Shown here: positions 1-64,000 of the stretch, piece by piece | How positions within the stretch are numbered: the stretch's first letter is position 1 | How the letters are laid out: each line of letters starts with the position of its first letter | Assembly (NCBI RefSeq): GCF_000730425.1 | Contig: NZ_CP008896.1 | Location: 2,728,001 to 2,792,000, forward strand | Length of the DNA stretch: 64,000 bases | Source: Pseudomonas fluorescens | Lineage (GTDB): Bacteria > Pseudomonadota > Gammaproteobacteria > Pseudomonadales > Pseudomonadaceae | Direction: 5' to 3' | Notes under the pieces: model-generated | What the model saw: the letters and a program-made list of their open reading frames with translations, nothing else | Databases searched by the model: none | Told to the model about the DNA's origin: nothing | Position numbers and translations under genes: made by a program

Positions 1-978
1 AAGCAAATGGTGGCGATGCTCAATGACATCGCCCAGGGCGAAGGCGACCTGACGCGCCGCCTGACCAGTGACCGCGCCGATGAACTGGGGGCGATTGCCG
101 CGGGCTTCAATACCTTCCTGATCAAGCTGCAGGGCATGATCACCCAGGTGGTCAGTTCGGTGCAGAAGGTCAGCGACTCGTCGGAGCACACCGCCGACAT
201 CGCCATCCGCACCAACCAGGGCGTGCACAAGCAAATGGTCGAAATCGACCAGGTCGCCACCGCTGTGCACGAGATGACCGCCACCGCCCAGGACGTAGCG
301 CGCAATGCCACCCAGGCCGCACAGGCTGCCACCCACGCCGACCAGGCCGCGAGCCAGGGCATGCAGATCGTGCGCGACACCTCCACGTCCATCGGCGCCC
401 TGGCCCTGGAGATCGGTAAGGCGGTGGGTGTGGTCCAGGCCCTGGCCAAGGACAGCGAGAACATCAACGCGATCCTGATTGCCATCCGCGGTATTGCCGA
501 GCAGACCAACCTGCTGGCCCTTAACGCCGCGATTGAGGCCGCGCGGGCTGGCGAACAGGGCCGGGGATTTGCGGTGGTAGCCGACGAAGTACGCAACCTG
601 GCGCAGAAAACCCAGAAGGCCACCGAAGAAATCCAGACCATGATCCAGCAATTGCAACAAGGCACGCAGGATGTAGTGCGGGTCATGGAAGACAGCCAGC
701 AGCGTACCGATGAAAGCGTGCAACACGCCGCCAAGGCTGCAAAGGCCCTGGAGACCATTACCCAGGCCGTGTCGGTGATCAATGACATGAACACGCAGAT
801 TGCCAGCGCGGCGGAGGAACAGAGCGCGGTGGCCGAGGATATCAACCGCAATGTGATCAATATCGGGCAGGTGGCCAATGAAGTGGCGGGGGGTGCGGAT
901 GAGTCCAGCGCCGCCAGTGCGGGGCTGACTCAGTTGGCGGAGCAGCAGCGGCGGTTGATCAATCAGTTCAGGGTCTAA
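1..978 (+). CDS. methyl-accepting chemotaxis protein, C-terminal part (5' end outside window)
   Basis: The reading frame is open from base 1, so the sensor domain and membrane segments lie upstream of the window. What remains is the end of a HAMP domain (first 40 or so residues, with GEGDLTRRL and a conserved DELG) and the whole cytoplasmic coiled-coil signalling domain. The hairpin tip that contacts CheA and CheW ([19 protein letters not shown], from about base 499) is canonical. The protein should transduce a ligand signal to the flagellar motor through CheA-CheY; the ligand cannot be guessed without the sensor part. No pentapeptide CheR/CheB tether is visible at the C-terminus. Confidence 0.95.
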
Positions 979-1018
979 AGGTTTCGGCGCCCTTAAATCC
1001 TCCCGACAACTTCCAGGC

Positions 1019-1639
1019 TCAACCCGGGGTCAAACACTCCGGCCCATTGAGCTTCGGATCATTGACCAGGTTGGCCAGCACCCGCTCGCGCAACGCCGTG
1101 GGCTCACTGGCCAACAACCCCTGCAACACATGCAGAGGCGTCTCGGGATCCAGCCAGGCCGCCTGCCCCGCCGCATCCAGAATCAACGGCCGGCGCTGGC
1201 TCTGCGCGGCCTGGGTAACCACCGCGGCACTCAACCACACTTGCTCCTGCACTGGGTAAGCCTCCCAGATCGCCGCGAAAAACAGGGTCGAGCCCTCCCC
1301 CGGCGTCAGCCAGTACGGCCGCTTGCGCTGAGTGCCGCGCCATTCATAAAAGCCATTGGCCGGCAGCAGGCAACGGCGCAGGCGAAAAGCCTCGCGAAAC
1401 ATCGGTTGTTCCGCCAGGGTTTCGGCGCGGGCGTGGGCCGGGGTGCGGGACAGATCGGTCAGCCACGGCGGTGTCAGCCCCCAACGTGCCCGCGCCAGGG
1501 TGCGCTGGCCGTCGACGGCACGCTGGATCAGCACCGAATCATTGGGGGAAATATTCCACTGGGCCTGTTGATCCGTCGGGAAACCTGGCAAGGCAGCAAA
1601 GGCGGGGTTCCAGCGAAACAGGGCATAACGTCCACACAT
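1019..1639 (-). CDS. SRAP (HMCES/YedK) domain protein, divergent active site
   Basis: 206 residues from an ATG that places Cys2 next to the initiator Met (MCGRYALF); SRAP proteins need Cys2 exposed, so this start is preferred over the upstream in-frame TTG/GTG type starts. SRAP proteins protect abasic sites in single-stranded DNA by a Cys2 crosslink. The WGLTPPW segment, the RAET segment (residues 71-74) and GFYEW with the catalytic Glu99 are present. Two residues usually considered catalytic are not: the Asn of NARAE is His69, and the His-x-Arg-Met-Pro motif is replaced by a shortened QSQRRPLIL. It may therefore form or release the crosslink differently. Family assignment is firm; activity is uncertain. 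Confidence 0.9.
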   Translation of the reverse strand: MCGRYALFRWNPAFAALPGFPTDQQAQWNISPNDSVLIQRAVDGQRTLARARWGLTPPWLTDLSRTPAHARAETLAEQPMFREAFRLRRCLLPANGFYEWRGTQRKRPYWLTPGEGSTLFFAAIWEAYPVQEQVWLSAAVVTQAAQSQRRPLILDAAGQAAWLDPETPLHVLQGLLASEPTALRERVLANLVNDPKLNGPECLTPG

Positions 1640-1676
1640 GGGGCAACACGACTCTTGGGTAAACCGGTCGACAAGC

Positions 1677-1937
1677 CTAACAGACCAGCACGTCGGGGTA
1701 GCTGTCGGGCTCATCGCCAGGCAGTGGTTGCGCACCGATATATGCCGTGATCAGCTCGCGGGCACAGGTGGCCTGGTCGTTCTCCACTTCCAGGCCCAGC
1801 AGGCCGAAAATCGGCAGCTCACCCGTGCCACCGAGCAAGTGGCGCCCCACCAGATGAGCCGCGATGCCTTCGCTGGCAAGCATTTGTTGCAACAACTCGC
1901 CTTCCATCAGGTTTTCCGGCTCGTAGATTCGTTGCAT
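1677..1937 (-). CDS. DUF2007 family protein
   Basis: 86-residue soluble protein. The N-terminal half (RIYEPENLMEGELL, then an alpha-beta unit with EGIAAHL and GGTGELP) matches the DUF2007 'putative signal transducing protein' family, a small ferredoxin-like fold of unknown function. There are few cysteines and no membrane segment. The ATG is preceded by GGAGG at 5-6 bases. It lies 37 bp upstream of the SRAP gene and just downstream of the CPXCG gene on the same strand, so the three may be co-transcribed. No function can be inferred. Confidence 0.85.
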   Translation of the reverse strand: MQRIYEPENLMEGELLQQMLASEGIAAHLVGRHLLGGTGELPIFGLLGLEVENDQATCARELITAYIGAQPLPGDEPDSYPDVLVC

Positions 1938-1952
1938 GGCCGCCTCCCCCCT

Positions 1953-2135
1953 TTATTCATTTTCACTGCGCACTTCGAGCATCCATTCGTCACCGTGAAC
2001 CTGCAGGTCGAAAACGATCGGCCGACAGCACACCTGGCAGTCTTCTATATAGTTCTGGTCACCACCGGACAAATCCACGGTTGTCTCGATCTGTTCACCA
2101 CAATAAGGACAATCGTACAGCGCAGCTTCGAGCAT
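1953..2135 (-). CDS. CPXCG-motif cysteine-rich protein
   Basis: 60-residue protein with two Cys pairs, C9-x2-C12 (CPYC) and C33-x2-C36, spaced as in a zinc ribbon. This is the CPXCG cysteine-rich family found in gammaproteobacteria; its role is unknown. The ATG at 2135 is chosen because it has GGGAG eight bases upstream and because family members start just before the first Cys pair; an in-frame ATG at 2204 would add 23 residues unlike the family. It is the first gene of a likely three-gene minus-strand unit with the DUF2007 and SRAP genes. Confidence 0.85.
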
Positions 2136-2275
2136 CGCGGTCTCCCAAGTGACTTGTGCGTATAATCGCCGGTCTATTTGCAGGGCTTTTTCGTTTGATG
2201 CCATTTGTTCAGACCCCGCCCTGTCACTTATCGATCCAAACCTTTACTTACCCTAGCCGTTTCTAACAAGAGAGC

Positions 2276-3442
2276 ATGATGGGCGAATTCGATACCATCC
2301 GACCTTACAACGACAGCGAAGTCCCGGCAGTGCTGGCCCGGCTGTTCAGTGACAAGGCCTTTCTGGACATCCTGACCCACTTTCGCTTCCCGCGCTTTGC
2401 CGGTGCCTTTGGCTGGCTGCTCAAGCCGCTGATCGCCCAGAAGCTGCGCCGTGAGTTCGCCGGTGTCACCACCGTCGCCACCTTGCAGGACAAAGTCGAG
2501 TTTTACGTCGACCACACCATTGATCGGGCGACCGACGGCGTCACCTATACCGGGGTCGAGCAGCTCAAGTCCGGCACAGCCTATGTGTTTCTGGCCAACC
2601 ACCGCGACATCGTGATGGACCCGGCCTTCGTCAACTATGCGGTGTACCACGCCGGCCTGCCAACACCGCGCATTGCCATCGGTGACAACCTGCTGCAGAA
2701 GCCGTTTGTCAGCGACCTGATGCGCCTGAACAAGAGTTTTATCGTGCATCGCTCCATCACCGGGCGGCGCGAGAAAATGGCGGCTTATCAGTTACTGTCG
2801 GCCTACATCAACCATTCGATCCGCAACGACTGCCAGTCGATCTGGATCGCCCAGGCCGAAGGCCGCGCCAAGGATGGGGATGATCGCACCGAATCGGCGA
2901 TCCTCAAGATGTTCCATATGAGCCGCAAGGACGAACCGTTCGCCGAAGTCATCCTGTCGCTGAACCTGACCCCGGTGTCCATCAGCTACGAATACGACCC
3001 ATGCGACGCGGCCAAGGCTCGCGAGTTGTATATCCGCGCCACCACCGGCACCTACGCCAAGGCGCCAGGTGAAGATGACGTAAGCATTGCCCTGGGCATT
3101 ACCGGCTACAAGGGTCGGGTCCATATCAACTTTGCACTGCCCATCACCGAGCGCTTTGAAGACACCAAGCTGTTGGCCATCGAGATGGATCGGCAGATTC
3201 TTGGCGGGTATCGGCTGTTTCCAGTGCATTACCTGGCATATGCACAGTGGAGCGACGCGGACCCGCAATTGCAGGTGCCGGCGGCGGCCGAGGTATTCCC
3301 GACCGATGAGCTGGCCAAGGCGAAAGCGGAGTGGGAGCGACGGCTCAATGCCTGCCCGGCGGAACACCGTCCGTATCTGGTGCTGCAATATGCGACGCCG
3401 GTGCGCAATCAGTATCGGGTCAAAGCCGGGATTCCCCTCTAA
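2276..3442 (+). CDS. PlsC-like 1-acyl-glycerol-3-phosphate acyltransferase family protein
   Basis: 388 residues. The central part has the acyltransferase signature: NHRDIVMD (residues 108-115), then a basic NKSFIVHR block and AEGRAKDGDD, equivalent to motifs I, II and III of PlsC/GPAT enzymes. The His-to-Asp spacing is HX5D rather than the usual HX4D. The length exceeds PlsC (about 250) because of extra N- and C-terminal segments. It probably acylates a glycerophospholipid or related acceptor at the inner membrane; the substrate is unknown. No strong transmembrane helix is seen. Two adjacent ATGs start it after AAGAGAG. Confidence 0.8.
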   Translation: MMGEFDTIRPYNDSEVPAVLARLFSDKAFLDILTHFRFPRFAGAFGWLLKPLIAQKLRREFAGVTTVATLQDKVEFYVDHTIDRATDGVTYTGVEQLKSGTAYVFLANHRDIVMDPAFVNYAVYHAGLPTPRIAIGDNLLQKPFVSDLMRLNKSFIVHRSITGRREKMAAYQLLSAYINHSIRNDCQSIWIAQAEGRAKDGDDRTESAILKMFHMSRKDEPFAEVILSLNLTPVSISYEYDPCDAAKARELYIRATTGTYAKAPGEDDVSIALGITGYKGRVHINFALPITERFEDTKLLAIEMDRQILGGYRLFPVHYLAYAQWSDADPQLQVPAAAEVFPTDELAKAKAEWERRLNACPAEHRPYLVLQYATPVRNQYRVKAGIPL

Positions 3443-3460
3443 ACAACACGGCGCAATCAA

Positions 3461-3490
3461 CTGTAGGCGCTGGCTTGCCAGCGCCTACAG
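3461..3490. repeat. REP element (perfect hairpin)
   Basis: A 30 bp perfect palindrome with 14 bp arms (CTGTAGGCGCTGGC) and a TT loop, sitting between two convergent genes. It belongs to the P. fluorescens REP family (TGTAGGNGC...GCNCCTACA) found about ten times in this window. It can also act as an mRNA 3' end hairpin. Confidence 0.9.
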
Positions 3491-3505
3491 TTGCTTTGGC
3501 GAGCT

Positions 3506-3763
3506 TTACAGTCGGGTGCTGGCCCAGGACAGCAGCAGTGCCAGGGCCAGACAGGCAAAGGCGATGCGGTAGCCGAGGCGATGGCTGCGCTCGGTACGCA
3601 CATCCAGAAACAACATCGGCTGATCAATCGCCCGATCTTCACTTTGCGCGGCGAGCCGGGCCATCGCCCGCTGCTCCCGCAGACGGGTTACAAACAGCAA
3701 CCCGGCGCCTGGGCAGGCAATCAACAATGCAGTGGTGTTTAGCAGTAATGCCGGCAGCGACAT
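3506..3763 (-). CDS. small two-helix membrane protein, unknown function
   Basis: 85 residues with a hydrophobic helix at about 1-25 (SLPALLLNTTALLIA) and a second at about 65-82 (IAFACLALALLLSW), separated by a charged region with RLREQRAMARLAAQSEDRA. This suggests a small inner-membrane protein with a soluble middle loop. The ATG at 3763 has GAGG six bases upstream, which decides it against an ATG 15 codons earlier. It converges with the acyltransferase gene. I do not recognise a family. Confidence 0.65.
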   Translation of the reverse strand: MSLPALLLNTTALLIACPGAGLLFVTRLREQRAMARLAAQSEDRAIDQPMLFLDVRTERSHRLGYRIAFACLALALLLSWASTRL

Positions 3764-3884
3764 CAAAAACCTCGATGCAACAGTGACCAGGTATCTATCC
3801 AGATACAAACCTGGACGATCTGCGCCCTCCTGCGCACCACAGCTCCCTCCCCCATTGACGGCTAATGTATCGAGTAATTTACAG

Positions 3885-3906
3885 CGTCACCTGAACGTCA
3901 CCTTAA
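3885..3906 (+). promoter_or_regulatory. tandem 11-bp direct repeat, OmpR/PhoB-type operator candidate
   Basis: CGTCACCTGAA followed directly by CGTCACCTTAA: two 11-base units with one mismatch, 40 bp before the 69-codon gene. An 11 bp period with a GTCA core is the layout used by PhoB/OmpR-class response regulators. It is a candidate only. Confidence 0.35.
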
Positions 3907-3946
3907 CAAGCCACTCTGTTGCCCTTCGAACATCCGGGAGCTTGTC

Positions 3947-4156
3947 ATGTTGCACGCGCAGAACCAGGATCGGCTGTACCTGATCGCCCCAAGCGATGAG
4001 CAAGAGGCGCTGGTCGGCGCACTGGCATTCAATGTCCAGGACCGGCACTGGCTGGTGTATTGCGCCCTCGGCGGGCATCAGCATGCCGACCTGCCGGAGC
4101 TGGACCTATCGACTGGGGTGAGTGTGCTGAACTTTTATGTCGAAACAGCGGCATGA
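3947..4156 (+). CDS. small conserved-looking protein, unknown function
   Basis: 69 residues (MLHAQNQDRLYLIAP...), soluble, mixed alpha-beta pattern with SDEQEALVGALAF in the middle. The ATG follows GGGAG at a normal distance and a rho-independent terminator follows the stop by about 14 bp, so it looks like a complete one-gene unit. A tandem 11 bp repeat lies just upstream. I do not recognise a family and infer no function. Confidence 0.6.
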   Translation: MLHAQNQDRLYLIAPSDEQEALVGALAFNVQDRHWLVYCALGGHQHADLPELDLSTGVSVLNFYVETAA

Positions 4157-4169
4157 ACGCCACAGACAC

Positions 4170-4205
4170 AAAAAAGCCGGGCCCGTGACTGGGCCCGGCT
4201 TTTTT
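4170..4205. terminator. bidirectional rho-independent terminator
   Basis: A-run, GCCGGGCCC stem, GTGACT loop, GGGCCCGGC and T-run. It lies between the convergent 69-codon gene (plus) and the YajG lipoprotein gene (minus) and can serve both. Confidence 0.95.
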
Positions 4206-4213
4206 ACAAGCGA

Positions 4214-4801
4214 TTACTGCGAGCTGAGGATCTGGCCGATGCTGGGATCCTTGAACAGGCGCGTCAGGGCATCACTCAATACGTCACTGACCAGCTTGGT
4301 GTTGGTTTCCTGGTTTGGCGCCATGCCGAAGCGCTGGTCCAGGGACGCAGCGTAACGGCCACTGTAGCGGCGGTTCCCCGCCGATACATCAGAGCGGAAG
4401 GTCGCGCCGATGGTGGCCTCGGTCACGTACAGGCCTTCCTTGGGCGACTGGTACTTCAACTCGGCCAGGGTCACGGTCAACTGCGGCGCGCCTGGCGAGT
4501 TACTGGTCGGGGTGAAGCCCAGCAGGCGCACGGCCGCTTCGGCCTGGGCTTGCAGCTTGGGCAGTACATCGGCACCGGTCACCGTGATGGCACTGGTTTC
4601 CGGGTACAGGCCGCCACGGGTGCCCAGGGTTGGCGACGGACGACCATCAACCACACGCACCGAGACCGGCTGGCCATGGCCCACGGGCGCCAATTGGGTG
4701 GTGAGCTTAGGTTGCGGGCTGAGTTGCTGCGGGCTGTGGGCGCAGCCAACCAGGGTCAAGCTGGTCACAGTGATCAAACCGAACAACAGGCGTTGCAACA
4801 T
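4214..4801 (-). CDS. yajG: YajG family lipoprotein
   Basis: 195 residues with a lipoprotein signal: a hydrophobic stretch ending in LVGC with lipidated Cys20, followed by AHSPQQLSP. The mature part (VRVVDGRP, LGTRGG, AAVRLLGF, LTVTLAELKY) fits the YajG/DUF4136-like outer-membrane lipoprotein family of unknown function. The ATG at 4801 is chosen because it creates the signal peptide and has GGAGAG upstream; the frame is open much further 5' but that part is unlike any signal or family. The position next to a lipoprotein-type terminator suggests a monocistronic gene. Confidence 0.85.
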   Translation of the reverse strand: MLQRLLFGLITVTSLTLVGCAHSPQQLSPQPKLTTQLAPVGHGQPVSVRVVDGRPSPTLGTRGGLYPETSAITVTGADVLPKLQAQAEAAVRLLGFTPTSNSPGAPQLTVTLAELKYQSPKEGLYVTEATIGATFRSDVSAGNRRYSGRYAASLDQRFGMAPNQETNTKLVSDVLSDALTRLFKDPSIGQILSSQ

Positions 4802-4970
4802 GCTTTTCTCTCCAGAATTCAGGTACCGACAGCCCGGCAGTATAGCGGCCCGTCGCGGCCGGGAACTAGGGCCAGTTGCAACGTCAGACCCAGGCCGCCT
4901 GCTGCCGTTCAGTGTCACCGATATGTCATGCCGGGCTGGCATGCTTGCCCCCATTATCAGGAGGCCAACC

Positions 4971-5207
4971 ATGCTCAATTTTCTCTGGCGCTTTTTCGCT
5001 GCCACGCCCGCCCATCGCAACTTTGCCCTGCTCGACCAGCAAGGTCGCTGCCAGGCGTTCAAGCAGTGCCGCCAACCACCTGTAGGTGAGGGTTGGGTCG
5101 AAGTCCAGGAGATCCGCCTGAGTTGGATGCACCATCCCCTGCCCGCCCGCGCCCGCATCAGCCCGCGCCGCGCACGGTCATCGCACCGCCTGCCGTTGAC
5201 CGCCTGA
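4971..5207 (+). CDS. small protein, unknown function
   Basis: 78 residues starting MLNFLWRFFAATPAHRNFALLD, with an ideal AGGAGG seven bases before the ATG. The text QGRCQAFKQC...GEGWVEVQEIRLSWMH reads like a real small domain; the C-terminal 20 residues are Arg/Pro-rich and low complexity. I have a recollection of similar hypothetical proteins in Pseudomonas but assign no function. The frame is open further upstream over the yajG promoter, which is not taken as coding. Confidence 0.65.
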   Translation: MLNFLWRFFAATPAHRNFALLDQQGRCQAFKQCRQPPVGEGWVEVQEIRLSWMHHPLPARARISPRRARSSHRLPLTA

Positions 5208-5939
5208 CCGAAGCGCTAATAAAAGTCATAAAACACGTCCATTTCCCCGCAGTTCTTCGCTACAATCTCCCCCCGATTATAAGGACGTCTCCTGATCGGG
5301 CCTCGCAGCATCGCTAATGCCCAGGTATTAGCTCCCCCGCACCGCCCACAGAGAGCCGCCCACACAGATCGAGTGAAGCTGGCGAGCTGGCTGTTTTGTC
5401 TGCAAACCTGCGCCTTTACCGAATCTGCCAGAGCTGCCATTGCGCTCGGCCACTTGAGTTGTTTGCCCGTTATGCCGCGTGTCGGCAGTGGTTTCGGGCC
5501 AGGTGCCAGGCTGGGGCAGCCCTTTTTTGAGGTTCACGTCTTCAAAAGAGCGTGAAAAAACGGGTTTTCACAACTTCACAAGAGTGTGGCGAGCAAATGA
5601 ATAGTTTTGCGTTTGTACAAGCACCATCAACGTCTGGCACTGCCCAACCACACAGGACCGAGTACTCCTCAAAAAACGGAGTTTGAAGCCTGTCCGCTAC
5701 GGATTTGGTTGCACGATCGGACGTACTTGACCATAAGTCGAATTGCCACAGGGGCCCTGAAATGCGTTCATATGCAGATAAGGCCTGGTCGGCAGCGTCC
5801 GCTGAAGTTGCAAAAAAATTGCGAAGAATCGGACATGGCGATCCTGGCCATGGGTAACCTGGGGCATCACGTGAACCGCCCCGTCACTCCTGGCAGCCAT
5901 GCCGTCAATTTGGTGCTGCAGATTTTGGAGACGCGTTAA
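5208..5939. other. 730 bp region upstream of mqo without a convincing gene
   Basis: No open frame here has a good start site plus Pseudomonas codon use. It holds several repeats: an inverted repeat GCTAAT-N8-ATTAGC (5313-5332), a pair of near-identical 14-mers (5541-5554 and 5575-5588, two differences), and between them GTGAAAA-N6-TTTTCAC (5552-5571). A 110-codon open frame (5607-5939) ends on the base before the mqo ATG; its last in-frame ATG region (from 5835) could encode a short leader. I read the region as a long regulatory leader of mqo. Confidence 0.55.
5552..5571. repeat. inverted repeat in mqo upstream region
   Basis: GTGAAAA and TTTTCAC arms of 7 bp around a 6 base spacer, embedded in two direct repeats (TTCAAAAGAGCGTG and TTCACAAGAGTGTG) 34 bp apart. 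The cluster looks like a binding site for a dimeric regulator. Confidence 0.5.
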
Positions 5940-7448
5940 ATGGCGCATAACGAAGCAGTCGACGTAGTACTGGTAGGTGCGGGCATCATGAGTGCCACCC
6001 TCGCCGTACTGCTCAAGGAGCTCGACCCCGGACTCAAGCTGGAAGTCGTTGAGCTGATGGATTCGGGTGCAGCAGAGAGTTCCAACCCGTGGAACAACGC
6101 CGGTACCGGCCACGCCGGGCTGTGCGAGCTGAACTACACCCCGCAGGCTGGCGATGGTTCCATCGACATCAAGAAAGCCGTGCACATCAACACCCAGTTC
6201 GAGGTATCGAAGCAGTTCTGGGCGTACCTGACCAAAAAAGGCACCTTTGGCTCCTCCAGGTCCTTTATCAGTCCAGTGCCGCACCTGAGCTTCGTACAGG
6301 GCGAAAAAGGTGTGTCGTTCCTCAAGAAGCGCTTTGAAACCCTCAGCCAGCATCATGCATTCTCGGATATGCACTACACCGAAGACCGTGCAGAAATGGC
6401 CGAGTGGATGCCGTTGATGATGCCAGGCCGCCCGGCTGACGAAAAAATCGCCGCGACCCGCGTGATGAACGGTACCGACGTCAACTTCGGCGCCCTGACC
6501 AACCAATTGCTGGCGCACCTGAGCAGCTCGCCGGATGCCCAGGTCAAGTACAGCAAGCGCGTCACCGGCCTCAAGCGCAATGGCGCTGGCTGGACCGTGA
6601 GCATCAAGGACGTTAACAGCGGCAACACCCGCCATGTCGACGCCAAGTTCGTGTTCCTCGGCGCCGGTGGCGCGGCCCTGCCGCTGCTGCAAGCGTCGGG
6701 TATCGAAGAAAGCAAAGGTTTTGGTGGCTTCCCGGTCAGCGGCCAGTGGCTGCGTTGCGACAACCCCGAAGTGGTCAAGCAGCACCAGGCCAAGGTCTAC
6801 AGCCAGGCGGCCGTGGGTTCGCCACCGATGTCGGTGCCGCACCTAGACACCCGCGTGGTGGATGGCAAGAAGTCCCTGTTGTTCGGGCCATACGCCGGCT
6901 TCACCACCAAGTTCCTCAAGTTCGGTTCGTTCCTTGACCTGCCCATGTCGATTCGCCTCGGCAATATCGGCCCGATGCTGGCCGTGGCACGGGACAACAT
7001 GGACTTGACCAAGTACCTGGTCAGCGAAGTGATGCAGTCCATGGAGCAGCGCCTGGAATCCCTGCGCCGCTTCTACCCCGAGGCGAAAGCCGAGGACTGG
7101 CGCCTGGAAGTGGCCGGCCAACGGGTGCAGATCATCAAGAAAGACCCGAAGAAAGGCGGCGTGCTGCAATTCGGTACCGAGCTGGTCGCGGCGAAAGACG
7201 GCTCGCTGGCCGCGCTGCTGGGCGCCTCCCCCGGTGCTTCGGTGACGGTTTCGATCATGCTGGAACTGATCGAGCGCTGCTTCCCGGCCCAGGCCGCCGG
7301 CGAGTGGGCAGCCAAGCTGCAGGAAATCTTCCCGGCCCGGGAAAAAGTCCTGGAGACCGATGCCGAGCTGTATCGCAAGATCAGCGTGCAGAACAACATC
7401 AGCCTGGAGCTGGTTGAGCAAGGCAGCGAGGCCCAAACCTACGCTTGA
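5940..7448 (+). CDS. mqo: malate:quinone oxidoreductase
   Basis: 502 residues, normal for Mqo. It oxidises malate to oxaloacetate with electrons passed to the quinone pool, replacing or supplementing NAD-malate dehydrogenase in Pseudomonas. An N-terminal FAD-binding motif ([17 protein letters not shown]) and the [23 protein letters not shown] region typical of Mqo are visible. It is a peripheral inner-membrane protein. The ATG follows GGAG. A long upstream region and a strong terminator downstream make it a single-gene unit. Pseudomonads usually have more than one mqo; this position matches mqoB of PAO1 by neighbourhood. Confidence 0.97.
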
Positions 7449-7453
7449 GCCCC

Positions 7454-7481
7454 TGTAGGAGCGAGCTTGCTCGCGCCTACA
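7454..7481. repeat. REP element
   Basis: 28 bp imperfect palindrome TGTAGGAGCGAGC-TT-GCTCGCGCCTACA (one mismatch), 5 bp after the mqo stop. Confidence 0.85.
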
Positions 7482-7492
7482 CAAGGGCCATG

Positions 7493-7533
7493 AAAAACGC
7501 CCCGCTCTCGTGCTGAGAGCGGGGCGTTTTTTT
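7493..7533. terminator. bidirectional rho-independent terminator
   Basis: AAAAACGCCCCGCTCTC, loop GTGCT, GAGAGCGGGGCG and a run of seven T, between convergent mqo and the PA4642-family gene. It can end both transcripts. Confidence 0.97.
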
Positions 7534-7544
7534 GCCTGGGTGAT

Positions 7545-7832
7545 TCAGCCGCGGGCGATTTTGATCAGCTCGATGTACTCATCCGCGTTGCGCTGGTCCT
7601 TGATCAGGTCCACGAAGGTCTGGCCATGCTCATCCTTGCCGTCGAGATCCAGCCCGGCTTCCTTGAAAAAGCCCAGGAACCGCTCGAAATCGTCGATGCG
7701 CAAGCCGCGATAGGCCTTGATCAGTTTATGCAGGGAAGGAGAAGTGGCGTCGACCGGTTCAAAATCCAGGAACAGCTTGATCTGATCGTCGCCGATCTCG
7801 TCACCAATCACTTGTTTCTTATCTTTACGCAT
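7545..7832 (-). CDS. PA4642 family protein
   Basis: 95 residues, very charged and probably soluble (MRKDKKQVIGDEIGDDQIKLFLD). The middle (KLIKAYRGLRIDDFERFLGFF, then GLDLDGKDEHGQT) matches the uncharacterised Pseudomonas PA4642-like family, which is usually next to mqo. The start at 7832 is chosen because the longer in-frame form runs through a REP element. Function unknown. Confidence 0.85.
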   Translation of the reverse strand: MRKDKKQVIGDEIGDDQIKLFLDFEPVDATSPSLHKLIKAYRGLRIDDFERFLGFFKEAGLDLDGKDEHGQTFVDLIKDQRNADEYIELIKIARG

Positions 7833-7895
7833 TGCCGACTCCAGCCTGCAGACATGTACACGGGAGTGGAAGTCTACCTGCGGGACTCGCGCTTG

Positions 7896-7923
7896 TGTAG
7901 GAGCCGGCTTGCCGGCTCCTACA
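7896..7923. repeat. REP element (perfect hairpin)
   Basis: TGTAGGAGCCGGC-TT-GCCGGCTCCTACA, 13 bp perfect arms, between two minus-strand genes. Confidence 0.92.
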
Positions 7924-7933
7924 GAGCAATTGG

Positions 7934-8401
7934 TCAATCGAACTGGGCCAGCATCCAGCGATGGTACTCAGCCGTGCCGGCCTCGCCCTCACGGGGTGCC
8001 CAGCTCGCCAGTTCACCCTCGCCTACCGGGCGATAAGGCCCGGCCTTACACTCGAACATTACGCTGTCGGGCTCAAGCACGACCAGGCTGTGGAAAACAC
8101 CGGGCGATAGATCAACCCCCAGGCAATCTCCACCCGCCTGCAAGACTCGCCGCTCCAGGATTTCGCCTGACTCGCTGAAAACCAGAATGCCCAGGCGCCC
8201 CTTGAGTACCAGCAAGGTCTCGGCTTTGTCAGCGGTAAGGTGGCGATGGGGCTGCACATAGGTGTGTGGCTGCAAACCGACAGCCATGCGATGGCACGGC
8301 TCTTCCATCTGGTGGAAATTGACGTTCTGCCGGCCGCGGGGGTTGCTGGCGGCTTTCTCGGCCAATTCGGCAAACAACGACTGATCAAGAAAACGCGCCA
8401 T
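7934..8401 (-). CDS. WbuC family cupin-fold metalloprotein
   Basis: 155 residues with a cupin core: PHRHLTADKAETLLVLKG (metal His pair and the first cupin motif) and SPGVFHSLVVLEP (second motif His). The C-terminal FECKAGPYRP is typical of WbuC-type proteins, which were first seen in O-antigen clusters but here stand outside one. It ends 3 bp before the hpt stop region on the same strand and so may be co-transcribed with hpt. The substrate is unknown. Confidence 0.85.
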   Translation of the reverse strand: MARFLDQSLFAELAEKAASNPRGRQNVNFHQMEEPCHRMAVGLQPHTYVQPHRHLTADKAETLLVLKGRLGILVFSESGEILERRVLQAGGDCLGVDLSPGVFHSLVVLEPDSVMFECKAGPYRPVGEGELASWAPREGEAGTAEYHRWMLAQFD

Positions 8402-8404
8402 GGT

Positions 8405-8962
8405 TTACATCCCCTTCACAGCAAAGATGCCATTGGCATTGCGCCAGTAGCCCTTGTAGTCCATGCCATAACCGAAAATATAGCGGTCGATGCACGGCAG
8501 GCCGACGTAATCGGCCTTCAGGTCCGGGCGGGCCTTGCGGTCGTGGTCCTTGTCGATCAGCACGGCGGTATGCACTTTGCGTGCACCGGCGTGTTTGCAG
8601 AAGTCGATGATCGCGCCCAGGGTGTGACCTTCGTCGAGGATGTCGTCGATGATCAGCACGTCGCGGTCAATGAACGACACTTCCGGCTTGGCTTTCCAGA
8701 ACAGGTCGCCGCCGCTGGTTTCATTGCGATAGCGCGTGGCGTGCAGGTAAGACGCTTCCAGCGGGAATTGCAGATGAGTCAGCAATTTGCCGGCGAAAAT
8801 CAGGCCGCCGTTCATCACACAGAACACCACCGGGTTGGTATCGGCCATTTCGCGGGTGATGTGTGCGCCGACCTTGGCGATCGCCTCTTCGACTTGCGCT
8901 TCGGTGTACAGGCAGTCAGCCTCGCGCATGATTTGACGGATATGCTCGAGATCAGCGGACAT
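8405..8962 (-). CDS. hpt: hypoxanthine-guanine phosphoribosyltransferase
   Basis: 185 residues. It converts hypoxanthine or guanine plus PRPP to IMP or GMP (purine salvage). The PRPP-binding loop VLIIDDILDEGHTL and the early FCVMNGGLIFAGKLL segment fit the family. The ATG at 8962 (MSADLEHIRQIM) is chosen because an in-frame extension of 20 residues has no counterpart in the family. It is divergent from upp, so purine and pyrimidine salvage share a promoter region carrying two palindromes. The WbuC-type gene follows 3 bp downstream. Confidence 0.95.
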   Translation of the reverse strand: MSADLEHIRQIMREADCLYTEAQVEEAIAKVGAHITREMADTNPVVFCVMNGGLIFAGKLLTHLQFPLEASYLHATRYRNETSGGDLFWKAKPEVSFIDRDVLIIDDILDEGHTLGAIIDFCKHAGARKVHTAVLIDKDHDRKARPDLKADYVGLPCIDRYIFGYGMDYKGYWRNANGIFAVKGM

Positions 8963-9050
8963 GGCGCTCTCCAGGGGTACTGTGGCAAGAAAAGCGGGCG
9001 AAGGTACGCCTCTGGGACGCAACGTTCAAGCCTTTATGGACTAACGTACT

Positions 9051-9069
9051 TGTTGTCTATAGGACAACA
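9051..9069. repeat. perfect inverted repeat, operator candidate
   Basis: TGTTGTC-TATAG-GACAACA: 7 bp arms with a 5 base spacer in the 163 bp hpt/upp divergent region. Confidence 0.6.
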
Positions 9070-9077
9070 CCCTCGGA

Positions 9078-9089
9078 TAGATTAATCTA
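9078..9089. repeat. 12 bp perfect palindrome, operator candidate
   Basis: TAGATTAATCTA, only 8 bp after the preceding inverted repeat and 36 bp before the upp start. Its AT richness stands out in this GC-rich DNA. Confidence 0.55.
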
Positions 9090-9125
9090 GGCCGGTTTTT
9101 TTGCCCGCTGCCGGAGCCTTTCCCC

Positions 9126-9764
9126 ATGCCCATCCGTGAGATCCGCCACCCGCTGATCCGACACAAGCTCGGCCTTATGCGCCGCGCCGACATTAGCACG
9201 AAGAACTTCCGTGAGCTTGCTCAGGAAGTCGGAGCGTTGCTCACCTACGAAGCCACCAAAGATTTGCCCCTGGAAAATTACGAGATCCCCGGTTGGTGCG
9301 GTCCCGTCCAGGTCGAGAAAATCGCCGGCAAGAAAATTACCGTGGTACCGATCCTGCGCGCCGGTATCGGCATGCTTGAAGGCGTGCTGAGCCTGATTCC
9401 CGGTGCCAAGGTCAGCGCTGTGGGCGTAGCCCGCAACGAAGAGACCCTGCAGGCCCATACCTACCTGGAAAAACTCGTCCCGGAAATCGACGAGCGCCTG
9501 GCGATGATCATCGACCCGATGCTGGCCACCGGCAGTTCCATGGTCGCCACCATCGATTTGCTGAAGAAAGCCGGCTGCAAGGACATCCGCGCCATGGTGC
9601 TGGTCGCAGCCCCCGAAGGTATCGCCGCCGTAGAAAAAGCGCACCCGGATGTAGTGATCTATACCGCATCCATTGATGAACGCCTGAACGAGCACGGCTA
9701 CATCATCCCGGGCCTGGGCGATGCTGGCGACAAGATCTTCGGCACCAAGCAGAAGGACGCGTGA
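9126..9764 (+). CDS. upp: uracil phosphoribosyltransferase
   Basis: 212 residues. It makes UMP from uracil and PRPP. The start [12 protein letters not shown] is family-typical, and the PRPP loop [17 protein letters not shown] and the C-terminal uracil-binding stretch [11 protein letters not shown] are present. It overlaps the uraA start by four bases (GTGA), indicating a translationally coupled upp-uraA pair: import of uracil and its capture as UMP. Confidence 0.97.
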
Positions 9765-11041
9765 GCATGCAGGATGAATTCAACGACCCGCTTTGGCGCC
9801 AGATCCTGTCTGGCGCACAGATGCTCTTCGTAGCATTTGGCGCGCTGGTGTTGATGCCGCTGATCACAGGTCTTGATCCAAACGTTGCACTGTTTACCGC
9901 TGGCCTGGGCACGCTGCTGTTCCAGGTGGTCACCGGGCGCCAAGTGCCGGTGTTCCTGGCATCGAGCTTTGCCTTCATCACCCCGATCATTCTCGCCAAG
10001 GGCCAGTTCGGCCTCGCGGCGACCATGGGCGGTGTGATGGCGGCAGGTTTCGTCTACACCTTCCTCGGCCTGGCCGTGAAGATCAAAGGCACCGGCTTTA
10101 TCGACCGGTTGCTGCCGCCCGTGGTCATCGGACCGGTGATCATCTCCATCGGCCTGGCGATGGCACCGATTGCCGCGAACATGGCAATGGGCAAGTCGGG
10201 CGATGGCGCCGAGCTGATTCATTACCAGACGGCAATGATGATCTCGATGCCTGCGCTGCTGACCACGCTGATCGTGGCAGTGTTCGGCAAGGGCATTTTC
10301 CGCCTGGTGCCGATCATTGCCGGGGTACTGGTGGGTTTTGGCATGTCGTTCTACTTTGGCGTGGTCGATACCGCAAAGATCGCCGCTGCACCGTGGCTCG
10401 CCCTGCCCCACTTCACCGCGCCGGAATTCAACTGGCAGGCGATTCTGTTCATCGTCCCGGTAGCCCTGGCACCGGCCATCGAGCACATCGGCGGCGTGAT
10501 TGCCGTGGGTAGCGTGACCGGTCGCGATTACCTGAAAAAGCCCGGCCTGCATCGCACGCTGCTGGGTGACGGCATCGCCACCACCACTGCCGGCCTGTTC
10601 GGCGGCCCGCCCAACACCACCTACGCCGAAGTCACAGGCGCGGTGATGCTGACCAAGAACTACAACCCGAAGATCATGACCTGGGCGGCGATATTCGCTA
10701 TCACCCTGGCCTTTGTCGGCAAGTTCGGCGCGCTGCTGCAGAGCATTCCAGTGCCAGTGATGGGCGGGATTCTGTGCCTGTTGTTCGGCTCGATTGCCGC
10801 AGTGGGGATGAATACCCTGATCCGTCACAAGATCGACCTGGGCGAAGCGCGCAACCTGGTGATTGTGTCGGTGACCCTGGTATTCGGGATAGGCGGCGTG
10901 CTGATCGGCACCGGCACCGGCCCGGACGACTTCGGCCTCAAGGGCATCGCCCTGTGCGCGGTAGTGGCGATTGGCTTGAACCTGCTGCTGCCGGGCAATG
11001 ATGGCTGGAAACACAAGAAGCCGGACGAACCGTTGCTGTAA
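9761..11041 (+). CDS. uraA: uracil-xanthine permease (NCS2 family)
   Basis: 426 residues, hydrophobic throughout with about 12-14 membrane segments. The NCS2 signature is visible: substrate-site [14 protein letters not shown] and the [15 protein letters not shown] stretch typical of UraA. It takes up uracil, probably with a proton. The start is either GTG at 9761 (overlapping upp) or ATG at 9767; AAGG lies 4 or 10 bases upstream respectively, so both are possible. It is followed by a REPIN. Confidence 0.93.
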
Positions 11042-11052
11042 CACCGAACCTC

Positions 11053-11136
11053 TGTAGGAGCCGGCTTGCCGGCGATGGCGTCCTTGAGCTCAATGCTCAA
11101 TTCAAGGGCCTCATCGCCGGCAAGCCGGCGCCTACA
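11053..11136. repeat. REPIN (two inverted REP elements)
   Basis: TGTAGGAGCCGGCTTGCCGG... at 11053 and its inverted copy ending ...GCCTACA at 11136, about 40 bp apart, with CGATG at the inner edge of the left copy and CATCG at that of the right. Separates convergent uraA and hisC. Confidence 0.92.
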
Positions 11137-11144
11137 GGGGGTGT

Positions 11145-12197
11145 TTACAGCTGGCCGAGACCATCGATCAACGCCTGGTTCTGCTCAGGTGTACCGATGC
11201 TGATCCGCAGGAACTGGGCAATCCGCTCCTGCTTGAAGTGCCGCACAATCACCCCTTGCTCCCGCAGCTTGGCCGCCAGGCCGGCCGCGTCGTGCCGTGG
11301 GTGACGGGCGAAGATGAAGTTGGCGGCCGAAGGCAGCACTTCAAAGCCTTTCTCCTGCAGTTGCGAAACCACCTTCTCACGGCTGTCGATGACCAGTTGG
11401 CAAGTCTTCTCGAAGTATTCACGGTCTTCGAAGGCTGCCGCCGCGCCAACAATCGCCAGGCGATCCAACGGATAGGAGTTGAAGCTGTTCTTGACCCGCT
11501 CCAGCGCCTCGATCAGGTCCGGGTGGCCCACCGCCAGGCCCACCCGCAAACCGGCCAGTGAGCGCGATTTGGAGAGGGTCTGGGTGACCAGCAGGTTGGG
11601 GTAACGGTTCACCAGGCTGATGGCGGTTTCGCCACCGAAGTCGATATAGGCTTCATCGACCACCACGACCGAGTCCGGGCTGGCCTTGAGCATCTGCTCC
11701 ACCGCGTCCAGTGCCAGCACGCAGCCGGTCGGTGCGTTCGGGTTGGGAAAAATGATCCCACCGTTGGGCCTGGCGTAGTCCGCCACCCGGATCTGGAACT
11801 GCTCATCCAGCGGCACCGGGGCCGAGGCAATGCCATACAAGCCGCAATACACCGGATAAAAGCTGTAGCTGATATCGGGGAACAGCAACGGCAGATCGTG
11901 CTGGAACAGACCATGGAAGATATGGGCCAGGACTTCGTCGGAACCGTTGCCGAGGAACACCTGGCTCCCATCTACCCCGTAATACTTGGCCACGGCCTGC
12001 TTGAGCAGGTCGCTGTTGGGGTCAGGGTACAAACGCAGGTTGTCGTTCAACTGCGCCTGCATCGCCGCCAATGCTTTGGGCGATGGGCCGTAGGGGTTTT
12101 CATTGGTGTTGAGCTTGACCAGCCTGGTCAGCTTCGGCTGCTCGCCGGGCACATAAGGCACCAGGTCCTTGACGAAAGGGCTCCAGAATTTGCTCAT
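11145..12197 (-). CDS. hisC: histidinol-phosphate aminotransferase
   Basis: 350 residues, class I/II aminotransferase fold with PLP. It transfers the amino group from glutamate to imidazole acetol phosphate in histidine synthesis. The PLP lysine lies in [27 protein letters not shown] near the start and the final [13 protein letters not shown] are family hallmarks. Its ATG is three bases after the hisD stop, so it is tightly coupled to hisD. Confidence 0.96.
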
Positions 12198-12200
12198 GTC

Positions 12201-13517
12201 TTACTCTCCCTTGACGATGCGGTATTCGGCGCTACGGGCGTGTGCGCTCAACGATTCGCCACGGGCCAGCACCGAGGCGGTCTTGCCCAGCTGCGACGCC
12301 CCCTGAGGCGAGCAGAAGATGATCGACGAGCGCTTCTGGAAGTCGTACACCCCCAGCGGCGACGAGAATCGCGCAGTGCCGGAGGTCGGCAACACGTGGT
12401 TGGGACCGGCGCAGTAGTCGCCCAGGGCTTCGCTGGTGTGGCGGCCCATGAAAATCGCACCGGCATGACGAATCGACGGCAGCCAGGCCTGTGGGTCGGC
12501 CACGGACAGTTCCAGGTGCTCGGGAGCGATGCGGTTCGCCACTTCGATGGCCTGCTCCATGTCCCGCACCAGGATCAATGCACCACGCCCATTGATCGAT
12601 TTCTCGATGATCTCGGCGCGTTCCATGGTCGGCAGCAACGTATTGATGCTGGCCGCCACCTTGTCGAGGAACTCGGCGTCGGGGCTGACCAGGATCGCCT
12701 GGGCGTCTTCGTCGTGCTCGGCCTGGGAGAACAGGTCCATGGCGATCCAGTCCGGATCGGTCTGGCCGTCGCACACCACGAGGATTTCCGAGGGGCCGGC
12801 GATCATGTCGATACCGACCTGGCCAAATACATGGCGCTTGGCGGTGGCGACGTAGATATTGCCGGGGCCGACCACCTTGTCCACCTTCGGCACACTTTCA
12901 GTGCCATAGGCCAACGCGGCAACGGCCTGGGCACCACCGATGGTGAACACGCGGTCAACCCCGGCGATGCAGGCAGCGGCCAGCACCAGTTCGTTGATTT
13001 CACCGCGCGGGGTCGGCACCACCATGACCACTTCGGTCACACCCGCCACTTTGGCCGGGATCGCATTCATCAACACCGATGACGGGTACGAAGCCTTGCC
13101 GCCTGGCACATACAGGCCGGCGCGGTCCAGCGGCGTGACTTTCTGCCCCAGTACCGTACCGTCGGCTTCGGTATAGCTCCAGGAGTCCTGTTTCTGTTTT
13201 TCGTGGTAGCTGCGCACCCGCGCTGCCGCGACTTCCAGGGCTTGGCGTTGAGGCGCAGTGATGCGTGTCAGAGCCAGCTCCAGGCGCTCACGGGGCAGGA
13301 TCAGGTCAGCCATGGACTTGACGTCCAGACCGTCGAACTGGCGGGTAAAGTCCACCAGTGCCGCATCGCCGCGCTCGCGCACGGCCTTGATGATGTCGAG
13401 CACCCGCTGGTTGACCGAATCGTCGGACACACTTTCCCAGCTCAGCAGATGATCCAGATGATGGGCGAAATCCGGGTCGGCAGCGTTGAGTCGGGCAATT
13501 GCAGTGGACGTGGTCAT
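12201..13517 (-). CDS. hisD: histidinol dehydrogenase
   Basis: 438 residues. It oxidises histidinol to histidine in two NAD-dependent steps using zinc. The signature [11 protein letters not shown] and the C-terminal [13 protein letters not shown] are present. It follows hisG after 127 bp that contain an apparent hairpin plus T-run, so readthrough rather than a simple operon may set its level. Confidence 0.97.
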
Positions 13518-13540
13518 AGCGAGGGCCTCAATAGAATTGG

Positions 13541-13591
13541 CAAAAACTCAGGCGCCCTAAACTAGCAGTCGTTTCCGCTTGGGCACCTGAG
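13541..13591 (-). terminator. intrinsic terminator or attenuator between hisG and hisD
   Basis: Read on the minus strand: CTCAGGTGCCC, a 23 base loop with an inner AAAC/GTTT pairing, then GGGCGCCTGAG and TTTTTGCC. Arms pair over 11 bp with one mismatch (13547-13557 with 13581-13591). The T-run directly follows the stem, which is the terminator layout. It sits inside the his gene order, so it must be leaky or hisD has its own promoter. Confidence 0.65.
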
Positions 13592-13644
13592 AATTCTGGC
13601 TATGAGGCGGATAGACGGGCGCGACCCAAGGCCGCGCAGGTGAG

Positions 13645-14280
13645 TCAACCGCGGTGTCGAGACTCCACTGCCTTGCGCAGGGTGTCGATCAACGCCTGGA
13701 TACGGGCATGCTGCATTTTCATCGACGCTTTGTTGACGATCAGGCGGGAGCTGATGTCGGCGATAAAGTCCTGGGGTTCCAGGCCATTGGCGCGCAGGGT
13801 GTTGCCGGTGTCGACCACGTCGATGATCTTGTCGGCCAGGCCGATCAGCGGTGCCAGCTCCATCGAGCCATAGAGTTTGATGATATCGACCTGACGGCCC
13901 TGCTCGGCGTAATAACGCTTGGCGACGTTGACGAACTTGGTGGCAACCCGCAGGCGGCCTTTTGGCTCGACGTCTCCGACACGGCCGGCGGTCATCAGCT
14001 TGCACAGGGCAATACGCAGGTCCAGCGGCTCGTAAAGGCCCTGGCCGCCGTACTCCATCAGCACGTCCTTACCGGCGACACCGAGGTCGGCCGCGCCATG
14101 TTCAACGTAGGTCGGCACGTCGGTAGCCCGCACGATCAACAGGCGAACGTCGTCCTGGGTCGTGGGGATGATCAGCTTGCGGCTCTTGTCCGGATTCTCG
14201 GTCGGCACGATGCCCGCTTCAGCCAGAAGCGGCAAAGTATCGTCAAGGATGCGGCCCTTGGACAGTGCGATGGTCAACAT
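13645..14280 (-). CDS. hisG: ATP phosphoribosyltransferase, short form
   Basis: 211 residues: the short HisG form, which lacks the C-terminal regulatory domain and works with HisZ. No hisZ is in this window; in pseudomonads it lies elsewhere. It catalyses the first step of histidine synthesis, ATP plus [23 protein letters not shown] and the PRPP site [16 protein letters not shown] are visible. AAGGA precedes the ATG. It lies 154 bp after murA on the same strand. Confidence 0.96.
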
Positions 14281-14340
14281 GGGAAACGTCAGTCCTTCAT
14301 CAGGCTATTGCTGTCCGGTCGCAAACGGCGCCAGACACAG

Positions 14341-14434
14341 ATCGAGGCCATTACAGCCTCGATTTGAAACAAATTCAGCCAAGGTGTGCAAGCGCACCTC
14401 GTGCGGGCGCGTCCCTGCGCCCGTGCAGCAGGGA

Positions 14435-14435
<1 letters not shown>
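14341..14435 (-). other. hairpin-rich murA-hisG interval
   Basis: Four inverted repeats: ATCGAGGC/GCCTCGAT (14341-14363), AGGTGTGC/GCGCACCT (14382-14399, one G.U), GGGCGC/GCGCCC (14405-14422) and GTCCCTGC/GCAGGGAC (14411-14435). The last two share bases, so they exclude each other. There is no T-run and no His codon run, so a classic his attenuator is not shown. Confidence 0.45.
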
Positions 14436-15963
<1,528 letters not shown>

Positions 15964-16006
15964 GCTCAACCTCTATCGGCGCCCAGTGCGCGCGGGTCGC
16001 ACATCA

Positions 16007-16066
16007 TACAAAAAAGCCCCGCGCCTGCGAACCCCGCATAGCAGGACTCTGACGGGGGGCTTCTTC
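16007..16066 (-). terminator. terminator after mlaB
   Basis: On the minus strand a GC-rich stem (GCCCCCCGTC... paired with ...GCGGGGC) is followed by TTTTTTG. It separates the mla genes from ibaG. The loop is long and contains a second short hairpin. Confidence 0.6.
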
Positions 16067-16077
16067 AATAATGTGTA

Positions 16078-16383
16078 TTAAGGATGCGCCAACAGCTCGG
16101 TCAGACCAGAAACCTGGGCGATTTCCCGCATATCCTCGGGCAATGCGCGAATAGTGACAGGTTTGTTGACCTTTGCTGCGTCACGTAGGAAACACAAGAG
16201 CAATGACAAGCCAACACTGCTGGACTTCACCACCGACGAGCAATCGAGGACCAATACCGGCGCAGTGCTGGCATTGATCAGCGCCTGGCCCTGCTTGCGC
16301 AGTGCCGGCCCGGTGCTGTAGTCGAGCACGCCACTGAGGAGCAACTCGCCGGCCTGGCCTTGACGAACAGCCGATTCGATCAT
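16078..16383 (-). CDS. mlaB: STAS-domain protein MlaB
   Basis: 101 residues, a STAS domain (LLLSGVLDYSTGPALRKQGQ, then VLDCSSVVKSSSVGLSLL with the characteristic Ser). In the Mla system it binds MlaF and regulates the ABC transporter that moves phospholipids between membranes. Its start overlaps the mlaC stop by 4 bases. It is the last gene of the operon, ahead of a terminator. Confidence 0.9.
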   Translation of the reverse strand: MIESAVRQGQAGELLLSGVLDYSTGPALRKQGQALINASTAPVLVLDCSSVVKSSSVGLSLLLCFLRDAAKVNKPVTIRALPEDMREIAQVSGLTELLAHP

Positions 16384-17033
16384 GGGGCCTGCTTCTCTGC
16401 TGCTTCTTCGGTCACTTCCTTGGCCTTGGCCACCTCACCGGCCCAACCATTGATGGTCTTGTCCAGGTCGTTGCCATTGCGCTGCATGGCATCGGCGAAC
16501 TGATCACGGAACAGCTTGCCGATGTTGATGCCGTTGATGATCACGTTGCGCACCTTCCATTCACCGTTGATTTTCTCAAGGGTGTAGGAAACCGGATAAA
16601 CCGAGCCATTGTTGCCCTTGACCTGCATGTCTACGCTGGTGCGGGTGCCGGACTCATCCTTGGCGGGGGAAACCACGATGCCCTGGTTGTTGTATTCCAG
16701 CAGGGCATTGCCATAGAACTGCATCAGGCTGCGCTTGAAGTTTTCCTGGAAGCGCTGCATCTGCTCGGGTGTAGCCTTGCGCGAGTACTTGACGGTCATG
16801 ATGCTGCGGGAGATGCCGTCAGCGTCGACCACAGGGCCCACGATACCGTTGAGGGCATCGTAGAACGCGCTTGGGCTCTGCTTGTACTGCTCCTTGTTCG
16901 CGGCAAGGTCAGCCAGCAGTTCTTTGGTGGTTCTATCAATAATGTCATGCGCCGAAGGCGCCGCCACGGCGTTAGCCATCAATGGCAAGGCTGCCAACAG
17001 CACCAACAGGCCACGTCGCAAGGTAGAGATCAT
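16380..17033 (-). CDS. mlaC: periplasmic phospholipid-binding protein MlaC
   Basis: 217 residues, with a signal peptide (LLVLLAALPLMANAVAA) and the Ttg2/MlaC fold (YRDALN..., KYSRKATPEQMQRFQENFKR). It shuttles phospholipids between the outer-membrane MlaA and the inner-membrane complex. The ATG at 17033 is preferred: GAGGAG lies seven bases upstream; another ATG 15 bases earlier overlaps the mlaD stop and lacks an SD. The gene starts 11 bp after mlaD. Confidence 0.93.
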   Translation of the reverse strand: MISTLRRGLLVLLAALPLMANAVAAPSAHDIIDRTTKELLADLAANKEQYKQSPSAFYDALNGIVGPVVDADGISRSIMTVKYSRKATPEQMQRFQENFKRSLMQFYGNALLEYNNQGIVVSPAKDESGTRTSVDMQVKGNNGSVYPVSYTLEKINGEWKVRNVIINGINIGKLFRDQFADAMQRNGNDLDKTINGWAGEVAKAKEVTEEAAEKQAP

Positions 17034-17044
17034 GAACAAACTCC

Positions 17045-17512
17045 TCATTTGGCGTCTTTACTAACCGTGTTAAGCAGGAATTTACCGATCAGGTCCTCCA
17101 GTACCAACGACGACTGTGTGTCATGAATGGTCGAACCATCCTTGAGCAAGGCTTCCTCCCCGCCCACGCTGATACCGATGTACTTCTCGCCCAGCAGACC
17201 CGCCGTGAGGATAGACGCCGTGGAGTCAGATGGCAGGTTATCTACCTTCTTGTCCACTTGCAGGGTCACTCGGCCGGTGAAACTGTCGCGGTCCAGATCG
17301 ATTGCCGTGACCTTGCCGATGGTCACACCGGCCATGGTCACTTTAGCTCTGACCGTCAAACCGGCGATATTGTCGAAGTAGGCGTAAAGTTTATAGGTAT
17401 CGGCGGCCGGGCTGGCCGACAGGCCGCTGACTCGCAGGGCGAGCAGCAGTAAAGCCAGGATGCCAGCCAGCAAGAAAAGGCCGACACCGATTTCCACAGT
17501 GCGGTTTTGCAT
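17045..17512 (-). CDS. mlaD: MCE-domain protein MlaD
   Basis: 155 residues: one N-terminal membrane helix (VGLFLLAGILALLLLALR) then an MCE domain (YKLYAYFDNIAGLTVRAKV ... GLLGEKYIGISVGG). MlaD forms the hexameric ring around the transport channel in the inner membrane. Length fits MlaD (about 150-180). It ends one base into mlaE's start region (mlaE stop 17512), so it is in the same operon. Confidence 0.94.
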   Translation of the reverse strand: MQNRTVEIGVGLFLLAGILALLLLALRVSGLSASPAADTYKLYAYFDNIAGLTVRAKVTMAGVTIGKVTAIDLDRDSFTGRVTLQVDKKVDNLPSDSTASILTAGLLGEKYIGISVGGEEALLKDGSTIHDTQSSLVLEDLIGKFLLNTVSKDAK

Positions 17513-18309
17513 CAGAAATCTCCAAACATCAAGGCGGTCAAAATGAAGTCAAGGCCCAGTACCGCCAACGAGGCGTATACAACGGTCTTGGTGGTGGCTC
17601 GACTGATCCCTTCTGAAGTGGGCTCACAGTCATAGCCCTGGAATACGGCGATCCAAGTCACGACAAAGGCGAAGACAATGCTTTTGATAATGCCATTGAG
17701 CACGTCACCGCTGAAAGTCACGCTGTTCTGCATGTTGGCCCAGTAGGAGCCCTCGTAGACCCCCAGCCAGTCCACCGCTACCCACGAACCGCCCCAGATC
17801 CCGACCACGCTGAAAATCATCGCCAGCAGTGGCAGGGAGATGAAGCCGGCCCACAGGCGCGGGGCAACAATGTACTTGAGCGGGTCCACACCGATCATTT
17901 CCAGGCTGGACAGCTGTTCAGTGGCCTTCATGTTGCCGATCTCGGCGGTCAAGGCCGAACCGGCACGCCCGGCAAACAGTAACGCCGTGACCACCGGCCC
18001 CAGTTCACGCAGCAGCGTCAGCGCAACCATCTGCCCCACTGCCTGCTCGGAACCATAACTGGACAGGATATTGAAGCCCTGCAACGCCAGCACCATGCCG
18101 ATGAACACCCCGGAGACCACGATGATCACCAGGGACATCACGCCCACCGAGTGCAGCTGTTTGAGCAGCAGGCCAAAGCTGCCGCCGATACCGCCGCGGC
18201 CAAGCAAGGCGTGAAACAGGAAAATCGTCGAACGCCCGAGCACTTCGACGATGTCGATGCCGGAACGACCGAAAAGGCGAACCTTCTCGATTAAAGATGT
18301 CTTGCGCAT
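17512..18309 (-). CDS. mlaE: ABC permease MlaE
   Basis: 265 residues with about five membrane segments ([56 protein letters not shown]). The signature [20 protein letters not shown] is typical of the MlaE permease. Together with MlaF it powers lipid movement. The ATG overlaps the end of mlaF. Confidence 0.95.
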
Positions 18310-19118
18310 CAGCGCTTCCCCAGAAGATCTGCGCGGTAATCCGCTGCCGGAAAATGAAAAGGCACCGGGCCATCAGGGTCGCCGGTCATGAATTGGCGGA
18401 TCCGCGGGTTATCAGCATTCATCAACTCCTCAGGCGTACCCTGCCCCAACACCTGGCCATCGCCGACGACATAGAGGTAGTCGGCAATGCTCGCGGTTTC
18501 AGCCAGGTCATGGGAAACCACGATACTGGTGATGCCCAGTGCATCGTTGAGCAGGCGGATCAGGCGCACCAATACGCCCATGGCGATAGGGTCCTGGCCG
18601 ACGAACGGTTCGTCATACATGAGGATCTGGGGGTCGAGGGCAATCGCGCGCGCCAGGGCGACACGCCGCTTCATACCGCCGGAGAGCTCATCGGGCATCA
18701 AGTCGATGGCACCGCGCAGCCCGACAGCTTGCAACTTCAGCAATACAATGTCGCGAATCATCTCTTCGGACAGCTGGGTGTGCACCCGCAGCGGGAACGC
18801 GACGTTTTCGAAAACGTCGAGGTCGGTGAACAGAGCGCCGCTCTGAAACAGCACCCCCATGTGCTTGCGCGCATCGAACAGGTCGCTGCGCGACAGGGTC
18901 GGCAGGTTCTGGCCATTGACCCAGACTTCCCCGGCGGTGGGGCGCAGTTGCATACCCATCAGACGCAGCAGGGTCGTCTTGCCACAGCCGGACGGCCCCA
19001 TGATGCCCGTCACCTTGCCGCGGGGAATGCGAATATCGACGTTATTGAAGATGCTGCGCGTACCGCGCTTGAAGGAAAGGCCCTTCAGCTCGACCGCGTA
19101 GGCGTTATCGGCACTCAT
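18309..19118 (-). CDS. mlaF: ABC ATPase MlaF
   Basis: 269 residues, ABC ATPase with Walker [13 protein letters not shown], signature [14 protein letters not shown], and Walker [13 protein letters not shown]. The extra C-terminal segment ([18 protein letters not shown]) is typical of the MlaF family. First gene of mlaFEDCB. Divergent from kdsD. Confidence 0.95.
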
Positions 19119-19220
19119 CTAAACTCCTTGGGATGCAGCTTCTCACTCAGACACCATGTTTGGGACAACTGCTTGCGACAGTTAGACACATGTGGACCGC
19201 GCGGACCGAACTGGCGGCGA

Positions 19221-19250
19221 ACTATATCACTGCTGACATAAAGCGCCCAA
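19221..19250 (-). promoter_or_regulatory. candidate mlaF promoter
   Basis: On the minus strand TTGGGC (19250-19245), 18 bp spacer, TATAGT (19226-19221), about 103 bp before the mlaF start. A weak -35 makes it tentative. Confidence 0.35.
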
Positions 19251-19365
19251 GGCCGCAGCAGAGCTTGTTCAGAAACAGGACAGGTAAAAGCGCATTTGAA
19301 CGTGATCTCGCATCCGAGTAGAACAAACCCTGACGAACTTGCGTGAGGGAATTGATCATTACCGC

Positions 19366-19371
19366 TATAAT
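19366..19371 (+). promoter_or_regulatory. candidate -10 box of kdsD
   Basis: A perfect TATAAT, 35 bp before the kdsD ATG; there is no clear -35 at 16-18 bp. Confidence 0.4.
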
Positions 19372-19405
19372 CGCCGACTTTTCGTCAGGCTATACGATTT
19401 CAGAC

Positions 19406-20380
19406 ATGAGCCAATCCAGCGACCTTATTCAATCCGCACAACGCACCATCCGCCTCGAGCTTGAAGCCGTAGAAGGCTTGCTGGCCCATATCGACGCAGA
19501 TTTCGTACGCGCCTGCGAGATGATTCTGGCCAGCAAAGGCCGGGTTGTCGTGGTCGGCATGGGCAAGTCAGGCCATGTCGGCAACAAGATTGCCGCCACC
19601 CTGGCGAGCACCGGCACCACGGCGTTTTTCGTGCACCCGGCCGAAGCCAGCCATGGTGACATGGGCATGATTACCCGCGATGACGTGATTCTGGCCCTGT
19701 CCAATTCCGGCACCACCAACGAAATCGTGACCCTGCTGCCCCTGATCAAGCGCCTGGGGATCAAGCTGATCAGCCTGACCGGCAACCCGGACTCGACGCT
19801 GGCCAAGGCCGCCGAAGTCAACCTGAACGTACATGTGGCCCACGAGGCCTGCCCGCTGAACCTGGCGCCGACCTCCTCCACCACCGCCGCCCTGGTCATG
19901 GGCGACGCCCTGGCCGTGGCGTTGCTGGAAGCCCGTGGCTTTACCGCCGAAGATTTCGCTTTTTCCCACCCAGGTGGCGCCCTCGGCCGTCGCCTGCTGC
20001 TGAAAGTGGAAAATGTGATGCATACCGGCGATGAACTGCCCCAGGTACAACGCGGCACCCTGCTCAAGGATGCGTTGATGGAAATGACCCGCAAGGGCCT
20101 GGGCATGACCGTGATCCTCGAAGCCGACGGGCGCCTGGCCGGGGTCTTCACCGACGGCGACCTGCGCCGCACTCTGGACCGCACCATCGATATCCATACC
20201 GCGACCATCGATCAGGTCATGACCCCTCACGGCAAGACTGCACGCGCTGAAATGCTGGCGGCTGAGGCCCTGAAGATCATGGAAGACCACAAAATCGGCG
20301 CCCTGGTGGTGGTCGATGAGGCCGATCATCCGATTGGCGCCCTGAATATGCACGATTTGCTGCGCGCGGGAGTGATGTAA
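19406..20380 (+). CDS. kdsD: arabinose-5-phosphate isomerase
   Basis: 324 residues: a SIS domain (about 40-180, with VVVGMGKSGHVGNKIAATLAS) then two CBS domains (from about 205). It converts ribulose 5-phosphate to arabinose 5-phosphate, the first step of KDO synthesis for LPS. The Met of MSQSSDLIQSAQRTIRLE is the likely start, and upstream codons (TATACGATTTCAGAC) look non-coding. It runs straight into kdsC (stop TAA then ATG), coupling it to the KDO phosphatase. Confidence 0.95.
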   Translation: MSQSSDLIQSAQRTIRLELEAVEGLLAHIDADFVRACEMILASKGRVVVVGMGKSGHVGNKIAATLASTGTTAFFVHPAEASHGDMGMITRDDVILALSNSGTTNEIVTLLPLIKRLGIKLISLTGNPDSTLAKAAEVNLNVHVAHEACPLNLAPTSSTTAALVMGDALAVALLEARGFTAEDFAFSHPGGALGRRLLLKVENVMHTGDELPQVQRGTLLKDALMEMTRKGLGMTVILEADGRLAGVFTDGDLRRTLDRTIDIHTATIDQVMTPHGKTARAEMLAAEALKIMEDHKIGALVVVDEADHPIGALNMHDLLRAGVM

Positions 20381-20905
20381 ATGAACACCGACCTGTTGCA
20401 ACGGGGCAAGGCCATCAAACTGGCGATTTTCGATGTGGATGGCGTGCTGACCGATGGTCGCCTCTACTTCCTCGAAGACGGTAGCGAATTCAAGACATTC
20501 AACACATTGGACGGCCAGGGCATCAAGATGTTGATGGCCTCTGGTGTGCAAACTGCGATTATCAGTGGTCGAAAGACTCCGGTCGTGGAGCGCCGCGCAC
20601 AAAACCTGGGGATTCCTCACCTCTATCAGGGGCGCGAGGACAAACTGGTGGTCCTGGATGAGCTTCTTGGCAAACTCAACCTAAGCTATGAGCAGGTTGC
20701 CTATCTGGGCGACGACTTGCCTGACTTGCCGGTGATTCGCCGCGTCGGCCTGGGCATGGCCGTGGCCAATGCTGCGTCGTTTGTCCGCGAACACGCCCAC
20801 GGCATTACCCAGGCCCGTGGCGGCGAAGGCGCTGCCCGCGAGTTCTGCGAACTGATCCTGCGAGCCCAGGGCAGCCTTGAAGCGGCCCACGCCGCCTACC
20901 TATAG
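20381..20905 (+). CDS. kdsC: 3-deoxy-D-manno-octulosonate 8-phosphate phosphatase
   Basis: 174 residues, HAD superfamily with the catalytic Asp in FDVDGVLTDGRLYF, and the lysine/Asp loop VAYLGDDLPDLPVI. It removes the phosphate from KDO-8-P to give KDO. It starts right after the kdsD stop codon and precedes lptC by eight bases, so it belongs to the LPS operon. Confidence 0.95.
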   Translation: MNTDLLQRGKAIKLAIFDVDGVLTDGRLYFLEDGSEFKTFNTLDGQGIKMLMASGVQTAIISGRKTPVVERRAQNLGIPHLYQGREDKLVVLDELLGKLNLSYEQVAYLGDDLPDLPVIRRVGLGMAVANAASFVREHAHGITQARGGEGAAREFCELILRAQGSLEAAHAAYL

Positions 20906-20913
20906 AGCCTTCT

Positions 20914-21486
20914 ATGCTGAGCAAAAAGATTCGCAACTTCCTGATATTCGGAGCCATCGCCGCACTGTTCCTCGCGGTGGGCTACTGGAATATCAGCCCG
21001 GAGCGCTTCCTCGACCAACCTGTTGCGCAGGTCGACCAGGGCGCCATCGACTATTACGCCACCAACGCCTACAGCGTGCAGTTCCTGCCTGACGGCAAGG
21101 TGCAGTACGAAATGACGTCGGACAAGGTCGAACACTTGAAGGCCTCGGAGGTCACATTGCTGACCAATCCGGACCTGAACCTGTATCGCGGCACCGAATT
21201 CCCGTGGCACGTCACCAGCAAGCGTGGCGAGGTCAACCCGGACGGCACCGAAGTGGAGTTGATCGACTCGGTACGCGTTGCCCGTACCGACGCCCAGAAG
21301 CGCGAGACCATTATTACCAGCAGTCGCATGACCGTATTCCCACAGAAGCAATATGCGCAGACCGAGCAAGACGTTAGAATCGACGGCGCTGGCGGTGTAT
21401 CGACTGGCAAAGGAATGAAAGCGTATTTGAAAGAAAGCAGGATACACCTGCTATCGAACGTAAGAGGACAGTATGAGGCTCGTTAA
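20914..21486 (+). CDS. lptC: LPS export protein LptC
   Basis: 190 residues, an N-terminal membrane anchor (NFLIFGAIAALFLAVGYW) followed by a periplasmic beta-jellyroll. LptC sits on LptBFG and hands LPS to LptA. VEHLKASEVTLLTNPDLNLY is typical of the family. It overlaps lptA by 14 bases. Confidence 0.93.
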   Translation: MLSKKIRNFLIFGAIAALFLAVGYWNISPERFLDQPVAQVDQGAIDYYATNAYSVQFLPDGKVQYEMTSDKVEHLKASEVTLLTNPDLNLYRGTEFPWHVTSKRGEVNPDGTEVELIDSVRVARTDAQKRETIITSSRMTVFPQKQYAQTEQDVRIDGAGGVSTGKGMKAYLKESRIHLLSNVRGQYEAR

Positions 21487-22006
21487 AACCCTCCCTATTT
21501 TGCTCGGTCTGGGCGCAGCACTGGGAAGCGTGAGCGCCTGGGCTCTGCCGAACGATAGCCAGCAACCGATCCACATCTCGGCTGACGATGCGCAGTTGGA
21601 TGACAAGAAAGGCATCGCGACCTACACCGGCGGCGTGATCATCACCCAAGGGTCGATGAAGATCACTGGCAACACGGTGACCCTGACTCGCACCCAGGCT
21701 GGCGATATAGACGTGGTGACTTCAGTAGGCAACCTGGCTTACTTTGAGCAGCAGCAGTCCGCTACCGATCCTGGCCCAATGAAGGGCTACGGCAAGACCA
21801 TCCAGTATCACGCCCAACAGAACCGCATCGTGCTAATCGACCAGGCCAAGGTGCTGAGCCCCGATGGTAACTCCACGGAAGGTGAAAAAATCACCTATGA
21901 CACCGTGAAGCAAGTCGCCAATGCCGGTCGCGCCAACGGCAACAAGGTCACTACACCACGTCCGCGCATCGACATGGTTATCCAGCCGAAGAAGAAGGCC
22001 CAGTAA
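21473..22006 (+). CDS. lptA: LPS transport protein LptA
   Basis: 177 residues, signal peptide ending about Ala24 (LGSVSAWA) and a beta-jellyroll with the LptA phrase [20 protein letters not shown]. It forms the periplasmic bridge carrying LPS to LptDE. The stop overlaps the lptB start by one base (TAATG), so translation is coupled. Confidence 0.95.
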
Positions 22007-22731
22007 TGGCAACCCTGAAAGCCCAGCATCTGGCCAAGGCCTATAAAAGCCGTCAGGTCGTGCGCGACGTCAGCCTGTCGATCGACAGCGGCCAGATCGT
22101 CGGCCTGCTTGGCCCCAACGGTGCCGGCAAAACCACCTGTTTCTACATGATCGTAGGCCTGGTCCAGGCCGACCAGGGGCGTGTGTTGATCGACGACCTG
22201 GACGTCAGTCACCAGCCGATGCACGGTCGTGCACGGGCTGGTATCGGCTATCTCCCACAGGAAGCGTCGATTTTCCGCAAACTGTCAGTGTCCGACAACA
22301 TCATGGCGATCCTTGAAACCCGCAAGGAGCTGGATCGTGACGGACGCCGCCAGGAGCTGGAAAGCCTGCTGCAGGAGTTCCACATCAACCATATTCGCGA
22401 CAACCTCGGCATGAGCCTGTCCGGCGGCGAGCGTCGCCGCGTGGAAATCGCCCGCGCCCTGGCCACTGCACCGAAGTTCATCCTGCTGGATGAGCCCTTC
22501 GCCGGTGTCGACCCGATCTCGGTAGGCGACATCAAGCAGATCATCCATCACCTAAAGGCCAAGGGGATCGGCGTATTGATCACCGACCACAACGTGCGCG
22601 AGACCCTGGATATCTGCGAAACCGCGTATATCGTCAACGACGGTCAACTGATTGCCGAAGGTGATTCTGCCACTATCCTGGCCAACGAACTGGTCAAGGA
22701 AGTGTATCTGGGGCACGAGTTCCGCCTGTAA
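22006..22731 (+). CDS. lptB: LPS export ABC ATPase LptB
   Basis: 241 residues. Walker [15 protein letters not shown], signature [15 protein letters not shown] and Walker [14 protein letters not shown] are all present; it energises the LptBFG extractor. It is the last gene of the kds-lpt cluster; rpoN follows after 184 bp. Confidence 0.97.
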
Positions 22732-22771
22732 ACACCGTAGTGCCAGGACATTCGCCATCAGGCGCGGGAGT

Positions 22772-22797
22772 CAATAAAAACCTCATTATTTTTATTG
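22772..22797. repeat. AT-rich perfect inverted repeat before rpoN
   Basis: CAATAAAAA and TTTTTATTG: 9 bp arms around an 8 base spacer, upstream of the rpoN TATAAT at 22834. Unusually AT-rich for this genome; a possible operator. Confidence 0.5.
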
Positions 22798-22833
22798 TTA
22801 CCGCGCTCTAGGCAAAGCCCCCGATATCAGGCA

Positions 22834-22839
22834 TATAAT
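22834..22839 (+). promoter_or_regulatory. candidate -10 box of rpoN
   Basis: TATAAT, 77 bp before the rpoN ATG. No convincing -35 is visible at the expected distance. Confidence 0.35.
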
Positions 22840-22851
22840 TTGCTTATGTTT

Positions 22852-22889
22852 GGCGCTCACGCGCCCTGTCGTGGATGGCGCATTGCGCC
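22852..22889 (+). promoter_or_regulatory. two small hairpins in the rpoN leader
   Basis: GGCGC-TCAC-GCGCC at 22852-22865 and GGCGC-ATT-GCGCC at 22877-22889, between the -10 box and the ATG. The rpoN SD is weak (AAGG fifteen bases away), so the leader could control translation. Confidence 0.4.
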
Positions 22890-22915
22890 GGCGAATAAGG
22901 TGTTAAGCCCCTGCC

Positions 22916-24409
22916 ATGAAACCATCGCTAGTCCTGAGAATGGGCCAGCAGCTGACGATGACACCGCAGCTGCAACAGGCCATCCGCCTGCTCCAATTGT
23001 CGACCCTGGACCTGCAACAGGAAATCCAGGAGGCCCTGGAGTCCAACCCGATGCTCGAACGCCAGGAAGAAGGCGACGACTTCGACAATGCCGACCCACT
23101 GGCCGACAACATAGAGCAAAAACCCAACACCGACGTCCAGGAACCGTCCTATCAGGAAACCGCCCCCACAGTGGATAACCTGGAAGAAGGCGAATGGAAC
23201 GAACGCATCCCCAATGAACTGCCGGTGGATACGGCCTGGGAGGATGTCTACCAGACCAGTGCCAGCAGCCTGCCCAGCAACGACGATGACGAGTGGGACT
23301 TCACCACCCGCACCTCCGTCGGAGAGAGCCTGCAGAGCCACTTGCTGTGGCAACTGAACCTTGCCCCGATGTCCGACACCGATCGCCTGATCGCCGTGAC
23401 CCTGATCGACTGCATCAATAATCAGGGCTACCTGGACGAGACTCTCGACGAAATCCTCGAGGCCTTCGATCCGGAACTGGACATCGAGCTGGACGAAATC
23501 GAAGCGGTCCTGCACCGCATCCAGCAATTCGAGCCTGCCGGTATCGGCGCACGCAATCTCAGCGAGTGCCTGTTGCTGCAACTGCGCCAGTTGCCCGCCA
23601 AGACCCCGTGGCTGGCCGAAGCCCAACGCCTGGTCACCGACTATATCGATCTGCTGGGCAGCCGCGACTACAGCCAGTTGATGCGCCGGATGAAGCTCAA
23701 GGAAGATGATCTGCGCCAGATCATTGAACTGGTGCAGAGCCTTAACCCCCGTCCCGGCTCGCAGATCGAGTCCAGCGAAGCCGAATATGTCGTCCCCGAT
23801 GTAATTGTGCGCAAGGACAACGAGCGCTGGCTGGTGGAACTGAACCAGGAGTCGGTGCCACGCCTGCGAGTCAACCCGCAATACGCAGGTTTCGTGCGCC
23901 GGGCCGATACCAGCGCCGACAACACCTTCATGCGTAACCAGTTGCAGGAGGCGCGCTGGTTCATCAAGAGTCTGCAAAGCCGTAACGAGACGCTGATGAA
24001 AGTGGCCACCCAGATCGTCGAACACCAGCGCGGCTTCCTGGAGTACGGCGACGAGGCAATGAAACCGTTAGTGCTGCATGACATTGCCGAAGCCGTGGGC
24101 ATGCATGAATCGACTATTTCCAGGGTGACCACGCAGAAATTCATGCATACCCCACGGGGCATATATGAGCTGAAATACTTTTTCTCCAGCCACGTCAGCA
24201 CCTCCGAAGGCGGCGAATGCTCGTCCACGGCGATCCGCGCGATCATCAAAAAACTGGTTGCTGCGGAAAATCAGAAAAAGCCGTTGAGTGACAGCAAGAT
24301 CGCTGGTTTACTGGAGGCACAAGGCATTCAGGTCGCCCGTCGAACCGTCGCCAAGTACCGCGAGTCCCTTGGGATCGCGCCTTCCAGCGAGCGTAAGCGG
24401 TTGATGTGA
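22916..24409 (+). CDS. rpoN: RNA polymerase sigma-54 factor
   Basis: 497 residues. The N-terminal activator-interacting region ([20 protein letters not shown]) is Gln-rich, the middle acidic, and the C-terminal RpoN box [10 protein letters not shown] (474-483) is intact. It directs transcription of nitrogen, flagellar and other sigma-54 promoters, which need enhancer-binding ATPases. It heads the rpoN-hpf-ptsN-rapZ-ptsO cluster, as in other gammaproteobacteria. Confidence 0.98.
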
Positions 24410-24484
24410 CGGGCGGGCCACAGCGTTCCAGTGGCGGGTATTCCTACCCGCCGCTTTATGCACTGGCAACGAAGGAGAAGCTGT

Positions 24485-24790
24485 ATGCAAGTCAACATCA
24501 GTGGACACCAACTGGAAGTGACCGAACCGCTGCGCGCCTACATCAGCGAGAAGCTCAAACGAATTGAGGGGCATTTCGACAAGATCACCAATGTGCAAGT
24601 CATCATGTCTGTCGAAAAGCTGAAGCAGAAAATCGAAGCCACCTTGCGTATACCCGGCGGGGAAGTAGTCGCCAATGCAGAGCATTCAGACATGTATGCC
24701 GCCATTGACGACCTCACCGACAAGCTGGATCGCCAAATCAAAAAGCATAAGGAAAAGCAGCAAAGCCTTCTTCAAGGCACAGGCCGCTAA
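24485..24790 (+). CDS. hpf: ribosome hibernation promoting factor, short form
   Basis: 101 residues, the beta-alpha-beta-beta-beta-alpha fold of YfiA/HPF (MQVNISGHQLEVTEPLRAYI ... VEKLKQKIEATLRIPGG). Short form without the C-terminal dimerisation domain of long HPF. Binds and inactivates 70S ribosomes in stationary phase. ATG at 24485 has GGAG in GAAGGAGAAG just before; the frame extends 5' without a family counterpart. Confidence 0.94.
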   Translation: MQVNISGHQLEVTEPLRAYISEKLKRIEGHFDKITNVQVIMSVEKLKQKIEATLRIPGGEVVANAEHSDMYAAIDDLTDKLDRQIKKHKEKQQSLLQGTGR

Positions 24791-24802
24791 CACTCCCCAC
24801 CC

Positions 24803-25267
24803 ATGATTCGACTTGAAACCATCCTGACCCCCGGCCGTTCCCTCGTGAACGCGCCGGGCGGCAGCAAAAAGAAAGCCCTCGAACAGATTGCCAACCTGAT
24901 CAGTCGCGAAGTGCCTGAACTGTTGATGCAAGATGTGTACGAGGCCCTGATCGCGCGTGAAAAACTCGGCTCAACCGGTTTTGGCAACGGCATCGCGATT
25001 CCTCATTGCCGCCTCAAAGGCTGTGAAACACCGGTAAGCGCCCTGCTGCACCTGGACACCCCCACTGATTTCGACGCCATCGATGGCGCCCCGGTTGACC
25101 TGCTGTTTGTGCTGCTGGTCCCGGAGGCAGCCACCGATGCGCACCTGGAACTGCTCCGGCAGATTGCCAGCATGCTCGACCGTGAAGAAGTACGTAAGAA
25201 ACTGCGTAGCGCCAGCACCAATGAGGCGCTGTATCAGGTTGTCCTGGATGAGCAAAGCGGGCATTAA
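24803..25267 (+). CDS. ptsN: nitrogen PTS EIIA component PtsN
   Basis: 154 residues, EIIA-Ntr fold with the phosphorylated His68 in [13 protein letters not shown]. Receives phosphate from PtsO and regulates K+ uptake, carbon/nitrogen balance and other functions. It is three bases from rapZ and 12 after hpf, in the rpoN operon. Confidence 0.96.
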
Positions 25268-25269
25268 TC

Positions 25270-26127
25270 ATGCGTTTGATCATCGTCAGCGGACGTTCCG
25301 GCTCGGGTAAAAGTACTGCCCTCAACGTGCTTGAGGACAATGGGTTTTATTGCATCGACAACTTGCCGGCCGGCCTGCTGCCAGAATTGGCCGAACGCGC
25401 GTTGATCCATACCGAGCTGGCACAACCATTGGTGGCAGTGTCGATCGACGCACGCAACTTGCCCAGCCACCTCACGCGATTCCCGGAGTTGCTTGAAGAG
25501 GTACGCGCCAAGCATATCCATTGCGATGTGCTGTACCTGGATGCCGACGAAGAAACGCTGCTCAAGCGCTTCTCGGAAACCCGTCGCCGCCACCCGCTGA
25601 GCAGCCCGCACCGCTCGCTGGCGGAAGCCATCGAGGACGAGACCAAGCTGCTGGGGCCAATCATCGATTTGGCCGACCTCAAGATCAACACCACTAGCCT
25701 AAACCTTTACCAACTGCGTGATGCCATCAAGCTACGCCTGCTGAACCAGCCGGAACCCGGCACGGCATTCCTGGTTGAGTCCTTTGGTTTCAAGCGGGGC
25801 ATGCCAGTGGACGCCGACCTGGTGTTTGATGTGCGCTGCTTGCCAAACCCTTATTGGAAACCGGAACTGCGCGATCAGTCAGGGCTGGACCAGCCAGTTG
25901 CCGAGTACCTGGCAGCTCAACCGGATGTTGAGGAGATGTTCCAGGATATCTCCAGCTACCTGCTCAAGTGGCTACCGCGCTTTGCCGCCAGCAACCGGGC
26001 CTATGTCACCATTGCCATCGGCTGTACCGGCGGGCATCACCGCTCCGTCTACCTGACCGAGCGCCTGGGCCAGGTCTTGCAGAAAACCCTCAAGAATGTC
26101 CAGGTTCGCCACCGCGACCTTAGCTGA
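25270..26127 (+). CDS. rapZ: RNase adaptor protein RapZ
   Basis: 285 residues; N-terminal Walker A ([11 protein letters not shown]) and a C-terminal domain with [11 protein letters not shown] (the RNA- and GlcN6P-sensing part in E. coli). It controls GlmZ/GlmS levels in enterics; in Pseudomonas targets are less clear. It follows ptsN after two bases, and ptsO starts 16 bases after its stop. Confidence 0.95.
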
Positions 26128-26143
26128 AAGGAACACCTTCGCG

Positions 26144-26416
26144 ATGCCCGCTCTGGAAATTGAAATCATCAACAAACTGGGCTTGCATGCCCGCGCCTCG
26201 GCTAAATTTGTCGGGGTTGCGGGCCAGTTTCCTTGCCAGATCCGCGCCGGGCGTACACCAGAATCCATGGTCGACGGCAAAAGCATCATGGCCATGATGA
26301 TGCTGGCTGCCGGCAAGGGCACCACGATTCATCTGAAGACCGAAGGTGAGCAAGAACAGGAAGCGCTGGATGCACTGGTGAAGTTGATCAACAACTACTT
26401 CGATGAAGGCGAATAG
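26144..26416 (+). CDS. ptsO: phosphocarrier protein NPr (HPr family)
   Basis: 90 residues with the HPr phosphorylation site His15 in KLGLHARASAKF and the second helix SIMAMMMLAAGKG. It passes phosphate from PtsP to PtsN. The ATG at 26144 has AAAGGA upstream and gives the normal HPr length; an in-frame start inside rapZ is rejected. Confidence 0.95.
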   Translation: MPALEIEIINKLGLHARASAKFVGVAGQFPCQIRAGRTPESMVDGKSIMAMMMLAAGKGTTIHLKTEGEQEQEALDALVKLINNYFDEGE

Positions 26417-26452
26417 CCCTCGCCCAACCTGAACCCCCTGCGTACGGGCTTA

Positions 26453-26480
26453 TGTAGGAACTGGCTTGCCAGCTCCTACA
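26453..26480. repeat. REP element
   Basis: 28 bp TGTAGGAACTGGC-TT-GCCAGCTCCTACA, one mismatch in the arms, between convergent ptsO and the ZIP gene. Confidence 0.88.
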
Positions 26481-26492
26481 TTGGTTTGCGCG

Positions 26493-27386
26493 TCAGCCCA
26501 GCGCTGTATCCATGGCCATCATCAAGCAAAACCCGATGCACAAGCCAAGACTGGCAAGCTTGTCATGGCCGTTACGCCGCGACTCGGGGATCACCTCATG
26601 AGTCACCACCAATAACATCGCTCCGGCCGCCAGTGCCAGGCCCAGCGGCAACAGCATCTCGGCCAGGCTGACCAACCAGGCACAGAGCACGGCAAACACC
26701 GGCTCTACCAAACCCGAGGCAGCACCGATCAGGAATGCCTTGACCCGCGACATCCCGGCCCCTGCCAGTACCAACGCAATCACCAGCCCTTCGGGCACAT
26801 CCTGCAAGGCAATGCCCATGGCCAGGCTATCCGCGTCGGGCATGCCGCCACCGGCAGAGACACCGACAGCCATGCCTTCGGGAATATTGTGGGCGATGAT
26901 TGCAAACACAAAGAGCCAGATACGCGGTGGAATCACCGGTTTGTCAGGCGTACCCACCAGCATTTCCGGGCTGGCCCCGGAAACCTTGCGATCCACCAGG
27001 AACAAACCGAACGCCCCCAGCATGATGCCAAAGCTGATCAAGCCGCTGGAGGCCCAGGGCGTCAGCCCCAGGTTTTCGGCGGCGGCAATCCCCGGCACGA
27101 CCAGGGAAAACGCCGTCGCCGCCAACATCACGCCAGCACCAAAACCCAATAGTGTGTCGCTGACCGCCAACGGCATCCTCCGGATCACCAGCACCGGCAC
27201 CGCCCCCAACGCCGTGCCCAACGCACAGATCGCCCCACCTTGCAGCGCGCGCAGGATCCGCGGTTCCAGGTTCAGCCAGGCCAGCCCGTGGGCCACCAGC
27301 AATGCAGTTCCCGCCAATAGCAGCAGCGAGCCAAATGCATAGCGGAACATTCGCACGCTGCTGATCGCCAGTGTTTCAGTGCCCAT
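26493..27386 (-). CDS. ZIP family divalent metal transporter
   Basis: 297 residues with seven to eight membrane helices. The metal-site motifs HNIPEGMAVGVSAGG and ALQDVPEGLVIALVLAG (the two helices forming the ZIP binuclear site) are both present; the second one has QD in place of the usual HE. It probably imports Zn, Fe or Mn. It lies 31 bp after sodA on the same strand with no terminator visible, so it may belong to the Fur-controlled fagA-fumC-orfX-sodA operon; that would make it an iron-starvation-induced importer, and Mn the natural guess. The metal is not shown. Confidence 0.85.
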   Translation of the reverse strand: MGTETLAISSVRMFRYAFGSLLLLAGTALLVAHGLAWLNLEPRILRALQGGAICALGTALGAVPVLVIRRMPLAVSDTLLGFGAGVMLAATAFSLVVPGIAAAENLGLTPWASSGLISFGIMLGAFGLFLVDRKVSGASPEMLVGTPDKPVIPPRIWLFVFAIIAHNIPEGMAVGVSAGGGMPDADSLAMGIALQDVPEGLVIALVLAGAGMSRVKAFLIGAASGLVEPVFAVLCAWLVSLAEMLLPLGLALAAGAMLLVVTHEVIPESRRNGHDKLASLGLCIGFCLMMAMDTALG

Positions 27387-27417
27387 AGTCGGCCTTAGGT
27401 CTTGTCATGAGAGTGCA

Positions 27418-28029
27418 TTAAGCCAGTGCAGCCTGGTAGCGCTCAGCGACTTCCGGCCAGTTGATAACACTGTAGAAGGCATTGATGTACTCAGGACGGC
27501 GGTTTTGATACAGCAGGTAGTAGGCGTGTTCCCATACGTCCAGACCGAGGATAGGCGTATTGCCGCTCATCAGCGGGCTGTCCTGATTGCCACTGCTTTC
27601 GACCACCAGGGTCTTTTGTGGGGTCACACTCAGCCAGGCCCAACCACTGCCGAAGCGGGTCAGCGCGGCCTTGGTGAAGGCTTCCTTGAACCCATCAAAA
27701 CCACCCAGTTGCGCATCAATCGCCTGACCCAGGGCGCCCTCAGGCTTACCGCCCCCCTTGGGCGACATGACCGCCCAGAACAACGAGTGGTTGGCATGCC
27801 CGCCCCCCTGGTTGATCACCGCAGCACGGAGTTTTTCCGGCAATTGCTGGACGCTGGAGACCAGTTTCTCGATAGGCCAGCCTGCGAACTCTGTGCCTTC
27901 GACGGCGGCATTGAGGTTATTGATATAGGTCTGGTGGTGTTTGGTGTAGTGAATCTCCATGGTTTGCGCATCGATATGCGGCTCCAGGGCATCGTAGGCG
28001 TAAGGCAAGGCAGGCAAGGTGTAGGACAT
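27418..28029 (-). CDS. sodA: superoxide dismutase (Mn type)
   Basis: 203 residues. Metal ligands are recognisable: His27 ([17 protein letters not shown]), a second His in [10 protein letters not shown], and Asp/His in [15 protein letters not shown]. The pattern [20 protein letters not shown] and the length suit the Mn/Fe family; the Fur-boxed operon position matches the P. aeruginosa Mn-SOD, which replaces the iron SOD under iron starvation. The ATG at 28029 has the standard [10 protein letters not shown] start; upstream in-frame Met codons lie in orfX. Confidence 0.93.
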
Positions 28030-28030
28030 A

Positions 28031-28474
28031 TCAATGTGCTCCATAAAAAGGGCTGTTGCGGGTCGACGCATCCGTCTGCGTCCTATTGCTGCCCAGCAAG
28101 CGATGGGTACGGGGGTACTCGCCGTGATCGCTGATGAAATTCAACAGTTCGACGTAGGTCTTGCTGCTCTGACGCAAGGCCGCCTCACGCAAGGGCTGAG
28201 GTAGCCGAGTGTCCTGCATGGCCTGCAGCAAACGCTGGTGAATGGCGCAGAGGTATTCGGCGCTTTCTTCAGGCTGATTCAGACGCAGATGCAGGTCCGC
28301 CAGGTTGTGATGGGATATAACGCAGGCTGCCACCGCCTCGTCGGCATCACCCCAGCGCTCGAACAACACTTGAGCCAACGCCAGGGCTTGAAGGTAATGC
28401 TCGCGGGCATCCACCAGTTCGCCCTGCATAAAGCAGCGATTGGCCCGTTCGATCGTGCGTTTCCAGTGCTCCAT
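28031..28474 (-). CDS. conserved protein between fumC and sodA (orfX)
   Basis: 147 residues, alpha-helical ([38 protein letters not shown]), looking like TPR-type repeats. It has no recognisable catalytic motif. The same gene sits between fumC and sodA in P. aeruginosa (PA4469, orfX) under Fur. It starts 28 bp after the fumC stop, and sodA follows at once. Function unknown. Confidence 0.85.
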
Positions 28475-28501
28475 GGTGAGCCTCCAAAGCAGGGTCGGTA
28501 A

Positions 28502-29870
<1,369 letters not shown>

Positions 29871-29878
<8 letters not shown>

Positions 29879-30266
29879 CGGAAGATCCTTGCACCAAGTC
29901 GGAGTGAGAAATAGAAGGCAACAATTGGCAGGTCGCCAATTGCCAGGCAAACGTCTGCCAGCGCTTGAGTCGGCAGGCACAGTGAGAGAGGTTTTCCAAG
30001 TCGCGCAGCGGACGCCAGGCCTGGTCCAGGCACGTAGAGCGCCAGTGCCAGGGCAAGGCGATATCGGTGGCGGTATCGATCAGCAAGCGGAACGAGGTCT
30101 CGGCAATGGTCCACGGGTGCGTGGCCGTACAGCAGGCCAGGTAGCGGCCTTCGTTCAGGTAATGCTCAATCAGGCGTGGCTCGTCAGGGTTGAGCCCGCA
30201 ACGAATCTGGCGACTCATCCAGCGCCAGCTTTCCAGGTAGGGATCCTCGTGCAGGACAGAACTCAT
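29871..30266 (-). CDS. fagA: Fur-associated gene product FagA
   Basis: 131 residues, Trp- and Cys-containing (five Cys), alpha-helical (EDPYLESWRWMSRQIRCGLNP ...). This is the first gene of the Fur-regulated fagA-fumC-orfX-sodA operon known from P. aeruginosa (PA4471). Its molecular role is not established. The ATG lies directly downstream of a Fur box and its end overlaps the fumC start. Confidence 0.85.
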
Positions 30267-30281
30267 GATCCGCGCTCGCTC

Positions 30282-30317
30282 GATAATGATATTTATTATT
30301 AAATGATATTGAGAATC
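30282..30317 (-). promoter_or_regulatory. Fur box of the fagA-fumC-orfX-sodA operon
   Basis: GATAATGATATTTATTATT at 30282-30300 matches the 19 bp Fur consensus at 16 positions. A second AT-rich site with TGATATTGAGAATC follows to 30317. They start 16 bp upstream of the fagA ATG and would overlap its promoter, so iron-loaded Fur should repress. Confidence 0.9.
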
Positions 30318-30366
30318 AAAACAAGCTATTGAACCTATAGCTTTGTCAACCTTGTGATATTCCAGG

Positions 30367-30396
30367 CAAAAAAAAGCGCCACCCCAGGGGCGGCGC
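30367..30396 (-). terminator. rho-independent terminator of pmbA
   Basis: On the minus strand AGCGCCGCCCC-T-GGGGTGGCGCT followed by eight T, 20 bp after the pmbA stop. Confidence 0.93.
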
Positions 30397-30415
30397 TGTC
30401 GTGTAACAGTGGTGT

Positions 30416-31762
30416 TTAGCTGCCGGCGACGGTCATGCGCTCGATCAACACCGAGCCAGTGCGAATATTGCTGCGCAGTTCCAGATCGTTACCCACGGCA
30501 ACGATCTGCCTGAACATATCGCGCATATTGCCGGCGATGGTCACTTCCTGGACGGCGAACTGAATCTCGCCATTCTCCACCCAGAACCCCGCCGCACCAC
30601 GGGAATAGTCGCCAGTCACCATGTTCAAGCCATGGCCCATCAACTCGGTCACCAGCAAGCCACGACCCATGCGCCGCAGCAGCGCCGCCTGGTCTTCATC
30701 GCCATGGGTCACGAACAGGTTGTGCACGCCACCGGAGTTGGCAGTACTCGGCAAACCCAGCTTGCGCCCGGCATAGGTGCCAAGCACGTAGGACACCAAC
30801 TCGCCCTTCTCGACAAACGGCTTGGCGTAGGTCGCCAGGCCATCACCATCAAAGGCCGAACTGCCCATGGCGCGCATCAGGTGCGGGCGCTCATCCAGGG
30901 TCAGCCACTCGGGAAACAACTTCTGCCCCAACGCGCCCTCAAGGAACGACGATTTGCGGTACAGGTTGCCCCCAGAAATCGCCCCCAGGAAGCTGCCGAA
31001 CAGACCACCCGCCAACTCCGCCGAAAACAGCACCGGCACTTCGCAAGTTGGCACCGGGCGAGCGCCCAGGCGGCTCGCCGCCCGTTGCGCGGCGCGTTGG
31101 CCAATGCTCACCGGATCCGCCAACAGCTCACCCTGGCGACTCACGTCATACCAGTAGTCACGCTGCATCTGGCCATCGGCCTCGGCGATCATCACGCAGC
31201 TCAAACTATGCCGCGTCGACGCGTAGCCGCCGATAAACCCATGGCTGTTGCCATACACACGGCAACCCTGATGGGTGCTCAGGGTGGTGCCATCGGCATT
31301 CTTGATCCGGCTGTCGGTATCAAACGCTGCGGCTTCGCAGGCCAGGGCCTTTTCGATGGCCTGCTCGGGAGTGATATCCCAGGCGTGATACAGATCGAAA
31401 TCTTTCAGGTCCCGCGCCATCAAGGCCGCATCCGCCAAGCCCGAGGCCTCGTCTTCAGAGGTGTGCTTGGCAATCGCCAATGCGGCGGCGACGGTTTCAC
31501 GTATAGCTTCCGGGCCGCTGGCCGAGGTACTGGCAGAGCCCTTGCGCTGCCCCATATACAAGGTGATGCCAAAACCCTGGTCGCGGTTGAACTCAACGGT
31601 TTCCACTTCCCGCTGACGTACCGAAGTCGACAGGCCCTGCTCCAGCGACACTGCCACTTCACAGGCACTGGCACCCTGGCGCTTGGCCTCATTGATGATC
31701 TGCTCAACTTGTTCCTGCAGTGCCGGTAATGCTTGTGGACCGACGCTTTGGGCTGCACTCAT
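30416..31762 (-). CDS. pmbA: metalloprotease PmbA/TldE
   Basis: 448 residues, the inactive partner of TldD (no HExxH). Together they process microcin B17 and degrade CcdA in E. coli; in Pseudomonas the substrate is open. LMGHGLNMVTGDYSRGAAGFWVENG is family-typical. The ATG at 31762 has GGAG six bases upstream; an in-frame GTG 12 bases earlier is rejected. Confidence 0.95.
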   Translation of the reverse strand: MSAAQSVGPQALPALQEQVEQIINEAKRQGASACEVAVSLEQGLSTSVRQREVETVEFNRDQGFGITLYMGQRKGSASTSASGPEAIRETVAAALAIAKHTSEDEASGLADAALMARDLKDFDLYHAWDITPEQAIEKALACEAAAFDTDSRIKNADGTTLSTHQGCRVYGNSHGFIGGYASTRHSLSCVMIAEADGQMQRDYWYDVSRQGELLADPVSIGQRAAQRAASRLGARPVPTCEVPVLFSAELAGGLFGSFLGAISGGNLYRKSSFLEGALGQKLFPEWLTLDERPHLMRAMGSSAFDGDGLATYAKPFVEKGELVSYVLGTYAGRKLGLPSTANSGGVHNLFVTHGDEDQAALLRRMGRGLLVTELMGHGLNMVTGDYSRGAAGFWVENGEIQFAVQEVTIAGNMRDMFRQIVAVGNDLELRSNIRTGSVLIERMTVAGS

Positions 31763-31870
31763 GGTTTTCTCCACTCAAATTCTGCTTTCGGTTAAGGCCA
31801 TCGAGCGACCGGGCCGGACAAGCGGCCCCCGACTGGTTATCATGGCGGCGTTTCTTTGCGGACTGCCACC

Positions 31871-32392
31871 ATGGTTGATTCTTACGACGACTCCCTCGAT
31901 GGGGAGAAAAGCAAAACCCAGGTCAAACGCGAGCTGCATGCTCTGGTTGATCTCGGCGAGCGCCTTACAACACTCAAGCCGGACTTGATTGCCAAACTGC
32001 CACTGACCGACGAAATGCGCCGGGCCCTGGCGGATGCACCCAAGCACACCGCGAACATTGCGCGTAAACGGCACATCATGTTTATCGGCAAGTTGATGCG
32101 CGACCAGGACACTGACGCCATTCTGACCTTGCTCGACCAACTCGATGCCTCTACCCGCCAGTACAACGAACGTTTCCATAACCTGGAACGTTGGCGCGAC
32201 CGCCTGATCGGCGGTGACGACGCCGTCTTGGAGAAGTTCGTCCTGGACTATCCGGATGCCGACCGCCAGCAACTGCGCTCCCTGATCCGTCAGGCCCAGC
32301 ACGAACTGGCACAGAACAAGGCGCCGGCCACCAGCCGTAAAATCTTCAAGTACATCCGTGAGCTGGACGAGACTCAACGCGGCCTGCGTTGA
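31871..32392 (+). CDS. darP: ribosome biogenesis factor DarP (YjgA)
   Basis: 173 residues, charged, alpha-helical ([45 protein letters not shown]). YjgA/DarP binds late 50S precursors near the peptidyl transferase centre. It sits on the opposite strand between pmbA and tldD, as a lone plus-strand gene, divergent from pmbA. Confidence 0.93.
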
Positions 32393-32437
32393 TCCTCTTC
32401 CCCGGGTGGCGATCCTCGCCACCCGAAGCTCCACGTC

Positions 32438-33880
32438 TTACGACCCCGTGCCACCCACGGTGATCGCATCAATTTTCAGGGTTGGCTGGCCGACACCGAC
32501 CGGTACCGACTGCCCATCCTTGCCACACATCCCCACACCGCTGTCCAGCGCCAGGTCGTTACCGACCATCGACACCTTGCTCATCGCTTCCGGGCCGTTG
32601 CCAATCAGGGTTGCTCCCTTGACCGGTGCAGTGATTTTACCGTCCTCGATCAAATAGGCTTCGCTGGTGGAGAACACAAACTTGCCGCTGGTGATATCCA
32701 CCTGGCCCCCGCCAAGGTTGGCACAGTAGATCCCACGCTTCACCGAGGCAATGATCTCTGCCGGGTCGCTTTCGCCCGCCAGCATGTAGGTATTGGTCAT
32801 GCGCGGCATCGGCAAATGCGCGTAGGACTCGCGACGACCGTTGCCGGTGCGAGCCACGCCCATCAGGCGCGCGTTGAGCTTGTCTTGCATGTAGCCCTTG
32901 AGCACGCCGTTTTCAATCAGCGTGGTGCACTCGGTCGGCGTGCCTTCATCGTCGACGCTCAGGGACCCCCGGCGACCGGCCAACGTGCCGTCATCGACGA
33001 TGGTGCAGAGCTTCGAGGCGACCATTTCGCCCATGCGCCCGCTGTAGGCAGAGCTGCCCTTGCGATTGAAGTCACCCTCCAGACCATGCCCCACTGCTTC
33101 ATGCAGCAATACACCGGACCAGCCCGAGCCAAGCACCACCGGCAGCGTACCGGCCGGCGCAGGAATGGCTTCCAGGTTGACCAGTGCCTGGCGCAATGCC
33201 TCGCGGGCATAGCCCATGGCACGGTCTTCGGTGAGGAAATAGCGATAATCCGTACGCCCGCCGCCGCCATGGCCGCCGCGCTCGCGACGGCCATTCTGCT
33301 CGACGATCACACTGACATTGAAGCGCACCAACGGCCGCACATCCGCCGCCAGGCTGCCATCGGTAGACGCCACCAGAATGCGCTCCCAGACCCCGGCCAT
33401 GCTCACGCTCACCTGCTGGATACGTGGATCAAGGGCACGGGTCGCAGCATCCACACGCTTGAGCAACTCGACTTTTTCAGCGCGGCTGATCACTTCCAGC
33501 GGGTTGTCCGGGCCATACAACTGGGTCACGTCCTGGGTGCTGAAAGCCTGCACGGTACCGTTCTGCCCGGCACGGGAAATCGAACGCGCCGCGCGGGCGG
33601 CCAGGCCCAAGGCTTCAAGGGTGATCGCATTGCTGTAGGCAAAGCCGGTCTTTTCACCGGACTGCGCACGCACACCCACCCCTTGGTCCAGGTTGAAGCT
33701 ACCGTCCTTGACGATCCCGTCTTCCAGGGACCATGACTCGGAGATCTGGCCCTGGAAATACAGGTCTGCGGCATCGATGCCCGGCCCGGCCAGATCGCCC
33801 AGTACGGTTTGCAGACTTTCGATGGTCACGCCACCGGGCGCCAGGAGGTGTTCACTGACTGAGGACAACAACTCGCTCAT
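32438..33880 (-). CDS. tldD: metalloprotease TldD
   Basis: 480 residues, the catalytic partner of PmbA. The zinc motif HEAVGH is seen in [18 protein letters not shown], followed by ERRGRS-like substrate region. It follows the nitrilase gene by 16 bp in the same orientation, and pmbA lies 0.7 kb further downstream beyond darP. Confidence 0.96.
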
Positions 33881-33896
33881 AGGTTCGGCCTTAAAT

Positions 33897-34745
33897 TCAT
33901 CGTTCTGAAGCAGGTCGCTGTGCGCCCTGCGAAAAAAAGCGCCGGTGGCCTGCCACCGGCATGCGCGCCCGTATCGACGCTTGTTCGCTGCTATCGCGCT
34001 CGGCCAACAACACCGCTTCGCCTTGATCCTGTTGTGCCAGTACACGTCCCCACGGGTCGACAATCGCCCCATGTCCATAGGTTTCCCGCGGCCCCGGGTG
34101 CACACCACCTTGTGCGGCCGCCAGCAGATAGCACTGGGTTTCGATGGCTCGGGCCCGAATCAGCACATCCCAGTGCGCAGCGCCGGTTACCGCCGTAAAG
34201 GCCGAGGGCGCGGTAATCAATTCGGCCCCCGCTGCACGCAATTCGCTGTACAGCTCCGGGAAGCGCAGGTCATAACAGACTGTCAGCCCCAGGCGCCCGA
34301 CCGGCGTATCGGCCACCACCACCTGGTTGCCGTAAGCATAGTCGTCAGATTCACGATAACGACCACGGGCGTCAGCCACATCCACGTCAAACAAGTGCAG
34401 CTTGTCGTACCGCGCCACGACCTGCCCCTGCGCATCGATCAACAGCGAGCAGGCGTTGGACTTGGCATCGGGCTGATCCAGTGGGGGCAATGGCAATGTG
34501 CCGGCCACTATCCATAACTTGAGGTCACGGGCGGCCAGTTTCAACCAGGGCAGGATCGGCCCCTCGCCCAGCGCTTCCGCACGACCAATAGCCGCCACAT
34601 CACGGCGACCCATGGCGGCAAAATTTTCCGGCAGGACCGCCAGTTGTGCGCCCCCTGCTGCCGCCTGCTCCAGCAAGCGTCGAGCCTGGGCCAGGTTGGC
34701 CAGAACATCGTTCTGGCTGACCATCTGGATTACCGCAAAAGACAT
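33897..34745 (-). CDS. carbon-nitrogen hydrolase (nitrilase superfamily)
   Basis: 282 residues with the complete Glu-Lys-Cys triad: Glu40 (LPENFAAMG), Lys115 ([11 protein letters not shown]) and Cys157 ([11 protein letters not shown]). Family members hydrolyse amides; Nit1/YobB-type enzymes repair deaminated glutathione. ATG at 34745 has GGAG nine bases upstream. It is between yhdP and tldD, and co-transcribed with them by spacing. Confidence 0.92.
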
Positions 34746-34793
34746 GGGCCGATACTCCATAAAAAGCATGGGGCCATGCTACTCCACAGGCGC

Positions 34794-37700
34794 TTATTGT
34801 GGTTTTTCAAATGGCTTGTCGAAGGTGATTTTTGGATCTTTCCAGGGCCCTTCCACCTTGTATTGGACACTGGCGAAACGCGAGACCCGATCACCGATCA
34901 GCTTGTCGATCAGGAACAATGCGCCACCAATGGCCGGCGCCCCCACAATCAATGCGGCAATCGGCAGGTTGTTGGTCACCGGCAAGGTCACCAGCAACTT
35001 GGCATCAACCCGGTCGGCCACCAGGTCCAGGGTGCCGTTAAGCTCCAGATTGCTCGACGGCCCCGTGAGGATAATCGGCTCACGGGTCACAAACACACCA
35101 TTGCTGGCAGCCAGCAGCCCCTTGACCCGGTCGTAGCTCAGGCCTTTGCCAAGCAAGTCCGAGAAGTCCAGGCGTAAACGCCGGCCAATCGAGTTGAAGT
35201 TCAGCAGGCCAAACACCCGCAACGCCTGGGCACCGCCCTCGACCTCGACGAACTGGCCCTTGCGGAATGATGCATCCAGGCTGCCGGAAAAACGCTTGGG
35301 ACCCACCCAGGCAGGCGAACCCGGCCAGCGCCCGTCAACGTCCAGATGGAAGTCCTGGCTGGTCACCGTGGGCGCAAATCCCCAGCCCTTGAGCACATCG
35401 GCGATGTTCTTGCCATCCAGGCGCCCCTTGTACCAACTGCTGCTGGCACCCGGCGCTCCTTCCCAGCCCCCGGCCCCCTTGAGCTGCATGCCTTTCAGGC
35501 CCAGGTCGAGGCTGTTGAAGGCCATGCCTTTGGCAGTCGGGCGAACCTTCAATGACCAGGCACCGATCAAGTCGGGCCCCTGGAACAACTGGCCAATGGC
35601 AATATCCAGCGCCGGAATGTCCTTGGGATCGATGCCCGCCAGGGGATCAGGCGCGTTTTCATCGGCCTGCACCGTAGGATCGACCGCAGGCAACTTCACG
35701 TATTGCAGGTTGATGGCGATCGGGGCGCCCTTGGCATCCGGCAGCCCAACAGTGCCCTTGGCTTGCTGGCTGTCGAACTGCAGCCCCCAGGCCGCGGGCT
35801 TGCGATCCAATTGCAGGTTGACCTGATCGAAGCGGGTACCAAACCCCGTCAGCCTGCCGATCTTGAAGTCGGCACTGCTCAACAGTTGCTTGGCATTACC
35901 GCCCGGATCATTGCCCGTGTAGCGGTCCATCAATTTCTTCCAGGGATCGATATCCAGCTCCGACAGCACACCGCGAATGCGCAAGCCCTTGCCTCCCGGC
36001 AACAAGGCATCGCCATCACCGAGAAACAGCTCACCACGGCCCTGGGCAAAGTTGTCTGCCGGGGCGGCAAAGGTAAAGTTCGCCAGCTCGCCATAATCAA
36101 ACCAGTACCGCCGCTCCGCGCCCTGCAAGGTCATGCGGAACACGCTGTCGCGGCCCTGGCTGGCCGGCATGCCAAATGGCGCGGGCAAGTCCACCATCAC
36201 CCCCTTGAGACTGGAACTGACCCGCAGTTGGCTGTCGGCACCGTCCAGATCCAGTTGCAGTTGGTACGGGATATCCCCGGACACCGGCAACGGCTGGCTG
36301 ACTTTCAACCAGTCAGTGAGCCGCTTGACCGTCACCTGGCCCCTGGCCGTGACCCGTGTACTGAGATTGCCAGGCTTGCCATCGGCAGCAATCTGCGCCG
36401 TGATGGGCTGGTCGAAGGCCTGGGCGCTGATGTTCTGGCCACTCAGGCCCTTGGCGCTGTCGAAGCGGAACTCGCCCTTTAGCTGGTTCAGGTCCAGCGG
36501 CGGCTCGGCCAGTTGCAGTCGAGCCTTGTCGGTCTTGAAGTCCACCACGATTTTCGGCTCGGTGCCCTTGGCCAGGGGAATATCCAGATCCAGGGAACCC
36601 TGCAGGTCGCCCTCGCCTTTCCAGCCTGCGAACGTCGACGCTGTGCCGATGGGCGCTTCCTGAAGGATCTTCAAGCCGTCCCCCAACCCGCCAGCAAAGC
36701 CACCCGTGAGCAGCAGATGGCTGTCCTGCCCGGCAAGCGCATGGGGAATATTGACGTAGATATCCTTGACCTTGGTGTCGAGCAATTGCCCCTTGCTGGC
36801 CAGGATGCGCACACCGGTCTCTTCGACAAACACTTCACCGGCCACCTTGCTGACATGGGGCCAGCCAGGCTGGAACGCCAGTTCGGCGTCATGCACCTTG
36901 AAGAACAGGCTGATATTGCGCGCAGCCGTCACCGCGTCGTGGTTCAGCGAGCCTTGATATTGGAAGAAACCTTCATCGACCGCGCCCTTGAGAATTGCCG
37001 TACGCAGCCACTCACCCAGGGCCGGGCTCAGGACTGCCGGCAGGTATTTGGGGGTAAAACGTCCATCGCCCTCGACCATGCCGACCCGCAGGTCCATGTA
37101 GTCTTCCTGGCTATGATCGAAATGCAGGCGAATCAGGAAATCCGCCGCGACCTTGCCCTCTTCCCCCAGCACCTTGATATAGGGCGCGATCAACGTGAAG
37201 CCTTGTTTGTCCAGCTTCCACGTCAGGCGCGCATTGGCCTGGATGTACTGCCAGGGCTTGGCGAAAATCGGGTCCAGGTGCAAGACAAAATCCTTGCTGT
37301 CCATGCGCAGTTCGCCCTGCCCCAGGTCGCCACTGATGCTGCCGGAGACATTGCGGGCCGCCGGCGCGCCGAAATAGGCGTCAAAGCCCACGCGGTCAAG
37401 GTTGGCAGCAAAGCTCACGCGCTGGTCGCCCGTCTCTTGGGGACGATAATCCACCAGCACATTGCGCAGCACACCCGTAGCCTTCAACGCTTCGACGGTC
37501 TTGGCAACCCCTTCGGGCAATGGCGCCAGGGCGTTGAGCAAGGGGGTAATCGGCGTCAGGTCCAGGCGGTCGGCCTGAAGCTTCCAGGTCTCCTGGGCCT
37601 TGTCGGTGGCCAGGGTTTGCAGCAATTGCAGGTGGGACTCCCAACGAGTGTCGCCCAGGTTCATGGCCAACGAATCGAAGACCACTTTCAGGCCGCTGTC

Positions 37701-38609
37701 ACTGCGCTGCAGATAGGCCGTCAAGCCCAGATTCTGGATGCTCGCGGGTTTGCGCTGGGCATAACGGACCTTCACTTGCGGCGCATTGAGTCGGGCTGCA
37801 GCGCTTTGCAGCGTGCCATTGGCCCAAGTCAGCCAGAATTCACCGCCGGCTTTCAATTCGCTGAGTTTCCATTCCCTGGTCAACTTCGCCGGAATCCATT
37901 GTGCCCAATTGCTCTGGGGCAGGCTCAGGTAAGCCTGGACTTCACCGTCGCGCCATTGGCTGGCACGGATCCGCGTGCGCAGGCTCAGGGCCAGCGGCTG
38001 ACCATCGGGCAGAGTCAAGCGGGCATCCAGTCGCTGGCGGGTAGTACCGGTTTGCAGGCTCAGGCCCACATAGGTCAAGGTCAGCGGCGCCTGCTCAAAC
38101 GGCTGCAAGGTGACCTGGCTGTCCAGCAGCGAGACCTTCGCCACCGCCTGCATGCGCTTGAGCAACAGTTCCGGGTCCAGGGGCTGGTCATCCTGCACCG
38201 GCAGGCCTTGCAGTGCCCAACGGCCATCCTGGTCTTCCTTGACACTGAGCCGCAAGCCACTGACTTCCAGGTGGGCGACACGCACATCCCACGCCAGCAG
38301 GCTGGCCCAGACGTCGGGCACCACTTGTACCTGGTCCAGGCGCACGGCGCTGCTGCCCTCACCGACCATTACGTCGTGGGCCAACAGGACTGGGGCAAAG
38401 CCACTCCAGCGCCCTTCCAGGCTGCCGATGCTCAGGGGCATGTCGAGCGCCGCCTGCGCCTTGGCCTCGACTTCAGCACGGTACTCCGCCACCAATGGCG
38501 TCAGTTCACGACCCAGGCTGACGTAGACCGCCGCCAGTACCAACAGCAATGCACACAGGCCAAGGCCCCAACGGGTCAGTGCGGCAAAAAAGCGTTTCAG
38601 ACGCTCCAT
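34794..38609 (-). CDS. yhdP: YhdP family AsmA-like membrane protein
   Basis: 1271 residues, one N-terminal membrane helix (WGLGLCALLLVLAAVYVSLGR) and a very long, beta-rich periplasmic part with repeated chorein/AsmA-type pattern. Proteins of this family (TamB-like) are proposed bridges for phospholipid transport to the outer membrane. The rng-yhdP-tldD order is the same as in E. coli. A large antisense frame on the plus strand is only a GC-bias shadow. Confidence 0.95.
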   Translation of the reverse strand: MERLKRFFAALTRWGLGLCALLLVLAAVYVSLGRELTPLVAEYRAEVEAKAQAALDMPLSIGSLEGRWSGFAPVLLAHDVMVGEGSSAVRLDQVQVVPDVWASLLAWDVRVAHLEVSGLRLSVKEDQDGRWALQGLPVQDDQPLDPELLLKRMQAVAKVSLLDSQVTLQPFEQAPLTLTYVGLSLQTGTTRQRLDARLTLPDGQPLALSLRTRIRASQWRDGEVQAYLSLPQSNWAQWIPAKLTREWKLSELKAGGEFWLTWANGTLQSAAARLNAPQVKVRYAQRKPASIQNLGLTAYLQRSDSGLKVVFDSLAMNLGDTRWESHLQLLQTLATDKAQETWKLQADRLDLTPITPLLNALAPLPEGVAKTVEALKATGVLRNVLVDYRPQETGDQRVSFAANLDRVGFDAYFGAPAARNVSGSISGDLGQGELRMDSKDFVLHLDPIFAKPWQYIQANARLTWKLDKQGFTLIAPYIKVLGEEGKVAADFLIRLHFDHSQEDYMDLRVGMVEGDGRFTPKYLPAVLSPALGEWLRTAILKGAVDEGFFQYQGSLNHDAVTAARNISLFFKVHDAELAFQPGWPHVSKVAGEVFVEETGVRILASKGQLLDTKVKDIYVNIPHALAGQDSHLLLTGGFAGGLGDGLKILQEAPIGTASTFAGWKGEGDLQGSLDLDIPLAKGTEPKIVVDFKTDKARLQLAEPPLDLNQLKGEFRFDSAKGLSGQNISAQAFDQPITAQIAADGKPGNLSTRVTARGQVTVKRLTDWLKVSQPLPVSGDIPYQLQLDLDGADSQLRVSSSLKGVMVDLPAPFGMPASQGRDSVFRMTLQGAERRYWFDYGELANFTFAAPADNFAQGRGELFLGDGDALLPGGKGLRIRGVLSELDIDPWKKLMDRYTGNDPGGNAKQLLSSADFKIGRLTGFGTRFDQVNLQLDRKPAAWGLQFDSQQAKGTVGLPDAKGAPIAINLQYVKLPAVDPTVQADENAPDPLAGIDPKDIPALDIAIGQLFQGPDLIGAWSLKVRPTAKGMAFNSLDLGLKGMQLKGAGGWEGAPGASSSWYKGRLDGKNIADVLKGWGFAPTVTSQDFHLDVDGRWPGSPAWVGPKRFSGSLDASFRKGQFVEVEGGAQALRVFGLLNFNSIGRRLRLDFSDLLGKGLSYDRVKGLLAASNGVFVTREPIILTGPSSNLELNGTLDLVADRVDAKLLVTLPVTNNLPIAALIVGAPAIGGALFLIDKLIGDRVSRFASVQYKVEGPWKDPKITFDKPFEKPQ

Positions 38610-38684
38610 GTCAGGCGACCCTCAAGGTAATAGTCGGACGGCAGATCAAGGTCTGCCGGTCTCGTTGAAAAGGACTGACGCGGA

Positions 38685-40142
38685 TCAGAGCAGCACCACG
38701 TCGTATTGTTCCTGGGAATACATGGTTTCGACCTGGAAACGGATGGTGCGGCCAATAAAGCCCTCCAATTCCGCTACGTTGCCCGACTCTTCGTCGAGCA
38801 ACCGGTCGACCACCTTCTGGTTGGCCAAGACTCTGTAACCCTCGGCCTGGTAAGCGCGTGCCTCCCGTAGGATTTCCCGAAAAATTTCGTAGCAAACCGT
38901 TTCCGGGGTCTTCAACTTGCCGCGCCCCTGGCAACTGCTGCACGGCTCGCACAGTACTTGCTCCAGACTTTCACGGGTACGCTTGCGGGTCATTTGCACC
39001 AGGCCCAGCTCGGTGATCCCGATGATATTGGTCTTGGCGTGATCGCGTTCCAGTTGCTTCTCAAGGGTGCGCAACACCTGGCGCTGGTGCTCTTCATCTT
39101 CCATGTCGATGAAGTCAATGATGATGATCCCGCCCAGGTTGCGCAGGCGCAGTTGGCGGGCAATGGCCGTGGCGGCTTCGAGGTTGGTCTTGAAGATGGT
39201 TTCTTCAAGGTTGCGATGGCCAACGAACGCGCCAGTGTTCACGTCAATGGTGCTCATGGCTTCCGCCGGGTCCACCACCAGGTAGCCACCGGACTTGAGC
39301 GGCACCTTGCGCTCCAGGGCCTTCTGGATTTCGTCCTCGACGCCATACAGGTCGAAAATCGGCCGTTCACCGGGGTAGTGTTCCAGGCGGTCGGCGATTT
39401 CCGGCATCAACTCGGCAACAAATTGTGTGGTGCGCTGGAAGGTTTCCCGCGAATCGATGCGAATTTTCTCGATCTTGGGGCTGACCAGATCACGCAGTGT
39501 GCGCAGGGCCAGGCCCAGGTCCTCATAGATGACGCTCGGCGCGCCGATGGTCTTGATCTGGGCACCGATCTGGTCCCACAGGCGCCGCAGGTAGCGGATG
39601 TCCATGAGGATTTCATCGGCACCGGCCCCTTCGGCGGCGGTGCGCAGGATAAAACCACCTGCTTCCTTGATGCCTTCAGCCGCCACGCAATCGCTGACCA
39701 CCTTTTTCAGGCGCTCACGCTCGCCTTCGTCTTCGATCTTCAGGGAAATGCCGACATGGGCGGTGCGTGGCATATACACCAGGTAGCGCGAAGGAATCGA
39801 CAACTGCGTGGTCAGACGCGCGCCCTTGGAGCCGATCGGATCCTTGGTGACTTGCACCACCAGGCTTTGCCCTTCATGCACCAGGGCGCTGATGCTCTCG
39901 ACAGCCGGACCTTCGCGCAGGGAAATTTCCGAGGCATGGATAAACGCCGCACGGTCCAGGCCGATATCGACAAAGGCCGCCTGCATCCCCGGCAACACCC
40001 GGACGACCTTGCCCTTATAGATATTGCCAACGATCCCGCGCTTCTGGGTGCGCTCGACGTGCACTTCCTGCAAAACACCGTTTTCTACCACCGCCACGCG
40101 TGATTCCATCGGCGTGATATTGATCAGAATCTCTTCACTCAT
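38685..40142 (-). CDS. rng: ribonuclease G
   Basis: 485 residues, the catalytic core of the RNase E/G family: S1 domain near the N-terminus (KRGIVGNIYKGKVVRVLPGMQAAFVDIG), the RNase H-like and DNase I-like parts with IIIDFIDMEDEEHQ, and the zinc-link CEPCSSCQGRG. It matures 16S rRNA and cleaves mRNAs. The start is fixed at MSEEILINITP. It lies after maf in the mreBCD-maf-rng-yhdP order. Confidence 0.97.
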   Translation of the reverse strand: MSEEILINITPMESRVAVVENGVLQEVHVERTQKRGIVGNIYKGKVVRVLPGMQAAFVDIGLDRAAFIHASEISLREGPAVESISALVHEGQSLVVQVTKDPIGSKGARLTTQLSIPSRYLVYMPRTAHVGISLKIEDEGERERLKKVVSDCVAAEGIKEAGGFILRTAAEGAGADEILMDIRYLRRLWDQIGAQIKTIGAPSVIYEDLGLALRTLRDLVSPKIEKIRIDSRETFQRTTQFVAELMPEIADRLEHYPGERPIFDLYGVEDEIQKALERKVPLKSGGYLVVDPAEAMSTIDVNTGAFVGHRNLEETIFKTNLEAATAIARQLRLRNLGGIIIIDFIDMEDEEHQRQVLRTLEKQLERDHAKTNIIGITELGLVQMTRKRTRESLEQVLCEPCSSCQGRGKLKTPETVCYEIFREILREARAYQAEGYRVLANQKVVDRLLDEESGNVAELEGFIGRTIRFQVETMYSQEQYDVVLL

Positions 40143-40211
40143 GGCTGGGTCTCGTTCAGGCGTTTTCACAATAGTGGCCGATCGCTTAAATGTGGCGCTG
40201 GAGTCACGCGT

Positions 40212-40808
40212 TCAGCGCACGGAAAGGTGTTGCCAACAGGGTATGCCGAAATGGCCCAGCAGTTCTGCTGTTTCGCAGACCGGCAGGCCAACGACTGCGG
40301 AGTAACTGCCATTGAGCCCGGCGATAAACACCGCCGCCAACCCTTGGATAGCATAGCCGCCTGCCTTGTCCTGGGGTTCCCCGCTGTGCCAGTAACTCGT
40401 TGCCTCGTGTGTTGAAACCTTGCGAAAGCGCACACGGCTGCTGACCAGGCGCGTTTCACAGCGCTGGCCATCGAGCACGGCAATGGCGGTGAGCACGTCG
40501 TGCTCACGATCAGAAAGGGCCAGTAACATGGCCAGGGCATCGGCCTGATCCACGGGTTTGCCAAGGATCCGGCCATCCAGGATGACGGCGGTATCGGCCC
40601 CCAGTACGCAGGCATTTGCACTATCGGCCAATGTCGCCAGGCCAGCGGCGGCTTTGCCACGGGCAAGGCGCTCGACGTAGGCAGCAGGCGACTCGTTGTC
40701 CAGGGGCGTTTCATCAATGGCGGCACTGACCACGGTGAACGGCACACCGATCTGGGTCAGCAGTTCACGCCGCCGAGGAGAGCCAGAGGCCAGATAAAGC
40801 GATTGCAT
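40212..40808 (-). CDS. maf: Maf family nucleoside triphosphate pyrophosphatase
   Basis: 198 residues, with the [10 protein letters not shown] motif near residue 8 and the [15 protein letters not shown] segment. The neighbours (mreBCD upstream, rng downstream) fit YhdE, a dTTP/UTP pyrophosphatase that removes modified nucleotides, rather than YceF. ATG at 40808 is the family start; a longer frame overlaps mreD. Confidence 0.93.
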
Positions 40809-40858
40809 TGCAGACTCTCCCTGCGGGTTCAATAACCAGGCAGAGCCGCGCGCCCCAC

Positions 40859-41347
40859 TCAATTGATTTTATAGCGACGACATAACCCGCGCAGGCCAAA
40901 GCTGATCCACGGCCACAACAGCGCGCTGACCAGGGCCGGCAAGACCAGCGCCAGCGTCGGTTGGCGATTGCCGGTCAAGGCACTGAGCCATAGTTGCACC
41001 AGTTGAGCCAGGCCGAAAATCACCAGGATCACCAGGCACTGCTGCCACATCGGGAACATGCGCAGGCGCTGCTGCAACGACAGCACCAGAAAGGTAATCA
41101 GCGTGAGAATCAAGGCATTCTGGCCGAGCAACGTGCCATACATCACGTCTTCAGCCAGCCCCAGGCACATCGCGGTGACCATGCCGACCTTGTGCGGCAG
41201 GGCCAGGGACCAGAAGGCCAGGAGCAACGCCAACCAAAGCGGGCGCAGGATTTCCATGAATTGCGGCATCGGCGAAACGCTGAGCAGCATGCCGATGGCG
41301 AAGGTCAACCAGACGATCCAGCCATTGCGCGAATGAGTACCGGCCAT
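40859..41347 (-). CDS. mreD: rod shape-determining protein MreD
   Basis: 162 residues with five to six membrane segments ([52 protein letters not shown]). It anchors the MreBCD elongasome in the membrane. It shares one base with the mreC stop (TAATG), so the two are coupled. Confidence 0.93.
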
Positions 41348-42432
41348 TACTGCGCCCCCTGTCGAGTGGTTGCCGGCGCAGGTACCGCAGCCGGAGCGAC
41401 CGCCGCTGGCTTGACCGGCCGTGCAGGCTGGGCCGCCGGTCTGGCGGGTGTCGCCGGGGCGGGCGCGGCAGTTGCAGCCGGCGCAGCCACGGGCGCTACC
41501 GGTGCTGCTGGCTTGGGCACGATTGCCGGAACAATCGGCGTCGTGGTGCCGTCTTGCTTGTCCTGTGCTTCCTGAGCCTGAGCGGCTTCGTTGGCGCGTT
41601 CTTCCGGTGTGCGTGTGTCGCTGAACACCAGCAACAGGTAACGACTACGATTCAGCGCAGCCGTCGGCACGGCGCGGACAATCGCGAAGGGCTGGCCGGA
41701 ATCGTGGATCACTTCCTTGACTGTCGCCACGGGATAGCCCGCCGGGAAGCGCTGGCCAAGGCCGGAGCTGACCAGCAGGTCGCCTTCCTTGATGTCTGCG
41801 GTATCTGCCACATGCCGAAGTTCCAGGCGTTCCGGGTTGCCCGTACCGCTGGCAATCGCCCGCAGGCCATTGCGATTGACCTGCACCGGGATGCTGTGGG
41901 TGGTGTCGGTGAGCAGCAGAACGCGGGAGGTATAGGGCATCAACTCCACCACCTGGCCCATCAGGCCACGGGCATCGAGCACCGGCTGACCAAGGACCAC
42001 GCCATCGCGCTCGCCCTTATTGATGATGATGCGGTGAGTGAAGGGGTTGGGGTCCATGCCGATCAACTCGGCCACTTCGACCTTTTCGTTGACCAACGCG
42101 GAAGAGTTGAGCAACTCACGCAGCCGAACGTTCTGCTCGGTCAGGGCCGCCAGCTTTTGCATGCGCCCCTGCAACAGCAGGTTTTCGGTCTTGAGCTTTT
42201 CGTTCTCGGCCACCAGCTCGGTACGGCTGCCAAATTGGCTGGCCACGCCTTGCCATAGCCGTTGTGGCAGGTCAGTGATCCAGTAGGACTGCATCAATAC
42301 CAGCGACATCTGGCTACGCACTGGCTTGAGCAGTGTGAAGCGGGCATCGACCACCATCAGCGCGACCGATAGCACGACCAGCACCAACAAGCGCACGCCC
42401 AATGAGGGGCCTTTAGTGAAGAGCGGTTTAAT
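41347..42432 (-). CDS. mreC: rod shape-determining protein MreC, probable ATT start
   Basis: 361 residues if started at ATT (42432-42430), giving (M)KPLFTKGPSLGVRLLVL. An ideal AGGAGG lies eight bases upstream (42441-42446) and no in-frame ATG, GTG or TTG occurs between it and an upstream TGA except TTG at 42402, which is 10 residues further in and has no SD. The KPLF-KGPS N-terminus is conserved in pseudomonads from memory. MreC is a bitopic periplasmic scaffold of the elongasome: one helix, coiled coil (SRTELVAENEKLKTENLLLQ), two beta domains. The last 85 or so residues are an Ala/Pro-rich low-complexity tail. Confidence 0.9.
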   Translation of the reverse strand: MKPLFTKGPSLGVRLLVLVVLSVALMVVDARFTLLKPVRSQMSLVLMQSYWITDLPQRLWQGVASQFGSRTELVAENEKLKTENLLLQGRMQKLAALTEQNVRLRELLNSSALVNEKVEVAELIGMDPNPFTHRIIINKGERDGVVLGQPVLDARGLMGQVVELMPYTSRVLLLTDTTHSIPVQVNRNGLRAIASGTGNPERLELRHVADTADIKEGDLLVSSGLGQRFPAGYPVATVKEVIHDSGQPFAIVRAVPTAALNRSRYLLLVFSDTRTPEERANEAAQAQEAQDKQDGTTTPIVPAIVPKPAAPVAPVAAPAATAAPAPATPARPAAQPARPVKPAAVAPAAVPAPATTRQGAQ

Positions 42433-42440
42433 AGGCCGCG

Positions 42441-42446
42441 CCTCCT
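42441..42446 (-). promoter_or_regulatory. Shine-Dalgarno site deciding the mreC start
   Basis: AGGAGG on the minus strand, eight bases before ATT-AAA-CCG. It is the only strong SD in the mreB-mreC interval and supports the non-AUG start. Confidence 0.7.
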
Positions 42447-42570
42447 GGGCAGATATTCTCTTTATTCATACGGCATCAAACCGGCCTGGATGCAGATTGA
42501 AGAAGATAAACGCCAACAGGCAGCACTGCAAAGTGCTGCCTGTTGGCGAAACATGGTGCAACCAACGATC

Positions 42571-43620
<1,050 letters not shown>

Positions 43621-43653
43621 CTAGGCAACGCGTGGGTAAAAAAGTGCGGCAAA

Positions 43654-43681
43654 CTCTAACAACGACAGGGATTTTGGGCAA
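43654..43681 (-). promoter_or_regulatory. candidate mreB promoter
   Basis: TTGCCC (43681-43676), 16 bp spacer, TTAGAG (43659-43654) on the minus strand, about 46 bp before the mreB ATG. It reads as a plausible weak sigma-70 promoter. Confidence 0.4.
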
Positions 43682-43818
43682 GGCGCCAATGTGCTAAATT
43701 GACCGACTTTCTGTGCACCTAACCCCACAATCGCGGCCTTATGACCGTAGAAATGCGGTAGTGTTCCGACAATCTAACACACGGATAGCTTCCGTTCTGT
43801 TTTCCACTGGAGAATCCC

Positions 43819-44106
43819 ATGGCGCTTGAACGCTCCGACGTGGAAAAAATCGCTCATTTGGCCTGCCTTGGCCTCAATGAAGCCGATCTTCCACAGACCA
43901 CCGCAGCCCTGAACAGCATTCTCGGGCTGGTCGACCAGATGCAAGCGGTGAATACCGACGGCATCGATCCCCTGGCTCACCCACTGGAAGCCAGCCAGCG
44001 CCTGCGCGCAGACATCGTGACCGAACGCAATAATCGCGAGGCCTACCAGTCCATCGCACCAGCGGTCGAAAACGGCCTGTACCTGGTTCCGAAAGTCATC
44101 GACTAA
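43819..44106 (+). CDS. gatC: Asp-tRNA(Asn)/Glu-tRNA(Gln) amidotransferase subunit C
   Basis: 95 residues, the small GatC subunit that bridges GatA and GatB ([18 protein letters not shown]). GatCAB amidates Glu-tRNA(Gln) and/or Asp-tRNA(Asn). GatA begins 16 bp after its stop, so gatCAB form an operon. Divergent from mreB. Confidence 0.95.
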
Positions 44107-44122
44107 AGGGAAAGAGCCTTTC

Positions 44123-45574
44123 ATGCATCAAATGACTCTGGCCGAGATCGCCCGCGGTCTCGCCGACAAAAAGTTTTCTTCCGAAGAGCTGACCAAGACC
44201 CTGCTGGCGCGTATCGCCGCACTGGATCCGAAGCTCAACAGCTTTATCAGCCTCACCGAGGAGCTGGCCCTGGGCCAGGCCAAGGCCGCCGACGCCCGTC
44301 GCGCCAACGGTGAAAGCGGCGCTCTGCTGGGGGCCCCCATTGGTCACAAGGACCTGTTCTGCACCCTGGGCATCCGCACCAGTTGCGGCTCGAAGATGCT
44401 CGACAACTTCAAGGCGCCCTATGACGCCACGGTCGTCGCCAAGCTGGCCGAAGCCGGGGCCGTGACCCTGGGCAAGACCAACATGGACGAATTCGCCATG
44501 GGCTCGGCCAACGAATCGAGCTACTACGGCGCAGTGAAAAACCCCTGGAACCTGGAGCACGTACCCGGCGGTTCGTCCGGCGGCTCGGCTGCTGCCGTTG
44601 CCGCACGCCTGCTGCCGGCCGCCACGGCTACCGATACTGGCGGCTCGATCCGCCAGCCTGCCGCGTTCACCAACCTCACCGGCCTGAAACCGACCTACGG
44701 TCGTGTTTCCCGCTGGGGCATGATTGCCTACGCCTCCAGCCTCGACCAGGGCGGCCCCCTGGCCCGCACCGCCGAAGACTGCGCAATATTGTTACAAGGC
44801 ATGGCAGGCTTTGATGCAAAGGACTCCACCAGCATCGATGAGCCTGTTCCGGACTACAGCGCCAGCCTCAATACCTCGATCAAAGGCCTGCGTATCGGCG
44901 TGCCGAAAGAGTATTTCAGCGCCGGCCTCGACCCACGTATCGCCGAGCTGGTACACAACAGCGTCAAGGCGCTGGAAAAGCTCGGCGCGGTGATCAAGGA
45001 AATCAGCCTGCCGAACAACCAACACGCAATTCCGGCGTATTACGTGATCGCCCCGGCCGAAGCCTCCTCCAACCTGTCGCGCTTCGATGGCGTGCGCTTT
45101 GGCTACCGCTGTGAAGCCCCCAAAGACCTCACCGACCTGTACAAGCGCTCCCGTGGCGAAGGGTTCGGCGCAGAAGTGCAACGTCGCATCATGGTCGGCG
45201 CCTACGCGCTGTCGGCTGGCTACTACGACGCGTACTACCTCAAGGCGCAAAAAATCCGACGCCTGGTGAAGAACGACTTCATGGCAGCTTTTAATGAAGT
45301 CGACGTGATCATCGGCCCAACCACGCCGAATCCGGCCTGGAAACTCGGTGCCAAGAACGGCGACCCGGTGGCCGCGTATCTGGAAGACCTCTACACCATC
45401 ACCGCCAACCTTGCGGGTTTGCCGGGCTTGTCCATGCCGGCCGGTTTCGTCGATGGCCTGCCGGTGGGCGTGCAGTTGCTGGCCCCGTATTTCCAGGAAG
45501 GCCGCTTGCTCAATGTGGCGCACCAGTATCAGCTGAATACTGACTGGCACACTCGCCCCCCAACCGGCTTCTGA
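44123..45574 (+). CDS. gatA: glutamyl-tRNA(Gln) amidotransferase subunit A
   Basis: 483 residues, amidase-signature enzyme. The Lys ([10 protein letters not shown]), cis-Ser and nucleophile Ser ([26 protein letters not shown]) triad is complete. It releases ammonia from glutamine for transfer to the misacylated tRNA. The gatB ATG follows the stop by 10 bp. Confidence 0.98.
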
Positions 45575-45584
45575 GGAGAACACT

Positions 45585-47030
45585 ATGCAATGGGAAGTTG
45601 TGATCGGGCTGGAGATTCATACCCAGCTCGCCACCCAATCGAAGATTTTCTCCGGTAGCGCCACCACGTTCGGCTCCGAACCCAACACCCAGGCCAGCCT
45701 GGTAGACCTGGGCATGCCTGGCGTACTGCCAGTACTGAACCAGGAAGCGGTGCGCATGGCGGTGATGTTCGGCTTGGCGATTGACGCCCAGATCGGCCAG
45801 CACAACGTGTTCGCCCGCAAGAATTACTTCTACCCGGACCTGCCCAAGGGCTACCAGATCAGCCAGATGGAACTGCCGATCGTCGGCAAGGGCTACCTGG
45901 ATATCCCTCTGGAAGACGGCACGATCAAGCGTGTGGGCGTGACCCGCGCGCACCTGGAAGAAGACGCCGGCAAGAGCCTGCACGAAGAGTTCAACGGTGC
46001 CACCGGCATCGACCTGAACCGCGCCGGCACGCCACTGCTGGAGATCGTTTCCGAGCCGGACATGCGCAGCGCCAAGGAAGCCGTAGCCTACGTCAAGACC
46101 ATTCACGCGCTGGTGCGCTACCTGGGCATCTGCGACGGCAACATGGCCGAAGGCTCCCTGCGTTGCGACTGCAACGTGTCGGTGCGGCCAAAAGGCCAGG
46201 TCGAGTACGGCACCCGCTGCGAGATCAAGAACGTCAACTCGTTCCGCTTCATCGAGAAGGCGATCAACACCGAAGTGCGTCGCCAGATCGAGCTGATCGA
46301 AGACGGCGGCAAGGTGATCCAGCAGACCCGCCTGTACGACCCGAACAAAGACGAAACCCGTGCCATGCGCAGCAAGGAGGAAGCCAACGACTACCGTTAC
46401 TTCCCCGATCCGGACCTGTTGCCGGTGGTGATCGAGGATTCGTTCCTCAATGACGTGCGCGCTACCCTGCCGGAATTGCCACCGCAAAAACGCGAGCGTT
46501 TCCAGGCGCAGTTCGGCCTGTCGGTGTATGACGCCAGCGTCCTGGCGTCGAGCCGTGAGCAGGCCGACTACTTCGAAAAAGTCGTGAGCATCGCTGGCGA
46601 CGCCAAGCTGGCGGCCAACTGGGTCATGGTCGAACTGGGCAGCCTGTTGAACAAACAGGGCCTGGAAATCGACGAAGCCCCGGTCTCGGCCGAGCAACTG
46701 GGCGGCATGTTGCTGCGTATCAAGGACAACACCATTTCCGGCAAAATCGCCAAGACCGTGTTTGAAGCCATGGCCAGCGGTGAAGGCAGCGCCGATGAGA
46801 TCATCGACAAGCGTGGCCTCAAGCAAGTCACCGACAGCGGCGCCATCTCGGCCGTGCTTGATGAAATGCTGGCGGCCAACGCAGAGCAGGTCGAGCAGTA
46901 CCGGGCGGCGGATGAAGCCAAGCGCGGCAAGATGTTTGGCTTCTTTGTAGGCCAGGCGATGAAGGCCTCCAAAGGCAAGGCCAACCCGCAACAGGTGAAC
47001 GAATTGCTCAAGAGCAAGCTCGAAGGCTGA
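45585..47030 (+). CDS. gatB: aspartyl/glutamyl-tRNA amidotransferase subunit B
   Basis: 481 residues. The kinase/amidotransferase core ([34 protein letters not shown]) and C-terminal YqeY-like tail ([27 protein letters not shown]) are complete. It phosphorylates and amidates the tRNA-bound acid. Last gene of gatCAB, followed by a REPIN. Confidence 0.98.
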
Positions 47031-47077
47031 TAGCAATGAATGGTCCGGGCGAGATTTCACTTGCGACTCGGACCCCA

Positions 47078-47167
47078 TGTGGGAGCGGGCTTGCTCGCGA
47101 TAGCGGAGGGTCAGTCAATGTATTTGGCGACTGAATCACCGCTATCGCGAGCAAGCCCGCTCCCACA
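47078..47167. repeat. REPIN, second REP subtype
   Basis: 90 bp: TGTGGGAGCGGGCTTGCTCG... and its inverted copy ending ...GAGCAAGCCCGCTCCCACA, with CGATAGCGG at the inner edge. It is the same length as the copy at 60393. Confidence 0.93.
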
Positions 47168-47190
47168 TTTGTCATGGGGACACCTTGAAA

Positions 47191-47562
47191 ATGAAGCGTC
47201 TACTCGGCCTCTGCGCCCTGTTCTCCCTGCTCACCGGCTGCGCCAGCGGCATGATCGACCCCAACGGCTACGACGAAACCGGCACCGCGTCCTACTACGG
47301 CGCCAAGCACCACGGCAAGAAAACTGCCAGCGGTGAACCCTTCAACCAGCACGCCATGACTGCCGCCCACCGGCGCCTGCCATTCGGCACACGTGTACAG
47401 GTCACCAACCTTGCCAACGACAAATCCGTGGTGGTACGCATCAATGATCGCGGCCCACACACCCGTGGCCGGCTGATCGATCTTTCGCGCCAGGCTGCCG
47501 AGCAGTTGGGTATGCTGCGCAGCGGAACCGCGCGCGTGCGCGTGCAAGCCCTGAGCAACTGA
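47191..47562 (+). CDS. RlpA-like septal ring lipoprotein, short form
   Basis: 123 residues: a lipoprotein signal with Cys17 (LLTGCAS) and a double-psi beta-barrel (GTASYYGAKHHGKKTASGEPF, then RINDRGPHTRGRLIDLSRQAA with the catalytic Asp of RlpA transglycosylases). It lacks the C-terminal SPOR domain of full-length RlpA. It may cut denuded glycan strands or bind peptidoglycan. A TTG start six bases upstream is also possible. Confidence 0.9.
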   Translation: MKRLLGLCALFSLLTGCASGMIDPNGYDETGTASYYGAKHHGKKTASGEPFNQHAMTAAHRRLPFGTRVQVTNLANDKSVVVRINDRGPHTRGRLIDLSRQAAEQLGMLRSGTARVRVQALSN

Positions 47563-47606
47563 TTGACGGAGCCCTGACCATTTTCGGATTAAGCGCCCTC
47601 TCCCCC

Positions 47607-48671
47607 ATGAGCCTGATCGAGCTGATCAGCGGCCTGCTGCTGCTGATTGCCGGGGCCGAAATGCTGGTACGCGCAGCCGTGCGCCTGGCCGCCAGCCTCA
47701 AGGTCAGGCCGTTGATCATTGGCTTGAGCATCGTTGCCTTTGGCAGCAGTGCGCCGCAAATCGCGGTCAGCCTGCAGGCCACCCTGGCCGGCAATACCGA
47801 TATTGCCGTGGGCAGTGTGATCGGCAGCAGTATCTTCAATATCCTCGTCACCCTGGGCCTTTCAGCGCTGATCATTCCCCTGCGCGTATCGCGGCAACTG
47901 GTGCGCCTGGATATCCCGGTGATGATCGGCGCCAGCATGCTGCTGTTTGTCCTCGCCAGCGATGAAGCCCTGACTCCGCTTGACGGCCTGGCCTTACTGC
48001 TAGCCCTGCTCGCCTACCTGGGCCTGTTGCTGTACCAGACCCGCCATTCGCGGCGGCCGCGCACCCGTGACACAGTGGTGCAGGCGCCATGGCTGAGCAG
48101 TCTGCTGTGGATGATCGGCGGGCTCGCGCTGCTGGTGTTCGCCGGGCACCTGTTGCTGGGGGCGGCCGTGGAAGTGGCCAGCGACCTGGGCCTGTCCGAG
48201 CGGGTGATCGGCCTGACCATCGTTGCCGTCAGCACCTCCCTGCCATGTCTCGCCACATCACTGATTGCCGCCCTGCGCGGCGAACGGGAGATTGCGGTGG
48301 GTAACGTGATCGGCAGCAACCTGTTCAACCTGTTGGGGGTGCTGGGCTTTACCGCGTTGGTGGCACCGTCGCCCTTATCGGTATCGCCCAATGCCCTGGA
48401 TTTCGACCTGCCGGTGATGCTCGGTGTGGTGGTGTTGTGCTTGCCGGTGTTTTACACCGGCTACCGCATCACCCGCGTCGAAGGCTTGCTGCTACTGGGG
48501 CTGTACCTGGCGTATGGGCTGCACGTGGTGTCGTTCACCACCGGCATGCCACTGGCCAATAAACTGGAACAACTGATGCTGTATTACGTCCTGCCAGCGC
48601 TGGTGGCTTTCCTGTTGTTCACCTCGCTGCAAGCCTGGCGCCGCCAACACAACAAGAGGGAGCCACAATGA
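47607..48671 (+). CDS. calcium/sodium antiporter (CaCA family)
   Basis: 354 residues, two repeats of about five helices each, with the alpha-repeat motifs GLSIVAFGSSAPQIAVS (first) and GLTIVAVSTSLPCLATSL (second), followed by GNTDIAVGSVIGSSIFNIL and EREIAVGNVIGSNLFNLL. This is the YrbG-type Ca2+/Na+ exchanger fold. The CMD gene overlaps its stop by four bases. Confidence 0.93.
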   Translation: MSLIELISGLLLLIAGAEMLVRAAVRLAASLKVRPLIIGLSIVAFGSSAPQIAVSLQATLAGNTDIAVGSVIGSSIFNILVTLGLSALIIPLRVSRQLVRLDIPVMIGASMLLFVLASDEALTPLDGLALLLALLAYLGLLLYQTRHSRRPRTRDTVVQAPWLSSLLWMIGGLALLVFAGHLLLGAAVEVASDLGLSERVIGLTIVAVSTSLPCLATSLIAALRGEREIAVGNVIGSNLFNLLGVLGFTALVAPSPLSVSPNALDFDLPVMLGVVVLCLPVFYTGYRITRVEGLLLLGLYLAYGLHVVSFTTGMPLANKLEQLMLYYVLPALVAFLLFTSLQAWRRQHNKREPQ

Positions 48672-49051
48672 CCGATCAACCGAAATCCGGCGTGCAAATG
48701 CGCCGCCAGGTAATGGGCGATGTATTTGTCGACCGCGCCCTGGGCAATGCCACCGAGTTCACCCAGCCGTTGCAGGACTTCGTCAACGAGCATGCCTGGG
48801 GCGGCGTGTGGAACCGCGAAGGCTTGCCACTGAAGACCCGCAGCCTGATCACCCTCGCTGCGTTGACCGCCTTGAAATGCCCACAGGAGCTCAAGGGCCA
48901 TGTACGCGGCGCGCTGAACAATGGCTGTACTGTCGAAGAAATTCGCGAAGCGCTGCTGCATTGCGCGGTGTATGCCGGCGTGCCGGCGGCGATTGATGCG
49001 TTCCGAGCGGCGCAGGAAGTGATTGAGGCGTATCAACCCGCCCAGCAGTGA
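48668..49051 (+). CDS. carboxymuconolactone decarboxylase family protein
   Basis: 127 residues. The CMD core TLAALTALKCPQELKGHVRGALNNG and EIREALLHCAVYAGVPAAIDAF fits the PcaC-type branch, without the CxxC of AhpD. It might decarboxylate an aromatic-ring product or act on another small molecule, but the substrate is unknown. It overlaps the antiporter stop by ATGA. Confidence 0.88.
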   Translation: MTDQPKSGVQMRRQVMGDVFVDRALGNATEFTQPLQDFVNEHAWGGVWNREGLPLKTRSLITLAALTALKCPQELKGHVRGALNNGCTVEEIREALLHCAVYAGVPAAIDAFRAAQEVIEAYQPAQQ

Positions 49052-49084
49052 CTGCAAGAGAGCTATCGCGAGCATCCGGGCAAA

Positions 49085-49109
49085 TGTGGGAGGCGGGCTT
49101 GCTCGCGAT
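49085..49109. repeat. partial REP element
   Basis: TGTGGGAGGCGGGCTTGCTCGCGAT, one base insertion relative to the other subtype-2 copies, 34 bp after the CMD stop. Confidence 0.7.
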
Positions 49110-49133
49110 TGGCCCTAAAAGACAGCACCGACT

Positions 49134-50075
49134 TCAGATCCAGCCGCCCGCCTGCAACACAAAGATCCCGATATTGGTGGTCACTGCCGCCATCAAGGTG
49201 GTGATCACAATGATCGCCGCGGCCAACTCATAGTTGCCCTGGGCCGCGCGAGCCATGACAAAGCTGGCGGCAGCTGTCGGCGCGCCAAAATACAAAAACA
49301 GAATCCCCAGCTCCGGCCCCCGGAAGCCATACAGCCAGGCTCCCACGGTCGCCACGAGGGGCAGGCCGATCATCTTCACCAGGCTGGCGCTCAACGCGAT
49401 GCTGCCACTTTGGCGCAATGCGGCCAGCGACAAGGTGCCGCCAATGCAGATCAGCGCCAGGGGCAGGGTCATATCGGCCAGGTACCTCCCGCTGGTTTCC
49501 AGCCAAGTGGGCAGGCCAATCTGAAAATAGGCAAACGGTGTAGCCGCAATCACACTGAGGATCAACGGATTGGCCAGTACGCTTTTGCAGATGCTCCACG
49601 GGTCCGACTTGATCACCGGGCTGTAGACTGCCAGCACAATGGTCGACAGGGTGTTGTAGAACAGGATCACCAGCCCCGCGAGGATCGCCCCCAGGGAAAT
49701 CCCGTAATCCCCGTACATGCTGGCCGCCAGTGCCAGGCCGATCACCCCGTTGTTACCGCGAAACGCACCCTGGGCATAAATGCCGCGGTCTTCACGGGGG
49801 CAACGGAAAATCGCCCAGCCCCAGGCCAAGGCGAAGCTGGCGACCGTTGCTAGGGCGAAATAGATCAGCAGTTCTGGCTTGAGCGCCGAATGCAGGTCGG
49901 CGTGCAGAATCCCCAGAAACAGCAGCGCCGGCATGGTGACGTTGAACACCAGGGCTGACGCTGTGTGGATAAAGTTATCGTTGATCCAGTTGATGCGCTT
50001 GAGCAACACCCCCAGAAACAGCATGGCGAACACCGGCGCGGTGATGGTCAGGGTTTGCAGGAATATAGCCAGCAT
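49134..50075 (-). CDS. AEC family transporter
   Basis: 313 residues with ten predicted helices, auxin-efflux-carrier family (VFAMLFLGVLLKRINWI, GNNGVIGLALAASMYGD, LALICIGGTLSLAAL). It probably moves organic acids or anions. It is convergent with the CMD gene; a partial REP lies between. No operon partner. Confidence 0.88.
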   Translation of the reverse strand: MLAIFLQTLTITAPVFAMLFLGVLLKRINWINDNFIHTASALVFNVTMPALLFLGILHADLHSALKPELLIYFALATVASFALAWGWAIFRCPREDRGIYAQGAFRGNNGVIGLALAASMYGDYGISLGAILAGLVILFYNTLSTIVLAVYSPVIKSDPWSICKSVLANPLILSVIAATPFAYFQIGLPTWLETSGRYLADMTLPLALICIGGTLSLAALRQSGSIALSASLVKMIGLPLVATVGAWLYGFRGPELGILFLYFGAPTAAASFVMARAAQGNYELAAAIIVITTLMAAVTTNIGIFVLQAGGWI

Positions 50076-50159
50076 GCTGGGGAGAACCTTGGGTAAGCGT
50101 CGGTAGGTGGCTAATGATAAGCCAGTACGAACCGGTTCGCCTGGGTAACACCCATCAAA

Positions 50160-50183
50160 TGCAGGAGCTGGCTTGCCGGCGAT
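50160..50183. repeat. partial REP element
   Basis: TGCAGGAGCTGGCTTGCCGGCGAT, a degraded copy of subtype 1 (GTAGG changed to GCAGG), with no second copy. Confidence 0.6.
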
Positions 50184-50252
50184 AGCGGTGTGTCAGCCAC
50201 CAGGCTCATTGCTTCGCCAACCTGGTTTTTTTGATCGCTTACAGCGGGCACC

Positions 50253-50280
50253 TTGACGTAGGAAATTATTCCTCTATGAT
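50253..50280 (+). promoter_or_regulatory. sigma-70-like promoter of the phospholipase gene
   Basis: TTGACG (50253-50258), 16 bp spacer, TATGAT (50275-50280). Predicted start near 50287, inside the LexA site, 57 bp before the ATG. Confidence 0.65.
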
Positions 50281-50288
50281 CAAAACAG

Positions 50289-50304
50289 CTGTATATACAT
50301 ACAG
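50289..50304 (+). promoter_or_regulatory. LexA (SOS) box
   Basis: CTGTATATACATACAG, one base from the ideal CTGTATATATATACAG and a perfect CTG-N10-CAG. It covers the predicted start of the adjacent promoter, the classical position for LexA repression. Confidence 0.85.
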
Positions 50305-50343
50305 CAATCAAGGAAGATTCTTACGACATAGCAAGGAGCTAAC

Positions 50344-51501
50344 ATGTCTGAACTTAAATCGATCATCACCGCAAACCCCATCCCCTCCCTACGCTTCGAA
50401 GGTGGCGAGCACACCGCTATTGGCGACGACACCCAACTGCGCTTCGTGCAAGGCGAGCCTTCTATTCCGGGCGCTCAAGTCAAGCTTCACCTACCCAACG
50501 GCCTGGCCTTGACCTACGGCCAGATTATCTCCCTGGGCGGCGATTTCTACGGCGTTCCCGGCCAGCCCATCAGCGACGGCGCATCGCCAGCCGAGCGTGT
50601 CCAACGCTTTATCGCTGCCTTCAATTCCCTGGCTACGCTGCCGGCATCGCGGGAAGAAGCGGGAAAAATCCTCGCAGTCATGCAAAAGGAAATCAATGCG
50701 GTCAAGCAAGCAATCAAAGAAGGCAAGCAGGCCCATGAAGCCTATGACGTGCTGGGTGATACGTTGTCCGAAGAGTGGAACCGCATTACCGGTGGGGGTA
50801 GTGTTGTTTCGGCCATGGTTCCACTGGGGCGCTACCTGAAACTGGCAGCCGACAATGCTGATCACTTTGGCGAATGGGCGCTCTCAGCCTATCTGGCCGG
50901 GCATACTGCAGCCCTGCAACAAGCGGTAGTGGCCCATCAAAGCGGCAGCGACCAACAACTGGAACTGGCTTATGCCATGAACAGCTTTGCCGATCACTTT
51001 TTGACCGACCTGTTTTCCGCAGGCCACCTGCGCGTACCGCGCAAGCAACTGGCGGCCGTGGTGACGCCGGGTGAATTGGGGTCGCTGATCAGTCGCTTCA
51101 TGCACGACGAAGACAGCAAGTTCGGGCTCAATGTGCGCAATGCCCTGGGCGACGAATGGCACGCCTATGGCGACAAGCGTTATTTCGATAGCAACGATGC
51201 CGCCAATCGCACCCAGGTCAAACGTGCAGTACAGGCGTCGGCCGATGAGATTTTCGAGGCATACATCAGCGGTATCGTCCCCTCCCCAGCTACGTTCAAG
51301 GCGCCGTTGCATGTGCCGGACCTGAATGCAGCGAACAATCCGGCGAATAACTTCGCGCCGCTGTTCAAAGCCGATGGGGACAAGGTTCTGCGGCGCAAGG
51401 ACGTCAACAACCTGAATGACAAACAGTGGACCAATGATTGGTGGGGATGGAGTACGTATTTGCTGCTCAAGGACTACAAGCCGAACAACCCGCTGCCTTG
51501 A
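50344..51501 (+). CDS. zinc-dependent phospholipase C-like protein, SOS-controlled
   Basis: 385 residues. The spacing of candidate zinc ligands copies PC-phospholipase C (B. cereus D55/H69, H118/D122/H128, H142/E146): Asp173 and His187 are 14 apart, His218-Asp222-His228 match HxxxDx5H, and His273-Asp277 stands where HxxxE would be. The first 80 residues (NGLALTYGQIISLGGDFYGVP) are an extra domain. No signal peptide is visible, unlike secreted PLCs. AAGGAG precedes the ATG. Upstream are a promoter and a LexA box; no operon partner follows. Candidate roles are lipid remodelling or lysis after DNA damage. The family is firm, the substrate is not. Confidence 0.8.
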   Translation: MSELKSIITANPIPSLRFEGGEHTAIGDDTQLRFVQGEPSIPGAQVKLHLPNGLALTYGQIISLGGDFYGVPGQPISDGASPAERVQRFIAAFNSLATLPASREEAGKILAVMQKEINAVKQAIKEGKQAHEAYDVLGDTLSEEWNRITGGGSVVSAMVPLGRYLKLAADNADHFGEWALSAYLAGHTAALQQAVVAHQSGSDQQLELAYAMNSFADHFLTDLFSAGHLRVPRKQLAAVVTPGELGSLISRFMHDEDSKFGLNVRNALGDEWHAYGDKRYFDSNDAANRTQVKRAVQASADEIFEAYISGIVPSPATFKAPLHVPDLNAANNPANNFAPLFKADGDKVLRRKDVNNLNDKQWTNDWWGWSTYLLLKDYKPNNPLP

Positions 51502-51818
51502 TTTAGCCATGGCTCCCCTGTGTACGGATGGCTCGCGCATAGGGGACCGTTCGTTGTCATTGTGAGCTCTGACAGTATCAGCGATGCGTCAACAGCTCCT
51601 AGATTGGGGGCCATCACCGAGAGGCGCTGCCACCTTGGAAGCCCTTTAGCAGTCTAGAAACAGTGCTGCACGCCATGGTCTCTAAAAAATGCACCTTGGC
51701 TTCATTGCCTAAGCAGGTCGTACGATCACCGCCCACCATGGCTTTGTACCCGGCAAAAAAATGCCCCAGCCAAAGCCGGGGCATTTCATTCAGCACTCGC
51801 CCGCAGGCTCATGCTCCG
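51502..51818. other. 317 bp between the phospholipase and sspB
   Basis: Apart from the sspB terminator (51755-51786) I see no gene, repeat or promoter that I can support. The short open frames here have no SD and run through the terminator. Confidence 0.5.
51755..51786 (-). terminator. rho-independent terminator of sspA-sspB
   Basis: On the minus strand ATGCCCC, ten-base loop region with GGCTTTGGCT, GGGGCAT and seven T, 33 bp after sspB. Confidence 0.85.
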
Positions 51819-52235
51819 TCACTTCACCACTTTCAAGCTTGGCCGACCGGTAGGGCGCGGCGGCTCGGAATCCGGCGGCGGCAGATCATCATCTTCAACT
51901 TCGATCGCTTCGTCGTCCTCAAGAGACGACTCCAGATCAAACACCATACCCTGGCCGTTCTCCCGGGCATAAATCCCCAGGATAGCGCCGATGGGCACAT
52001 AGAGCGTATGGGGTACCCCACCGAAACGCCCTTCAAAGCTGACCGCCTCATTGTCCATGTGCAGTTGGCGAACGGCACTGGGCGAAACATTCAGGACAAT
52101 CTGTCCGTCACTGGCAAAACCTTGTGGTACCTGCACCGCAGGAAACTCGGAATTGACCAACATGTGCGGGGTGCAATCGTTATCCACAATCCACTCGTAG
52201 AGCGCGCGGACCAGGTAAGGTCGACTGGAGTTCAT
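51819..52235 (-). CDS. sspB: ClpXP protease specificity-enhancing factor SspB
   Basis: 138 residues. The SspB dimer fold (RPYLVRALYEWIVDNDCTPHMLV) binds ssrA tags, and the C-terminal tail (RPSLKVVK) docks on ClpX; the middle is an acidic linker. ATG at 52235 with AAGGAG six bases upstream is preferred over a TTG one codon before. It follows sspA by 17 bp. Confidence 0.95.
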   Translation of the reverse strand: MNSSRPYLVRALYEWIVDNDCTPHMLVNSEFPAVQVPQGFASDGQIVLNVSPSAVRQLHMDNEAVSFEGRFGGVPHTLYVPIGAILGIYARENGQGMVFDLESSLEDDEAIEVEDDDLPPPDSEPPRPTGRPSLKVVK

Positions 52236-52252
52236 CAACGGCTCCTTAAGCC

Positions 52253-52870
52253 TTAGCGCATATCGCGTTCGACACCAGACAGACTTGCCTGGAAAGCCTC
52301 ACGCGCAAACTGGCGCTCCATGTAATCAAGCAGCGGCTTGGCAGGCCGCGGCAGTTCAATGCCCAGAATCGGCAAACGCCAGAGTATGGGTAATAGGCAG
52401 CAATCCACCAGGCTTTGTTCCTCGCTGAGGAAAAAAGGTTTATCGGCGAACAATGGAGAAACGCCGGTCAGGCTCTCACGCAATTCCTTGCGCGCCTGTA
52501 CACGGGCCGTTTCTTTGCTGCGTGTATCCAGAATCAGATCCACCAGCCCACACCAGTCACGCTGGATCCGATGGATCAGCAGGCGGCTGTTGGCACGCGC
52601 CACCGGATACACCGGCAGCAAAGGTGGATGGGGGTAACGCTCATCCAGATATTCCATCACCACGGTTGACTCCCACAACGCCAGGTCACGATCAACCAGG
52701 GTGGGCAAGCTGCCGTAAGGGTTCACTTCGATCAGTTTCGGCGGGTGACGCCCTGCCTCCACACTGATGATCTCGGCGCTGACACCCTTCTCTGCGAGCA
52801 CGATGCGTACTCGGTGGGAATAGTGGTCGGCGGGGTCGGAGTAACAGGCCAACCGGTTGGTCACGCCCAT
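52253..52870 (-). CDS. sspA: stringent starvation protein A (GST fold)
   Basis: 205 residues: thioredoxin-like N-terminal domain ([23 protein letters not shown]) and helical C-terminal domain. RNA-polymerase-associated SspA activates stress and phage genes; it lacks a typical GST active Cys/Ser. It is preceded by a structured element 46 bp upstream, and by petC. Pairs with sspB as an operon. Confidence 0.95.
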
Positions 52871-52905
52871 GGCGGTCCTCCTCGCTTGTTGAAATTATCG
52901 AAAGC

Positions 52906-52991
52906 TCAAAAACGAGCGCGCCCAGAAAGCATCTCCCGTAACACCTGGATCAACCAGAGCGTTACCCCTTCAGAGACGTCGCTGGGCGCGC
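52906..52991 (-). terminator. structured terminator/leader element between petC and sspA
   Basis: Nested pairings: GCGCGCCCAG (52916-52925) with CTGGGCGCGC (52982-52991); TCTC (52932-52935) with GAGA (52973-52976); GTAAC (52938-52942) with GTTAC (52961-52965); CTGG (52945-52948) with CCAG (52954-52957), loop ATCAA. Read on the minus strand, the outer stem is followed by TCGTTTTTG. It lies 30 bp after the petC stop and 46 bp before sspA, so it ends petABC or controls sspA. Confidence 0.65.
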
Positions 52992-53020
52992 AAGATTAAC
53001 AGCAATTGCCTAAGGTTGGA

Positions 53021-53800
53021 TCAATGCACATCCTTCCAGTATTCACGCTTGAGCAAATAAGCGAATACGAAGAAGAACGCCAGGTACAGCAACACATAGG
53101 TACCGATGCGTTGGTGCTCCAGTTTGACCGGGTTGGCGGAGTACGCCAGGAAGGTCACCAGGTTCTTGACCTTCTCGTCGAACTGCTCCTCGTTCAGCGC
53201 ACCGCTCTTGGGCACGATGGTCAGTTGATCACATGCCTCGTGGGTCAACGGCGTGCCAGTCAGCGGGTCATATTGCTTCTTGCCGTTTTCCACGACTTGA
53301 ACCTGCTTGCATCCTACCACCTGGCGACCTTGCAGGCCGACCAGCACGTTAGGCATACCGACGTTCGGGAAGACCTTGTTGTTCACGCCCCAGGGACGTG
53401 TAGGGTCTTCGTAGAACGACTTCAGGTAGCCATACAGCCAGTCGGTGCCACGTACACGCGCAACCAGGGTCAGGTCGGGCGGCGCAGCCCCGAACCAGGC
53501 CTTGGCGTCGACCGGTTGCATGCCGATGTTCATGTGGTCGCCAATCTTGGCACCGGTGAACACCAGGTTCTTGAGCATCAGCTCATGGGGGATACCCAGG
53601 TCATCGGCAACGCGCTCATAGCGCTGGAACTTGGCGCTGTGGCAACCCATGCAGTAGTTGGCGAACGTACGGGCGCCGTCTTGCATGGCGGCCTTGTCAG
53701 ACACGTCGATGTCGACCTTTTCCAGTTCAACGCCTGCGCCGGAAGCAAAAGACAGAGCCGGCAGGGCAGCAAGAATCAATGCAGCGAATAATTTTTTCAT
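53021..53800 (-). CDS. petC: cytochrome c1 of the bc1 complex
   Basis: 259 residues, signal peptide (ALILAALPALSFASG), heme-binding C50-M-G-C53-H54, an axial-Met region, and a C-terminal membrane anchor (YVLLYLAFFFVFAYLLKREYW). It passes electrons from the Rieske centre to cytochrome c. Starts within the petB stop (ATGA overlap). Last of petABC. Confidence 0.97.
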   Translation of the reverse strand: MKKLFAALILAALPALSFASGAGVELEKVDIDVSDKAAMQDGARTFANYCMGCHSAKFQRYERVADDLGIPHELMLKNLVFTGAKIGDHMNIGMQPVDAKAWFGAAPPDLTLVARVRGTDWLYGYLKSFYEDPTRPWGVNNKVFPNVGMPNVLVGLQGRQVVGCKQVQVVENGKKQYDPLTGTPLTHEACDQLTIVPKSGALNEEQFDEKVKNLVTFLAYSANPVKLEHQRIGTYVLLYLAFFFVFAYLLKREYWKDVH

Positions 53801-55011
53801 CAGCCAGTCACCCTTTCCGGAACCGGTTTTGTCTTCTCGAGCCGGGTGTAGAACGGCATCAGAATGAAGTAGGCGAAGTACAGGAAGGTGCAGACCTGCG
53901 ACAACAGCGTACGCTCAGGGGTTGGCGCCAGTACGCCCAGTACGCCCAGGATCACGAACGAGATGCAGAACACCCACAGCCAGATCTTGCTCAGCCAGCC
54001 TTTGTAGCGCATGGACTTGACCGGGCTACGGTCGAGCCATGGCAACACGAACAGCACGGCAATGGCTGCACCCATGGCGATGACACCCATGAGCTTGTCG
54101 GGGATCGCCCGCAAAATGGCGTAGAACGGCGTGAAGTACCAGACCGGAGCAATATGTTCCGGGGTCTTGAATGCGTTCGCCTGTTCGAAGTTAGGCTTTT
54201 CGAGGAAATAACCACCCATTTCCGGGAAGAAGAACACAATCGAGCAGAACACAAACAGGAACACCACCACGCCGACGATATCTTTCACGGTGTAGTAAGG
54301 GTGGAATGGAATGCCGTCCAGCGGAATGCCGTTCTCGTCCTTGTGCTTCTTGATATCCACACCGTCCGGGTTGTTCGAACCCACTTCGTGCAGTGCCAGG
54401 ATGTGCAACACCACCAGGCCGAGAATCACGATCGGCAAGGCCACCACATGCAAGGCAAAGAAGCGGTTCAGGGTGATGCCGGAGATCAGGTAGTCACCAC
54501 GGATCCACTGGGTCAGATCGTTGCCAATGACCGGGATCGCACCGAACAGCGAGATGATCACCTGGGCACCCCAGTAAGACATCTGGCCCCAAGGCAGCAG
54601 GTAGCCCATGAAGGCCTCTGCCATCAGTGCCAGGTAGATCAGCATGCCGAACACCCACACCAGCTCACGCGGCTTCTGGTACGAACCGTAGAGCAAGCCA
54701 CGGAACATGTGCAGATAGACCACAATGAAGAACGCCGAAGCGCCGGTAGAGTGCAGCAGACGCAGAATCGAGCCGTACTCGACGTCGCGCATGATGTATT
54801 CGACGGAGGCAAACGCCTCTTCCGCCGACGGGGTGTAGCTCATGGTCAGCCAGACACCGGTCACGATCTGGTTGACCAGTACCAGCAATGCCAGGGAACC
54901 AAAGAAGTAGAAGAAGTTGAAGTTCTTCGGCGCGTAATACTTGCTGAGATGGTCTTCCCACATTTTGGTGGCGGGGAAGCGCGCATCCACCCAATCCATG
55001 AACTTGCTCAT
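53800..55011 (-). CDS. petB: cytochrome b of the bc1 complex
   Basis: 403 residues, eight membrane helices; the two heme b His pairs lie in helices B and D (STGASAFFIVVYLHMFRGL; LNRFFALHVVALPIVILG). PEWYF-type Qo motif is APVWYFTPFYAILR here. It carries quinol oxidation and reduction sites. Overlaps petA stop by one base. Confidence 0.97.
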   Translation of the reverse strand: MSKFMDWVDARFPATKMWEDHLSKYYAPKNFNFFYFFGSLALLVLVNQIVTGVWLTMSYTPSAEEAFASVEYIMRDVEYGSILRLLHSTGASAFFIVVYLHMFRGLLYGSYQKPRELVWVFGMLIYLALMAEAFMGYLLPWGQMSYWGAQVIISLFGAIPVIGNDLTQWIRGDYLISGITLNRFFALHVVALPIVILGLVVLHILALHEVGSNNPDGVDIKKHKDENGIPLDGIPFHPYYTVKDIVGVVVFLFVFCSIVFFFPEMGGYFLEKPNFEQANAFKTPEHIAPVWYFTPFYAILRAIPDKLMGVIAMGAAIAVLFVLPWLDRSPVKSMRYKGWLSKIWLWVFCISFVILGVLGVLAPTPERTLLSQVCTFLYFAYFILMPFYTRLEKTKPVPERVTG

Positions 55012-55604
55012 TACGCGCTCTCCTTATCGACACCAATGACAATCACGTCGTCAGATTCGTAGTTGTGCGGCGGAACCGGCAGGTTCAACGGTGCAGGCTG
55101 GGACTTGTAGACGCGACCGGCCAGGTCGTAATGGGAACCGTGGCAAGGGCAGAAATAGCCGCCGACCCAGTCCTTGCCCAGATCCACAGGCGCGACTTCC
55201 GGGCGGAAGGTCGGCGAGCAACCCAGGTGCGTGCAAAGACCGACCAGCAGCAGAATCTCTGGCTTGATCGAACGCACTTCGTTTTGGGCGTAGGCGGGTT
55301 GGTCGGAATTCTTGGACTCGGGGTCAGACAGCTGGCCCTCGATCTTCTTCAGATTTCCCAGGATTTCCTCGGTACGACGAACGATGAACACTGGCTGGCC
55401 GCGCCACTCAGCAATCATCTGCTGGCCTGGCTCGATCTTGCTGACATTCACCTTCACCGGTGCACCTGCGGCTTTCGCCTTGGCACTGGGAAACCATGAC
55501 CCCACGAACGGGACCGCAGCCCCCACCGCTCCTGCAGCACCCACCACGGATGTGGCTGCTACCAAGAAGCGACGCCGGCCTGCATTCACGCCGTCATTGC
55601 TCAT
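55011..55604 (-). CDS. petA: Rieske iron-sulfur subunit of the bc1 complex
   Basis: 197 residues: an N-terminal twin-arginine signal with RRRFLVAATSVVG, and the 2Fe-2S motifs CTHLGC and CPCHGS. It accepts electrons from quinol. First gene of petABC, 267 bp after rpsI. A GGTAATTACC palindrome (55717-55726) lies upstream. Confidence 0.97.
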   Translation of the reverse strand: MSNDGVNAGRRRFLVAATSVVGAAGAVGAAVPFVGSWFPSAKAKAAGAPVKVNVSKIEPGQQMIAEWRGQPVFIVRRTEEILGNLKKIEGQLSDPESKNSDQPAYAQNEVRSIKPEILLLVGLCTHLGCSPTFRPEVAPVDLGKDWVGGYFCPCHGSHYDLAGRVYKSQPAPLNLPVPPHNYESDDVIVIGVDKESA

Positions 55605-55816
55605 TCAGTCCTCTCCCATCAGCTTTTTGGCCTGTTAAATCAGGCGTCTACTAAGTATTAAATCTGAACTTATAAAAATTTTGCCGAATGGTAATGAAAA
55701 GCCCCACCTCTGACAAGGTAATTACCCGCAGCCTAGCCTCCAAGCCTTGTAGTATAGGGGGTCTACGGATGTGGCAAGTTGTCACACAGAAAAAACCCAC
55801 ATAAAACGCGGACAAT

Positions 55817-55854
55817 AAAAAACGCCCAGCTCCGTGAGGAGGCTGGGCGTTTTT
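55817..55854 (-). terminator. rho-independent terminator of rplM-rpsI
   Basis: AACGCCCAGC...GCTGGGCGTT stem with an inner CTCC/GGAG pairing and flanking A and T runs, 17 bp after the rpsI stop. Confidence 0.92.
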
Positions 55855-55871
55855 GTGGAACGTAAAGCGAA

Positions 55872-56264
55872 TTAACGCTTCGAGTACTGCGGACGCTTAC
55901 GCGCTTTACGCAGACCGACTTTCTTACGTTCAACTTCACGGGCATCGCGAGTCACGAAGCCAGCTTTGCGCAGAGCGCCGCGCAGGGTTTCGTCGTACTG
56001 CATCAGAGCGCGAGTGATACCGTGGCGGATTGCGCCAGCCTGACCACTTACACCGCCACCGATAACGGTGACGTAGATGTCGAACTTTTCAACGGTCTCG
56101 GTCAGTTCCAGCGGCTGACGAACTACCATGCGGGCAGTTTCGCGACCGAAGAAGTTGTCCAGAGTGCGGTTGTTGATCGAGATGTTACCAGTGCCCGGAC
56201 GCAGGAAAACGCGTGCGGTTGCGGTTTTGCGACGGCCAGTGCCGTAATTTTGAGTCGCCGACAT
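55872..56264 (-). CDS. rpsI: 30S ribosomal protein S9
   Basis: 130 residues, with the C-terminal [14 protein letters not shown] that reaches into the P site. [15 protein letters not shown] at the start is typical. It follows rplM by 14 bp and shares its promoter. Confidence 0.99.
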
Positions 56265-56278
56265 AATGAACTATTCCG

Positions 56279-56707
56279 TTAAAACTTCAGTTCTTGGGGC
56301 TGCTGAGCAGCATGAGGGTGAGCAGCGCCCGCATAGACTTTCAGCTTGCGATACATGTCGCGACCCAGTGGGCCCTTCGGCAGCATACCTTTAACCGCGA
56401 TCTCGATCGGGGCTTCAGGCTTCTTGGCAATCAGGCCTTCAAAGTTCGAAGACTTGATACCGCCTGGGAAACCGGAGTGACGGTAGTACATTTTGTCGCT
56501 TGCTTTGTTGCCGGTTACACGAACCTGCTCAGCGTTGATGATCACGATGTAGTCACCGGTATCAACGTGAGGGGTGTACTCAGGCTTGTGCTTGCCACGC
56601 AGACGGCTGGCGACTTCAGTGGCCAGACGACCCAGGGTCTGACCAGCGGCGTCGACGACAAACCAGTCGCGCTGAACTGTTTCCGGTTTTGCAGTAAAAG
56701 TTGTCAT
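56279..56707 (-). CDS. rplM: 50S ribosomal protein L13
   Basis: 142 residues, family length, with [18 protein letters not shown] and [19 protein letters not shown]. It is an early-assembly protein of the large subunit. First gene of rplM-rpsI; a sigma-70-type promoter with an embedded palindrome lies upstream. Confidence 0.99.
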
Positions 56708-56749
56708 TCTTTAATAGCCTCAGGGGCCGCCCTGTAAATTAGACGGCGG

Positions 56750-56778
56750 ATCTTACTGAATAGTGCGTACTTTGACAA
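56750..56778 (-). promoter_or_regulatory. rplM-rpsI promoter
   Basis: On the minus strand TTGTCA (56778-56773), 17 bp spacer, TAAGAT (56755-56750), about 43 bp before the rplM ATG. Confidence 0.7.
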
Positions 56779-56785
56779 GTCAAAG
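56770..56785. repeat. palindrome over the rplM -35 box
   Basis: CTTTGAC-AA-GTCAAAG, 7 bp perfect arms. It covers the -35 hexamer, so it could be an operator or coincidence. Confidence 0.45.
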
Positions 56786-56955
56786 GCAGCCGGATACAGA
56801 CGCTATCGGGGGCTCGGGTCGGCGCGTCCGTTCAACGGCAAGATTCTTCGGCAGGCGGCGCATCACTTCCACTGCAGAAAGAGGTGGGCAATTATGCAGA
56901 TTGCGAAAAAAAATTCAACCTGCTTTTATGATTGTTTTCCCCAAAGGAGTACCCG

Positions 56956-57996
56956 ATGGATTATCGAAAGCTGGGCCGGACCGATCTGAACGTAAGCGCC
57001 ATCTGCCTCGGGACCATGACCTGGGGCGAGCAGAACACCGAGGCAGAGGCCTTCGCCCAGATTGAACGAGCCAAAGGTGCAGGGATCAACTTCCTCGATA
57101 CCGCCGAAATGTACCCGGTACCGCCCAAGGCCGACACCTATGCCACCACCGAACGCTACATCGGTAATTACTTCAAGAGCCGTGGCGACCGCGCCGACTG
57201 GATCCTCGCCAGCAAGATCGCCGGGCCAGGCAACACCATCGACTACATCCGCGACGGCCAGCTCAAGCACAACCGCAAGCATATCGTCGAGGCGCTGGAC
57301 GCCAGCCTCAAGCGCCTGCAGACCGACTGGATCGACCTGTACCAATTGCACTGGCCGGAACGCAGCACCAATTTCTTCGGACAGTTGAGCTACAAGCACC
57401 AGGAAGAGCCCGACCTGACGCCGCTGGAAGAAACCCTCGAAGCCCTCGACGAACAGGTCAAGGCCGGCAAGATCCGCCACATCGGCCTGTCCAATGAAAC
57501 GCCCTGGGGCACCATGAAGTTCCTGGCCCTGGCCCAAGCCCGCGGCTGGACCCGCGCGGTGTCGATCCAGAACCCCTACAACCTGCTCAACCGCAGCTTT
57601 GAAGTGGGCCTGGCGGAGATTGCCATCCGCGAGCAATGCGGCTTGCTGGCTTATTCACCCCTGGCGTTCGGCATGCTCAGCGGCAAGTATGAAGGCGGCG
57701 CACGGCCGGCCAAGGGGCGCCTGAGCCTGTACAGCCGCTTCAGCCGCTACTTCAACCCGCAATCGGAAGCCGCATGCAGTCGCTATGTGGCCCTGGCCCG
57801 CGAGCACGGCCTGGACCCGGCGCAGATGGCCCTGGCGTTTGTGACACAACAGCCGTTTGTGACCAGCAATATCATTGGGGCGACGACGCTTGTGCAGTTG
57901 GACAGCAACATCGCCAGTGCTGACCTGAAGCTGTCGAAAGAGGTGTTGCAGGGGATTGAGGCGATTCAGAAGGATCACCCGAATCCCGCGCCTTGA
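56956..57996 (+). CDS. NADP(H)-dependent aldo/keto reductase (Tas type)
   Basis: 346 residues, aldo/keto reductase barrel. Catalytic-site residues Asp/Tyr (LDTAEMYPVPPK), Lys (LASKIAG) and His (LHWPERS) are present, and IRHIGLSNETPWG near the C-terminal half binds the nicotinamide. Most similar to Tas. AAGGAG precedes the ATG at 56956. Substrate unknown. Confidence 0.9.
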   Translation: MDYRKLGRTDLNVSAICLGTMTWGEQNTEAEAFAQIERAKGAGINFLDTAEMYPVPPKADTYATTERYIGNYFKSRGDRADWILASKIAGPGNTIDYIRDGQLKHNRKHIVEALDASLKRLQTDWIDLYQLHWPERSTNFFGQLSYKHQEEPDLTPLEETLEALDEQVKAGKIRHIGLSNETPWGTMKFLALAQARGWTRAVSIQNPYNLLNRSFEVGLAEIAIREQCGLLAYSPLAFGMLSGKYEGGARPAKGRLSLYSRFSRYFNPQSEAACSRYVALAREHGLDPAQMALAFVTQQPFVTSNIIGATTLVQLDSNIASADLKLSKEVLQGIEAIQKDHPNPAP

Positions 57997-58012
57997 TTGA
58001 CCTTTAGACCGC

Positions 58013-58080
58013 CATCGCCGGCAAGCCGGCTCCTACAGGAGAATGCGCTCCAAATGTAGGAGCCGGCTTGCTGGCGATAG
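58013..58080. repeat. REP pair in reversed orientation
   Basis: CATCGCCGGCAAGCCGGC...CCTACA (58013-58037) and TGTAGGAGCC...GGCGATAG (58055-58080), 17 bp apart. The CGAT ends point outward here, opposite to the three REPINs of the window. Confidence 0.85.
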
Positions 58081-58093
58081 CATCACCAAAGAC

Positions 58094-59230
58094 TCACAAC
58101 GCCCGCGCAATGATCTCCTTCATGATCTCATTGGTCCCCGCATAAATCCGCTGCACCCGTGCATCCGCCCAGGCCCGGGCAATCGGGTACTCCCACATGA
58201 AGCCGTAGCCGCCGTGCAACTGCACACACTCATCGAGTACCTTGCATTGCAGGTCGGTGGTCCAGTATTTGGCCATCGCCGCAGTCGGTACATCCAGCTT
58301 GCCTTGCAGGTGCTGTTCCAGGCACTTGTCGACAAACACCCGGCCAATCTGCACTTCGGTGGCAATCTCCGCCAGTTTGAAGCGAGTGTTCTGGAAGTCC
58401 GCAATCGCCTTGCCGAACGCCTTGCGCTCGCGGGTGTAGTCCAGGGTCCATTGCAGCGCCGCTTCGGCCGAAGCCAATGCACCGATCGCCACAGTCAGGC
58501 GCTCCTGAGGCAGCTCCTGCATCAGGTAGGCAAAACCCATCCCCGCCTGCCCCAGCAGGTTCTCCTTGGGCACACGCACGTCCTGGAAGAACAGCTCGGA
58601 CGTATCCTGGGCCTTCATCCCGACTTTCTCCAGGCGCTTGCCCTTGGCGAAACCTGGCGTATTGGCCTCGACCAGAAACAGACTGGTGCCCTTGGCGCCT
58701 GCCTTGGGGTCAGTCTTGGCGACCACGATCACCAGGTCCGCCAGGAAGCCGTTAGTGATAAAGGTCTTGGAGCCGTTGATCACATACTCATCGCCATCGA
58801 GCACCGCGGTGGTCTTGACCCCTTGCAGGTCCGACCCCGCGCCCGGCTCAGTCATGGCAATGGCGGTGACCATCTCCCCGGAAACCAGCTTGGGCAAGTA
58901 CTTGTGTTTCAGCGCTTCGCTGCCGTAATGCAGGATATACGGTGCAACAATGTCCGAATGCAGGGAGAAGCCAATCCCGGTCAGGCCCAGGCGACCGATT
59001 TCTTCGATCACCACGGTGCTGTAGAGAAAGTCTGCACCCAGGCCACCGTATTCTTCCGGCAGATGGGAACACAGCATCCCCGCCTCCCCTGCCTTGCTCC
59101 AGAGGGCACGATCAATATGCCCCTGCTTCTCCCATTGCGCATGGAACGGCACCGCGTCCTTTTCGAGGAAGGTGCGCACGCTCTGGCGGAAGAGTTCGTG
59201 CTCGGAGCTGAACAAGGTTCTGGGAATCAT
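58094..59230 (-). CDS. acyl-CoA dehydrogenase
   Basis: 378 residues of the ACAD family, FAD-binding (AMTEPGAGSDLQG; INGSKTFITNG). The residue at the usual catalytic Glu of the Y-E-G-T motif is Ala (RIYAGTNEIM); LCAD- and IVD-type enzymes, which use a Glu from another helix, have a similar G/A there. Chain length is unknown. It is convergent with the aldo/keto reductase gene. Confidence 0.9.
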   Translation of the reverse strand: MIPRTLFSSEHELFRQSVRTFLEKDAVPFHAQWEKQGHIDRALWSKAGEAGMLCSHLPEEYGGLGADFLYSTVVIEEIGRLGLTGIGFSLHSDIVAPYILHYGSEALKHKYLPKLVSGEMVTAIAMTEPGAGSDLQGVKTTAVLDGDEYVINGSKTFITNGFLADLVIVVAKTDPKAGAKGTSLFLVEANTPGFAKGKRLEKVGMKAQDTSELFFQDVRVPKENLLGQAGMGFAYLMQELPQERLTVAIGALASAEAALQWTLDYTRERKAFGKAIADFQNTRFKLAEIATEVQIGRVFVDKCLEQHLQGKLDVPTAAMAKYWTTDLQCKVLDECVQLHGGYGFMWEYPIARAWADARVQRIYAGTNEIMKEIIARAL

Positions 59231-59375
59231 GAGTCACCTGCGTCGATTGTCAGACAAAAACAAGATCTCAGAGCCTAAGCTGCACGGACCTCACAGGACA
59301 CTGGACACATGCGACAAAAAATAAGACGATCCAGCCGTTAGTTGACCACTTTCCCCTATAAGAATAATCGAAATT

Positions 59376-60371
59376 ATGTCTAGCCTCGTCTCCACGCCCT
59401 TGCGGCGCGTCAGCATTTTGGCCATTGATCGGGTGTTTGCTTCCACCCTCATGCAAGCCAAGGATTTTTTCCACCTCGCCAGCCTGCGTTACGGCAAACA
59501 ACAAGGCCTGGGCCTCACCCCGGCCTTTGAAACCCGCCTGGTGAGCCCCGATGGGCAGTCGGTGTGCAGCTTCAGCGATGTGATCATGCCGGTGGACGGC
59601 GGCCTGGAGAATGCCGATATCATCGTGCTGCCGGCCTTCTGGGATGACTTCGAAGCCCTGAGCAAACGCTACCCGCAAATCCTGCCGTGGCTGCGCGAAC
59701 AACATGCCCGCGGCGCTGTGCTATGCGGCGAGGCCACTGGAGTGTTCTGGCTCGCCGAAGCCGGCCTGCTCGATGGCAAGGAGGCGACCACCTATTGGCG
59801 CTTCTTCAACGCCTTCAGCGAACGCTTCCCCAGGGTCCAGCTCAATCAAGACAAGCACCTGACCGACGCCGACAACCTGTACTGCGCCGGCGGCACCACT
59901 TCGGCGTGCGATCTCTACATCTATCTGATCGAGCGTTTCTGCGGCGCCAACATCGCCCAGGCCGTGGCCCGCGACATCCTCTACGAAGTGCAGCGCAGCT
60001 ACGCGCCGGGGCGCATCGGTTTTGGTGGCCAGAAGCTGCACCAGGACGTGATCATCCTGCAGATCCAACATTGGCTTGAAGAACACTTCGCCGACAAATT
60101 CCGCTTTGAAGACGTCGCCCGCGAACACGGCATGAGCATCCGCAACTTTATGCGCCGGTTCCAGACGGCTACTGGCGATAAGCCGCTGCACTATTTGCAA
60201 CGGCTGCGGATCGAGACGGCCAAAGGCCTGTTGTCGGGCAGCCGCAAGAGCATCAAGACCATCAGTTATGAGGTGGGCTACGACGATGCGAGCTTCTTTG
60301 CGCGGCTGTTCAGGCAGCACACGGAGTTGTCGCCGAACCAGTATCGCCAGCAGTTCCAGCAGGCCGCCTGA
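59376..60371 (+). CDS. GlxA family transcriptional regulator (DJ-1/PfpI + AraC HTH)
   Basis: 331 residues: an N-terminal DJ-1/PfpI class I glutamine-amidotransferase-like domain (VLCGEATGVFWLAEAGLLDG) and a C-terminal AraC/XylS DNA-binding domain (MSIRNFMRRFQTATGDKPLHYLQRLRIE, then SYEVGYDDASFFARLFRQHTELSPNQY). Family members sense small metabolites such as carnitine or glycine betaine derivatives. It lies divergent from the acyl-CoA dehydrogenase gene and probably controls it; this is inference. Confidence 0.9.
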   Translation: MSSLVSTPLRRVSILAIDRVFASTLMQAKDFFHLASLRYGKQQGLGLTPAFETRLVSPDGQSVCSFSDVIMPVDGGLENADIIVLPAFWDDFEALSKRYPQILPWLREQHARGAVLCGEATGVFWLAEAGLLDGKEATTYWRFFNAFSERFPRVQLNQDKHLTDADNLYCAGGTTSACDLYIYLIERFCGANIAQAVARDILYEVQRSYAPGRIGFGGQKLHQDVIILQIQHWLEEHFADKFRFEDVAREHGMSIRNFMRRFQTATGDKPLHYLQRLRIETAKGLLSGSRKSIKTISYEVGYDDASFFARLFRQHTELSPNQYRQQFQQAA

Positions 60372-60392
60372 CTAAAGCCGGGCACAATCAAA

Positions 60393-60482
60393 TGTGGGAG
60401 CGGGCTTGCTCGCGAATGCGGTGTGTCAGTTAACGAATAAGTCGACTGATACACCGCATTCGCGAGCAAGCCCGCTCCCACA
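60393..60482. repeat. REPIN, second REP subtype
   Basis: 90 bp, same layout as 47078: TGTGGGAGCGGGCTTGCTCG... and inverted ...CCCGCTCCCACA, inner spacer different. Confidence 0.93.
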
Positions 60483-60500
60483 TTTTGGTTCGGTGTTTGC

Positions 60501-61595
60501 CTAAGGCTTGTGCGCCCGCGCCAGGAACTCGTGGGACTGCATTTCCAGCAAGCGGCTCAAGGTCCGTTGGAATTCGAAGTTCAAGCGACCGCCGGTGTAG
60601 AGGTCCTTGAGTTCGACTTCGGCCGAGATGATCAGCTTGACGTTACGGTCGTAGAATTCATCGACCATGTTGATAAAACGTCGGGCGATGTCGTCGGTGG
60701 TGACGCTCATTTGCTCGACGCCGCTCAGGATCACGGCATGGAAGATCTTGCCCAGCTCGATGTAGTCGTTCTGGCTGCGCGGGCCGTCGCACAGTTCGCG
60801 GAAGTCGAACCAGGCCACGTCGTCACAGGTGCGCAGGGCAATGATCTGGCGATTTTCGATCATCAACTTATCGTTTTCCACCGCCTGGGTGCATTCCGGC
60901 GTCAACGCGCGGAAACTCTTGCGCAGGCTCTCGTGGGCCACTTCGTCCAGGGGGAAGTGAAACAACTCCGCCTGCTCAAGGTGGCGCAGACGGTAGTCGA
61001 CGCCGCTGTCGACGTTGACGATATCGGTGTGCTGCTTGATCAGGGCGATGGCCGGCAGGAAGCGCGCGCGTTGCAGGCCATCCTTGTACAGGCCATCCGG
61101 CACGATGTTCGAGGTGGCGACCAGGGTCACACCGTTTTTGAACAACTCTTCCATCAAGGTGCCAAGAATCATCGCGTCGGTGATATCGGATACGAAGAAC
61201 TCATCGAAGCAGATCACCCGCGCTTCTTGGGAGAAGCGCTTGGCGATGATGGTCAGCGGGTTCTTCTCGCCGTGCAGGGTCTTCATCTCTTCATGCACGC
61301 GCTTCATGAAGCGGTGGAAGTGAGTGCGGGACTTTTCCTTGAACGGCAGCGCTTCGAAGAAGGTGTCGACCAGGTAAGTCTTGCCGCGCCCCACGCCGCC
61401 CCAGAAGTACAAGCCCTTGACCGGCACCTGGTCTTTCTTGCCAAACAGCTTGCTGAGCATCCCCGGCTTGCTCTGGGAAGCGGCGACCAGGTCTTCATAC
61501 AGGCGCTGCAAGTGACGCACCGCCGTTTCCTGGGCAGCATCGTGGAAGAAGTCGGGGCGCTTCAGATCAGCTTGATATCGTTCTAGGGGCGTCAT
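60501..61595 (-). CDS. zapE: cell division ATPase ZapE (AFG1 family)
   Basis: 364 residues. Walker A GGVGRGKTYLVD and Walker B/sensor ICFDEFFVSDITDAMIL of the AFG1/ZapE family. ZapE destabilises Z-ring under low oxygen or high temperature in E. coli. ATG at 61595 (MTPLERYQADL) is the family start. It lies 80 bp after trpS, behind a terminator. Confidence 0.95.
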   Translation of the reverse strand: MTPLERYQADLKRPDFFHDAAQETAVRHLQRLYEDLVAASQSKPGMLSKLFGKKDQVPVKGLYFWGGVGRGKTYLVDTFFEALPFKEKSRTHFHRFMKRVHEEMKTLHGEKNPLTIIAKRFSQEARVICFDEFFVSDITDAMILGTLMEELFKNGVTLVATSNIVPDGLYKDGLQRARFLPAIALIKQHTDIVNVDSGVDYRLRHLEQAELFHFPLDEVAHESLRKSFRALTPECTQAVENDKLMIENRQIIALRTCDDVAWFDFRELCDGPRSQNDYIELGKIFHAVILSGVEQMSVTTDDIARRFINMVDEFYDRNVKLIISAEVELKDLYTGGRLNFEFQRTLSRLLEMQSHEFLARAHKP

Positions 61596-61614
61596 AATTT
61601 CGTTAGCAAGGCAA

Positions 61615-61645
61615 CAAAAACGGGCCGTCACTGTAACGACGGCCC
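61615..61645 (-). terminator. terminator after trpS
   Basis: On the minus strand GGGCCGTC-GTTACAGT-GACGGCCC followed by GTTTTTG, just 29 bp after the trpS stop. Confidence 0.9.
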
Positions 61646-61674
61646 TGGATAATGGCAATCAACCCTTGGTCGGG

Positions 61675-63033
61675 TCAGTCCTCGATTGGCGTCAACGCCA
61701 CGCGCACGGCTTCGATGGCGGCATCTCGCCCCTCAGCGCCTAAATAAATTACTGAGCTTTGGGCAACACATTCGCCTTCGAGCCAAACACTGAAACCAAG
61801 CTCATCACTGCGTATATCCAAGGTTTGGCCCGACTGCAATTGCTTGATCACCGCACCTGCTCTTCTACCATCGGCAAACTTGCTCGAAAGCAGCAGTTGC
61901 GAGCCATCAGCTGCAAGCACACGGAAGCGGAAACTATCACCCTCACGAAAACTGACAATACGCGAGCTTTTCGTAGATTTTGTCTTGGCGTTGCCAATAG
62001 TAACGCTGTAATGACTCTGGAACGAGCGCAGGCCCACCGCCTCACGCAGCTCTTGCAAGAATGGACCGGCGACGGCGCGGGCCTTCTTGGCGCCGACCAG
62101 CAGCAGGTCTTCCATGTCCGAAGGACGCGACATCAATTGATGGTAGCGCTCGCGGGCTTCGCCCAACTGACCGTCCAGAAGCTGGAACAGGCGGTTCTTC
62201 GCCTCGCCCCAACCCAGGCCATCGAGCAGTTCGCTGCGCAGTTGCTGTTCCTGTTCAGGGGTGGCGAACGCCTGGTACAAGGTGAACAGATGCGAGTTGT
62301 CCGGATCCTTGGCTTCGCCCGGCGCGCGCGAGTCGGTGACGATCCGCGAGATCGCGTCCTTCATGTCCTTGGCGGTGGTGAACAAGGGAATCGTGTTGTC
62401 GTAGCTTTTCGACATCTTGCGCCCATCCAGGCCCGGCAAGGTGGCGACGCTCTCTTCGATCAACGCCTCAGGCATAGTGAAGAACTCTCTGCCCTTGCCG
62501 AACAGGTGGTTGAAACGCTGGCCGATATCACGGGCCATTTCCACGTGCTGGATCTGGTCACGGCCGACCGGCACCTTGTGCGCGTTGAACATCAGGATGT
62601 CCGCCGCCATCAGCACCGGGTAGCTGTACAGGCCCATGCTGATCCCGGCATCCGGGTCTTCGCCGCTTTCCAGGTTTTTGTCCACCGATGCCTTGTAGGC
62701 ATGGGCGCGGTTGAGCAGGCCCTTGGCGGCGACGCAGGTCAGCAGCCAGGTCAGCTCGGGGATTTCCGGGATGTCGGACTGGCGGTAGAAGGTCACCCGG
62801 TTCACATCCAGGCCACCGGCCAGCCAGGTCGCGGCGATTTCCATACGCGAACGCTGGATGCGCTGCGGGTCATCGCACTTGATCAGGGCGTGGTAGTCGG
62901 CCAGGAAGTAGAACGAATCGGCATTGGCATCCTGGCTGGCGAGGATCGCCGGGCGGATGGCACCGGCGTAGTTGCCCAGGTGCGGCGTGCCGGTGGTGGT
63001 GATGCCGGTGAGGATACGGGTACGAGTCGTCAT
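61675..63033 (-). CDS. trpS: tryptophanyl-tRNA synthetase with C-terminal extension
   Basis: 452 residues against about 335 for a standard TrpS. The catalytic core has the HIGH-like TGTPHLGN (14-21) and KMSKS (206-210) and ends near 336. Residues 337-452 form an extra domain with FRFRVLAADGSQLLLSSKFADG that resembles the YegP/DUF1508 repeat; from memory the P. aeruginosa TrpS is similarly long. It charges tRNA(Trp). It follows the hydrolase gene by 24 bp. Confidence 0.95.
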   Translation of the reverse strand: MTTRTRILTGITTTGTPHLGNYAGAIRPAILASQDANADSFYFLADYHALIKCDDPQRIQRSRMEIAATWLAGGLDVNRVTFYRQSDIPEIPELTWLLTCVAAKGLLNRAHAYKASVDKNLESGEDPDAGISMGLYSYPVLMAADILMFNAHKVPVGRDQIQHVEMARDIGQRFNHLFGKGREFFTMPEALIEESVATLPGLDGRKMSKSYDNTIPLFTTAKDMKDAISRIVTDSRAPGEAKDPDNSHLFTLYQAFATPEQEQQLRSELLDGLGWGEAKNRLFQLLDGQLGEARERYHQLMSRPSDMEDLLLVGAKKARAVAGPFLQELREAVGLRSFQSHYSVTIGNAKTKSTKSSRIVSFREGDSFRFRVLAADGSQLLLSSKFADGRRAGAVIKQLQSGQTLDIRSDELGFSVWLEGECVAQSSVIYLGAEGRDAAIEAVRVALTPIED

Positions 63034-63057
63034 GGGTAATCGCTTATCAGACTGCTA

Positions 63058-63687
63058 TCAATTCGAGAGGCGTTGCAGCACCAGATCCTTGAGATCGGTG
63101 AGCTTGCCATGAAAAAAGTGCCCGCATTCTGCCACTTTCAGAAGCGTATGGGGGCGTTTCAGGGCTGCAGACCAGTCATAGACGGTTTGCGGGTCGACCA
63201 CTTCGTCGGTTTCCGGCTGGATCACGGTCAGCGGGCAGCCCTGGGGCAGCAGGTCGGTATCGCGCAGACGCATCACCGCAGGGGCGACCATGAACAGGTG
63301 CGCGAGTTTTTCGCCCTTGGCTTCCAGGCGACCACCGAGGCTGGCAGCCACGTAACCGCCGAAGGAAAACCCAAGCAAGGTGATCGGCAAGTCAGGGTGT
63401 TTTTCCCGCAGCCAGGTCGCGGCGGCTTGGGCATCGTCCACTTCACCGGTGCTCATGTCGTGAGTGCCGGCGCTTGCACCCACGCCGCGATAATTGAAAC
63501 GCAAAGTAATCAAACCCGCATCACGGGCGGTGCGTTGCAGGGTCGATACGACTTTATTGAGCATGGTCCCACCCTGCACCGGGTTGGGATGGCAGATCAG
63601 CGCCAGGCCACGTGGCTCGGGGTGATCCAGATACAAGGCTTCCAATTGGCCCACCGGGCCATCGATCAGAACGGGGGTTTCACGCAT
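63058..63687 (-). CDS. alpha/beta hydrolase
   Basis: 209 residues; nucleophile elbow GFSFGGYVAASLGG (catalytic Ser), oxyanion region NYRGVGASAG, and a terminal His in ECGHFFHGKL. A dienelactone-hydrolase or esterase-like fold without a signal peptide. ATG at 63687 is chosen; a longer frame runs over the divergent promoter. Substrate unknown. Confidence 0.9.
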   Translation of the reverse strand: MRETPVLIDGPVGQLEALYLDHPEPRGLALICHPNPVQGGTMLNKVVSTLQRTARDAGLITLRFNYRGVGASAGTHDMSTGEVDDAQAAATWLREKHPDLPITLLGFSFGGYVAASLGGRLEAKGEKLAHLFMVAPAVMRLRDTDLLPQGCPLTVIQPETDEVVDPQTVYDWSAALKRPHTLLKVAECGHFFHGKLTDLKDLVLQRLSN

Positions 63688-63834
63688 GAGCAAGGAATGA
63701 ACTCCGTGACCTCTCAAGGGGTCGACTCGTCTAGCTAAAAGTCTGTGCATGGCATCATTGCGAGCTTAATCGCGGTATACAGCGCAGGTCCGAGCCGTTA
63801 ACGTAAAGCAAAGCCGTTTATAGAGGAAGGACTC

Positions 63835-64000
63835 GTGGAACACTCGCTCTTAGTTTGGTTGTTGCCGACTCTTGCCCTGGTTGCCGGTGTCGCCATTGGA
63901 TTCCTGGTCGCTCGCCTGCTGCCGAATGCCGCGCCTAACCGCACGCAGCGTCAGTTGGACGACATCCAGGAACGTTTTGACAGTTATCAGAACGAGGTTG
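63835..64000 (+). CDS. YhcB/ZapG family protein (DUF1043), N-terminal part only
   Basis: Starts at GTG (63835) with GAGGAAGG just upstream, and runs off the window. The first 55 residues show one membrane helix (LVWLLPTLALVAGVAIGFLVARLL) followed by a coiled-coil start (RTQRQLDDIQERFDSYQNEV), which is the YhcB/ZapG architecture: an inner-membrane protein tied to cell division and envelope stability. Divergent from the hydrolase gene. Confidence 0.9.
   Translation, partial: MEHSLLVWLLPTLALVAGVAIGFLVARLLPNAAPNRTQRQLDDIQERFDSYQNEV

Follow-up and report, generated by a model that had tools for sequence, protein, structure and literature searches.

A predicted LexA (SOS) operator at the promoter of a probable leaderless phospholipase C gene in Pseudomonas

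The plcC-type gene and its promoter

The window, i.e. the whole 64,000-nucleotide stretch analysed here, is part of a one-contig 6.06-Mb genome (G000:C1:2728001-2792000) of a Pseudomonas of the fluorescens group. On its forward strand, an open reading frame (50344..51501) encodes a 385-aa protein without a hydrophobic N-terminus or signal peptide. Based on the reading frame, its relatives and a published description (PMC2613904), the gene is very probably plcC, of the PlcC phospholipase C family. Its neighbours are genes for an AEC-type membrane transporter (PF03547) and for SspB (PF04386); no lysis or immunity gene adjoins it.

The upstream region contained a −35 hexamer TTGACG (50253..50258, forward strand) and, after a 16-bp spacer, a −10 hexamer TATGAT (50275..50280, forward strand). 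These were followed at a distance of 8 bp by the box CTGTATATACATACAG (50289..50304, assigned to neither strand), a predicted LexA (SOS) operator according to its sequence, site counts and orthologue comparison. The ATG at 50344 lies 39 bp past the box. Direct reading confirmed the promoter, box and ATG that a first-pass annotation of this DNA had proposed. Since the box begins 8 bp past the −10 hexamer, it lies on the predicted transcription start, in line with the claim that CTGTATATACATACAG covers the start of the promoter.

The segment TTGACGTAGGAA (50253-50264) was identical in 93 of 133 orthologue promoters. This stretch is longer than the −35 hexamer requires, and the promoter spacer may be contacted by another regulator. 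A long inverted repeat around the box (CGTAGGAA...TTCCTACG) was considered and rejected. The promoters' own pairs had a mean of 6.35 matched bases against 6.21 (sd 0.06) for cross-paired promoters; they exceeded all 30 shuffles (largest 6.32), but only very slightly, and kinship could explain the excess.

Identity of the enzyme

The relatives of the protein have the same length and carry phospholipase names in their source records, and the predicted fold moderately supports this reading. Ten residues resembling metal ligands (H23, D67, H174, H187, H218, D222, H228, H254, E256 and D277) were invariant in 45/45 aligned relatives. They include an H-x3-D-x5-H motif, whose spacing we take to equal that of the ligands in the Bacillus cereus phospholipase C. 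A Pfam scan of the protein gave a single match, to BMC (E 0.19), and the Pfam model Zn_dep_PLPC (PF00882) had no match in the genome of the window at E<=0.001. The first-pass annotation had called the gene zinc phospholipase C-like: the phospholipase part is supported by the PlcC literature, the names of relatives and, moderately, the predicted fold, whereas "zinc phospholipase C-like" could not be read from the window alone. Some relatives have an extra C-terminal stretch of approximately 110 residues (P0028, and P0046 with 546 aa), for which P0028 gave no Pfam match. Some distant relatives contain PF19193, presumably tectonin.

According to a 2008 paper, PlcC of P. fluorescens MFN1032 is a 385-aa phospholipase C with lecithinase activity that is found in the supernatant although it has no signal peptide (PMC2613904). 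There it was active and apparently uncleaved, and a plcC-overexpressing strain was culturable. The paper poses the exit route of PlcC from the cell as an open question. Both MFN1032 PlcC and the phospholipase C of Preuss et al. (PMC2613904) share the length of 385 residues and the lack of a signal peptide with the protein of the window. We infer that the window enzyme would likewise target phosphatidylcholine-type lipids.

Conservation of the box in relatives

Among 398 genomes of the genus, the protein was matched in 136, and 133 of these had a full or nearly full orthologue, counted once per genome. Two broken copies (G058, G086), a 35-residue fragment (G138), a second copy (G095) and a second match (G292) were excluded. 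The exact pattern CTGTN8ACAG was present in 132/133 orthologue promoters, and the remaining one (L035, P. extremorientalis) had one mismatch. The loss of the box in close relatives that keep the gene, which would have spoken against SOS control, was thus not seen. The architecture was equally constant: TTGAC at the same place, a 16-bp spacer, a TA-N3-T −10 element and 7–9 bp from the −10 element to the box were found in 133/133 promoters, and 36–41 bp separated the end of the box from the ATG in the 132 orthologues for which this could be measured. Mean conservation across the 133 sequences was 99.9% for the eight half-site bases and 89.9% for the 8-bp core, compared with 39% in the outermost 20 upstream bases of the compared stretch and 58% in a 20-base segment shortly past the box.

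A scan of named genomes gave the same picture, with an exact box in 79 and a one-mismatch box in one of the 80 loci that ranked highest among 168 relatives; these loci overlap with the 133 orthologues, so that the counts are not additive. The closest named relatives by protein, among the matches listed, were Pseudomonas brenneri (95%), P. gessardii (94%) and P. proteolytica (92%). In 74 of the 80 named loci, the gene was located near genes for an aldehyde dehydrogenase, a dihydrodipicolinate-synthase-type protein (labelled "KdgD-like") and a GntR protein; in two more, the contig ended after the first two of these. In the other four, as in the window, the AEC-type transporter gene (PF03547) adjoined the gene and the GntR gene was absent. 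Because the same box and spacing occurred in both neighbourhoods, they are independent of any one neighbourhood.

One genome (G095) had a second, diverged copy of the gene (L212; 63% identity), which was not preceded by a box. Two distant relatives identified by the class search (L230, L231) and a Rhizobium plasmid homologue (L096) likewise had no box within 300 bases 5' of the earliest possible start; a further distant relative (L232) runs off its stretch and was excluded. The box is therefore a feature of the Pseudomonas orthologue and not of the protein family as a whole. Broken gene copies lacking much of the middle were present in two genomes of the genus (L213, L214); both copies still had an exact CTGTN8ACAG upstream, with an altered core in one of them. 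Phage and plasmid origins of the gene were considered and rejected: tblastn gave no match in 50,697 phage records, and only 3 of 72,556 plasmid records matched, none of them from Pseudomonas, although both sets may lack records closely similar to the window.

SOS boxes across the genome

The bare pattern CTGTN8ACAG is weak evidence by itself. With up to one mismatch, it occurred nine times in the window compared with 21 times expected from shuffling. The only other exact copy in the window (44844-44859) lies within gatA and is most likely due to chance. Genome-wide, 54 exact copies were found, against 25 for a reversed control pattern. The plcC site differs by one base from CTGTATATATATACAG, which we take to be the ideal LexA-site consensus, in agreement with the first-pass annotation. 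Among the 50 listed exact sites (of 54), it is one of three with this single-base difference.

For 35 of the 54 exact sites, the nearby reading frames were inspected, and seven downstream products were scanned with NCBIfam. Exact boxes preceded lexA (TIGR00498, E 8.5e-76, above the cut-off), recN (E 8e-67, first 149 residues only) and a gene for a UmuD-like subunit (E 7.5e-36, above the cut-off). Two more products matched YebG (E 5.5e-9) and YejK (E 6.4e-9) without reaching the cut-off, and the last two gave no match. No recA site was recognised among the 35 sites inspected. Judging from these sites, lexA and further SOS genes of this genome carry the same type of operator.

The near-complete retention of the box, its overlap with the predicted transcription start and its likeness to the boxes of lexA, recN and the umuD-like gene support the SOS control that the first-pass annotation had claimed. 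The case for a phospholipase C gene under LexA control is about as strong as sequence alone allows.

A possible translational layer

A small RNA hairpin (TAGC-AAGGA-GCTA; 50329..50341, forward strand) whose loop holds the ribosome-binding GGA was tentatively predicted. In 131 of 133 promoters, the motif CAAGGA overlapped the ribosome-binding site. In 79 of these 131, it could be placed in the loop of a full 4-bp stem, with three different pairings (53, 15 and 11 cases); in the other 52, such a stem was impossible. At three positions, 329 of 393 cells were paired compared with a shuffle mean of 283, and none of 1000 shuffles reached 329, a contrast that is inflated by the relatedness of the sequences. 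The single-sequence fold had a z-score of −3.0, mostly due to the palindromic box. A hairpin with CAAGGA resembles an Rsm/CsrA site, and a 1994 study cited in PMC2613904 reports, going by its title, that GacA controls phospholipase C in strain CHA0. Rsm/CsrA-type translational control at the plcC ribosome-binding site is possible, and we regard it as a lead and not as a finding. Such a second gate may tie plcC to population density.

Proposed regulation and release of the enzyme

In the SOS response, a LexA dimer occupying the start site prevents transcription as long as RecA has not stimulated the self-cleavage of LexA. Applied to plcC, LexA bound at 50289-50304 would cover the start of the sigma-70 promoter and silence the gene, as the sequence of the operator and its conservation suggest. 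DNA damage would then lead RecA to trigger LexA self-cleavage, and the plcC promoter would fire. Without a signal peptide, the enzyme would accumulate in the cytoplasm. We hypothesize that it acts outside the producer, most likely after release by the lysis of a fraction of the SOS-induced cells, and that it would then cut phosphatidylcholine-type lipids. That LexA controls a leaderless enzyme acting outside the cell is the reading we favour, with reasonable though limited confidence. The lysis route, taken by itself, is a more tentative proposal, with chances somewhat below even.

One such lysis route could be provided by a tailocin-like locus of the same genome, at approximately 2.483-2.496 Mb (L242:5177-18052). 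Among eight frames scanned there, matches were obtained to an endolysin, tail, baseplate hub and wedge proteins and a head-closure-like protein; sheath and PrtN models had no match anywhere in the genome. The locus also contains a phage-type repressor, one of the S24 matches of the genome.

The enzyme could instead act inside the damaged cell on its own inner membrane, with LexA control being real and the outside presence a by-product. Remodelling or breakage of the membrane would then lead to diacylglycerol formation, growth arrest or self-lysis. The lack of a leader, the SOS operator and the absence of a visible immunity partner beside the gene all fit this course of events, but the active, apparently uncleaved PlcC in MFN1032 supernatants and the culturability of the overexpressing strain (PMC2613904) argue against it, and we consider it unlikely. 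Seven S24-peptidase matches were found in the genome, LexA and the UmuD-like protein among them, so that another RecA-sensitive repressor of this type (a second LexA, or a prophage or tailocin repressor) might be the main occupant of the box. This is improbable, as matching boxes precede lexA and recN, and the conservation of the box over 133 genomes would point to a regulator common to all of them.

The 2008 paper proposed GntR control, based on a GntR consensus just upstream of MFN1032 plcC and a gntR gene downstream (PMC2613904); the palindrome might instead serve a different regulator, for instance this GntR-family protein. However, in a search of the window and the 80 named loci, the reported consensus (T.GT-N0-3-AC.A) was missing from window positions 50201-50343 and present in just 3 of the 80 promoter stretches, and a GntR operator was rejected on these grounds. 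The window and the four loci without a neighbouring gntR keep the box, and the adjacent dihydrodipicolinate-synthase-type and aldehyde dehydrogenase genes would be a likelier GntR target. We give this reading very little credence. The same low probability applies to the gene and promoter moving as one cassette in which the box is conserved by descent but unused. The patchy presence of the gene (136/398 genomes) and its at least two neighbourhoods speak for such a cassette, but the upstream edge has decayed to 39% agreement while the half-sites are still at 99.9%.

LexA control of an enzyme acting outside the cell, the favoured reading, resembles the handling of colicins and S-type pyocins, which are SOS-timed, leaderless and leave by lysis; for plcC, lysis is only proposed. 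Two of these traits, the SOS operator and the missing signal peptide, are present in the window gene at the sequence level. In contrast to these bacteriocins, plcC has no adjacent immunity or lysis gene, and its substrate would be a lipid. A colicin-like logic, in which DNA damage induces a leaderless phospholipase C and dying producer cells release it, possibly with a density-linked Rsm-type second gate, is conceivable, and we put it forward tentatively. In MFN1032, haemolysis appeared in early stationary phase and was higher at low temperature (PMC2613904), which indicates that damage is not the sole control.

Comparison with described phospholipases and LexA regulons

The plcC flanks described in PMC2613904, with a dihydrodipicolinate-synthase-like gene on one side and a GntR gene on the other, correspond to those in 74 of the 80 named loci but differ from the transporter and SspB neighbours in the window. 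The window gene is likened to MFN1032 plcC by its length and by the names and gene context of its relatives; the two differ in that GntR control was proposed for MFN1032 plcC (PMC2613904), whereas the window gene has a LexA-type box. A putative phospholipase C of P. fluorescens SBW25 is listed in the same paper as 92% identical to PlcC, and the MFN1032 sequence is deposited under DQ462712 (PMC2613904). MFN1032 PlcC is 43% identical to Legionella pneumophila PlcA (PMC2613904). The Legionella zinc metallophospholipase C family comprises PlcA, PlcB and PlcC/CegC1. It differs in export: PlcA and PlcB are exported, and PlcC/CegC1 is reportedly, going by the title of a 2013 study by Aurass and colleagues, a Dot/Icm-secreted effector. 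We know of no SOS control in this family.

The box is of the same operator type as those of the P. aeruginosa LexA regulon. PA0922 is named as a member of that regulon in PMC8944484, and plcC primers gave no product with strain PAO1, according to the 2008 paper (PMC2613904).

Neither the enzyme type nor the SOS system is new, but an SOS-controlled, leaderless and extracellular phospholipase C would be a new combination. No report of LexA control of plcC was found in the literature searched, which mostly excluded subscription papers, and no paper in the searched full texts contained plcC and LexA together as whole words. If the proposed control is true, a lipid-cutting enzyme would join the SOS regulon of a large and environmentally common bacterial group, and LexA would replace GntR, the published guess, as the regulator of plcC. 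It would also offer a testable answer to how the leaderless phospholipase leaves the cell, a question open since 2008 (PMC2613904). DNA-damaging antibiotics or phage attack could then alter the phospholipase output of these species.

Additional candidate SOS genes

A perfect palindrome, CTGTACATATGTACAG (L014:1501-1516), was located 81 bp before a 473-aa reading frame with a signal-like N-terminus, as judged by eye, and a weak match to a PPC domain only. This frame possibly encodes a further SOS-controlled protein, in this case an exported one. Exact boxes were also found directly 5' of genes for a radical-SAM protein (L013:1501-1516), a DUF1654 protein (L099:601-616) and a protein with a weak helix-turn-helix match (L102:497-512), which are possible further SOS genes.
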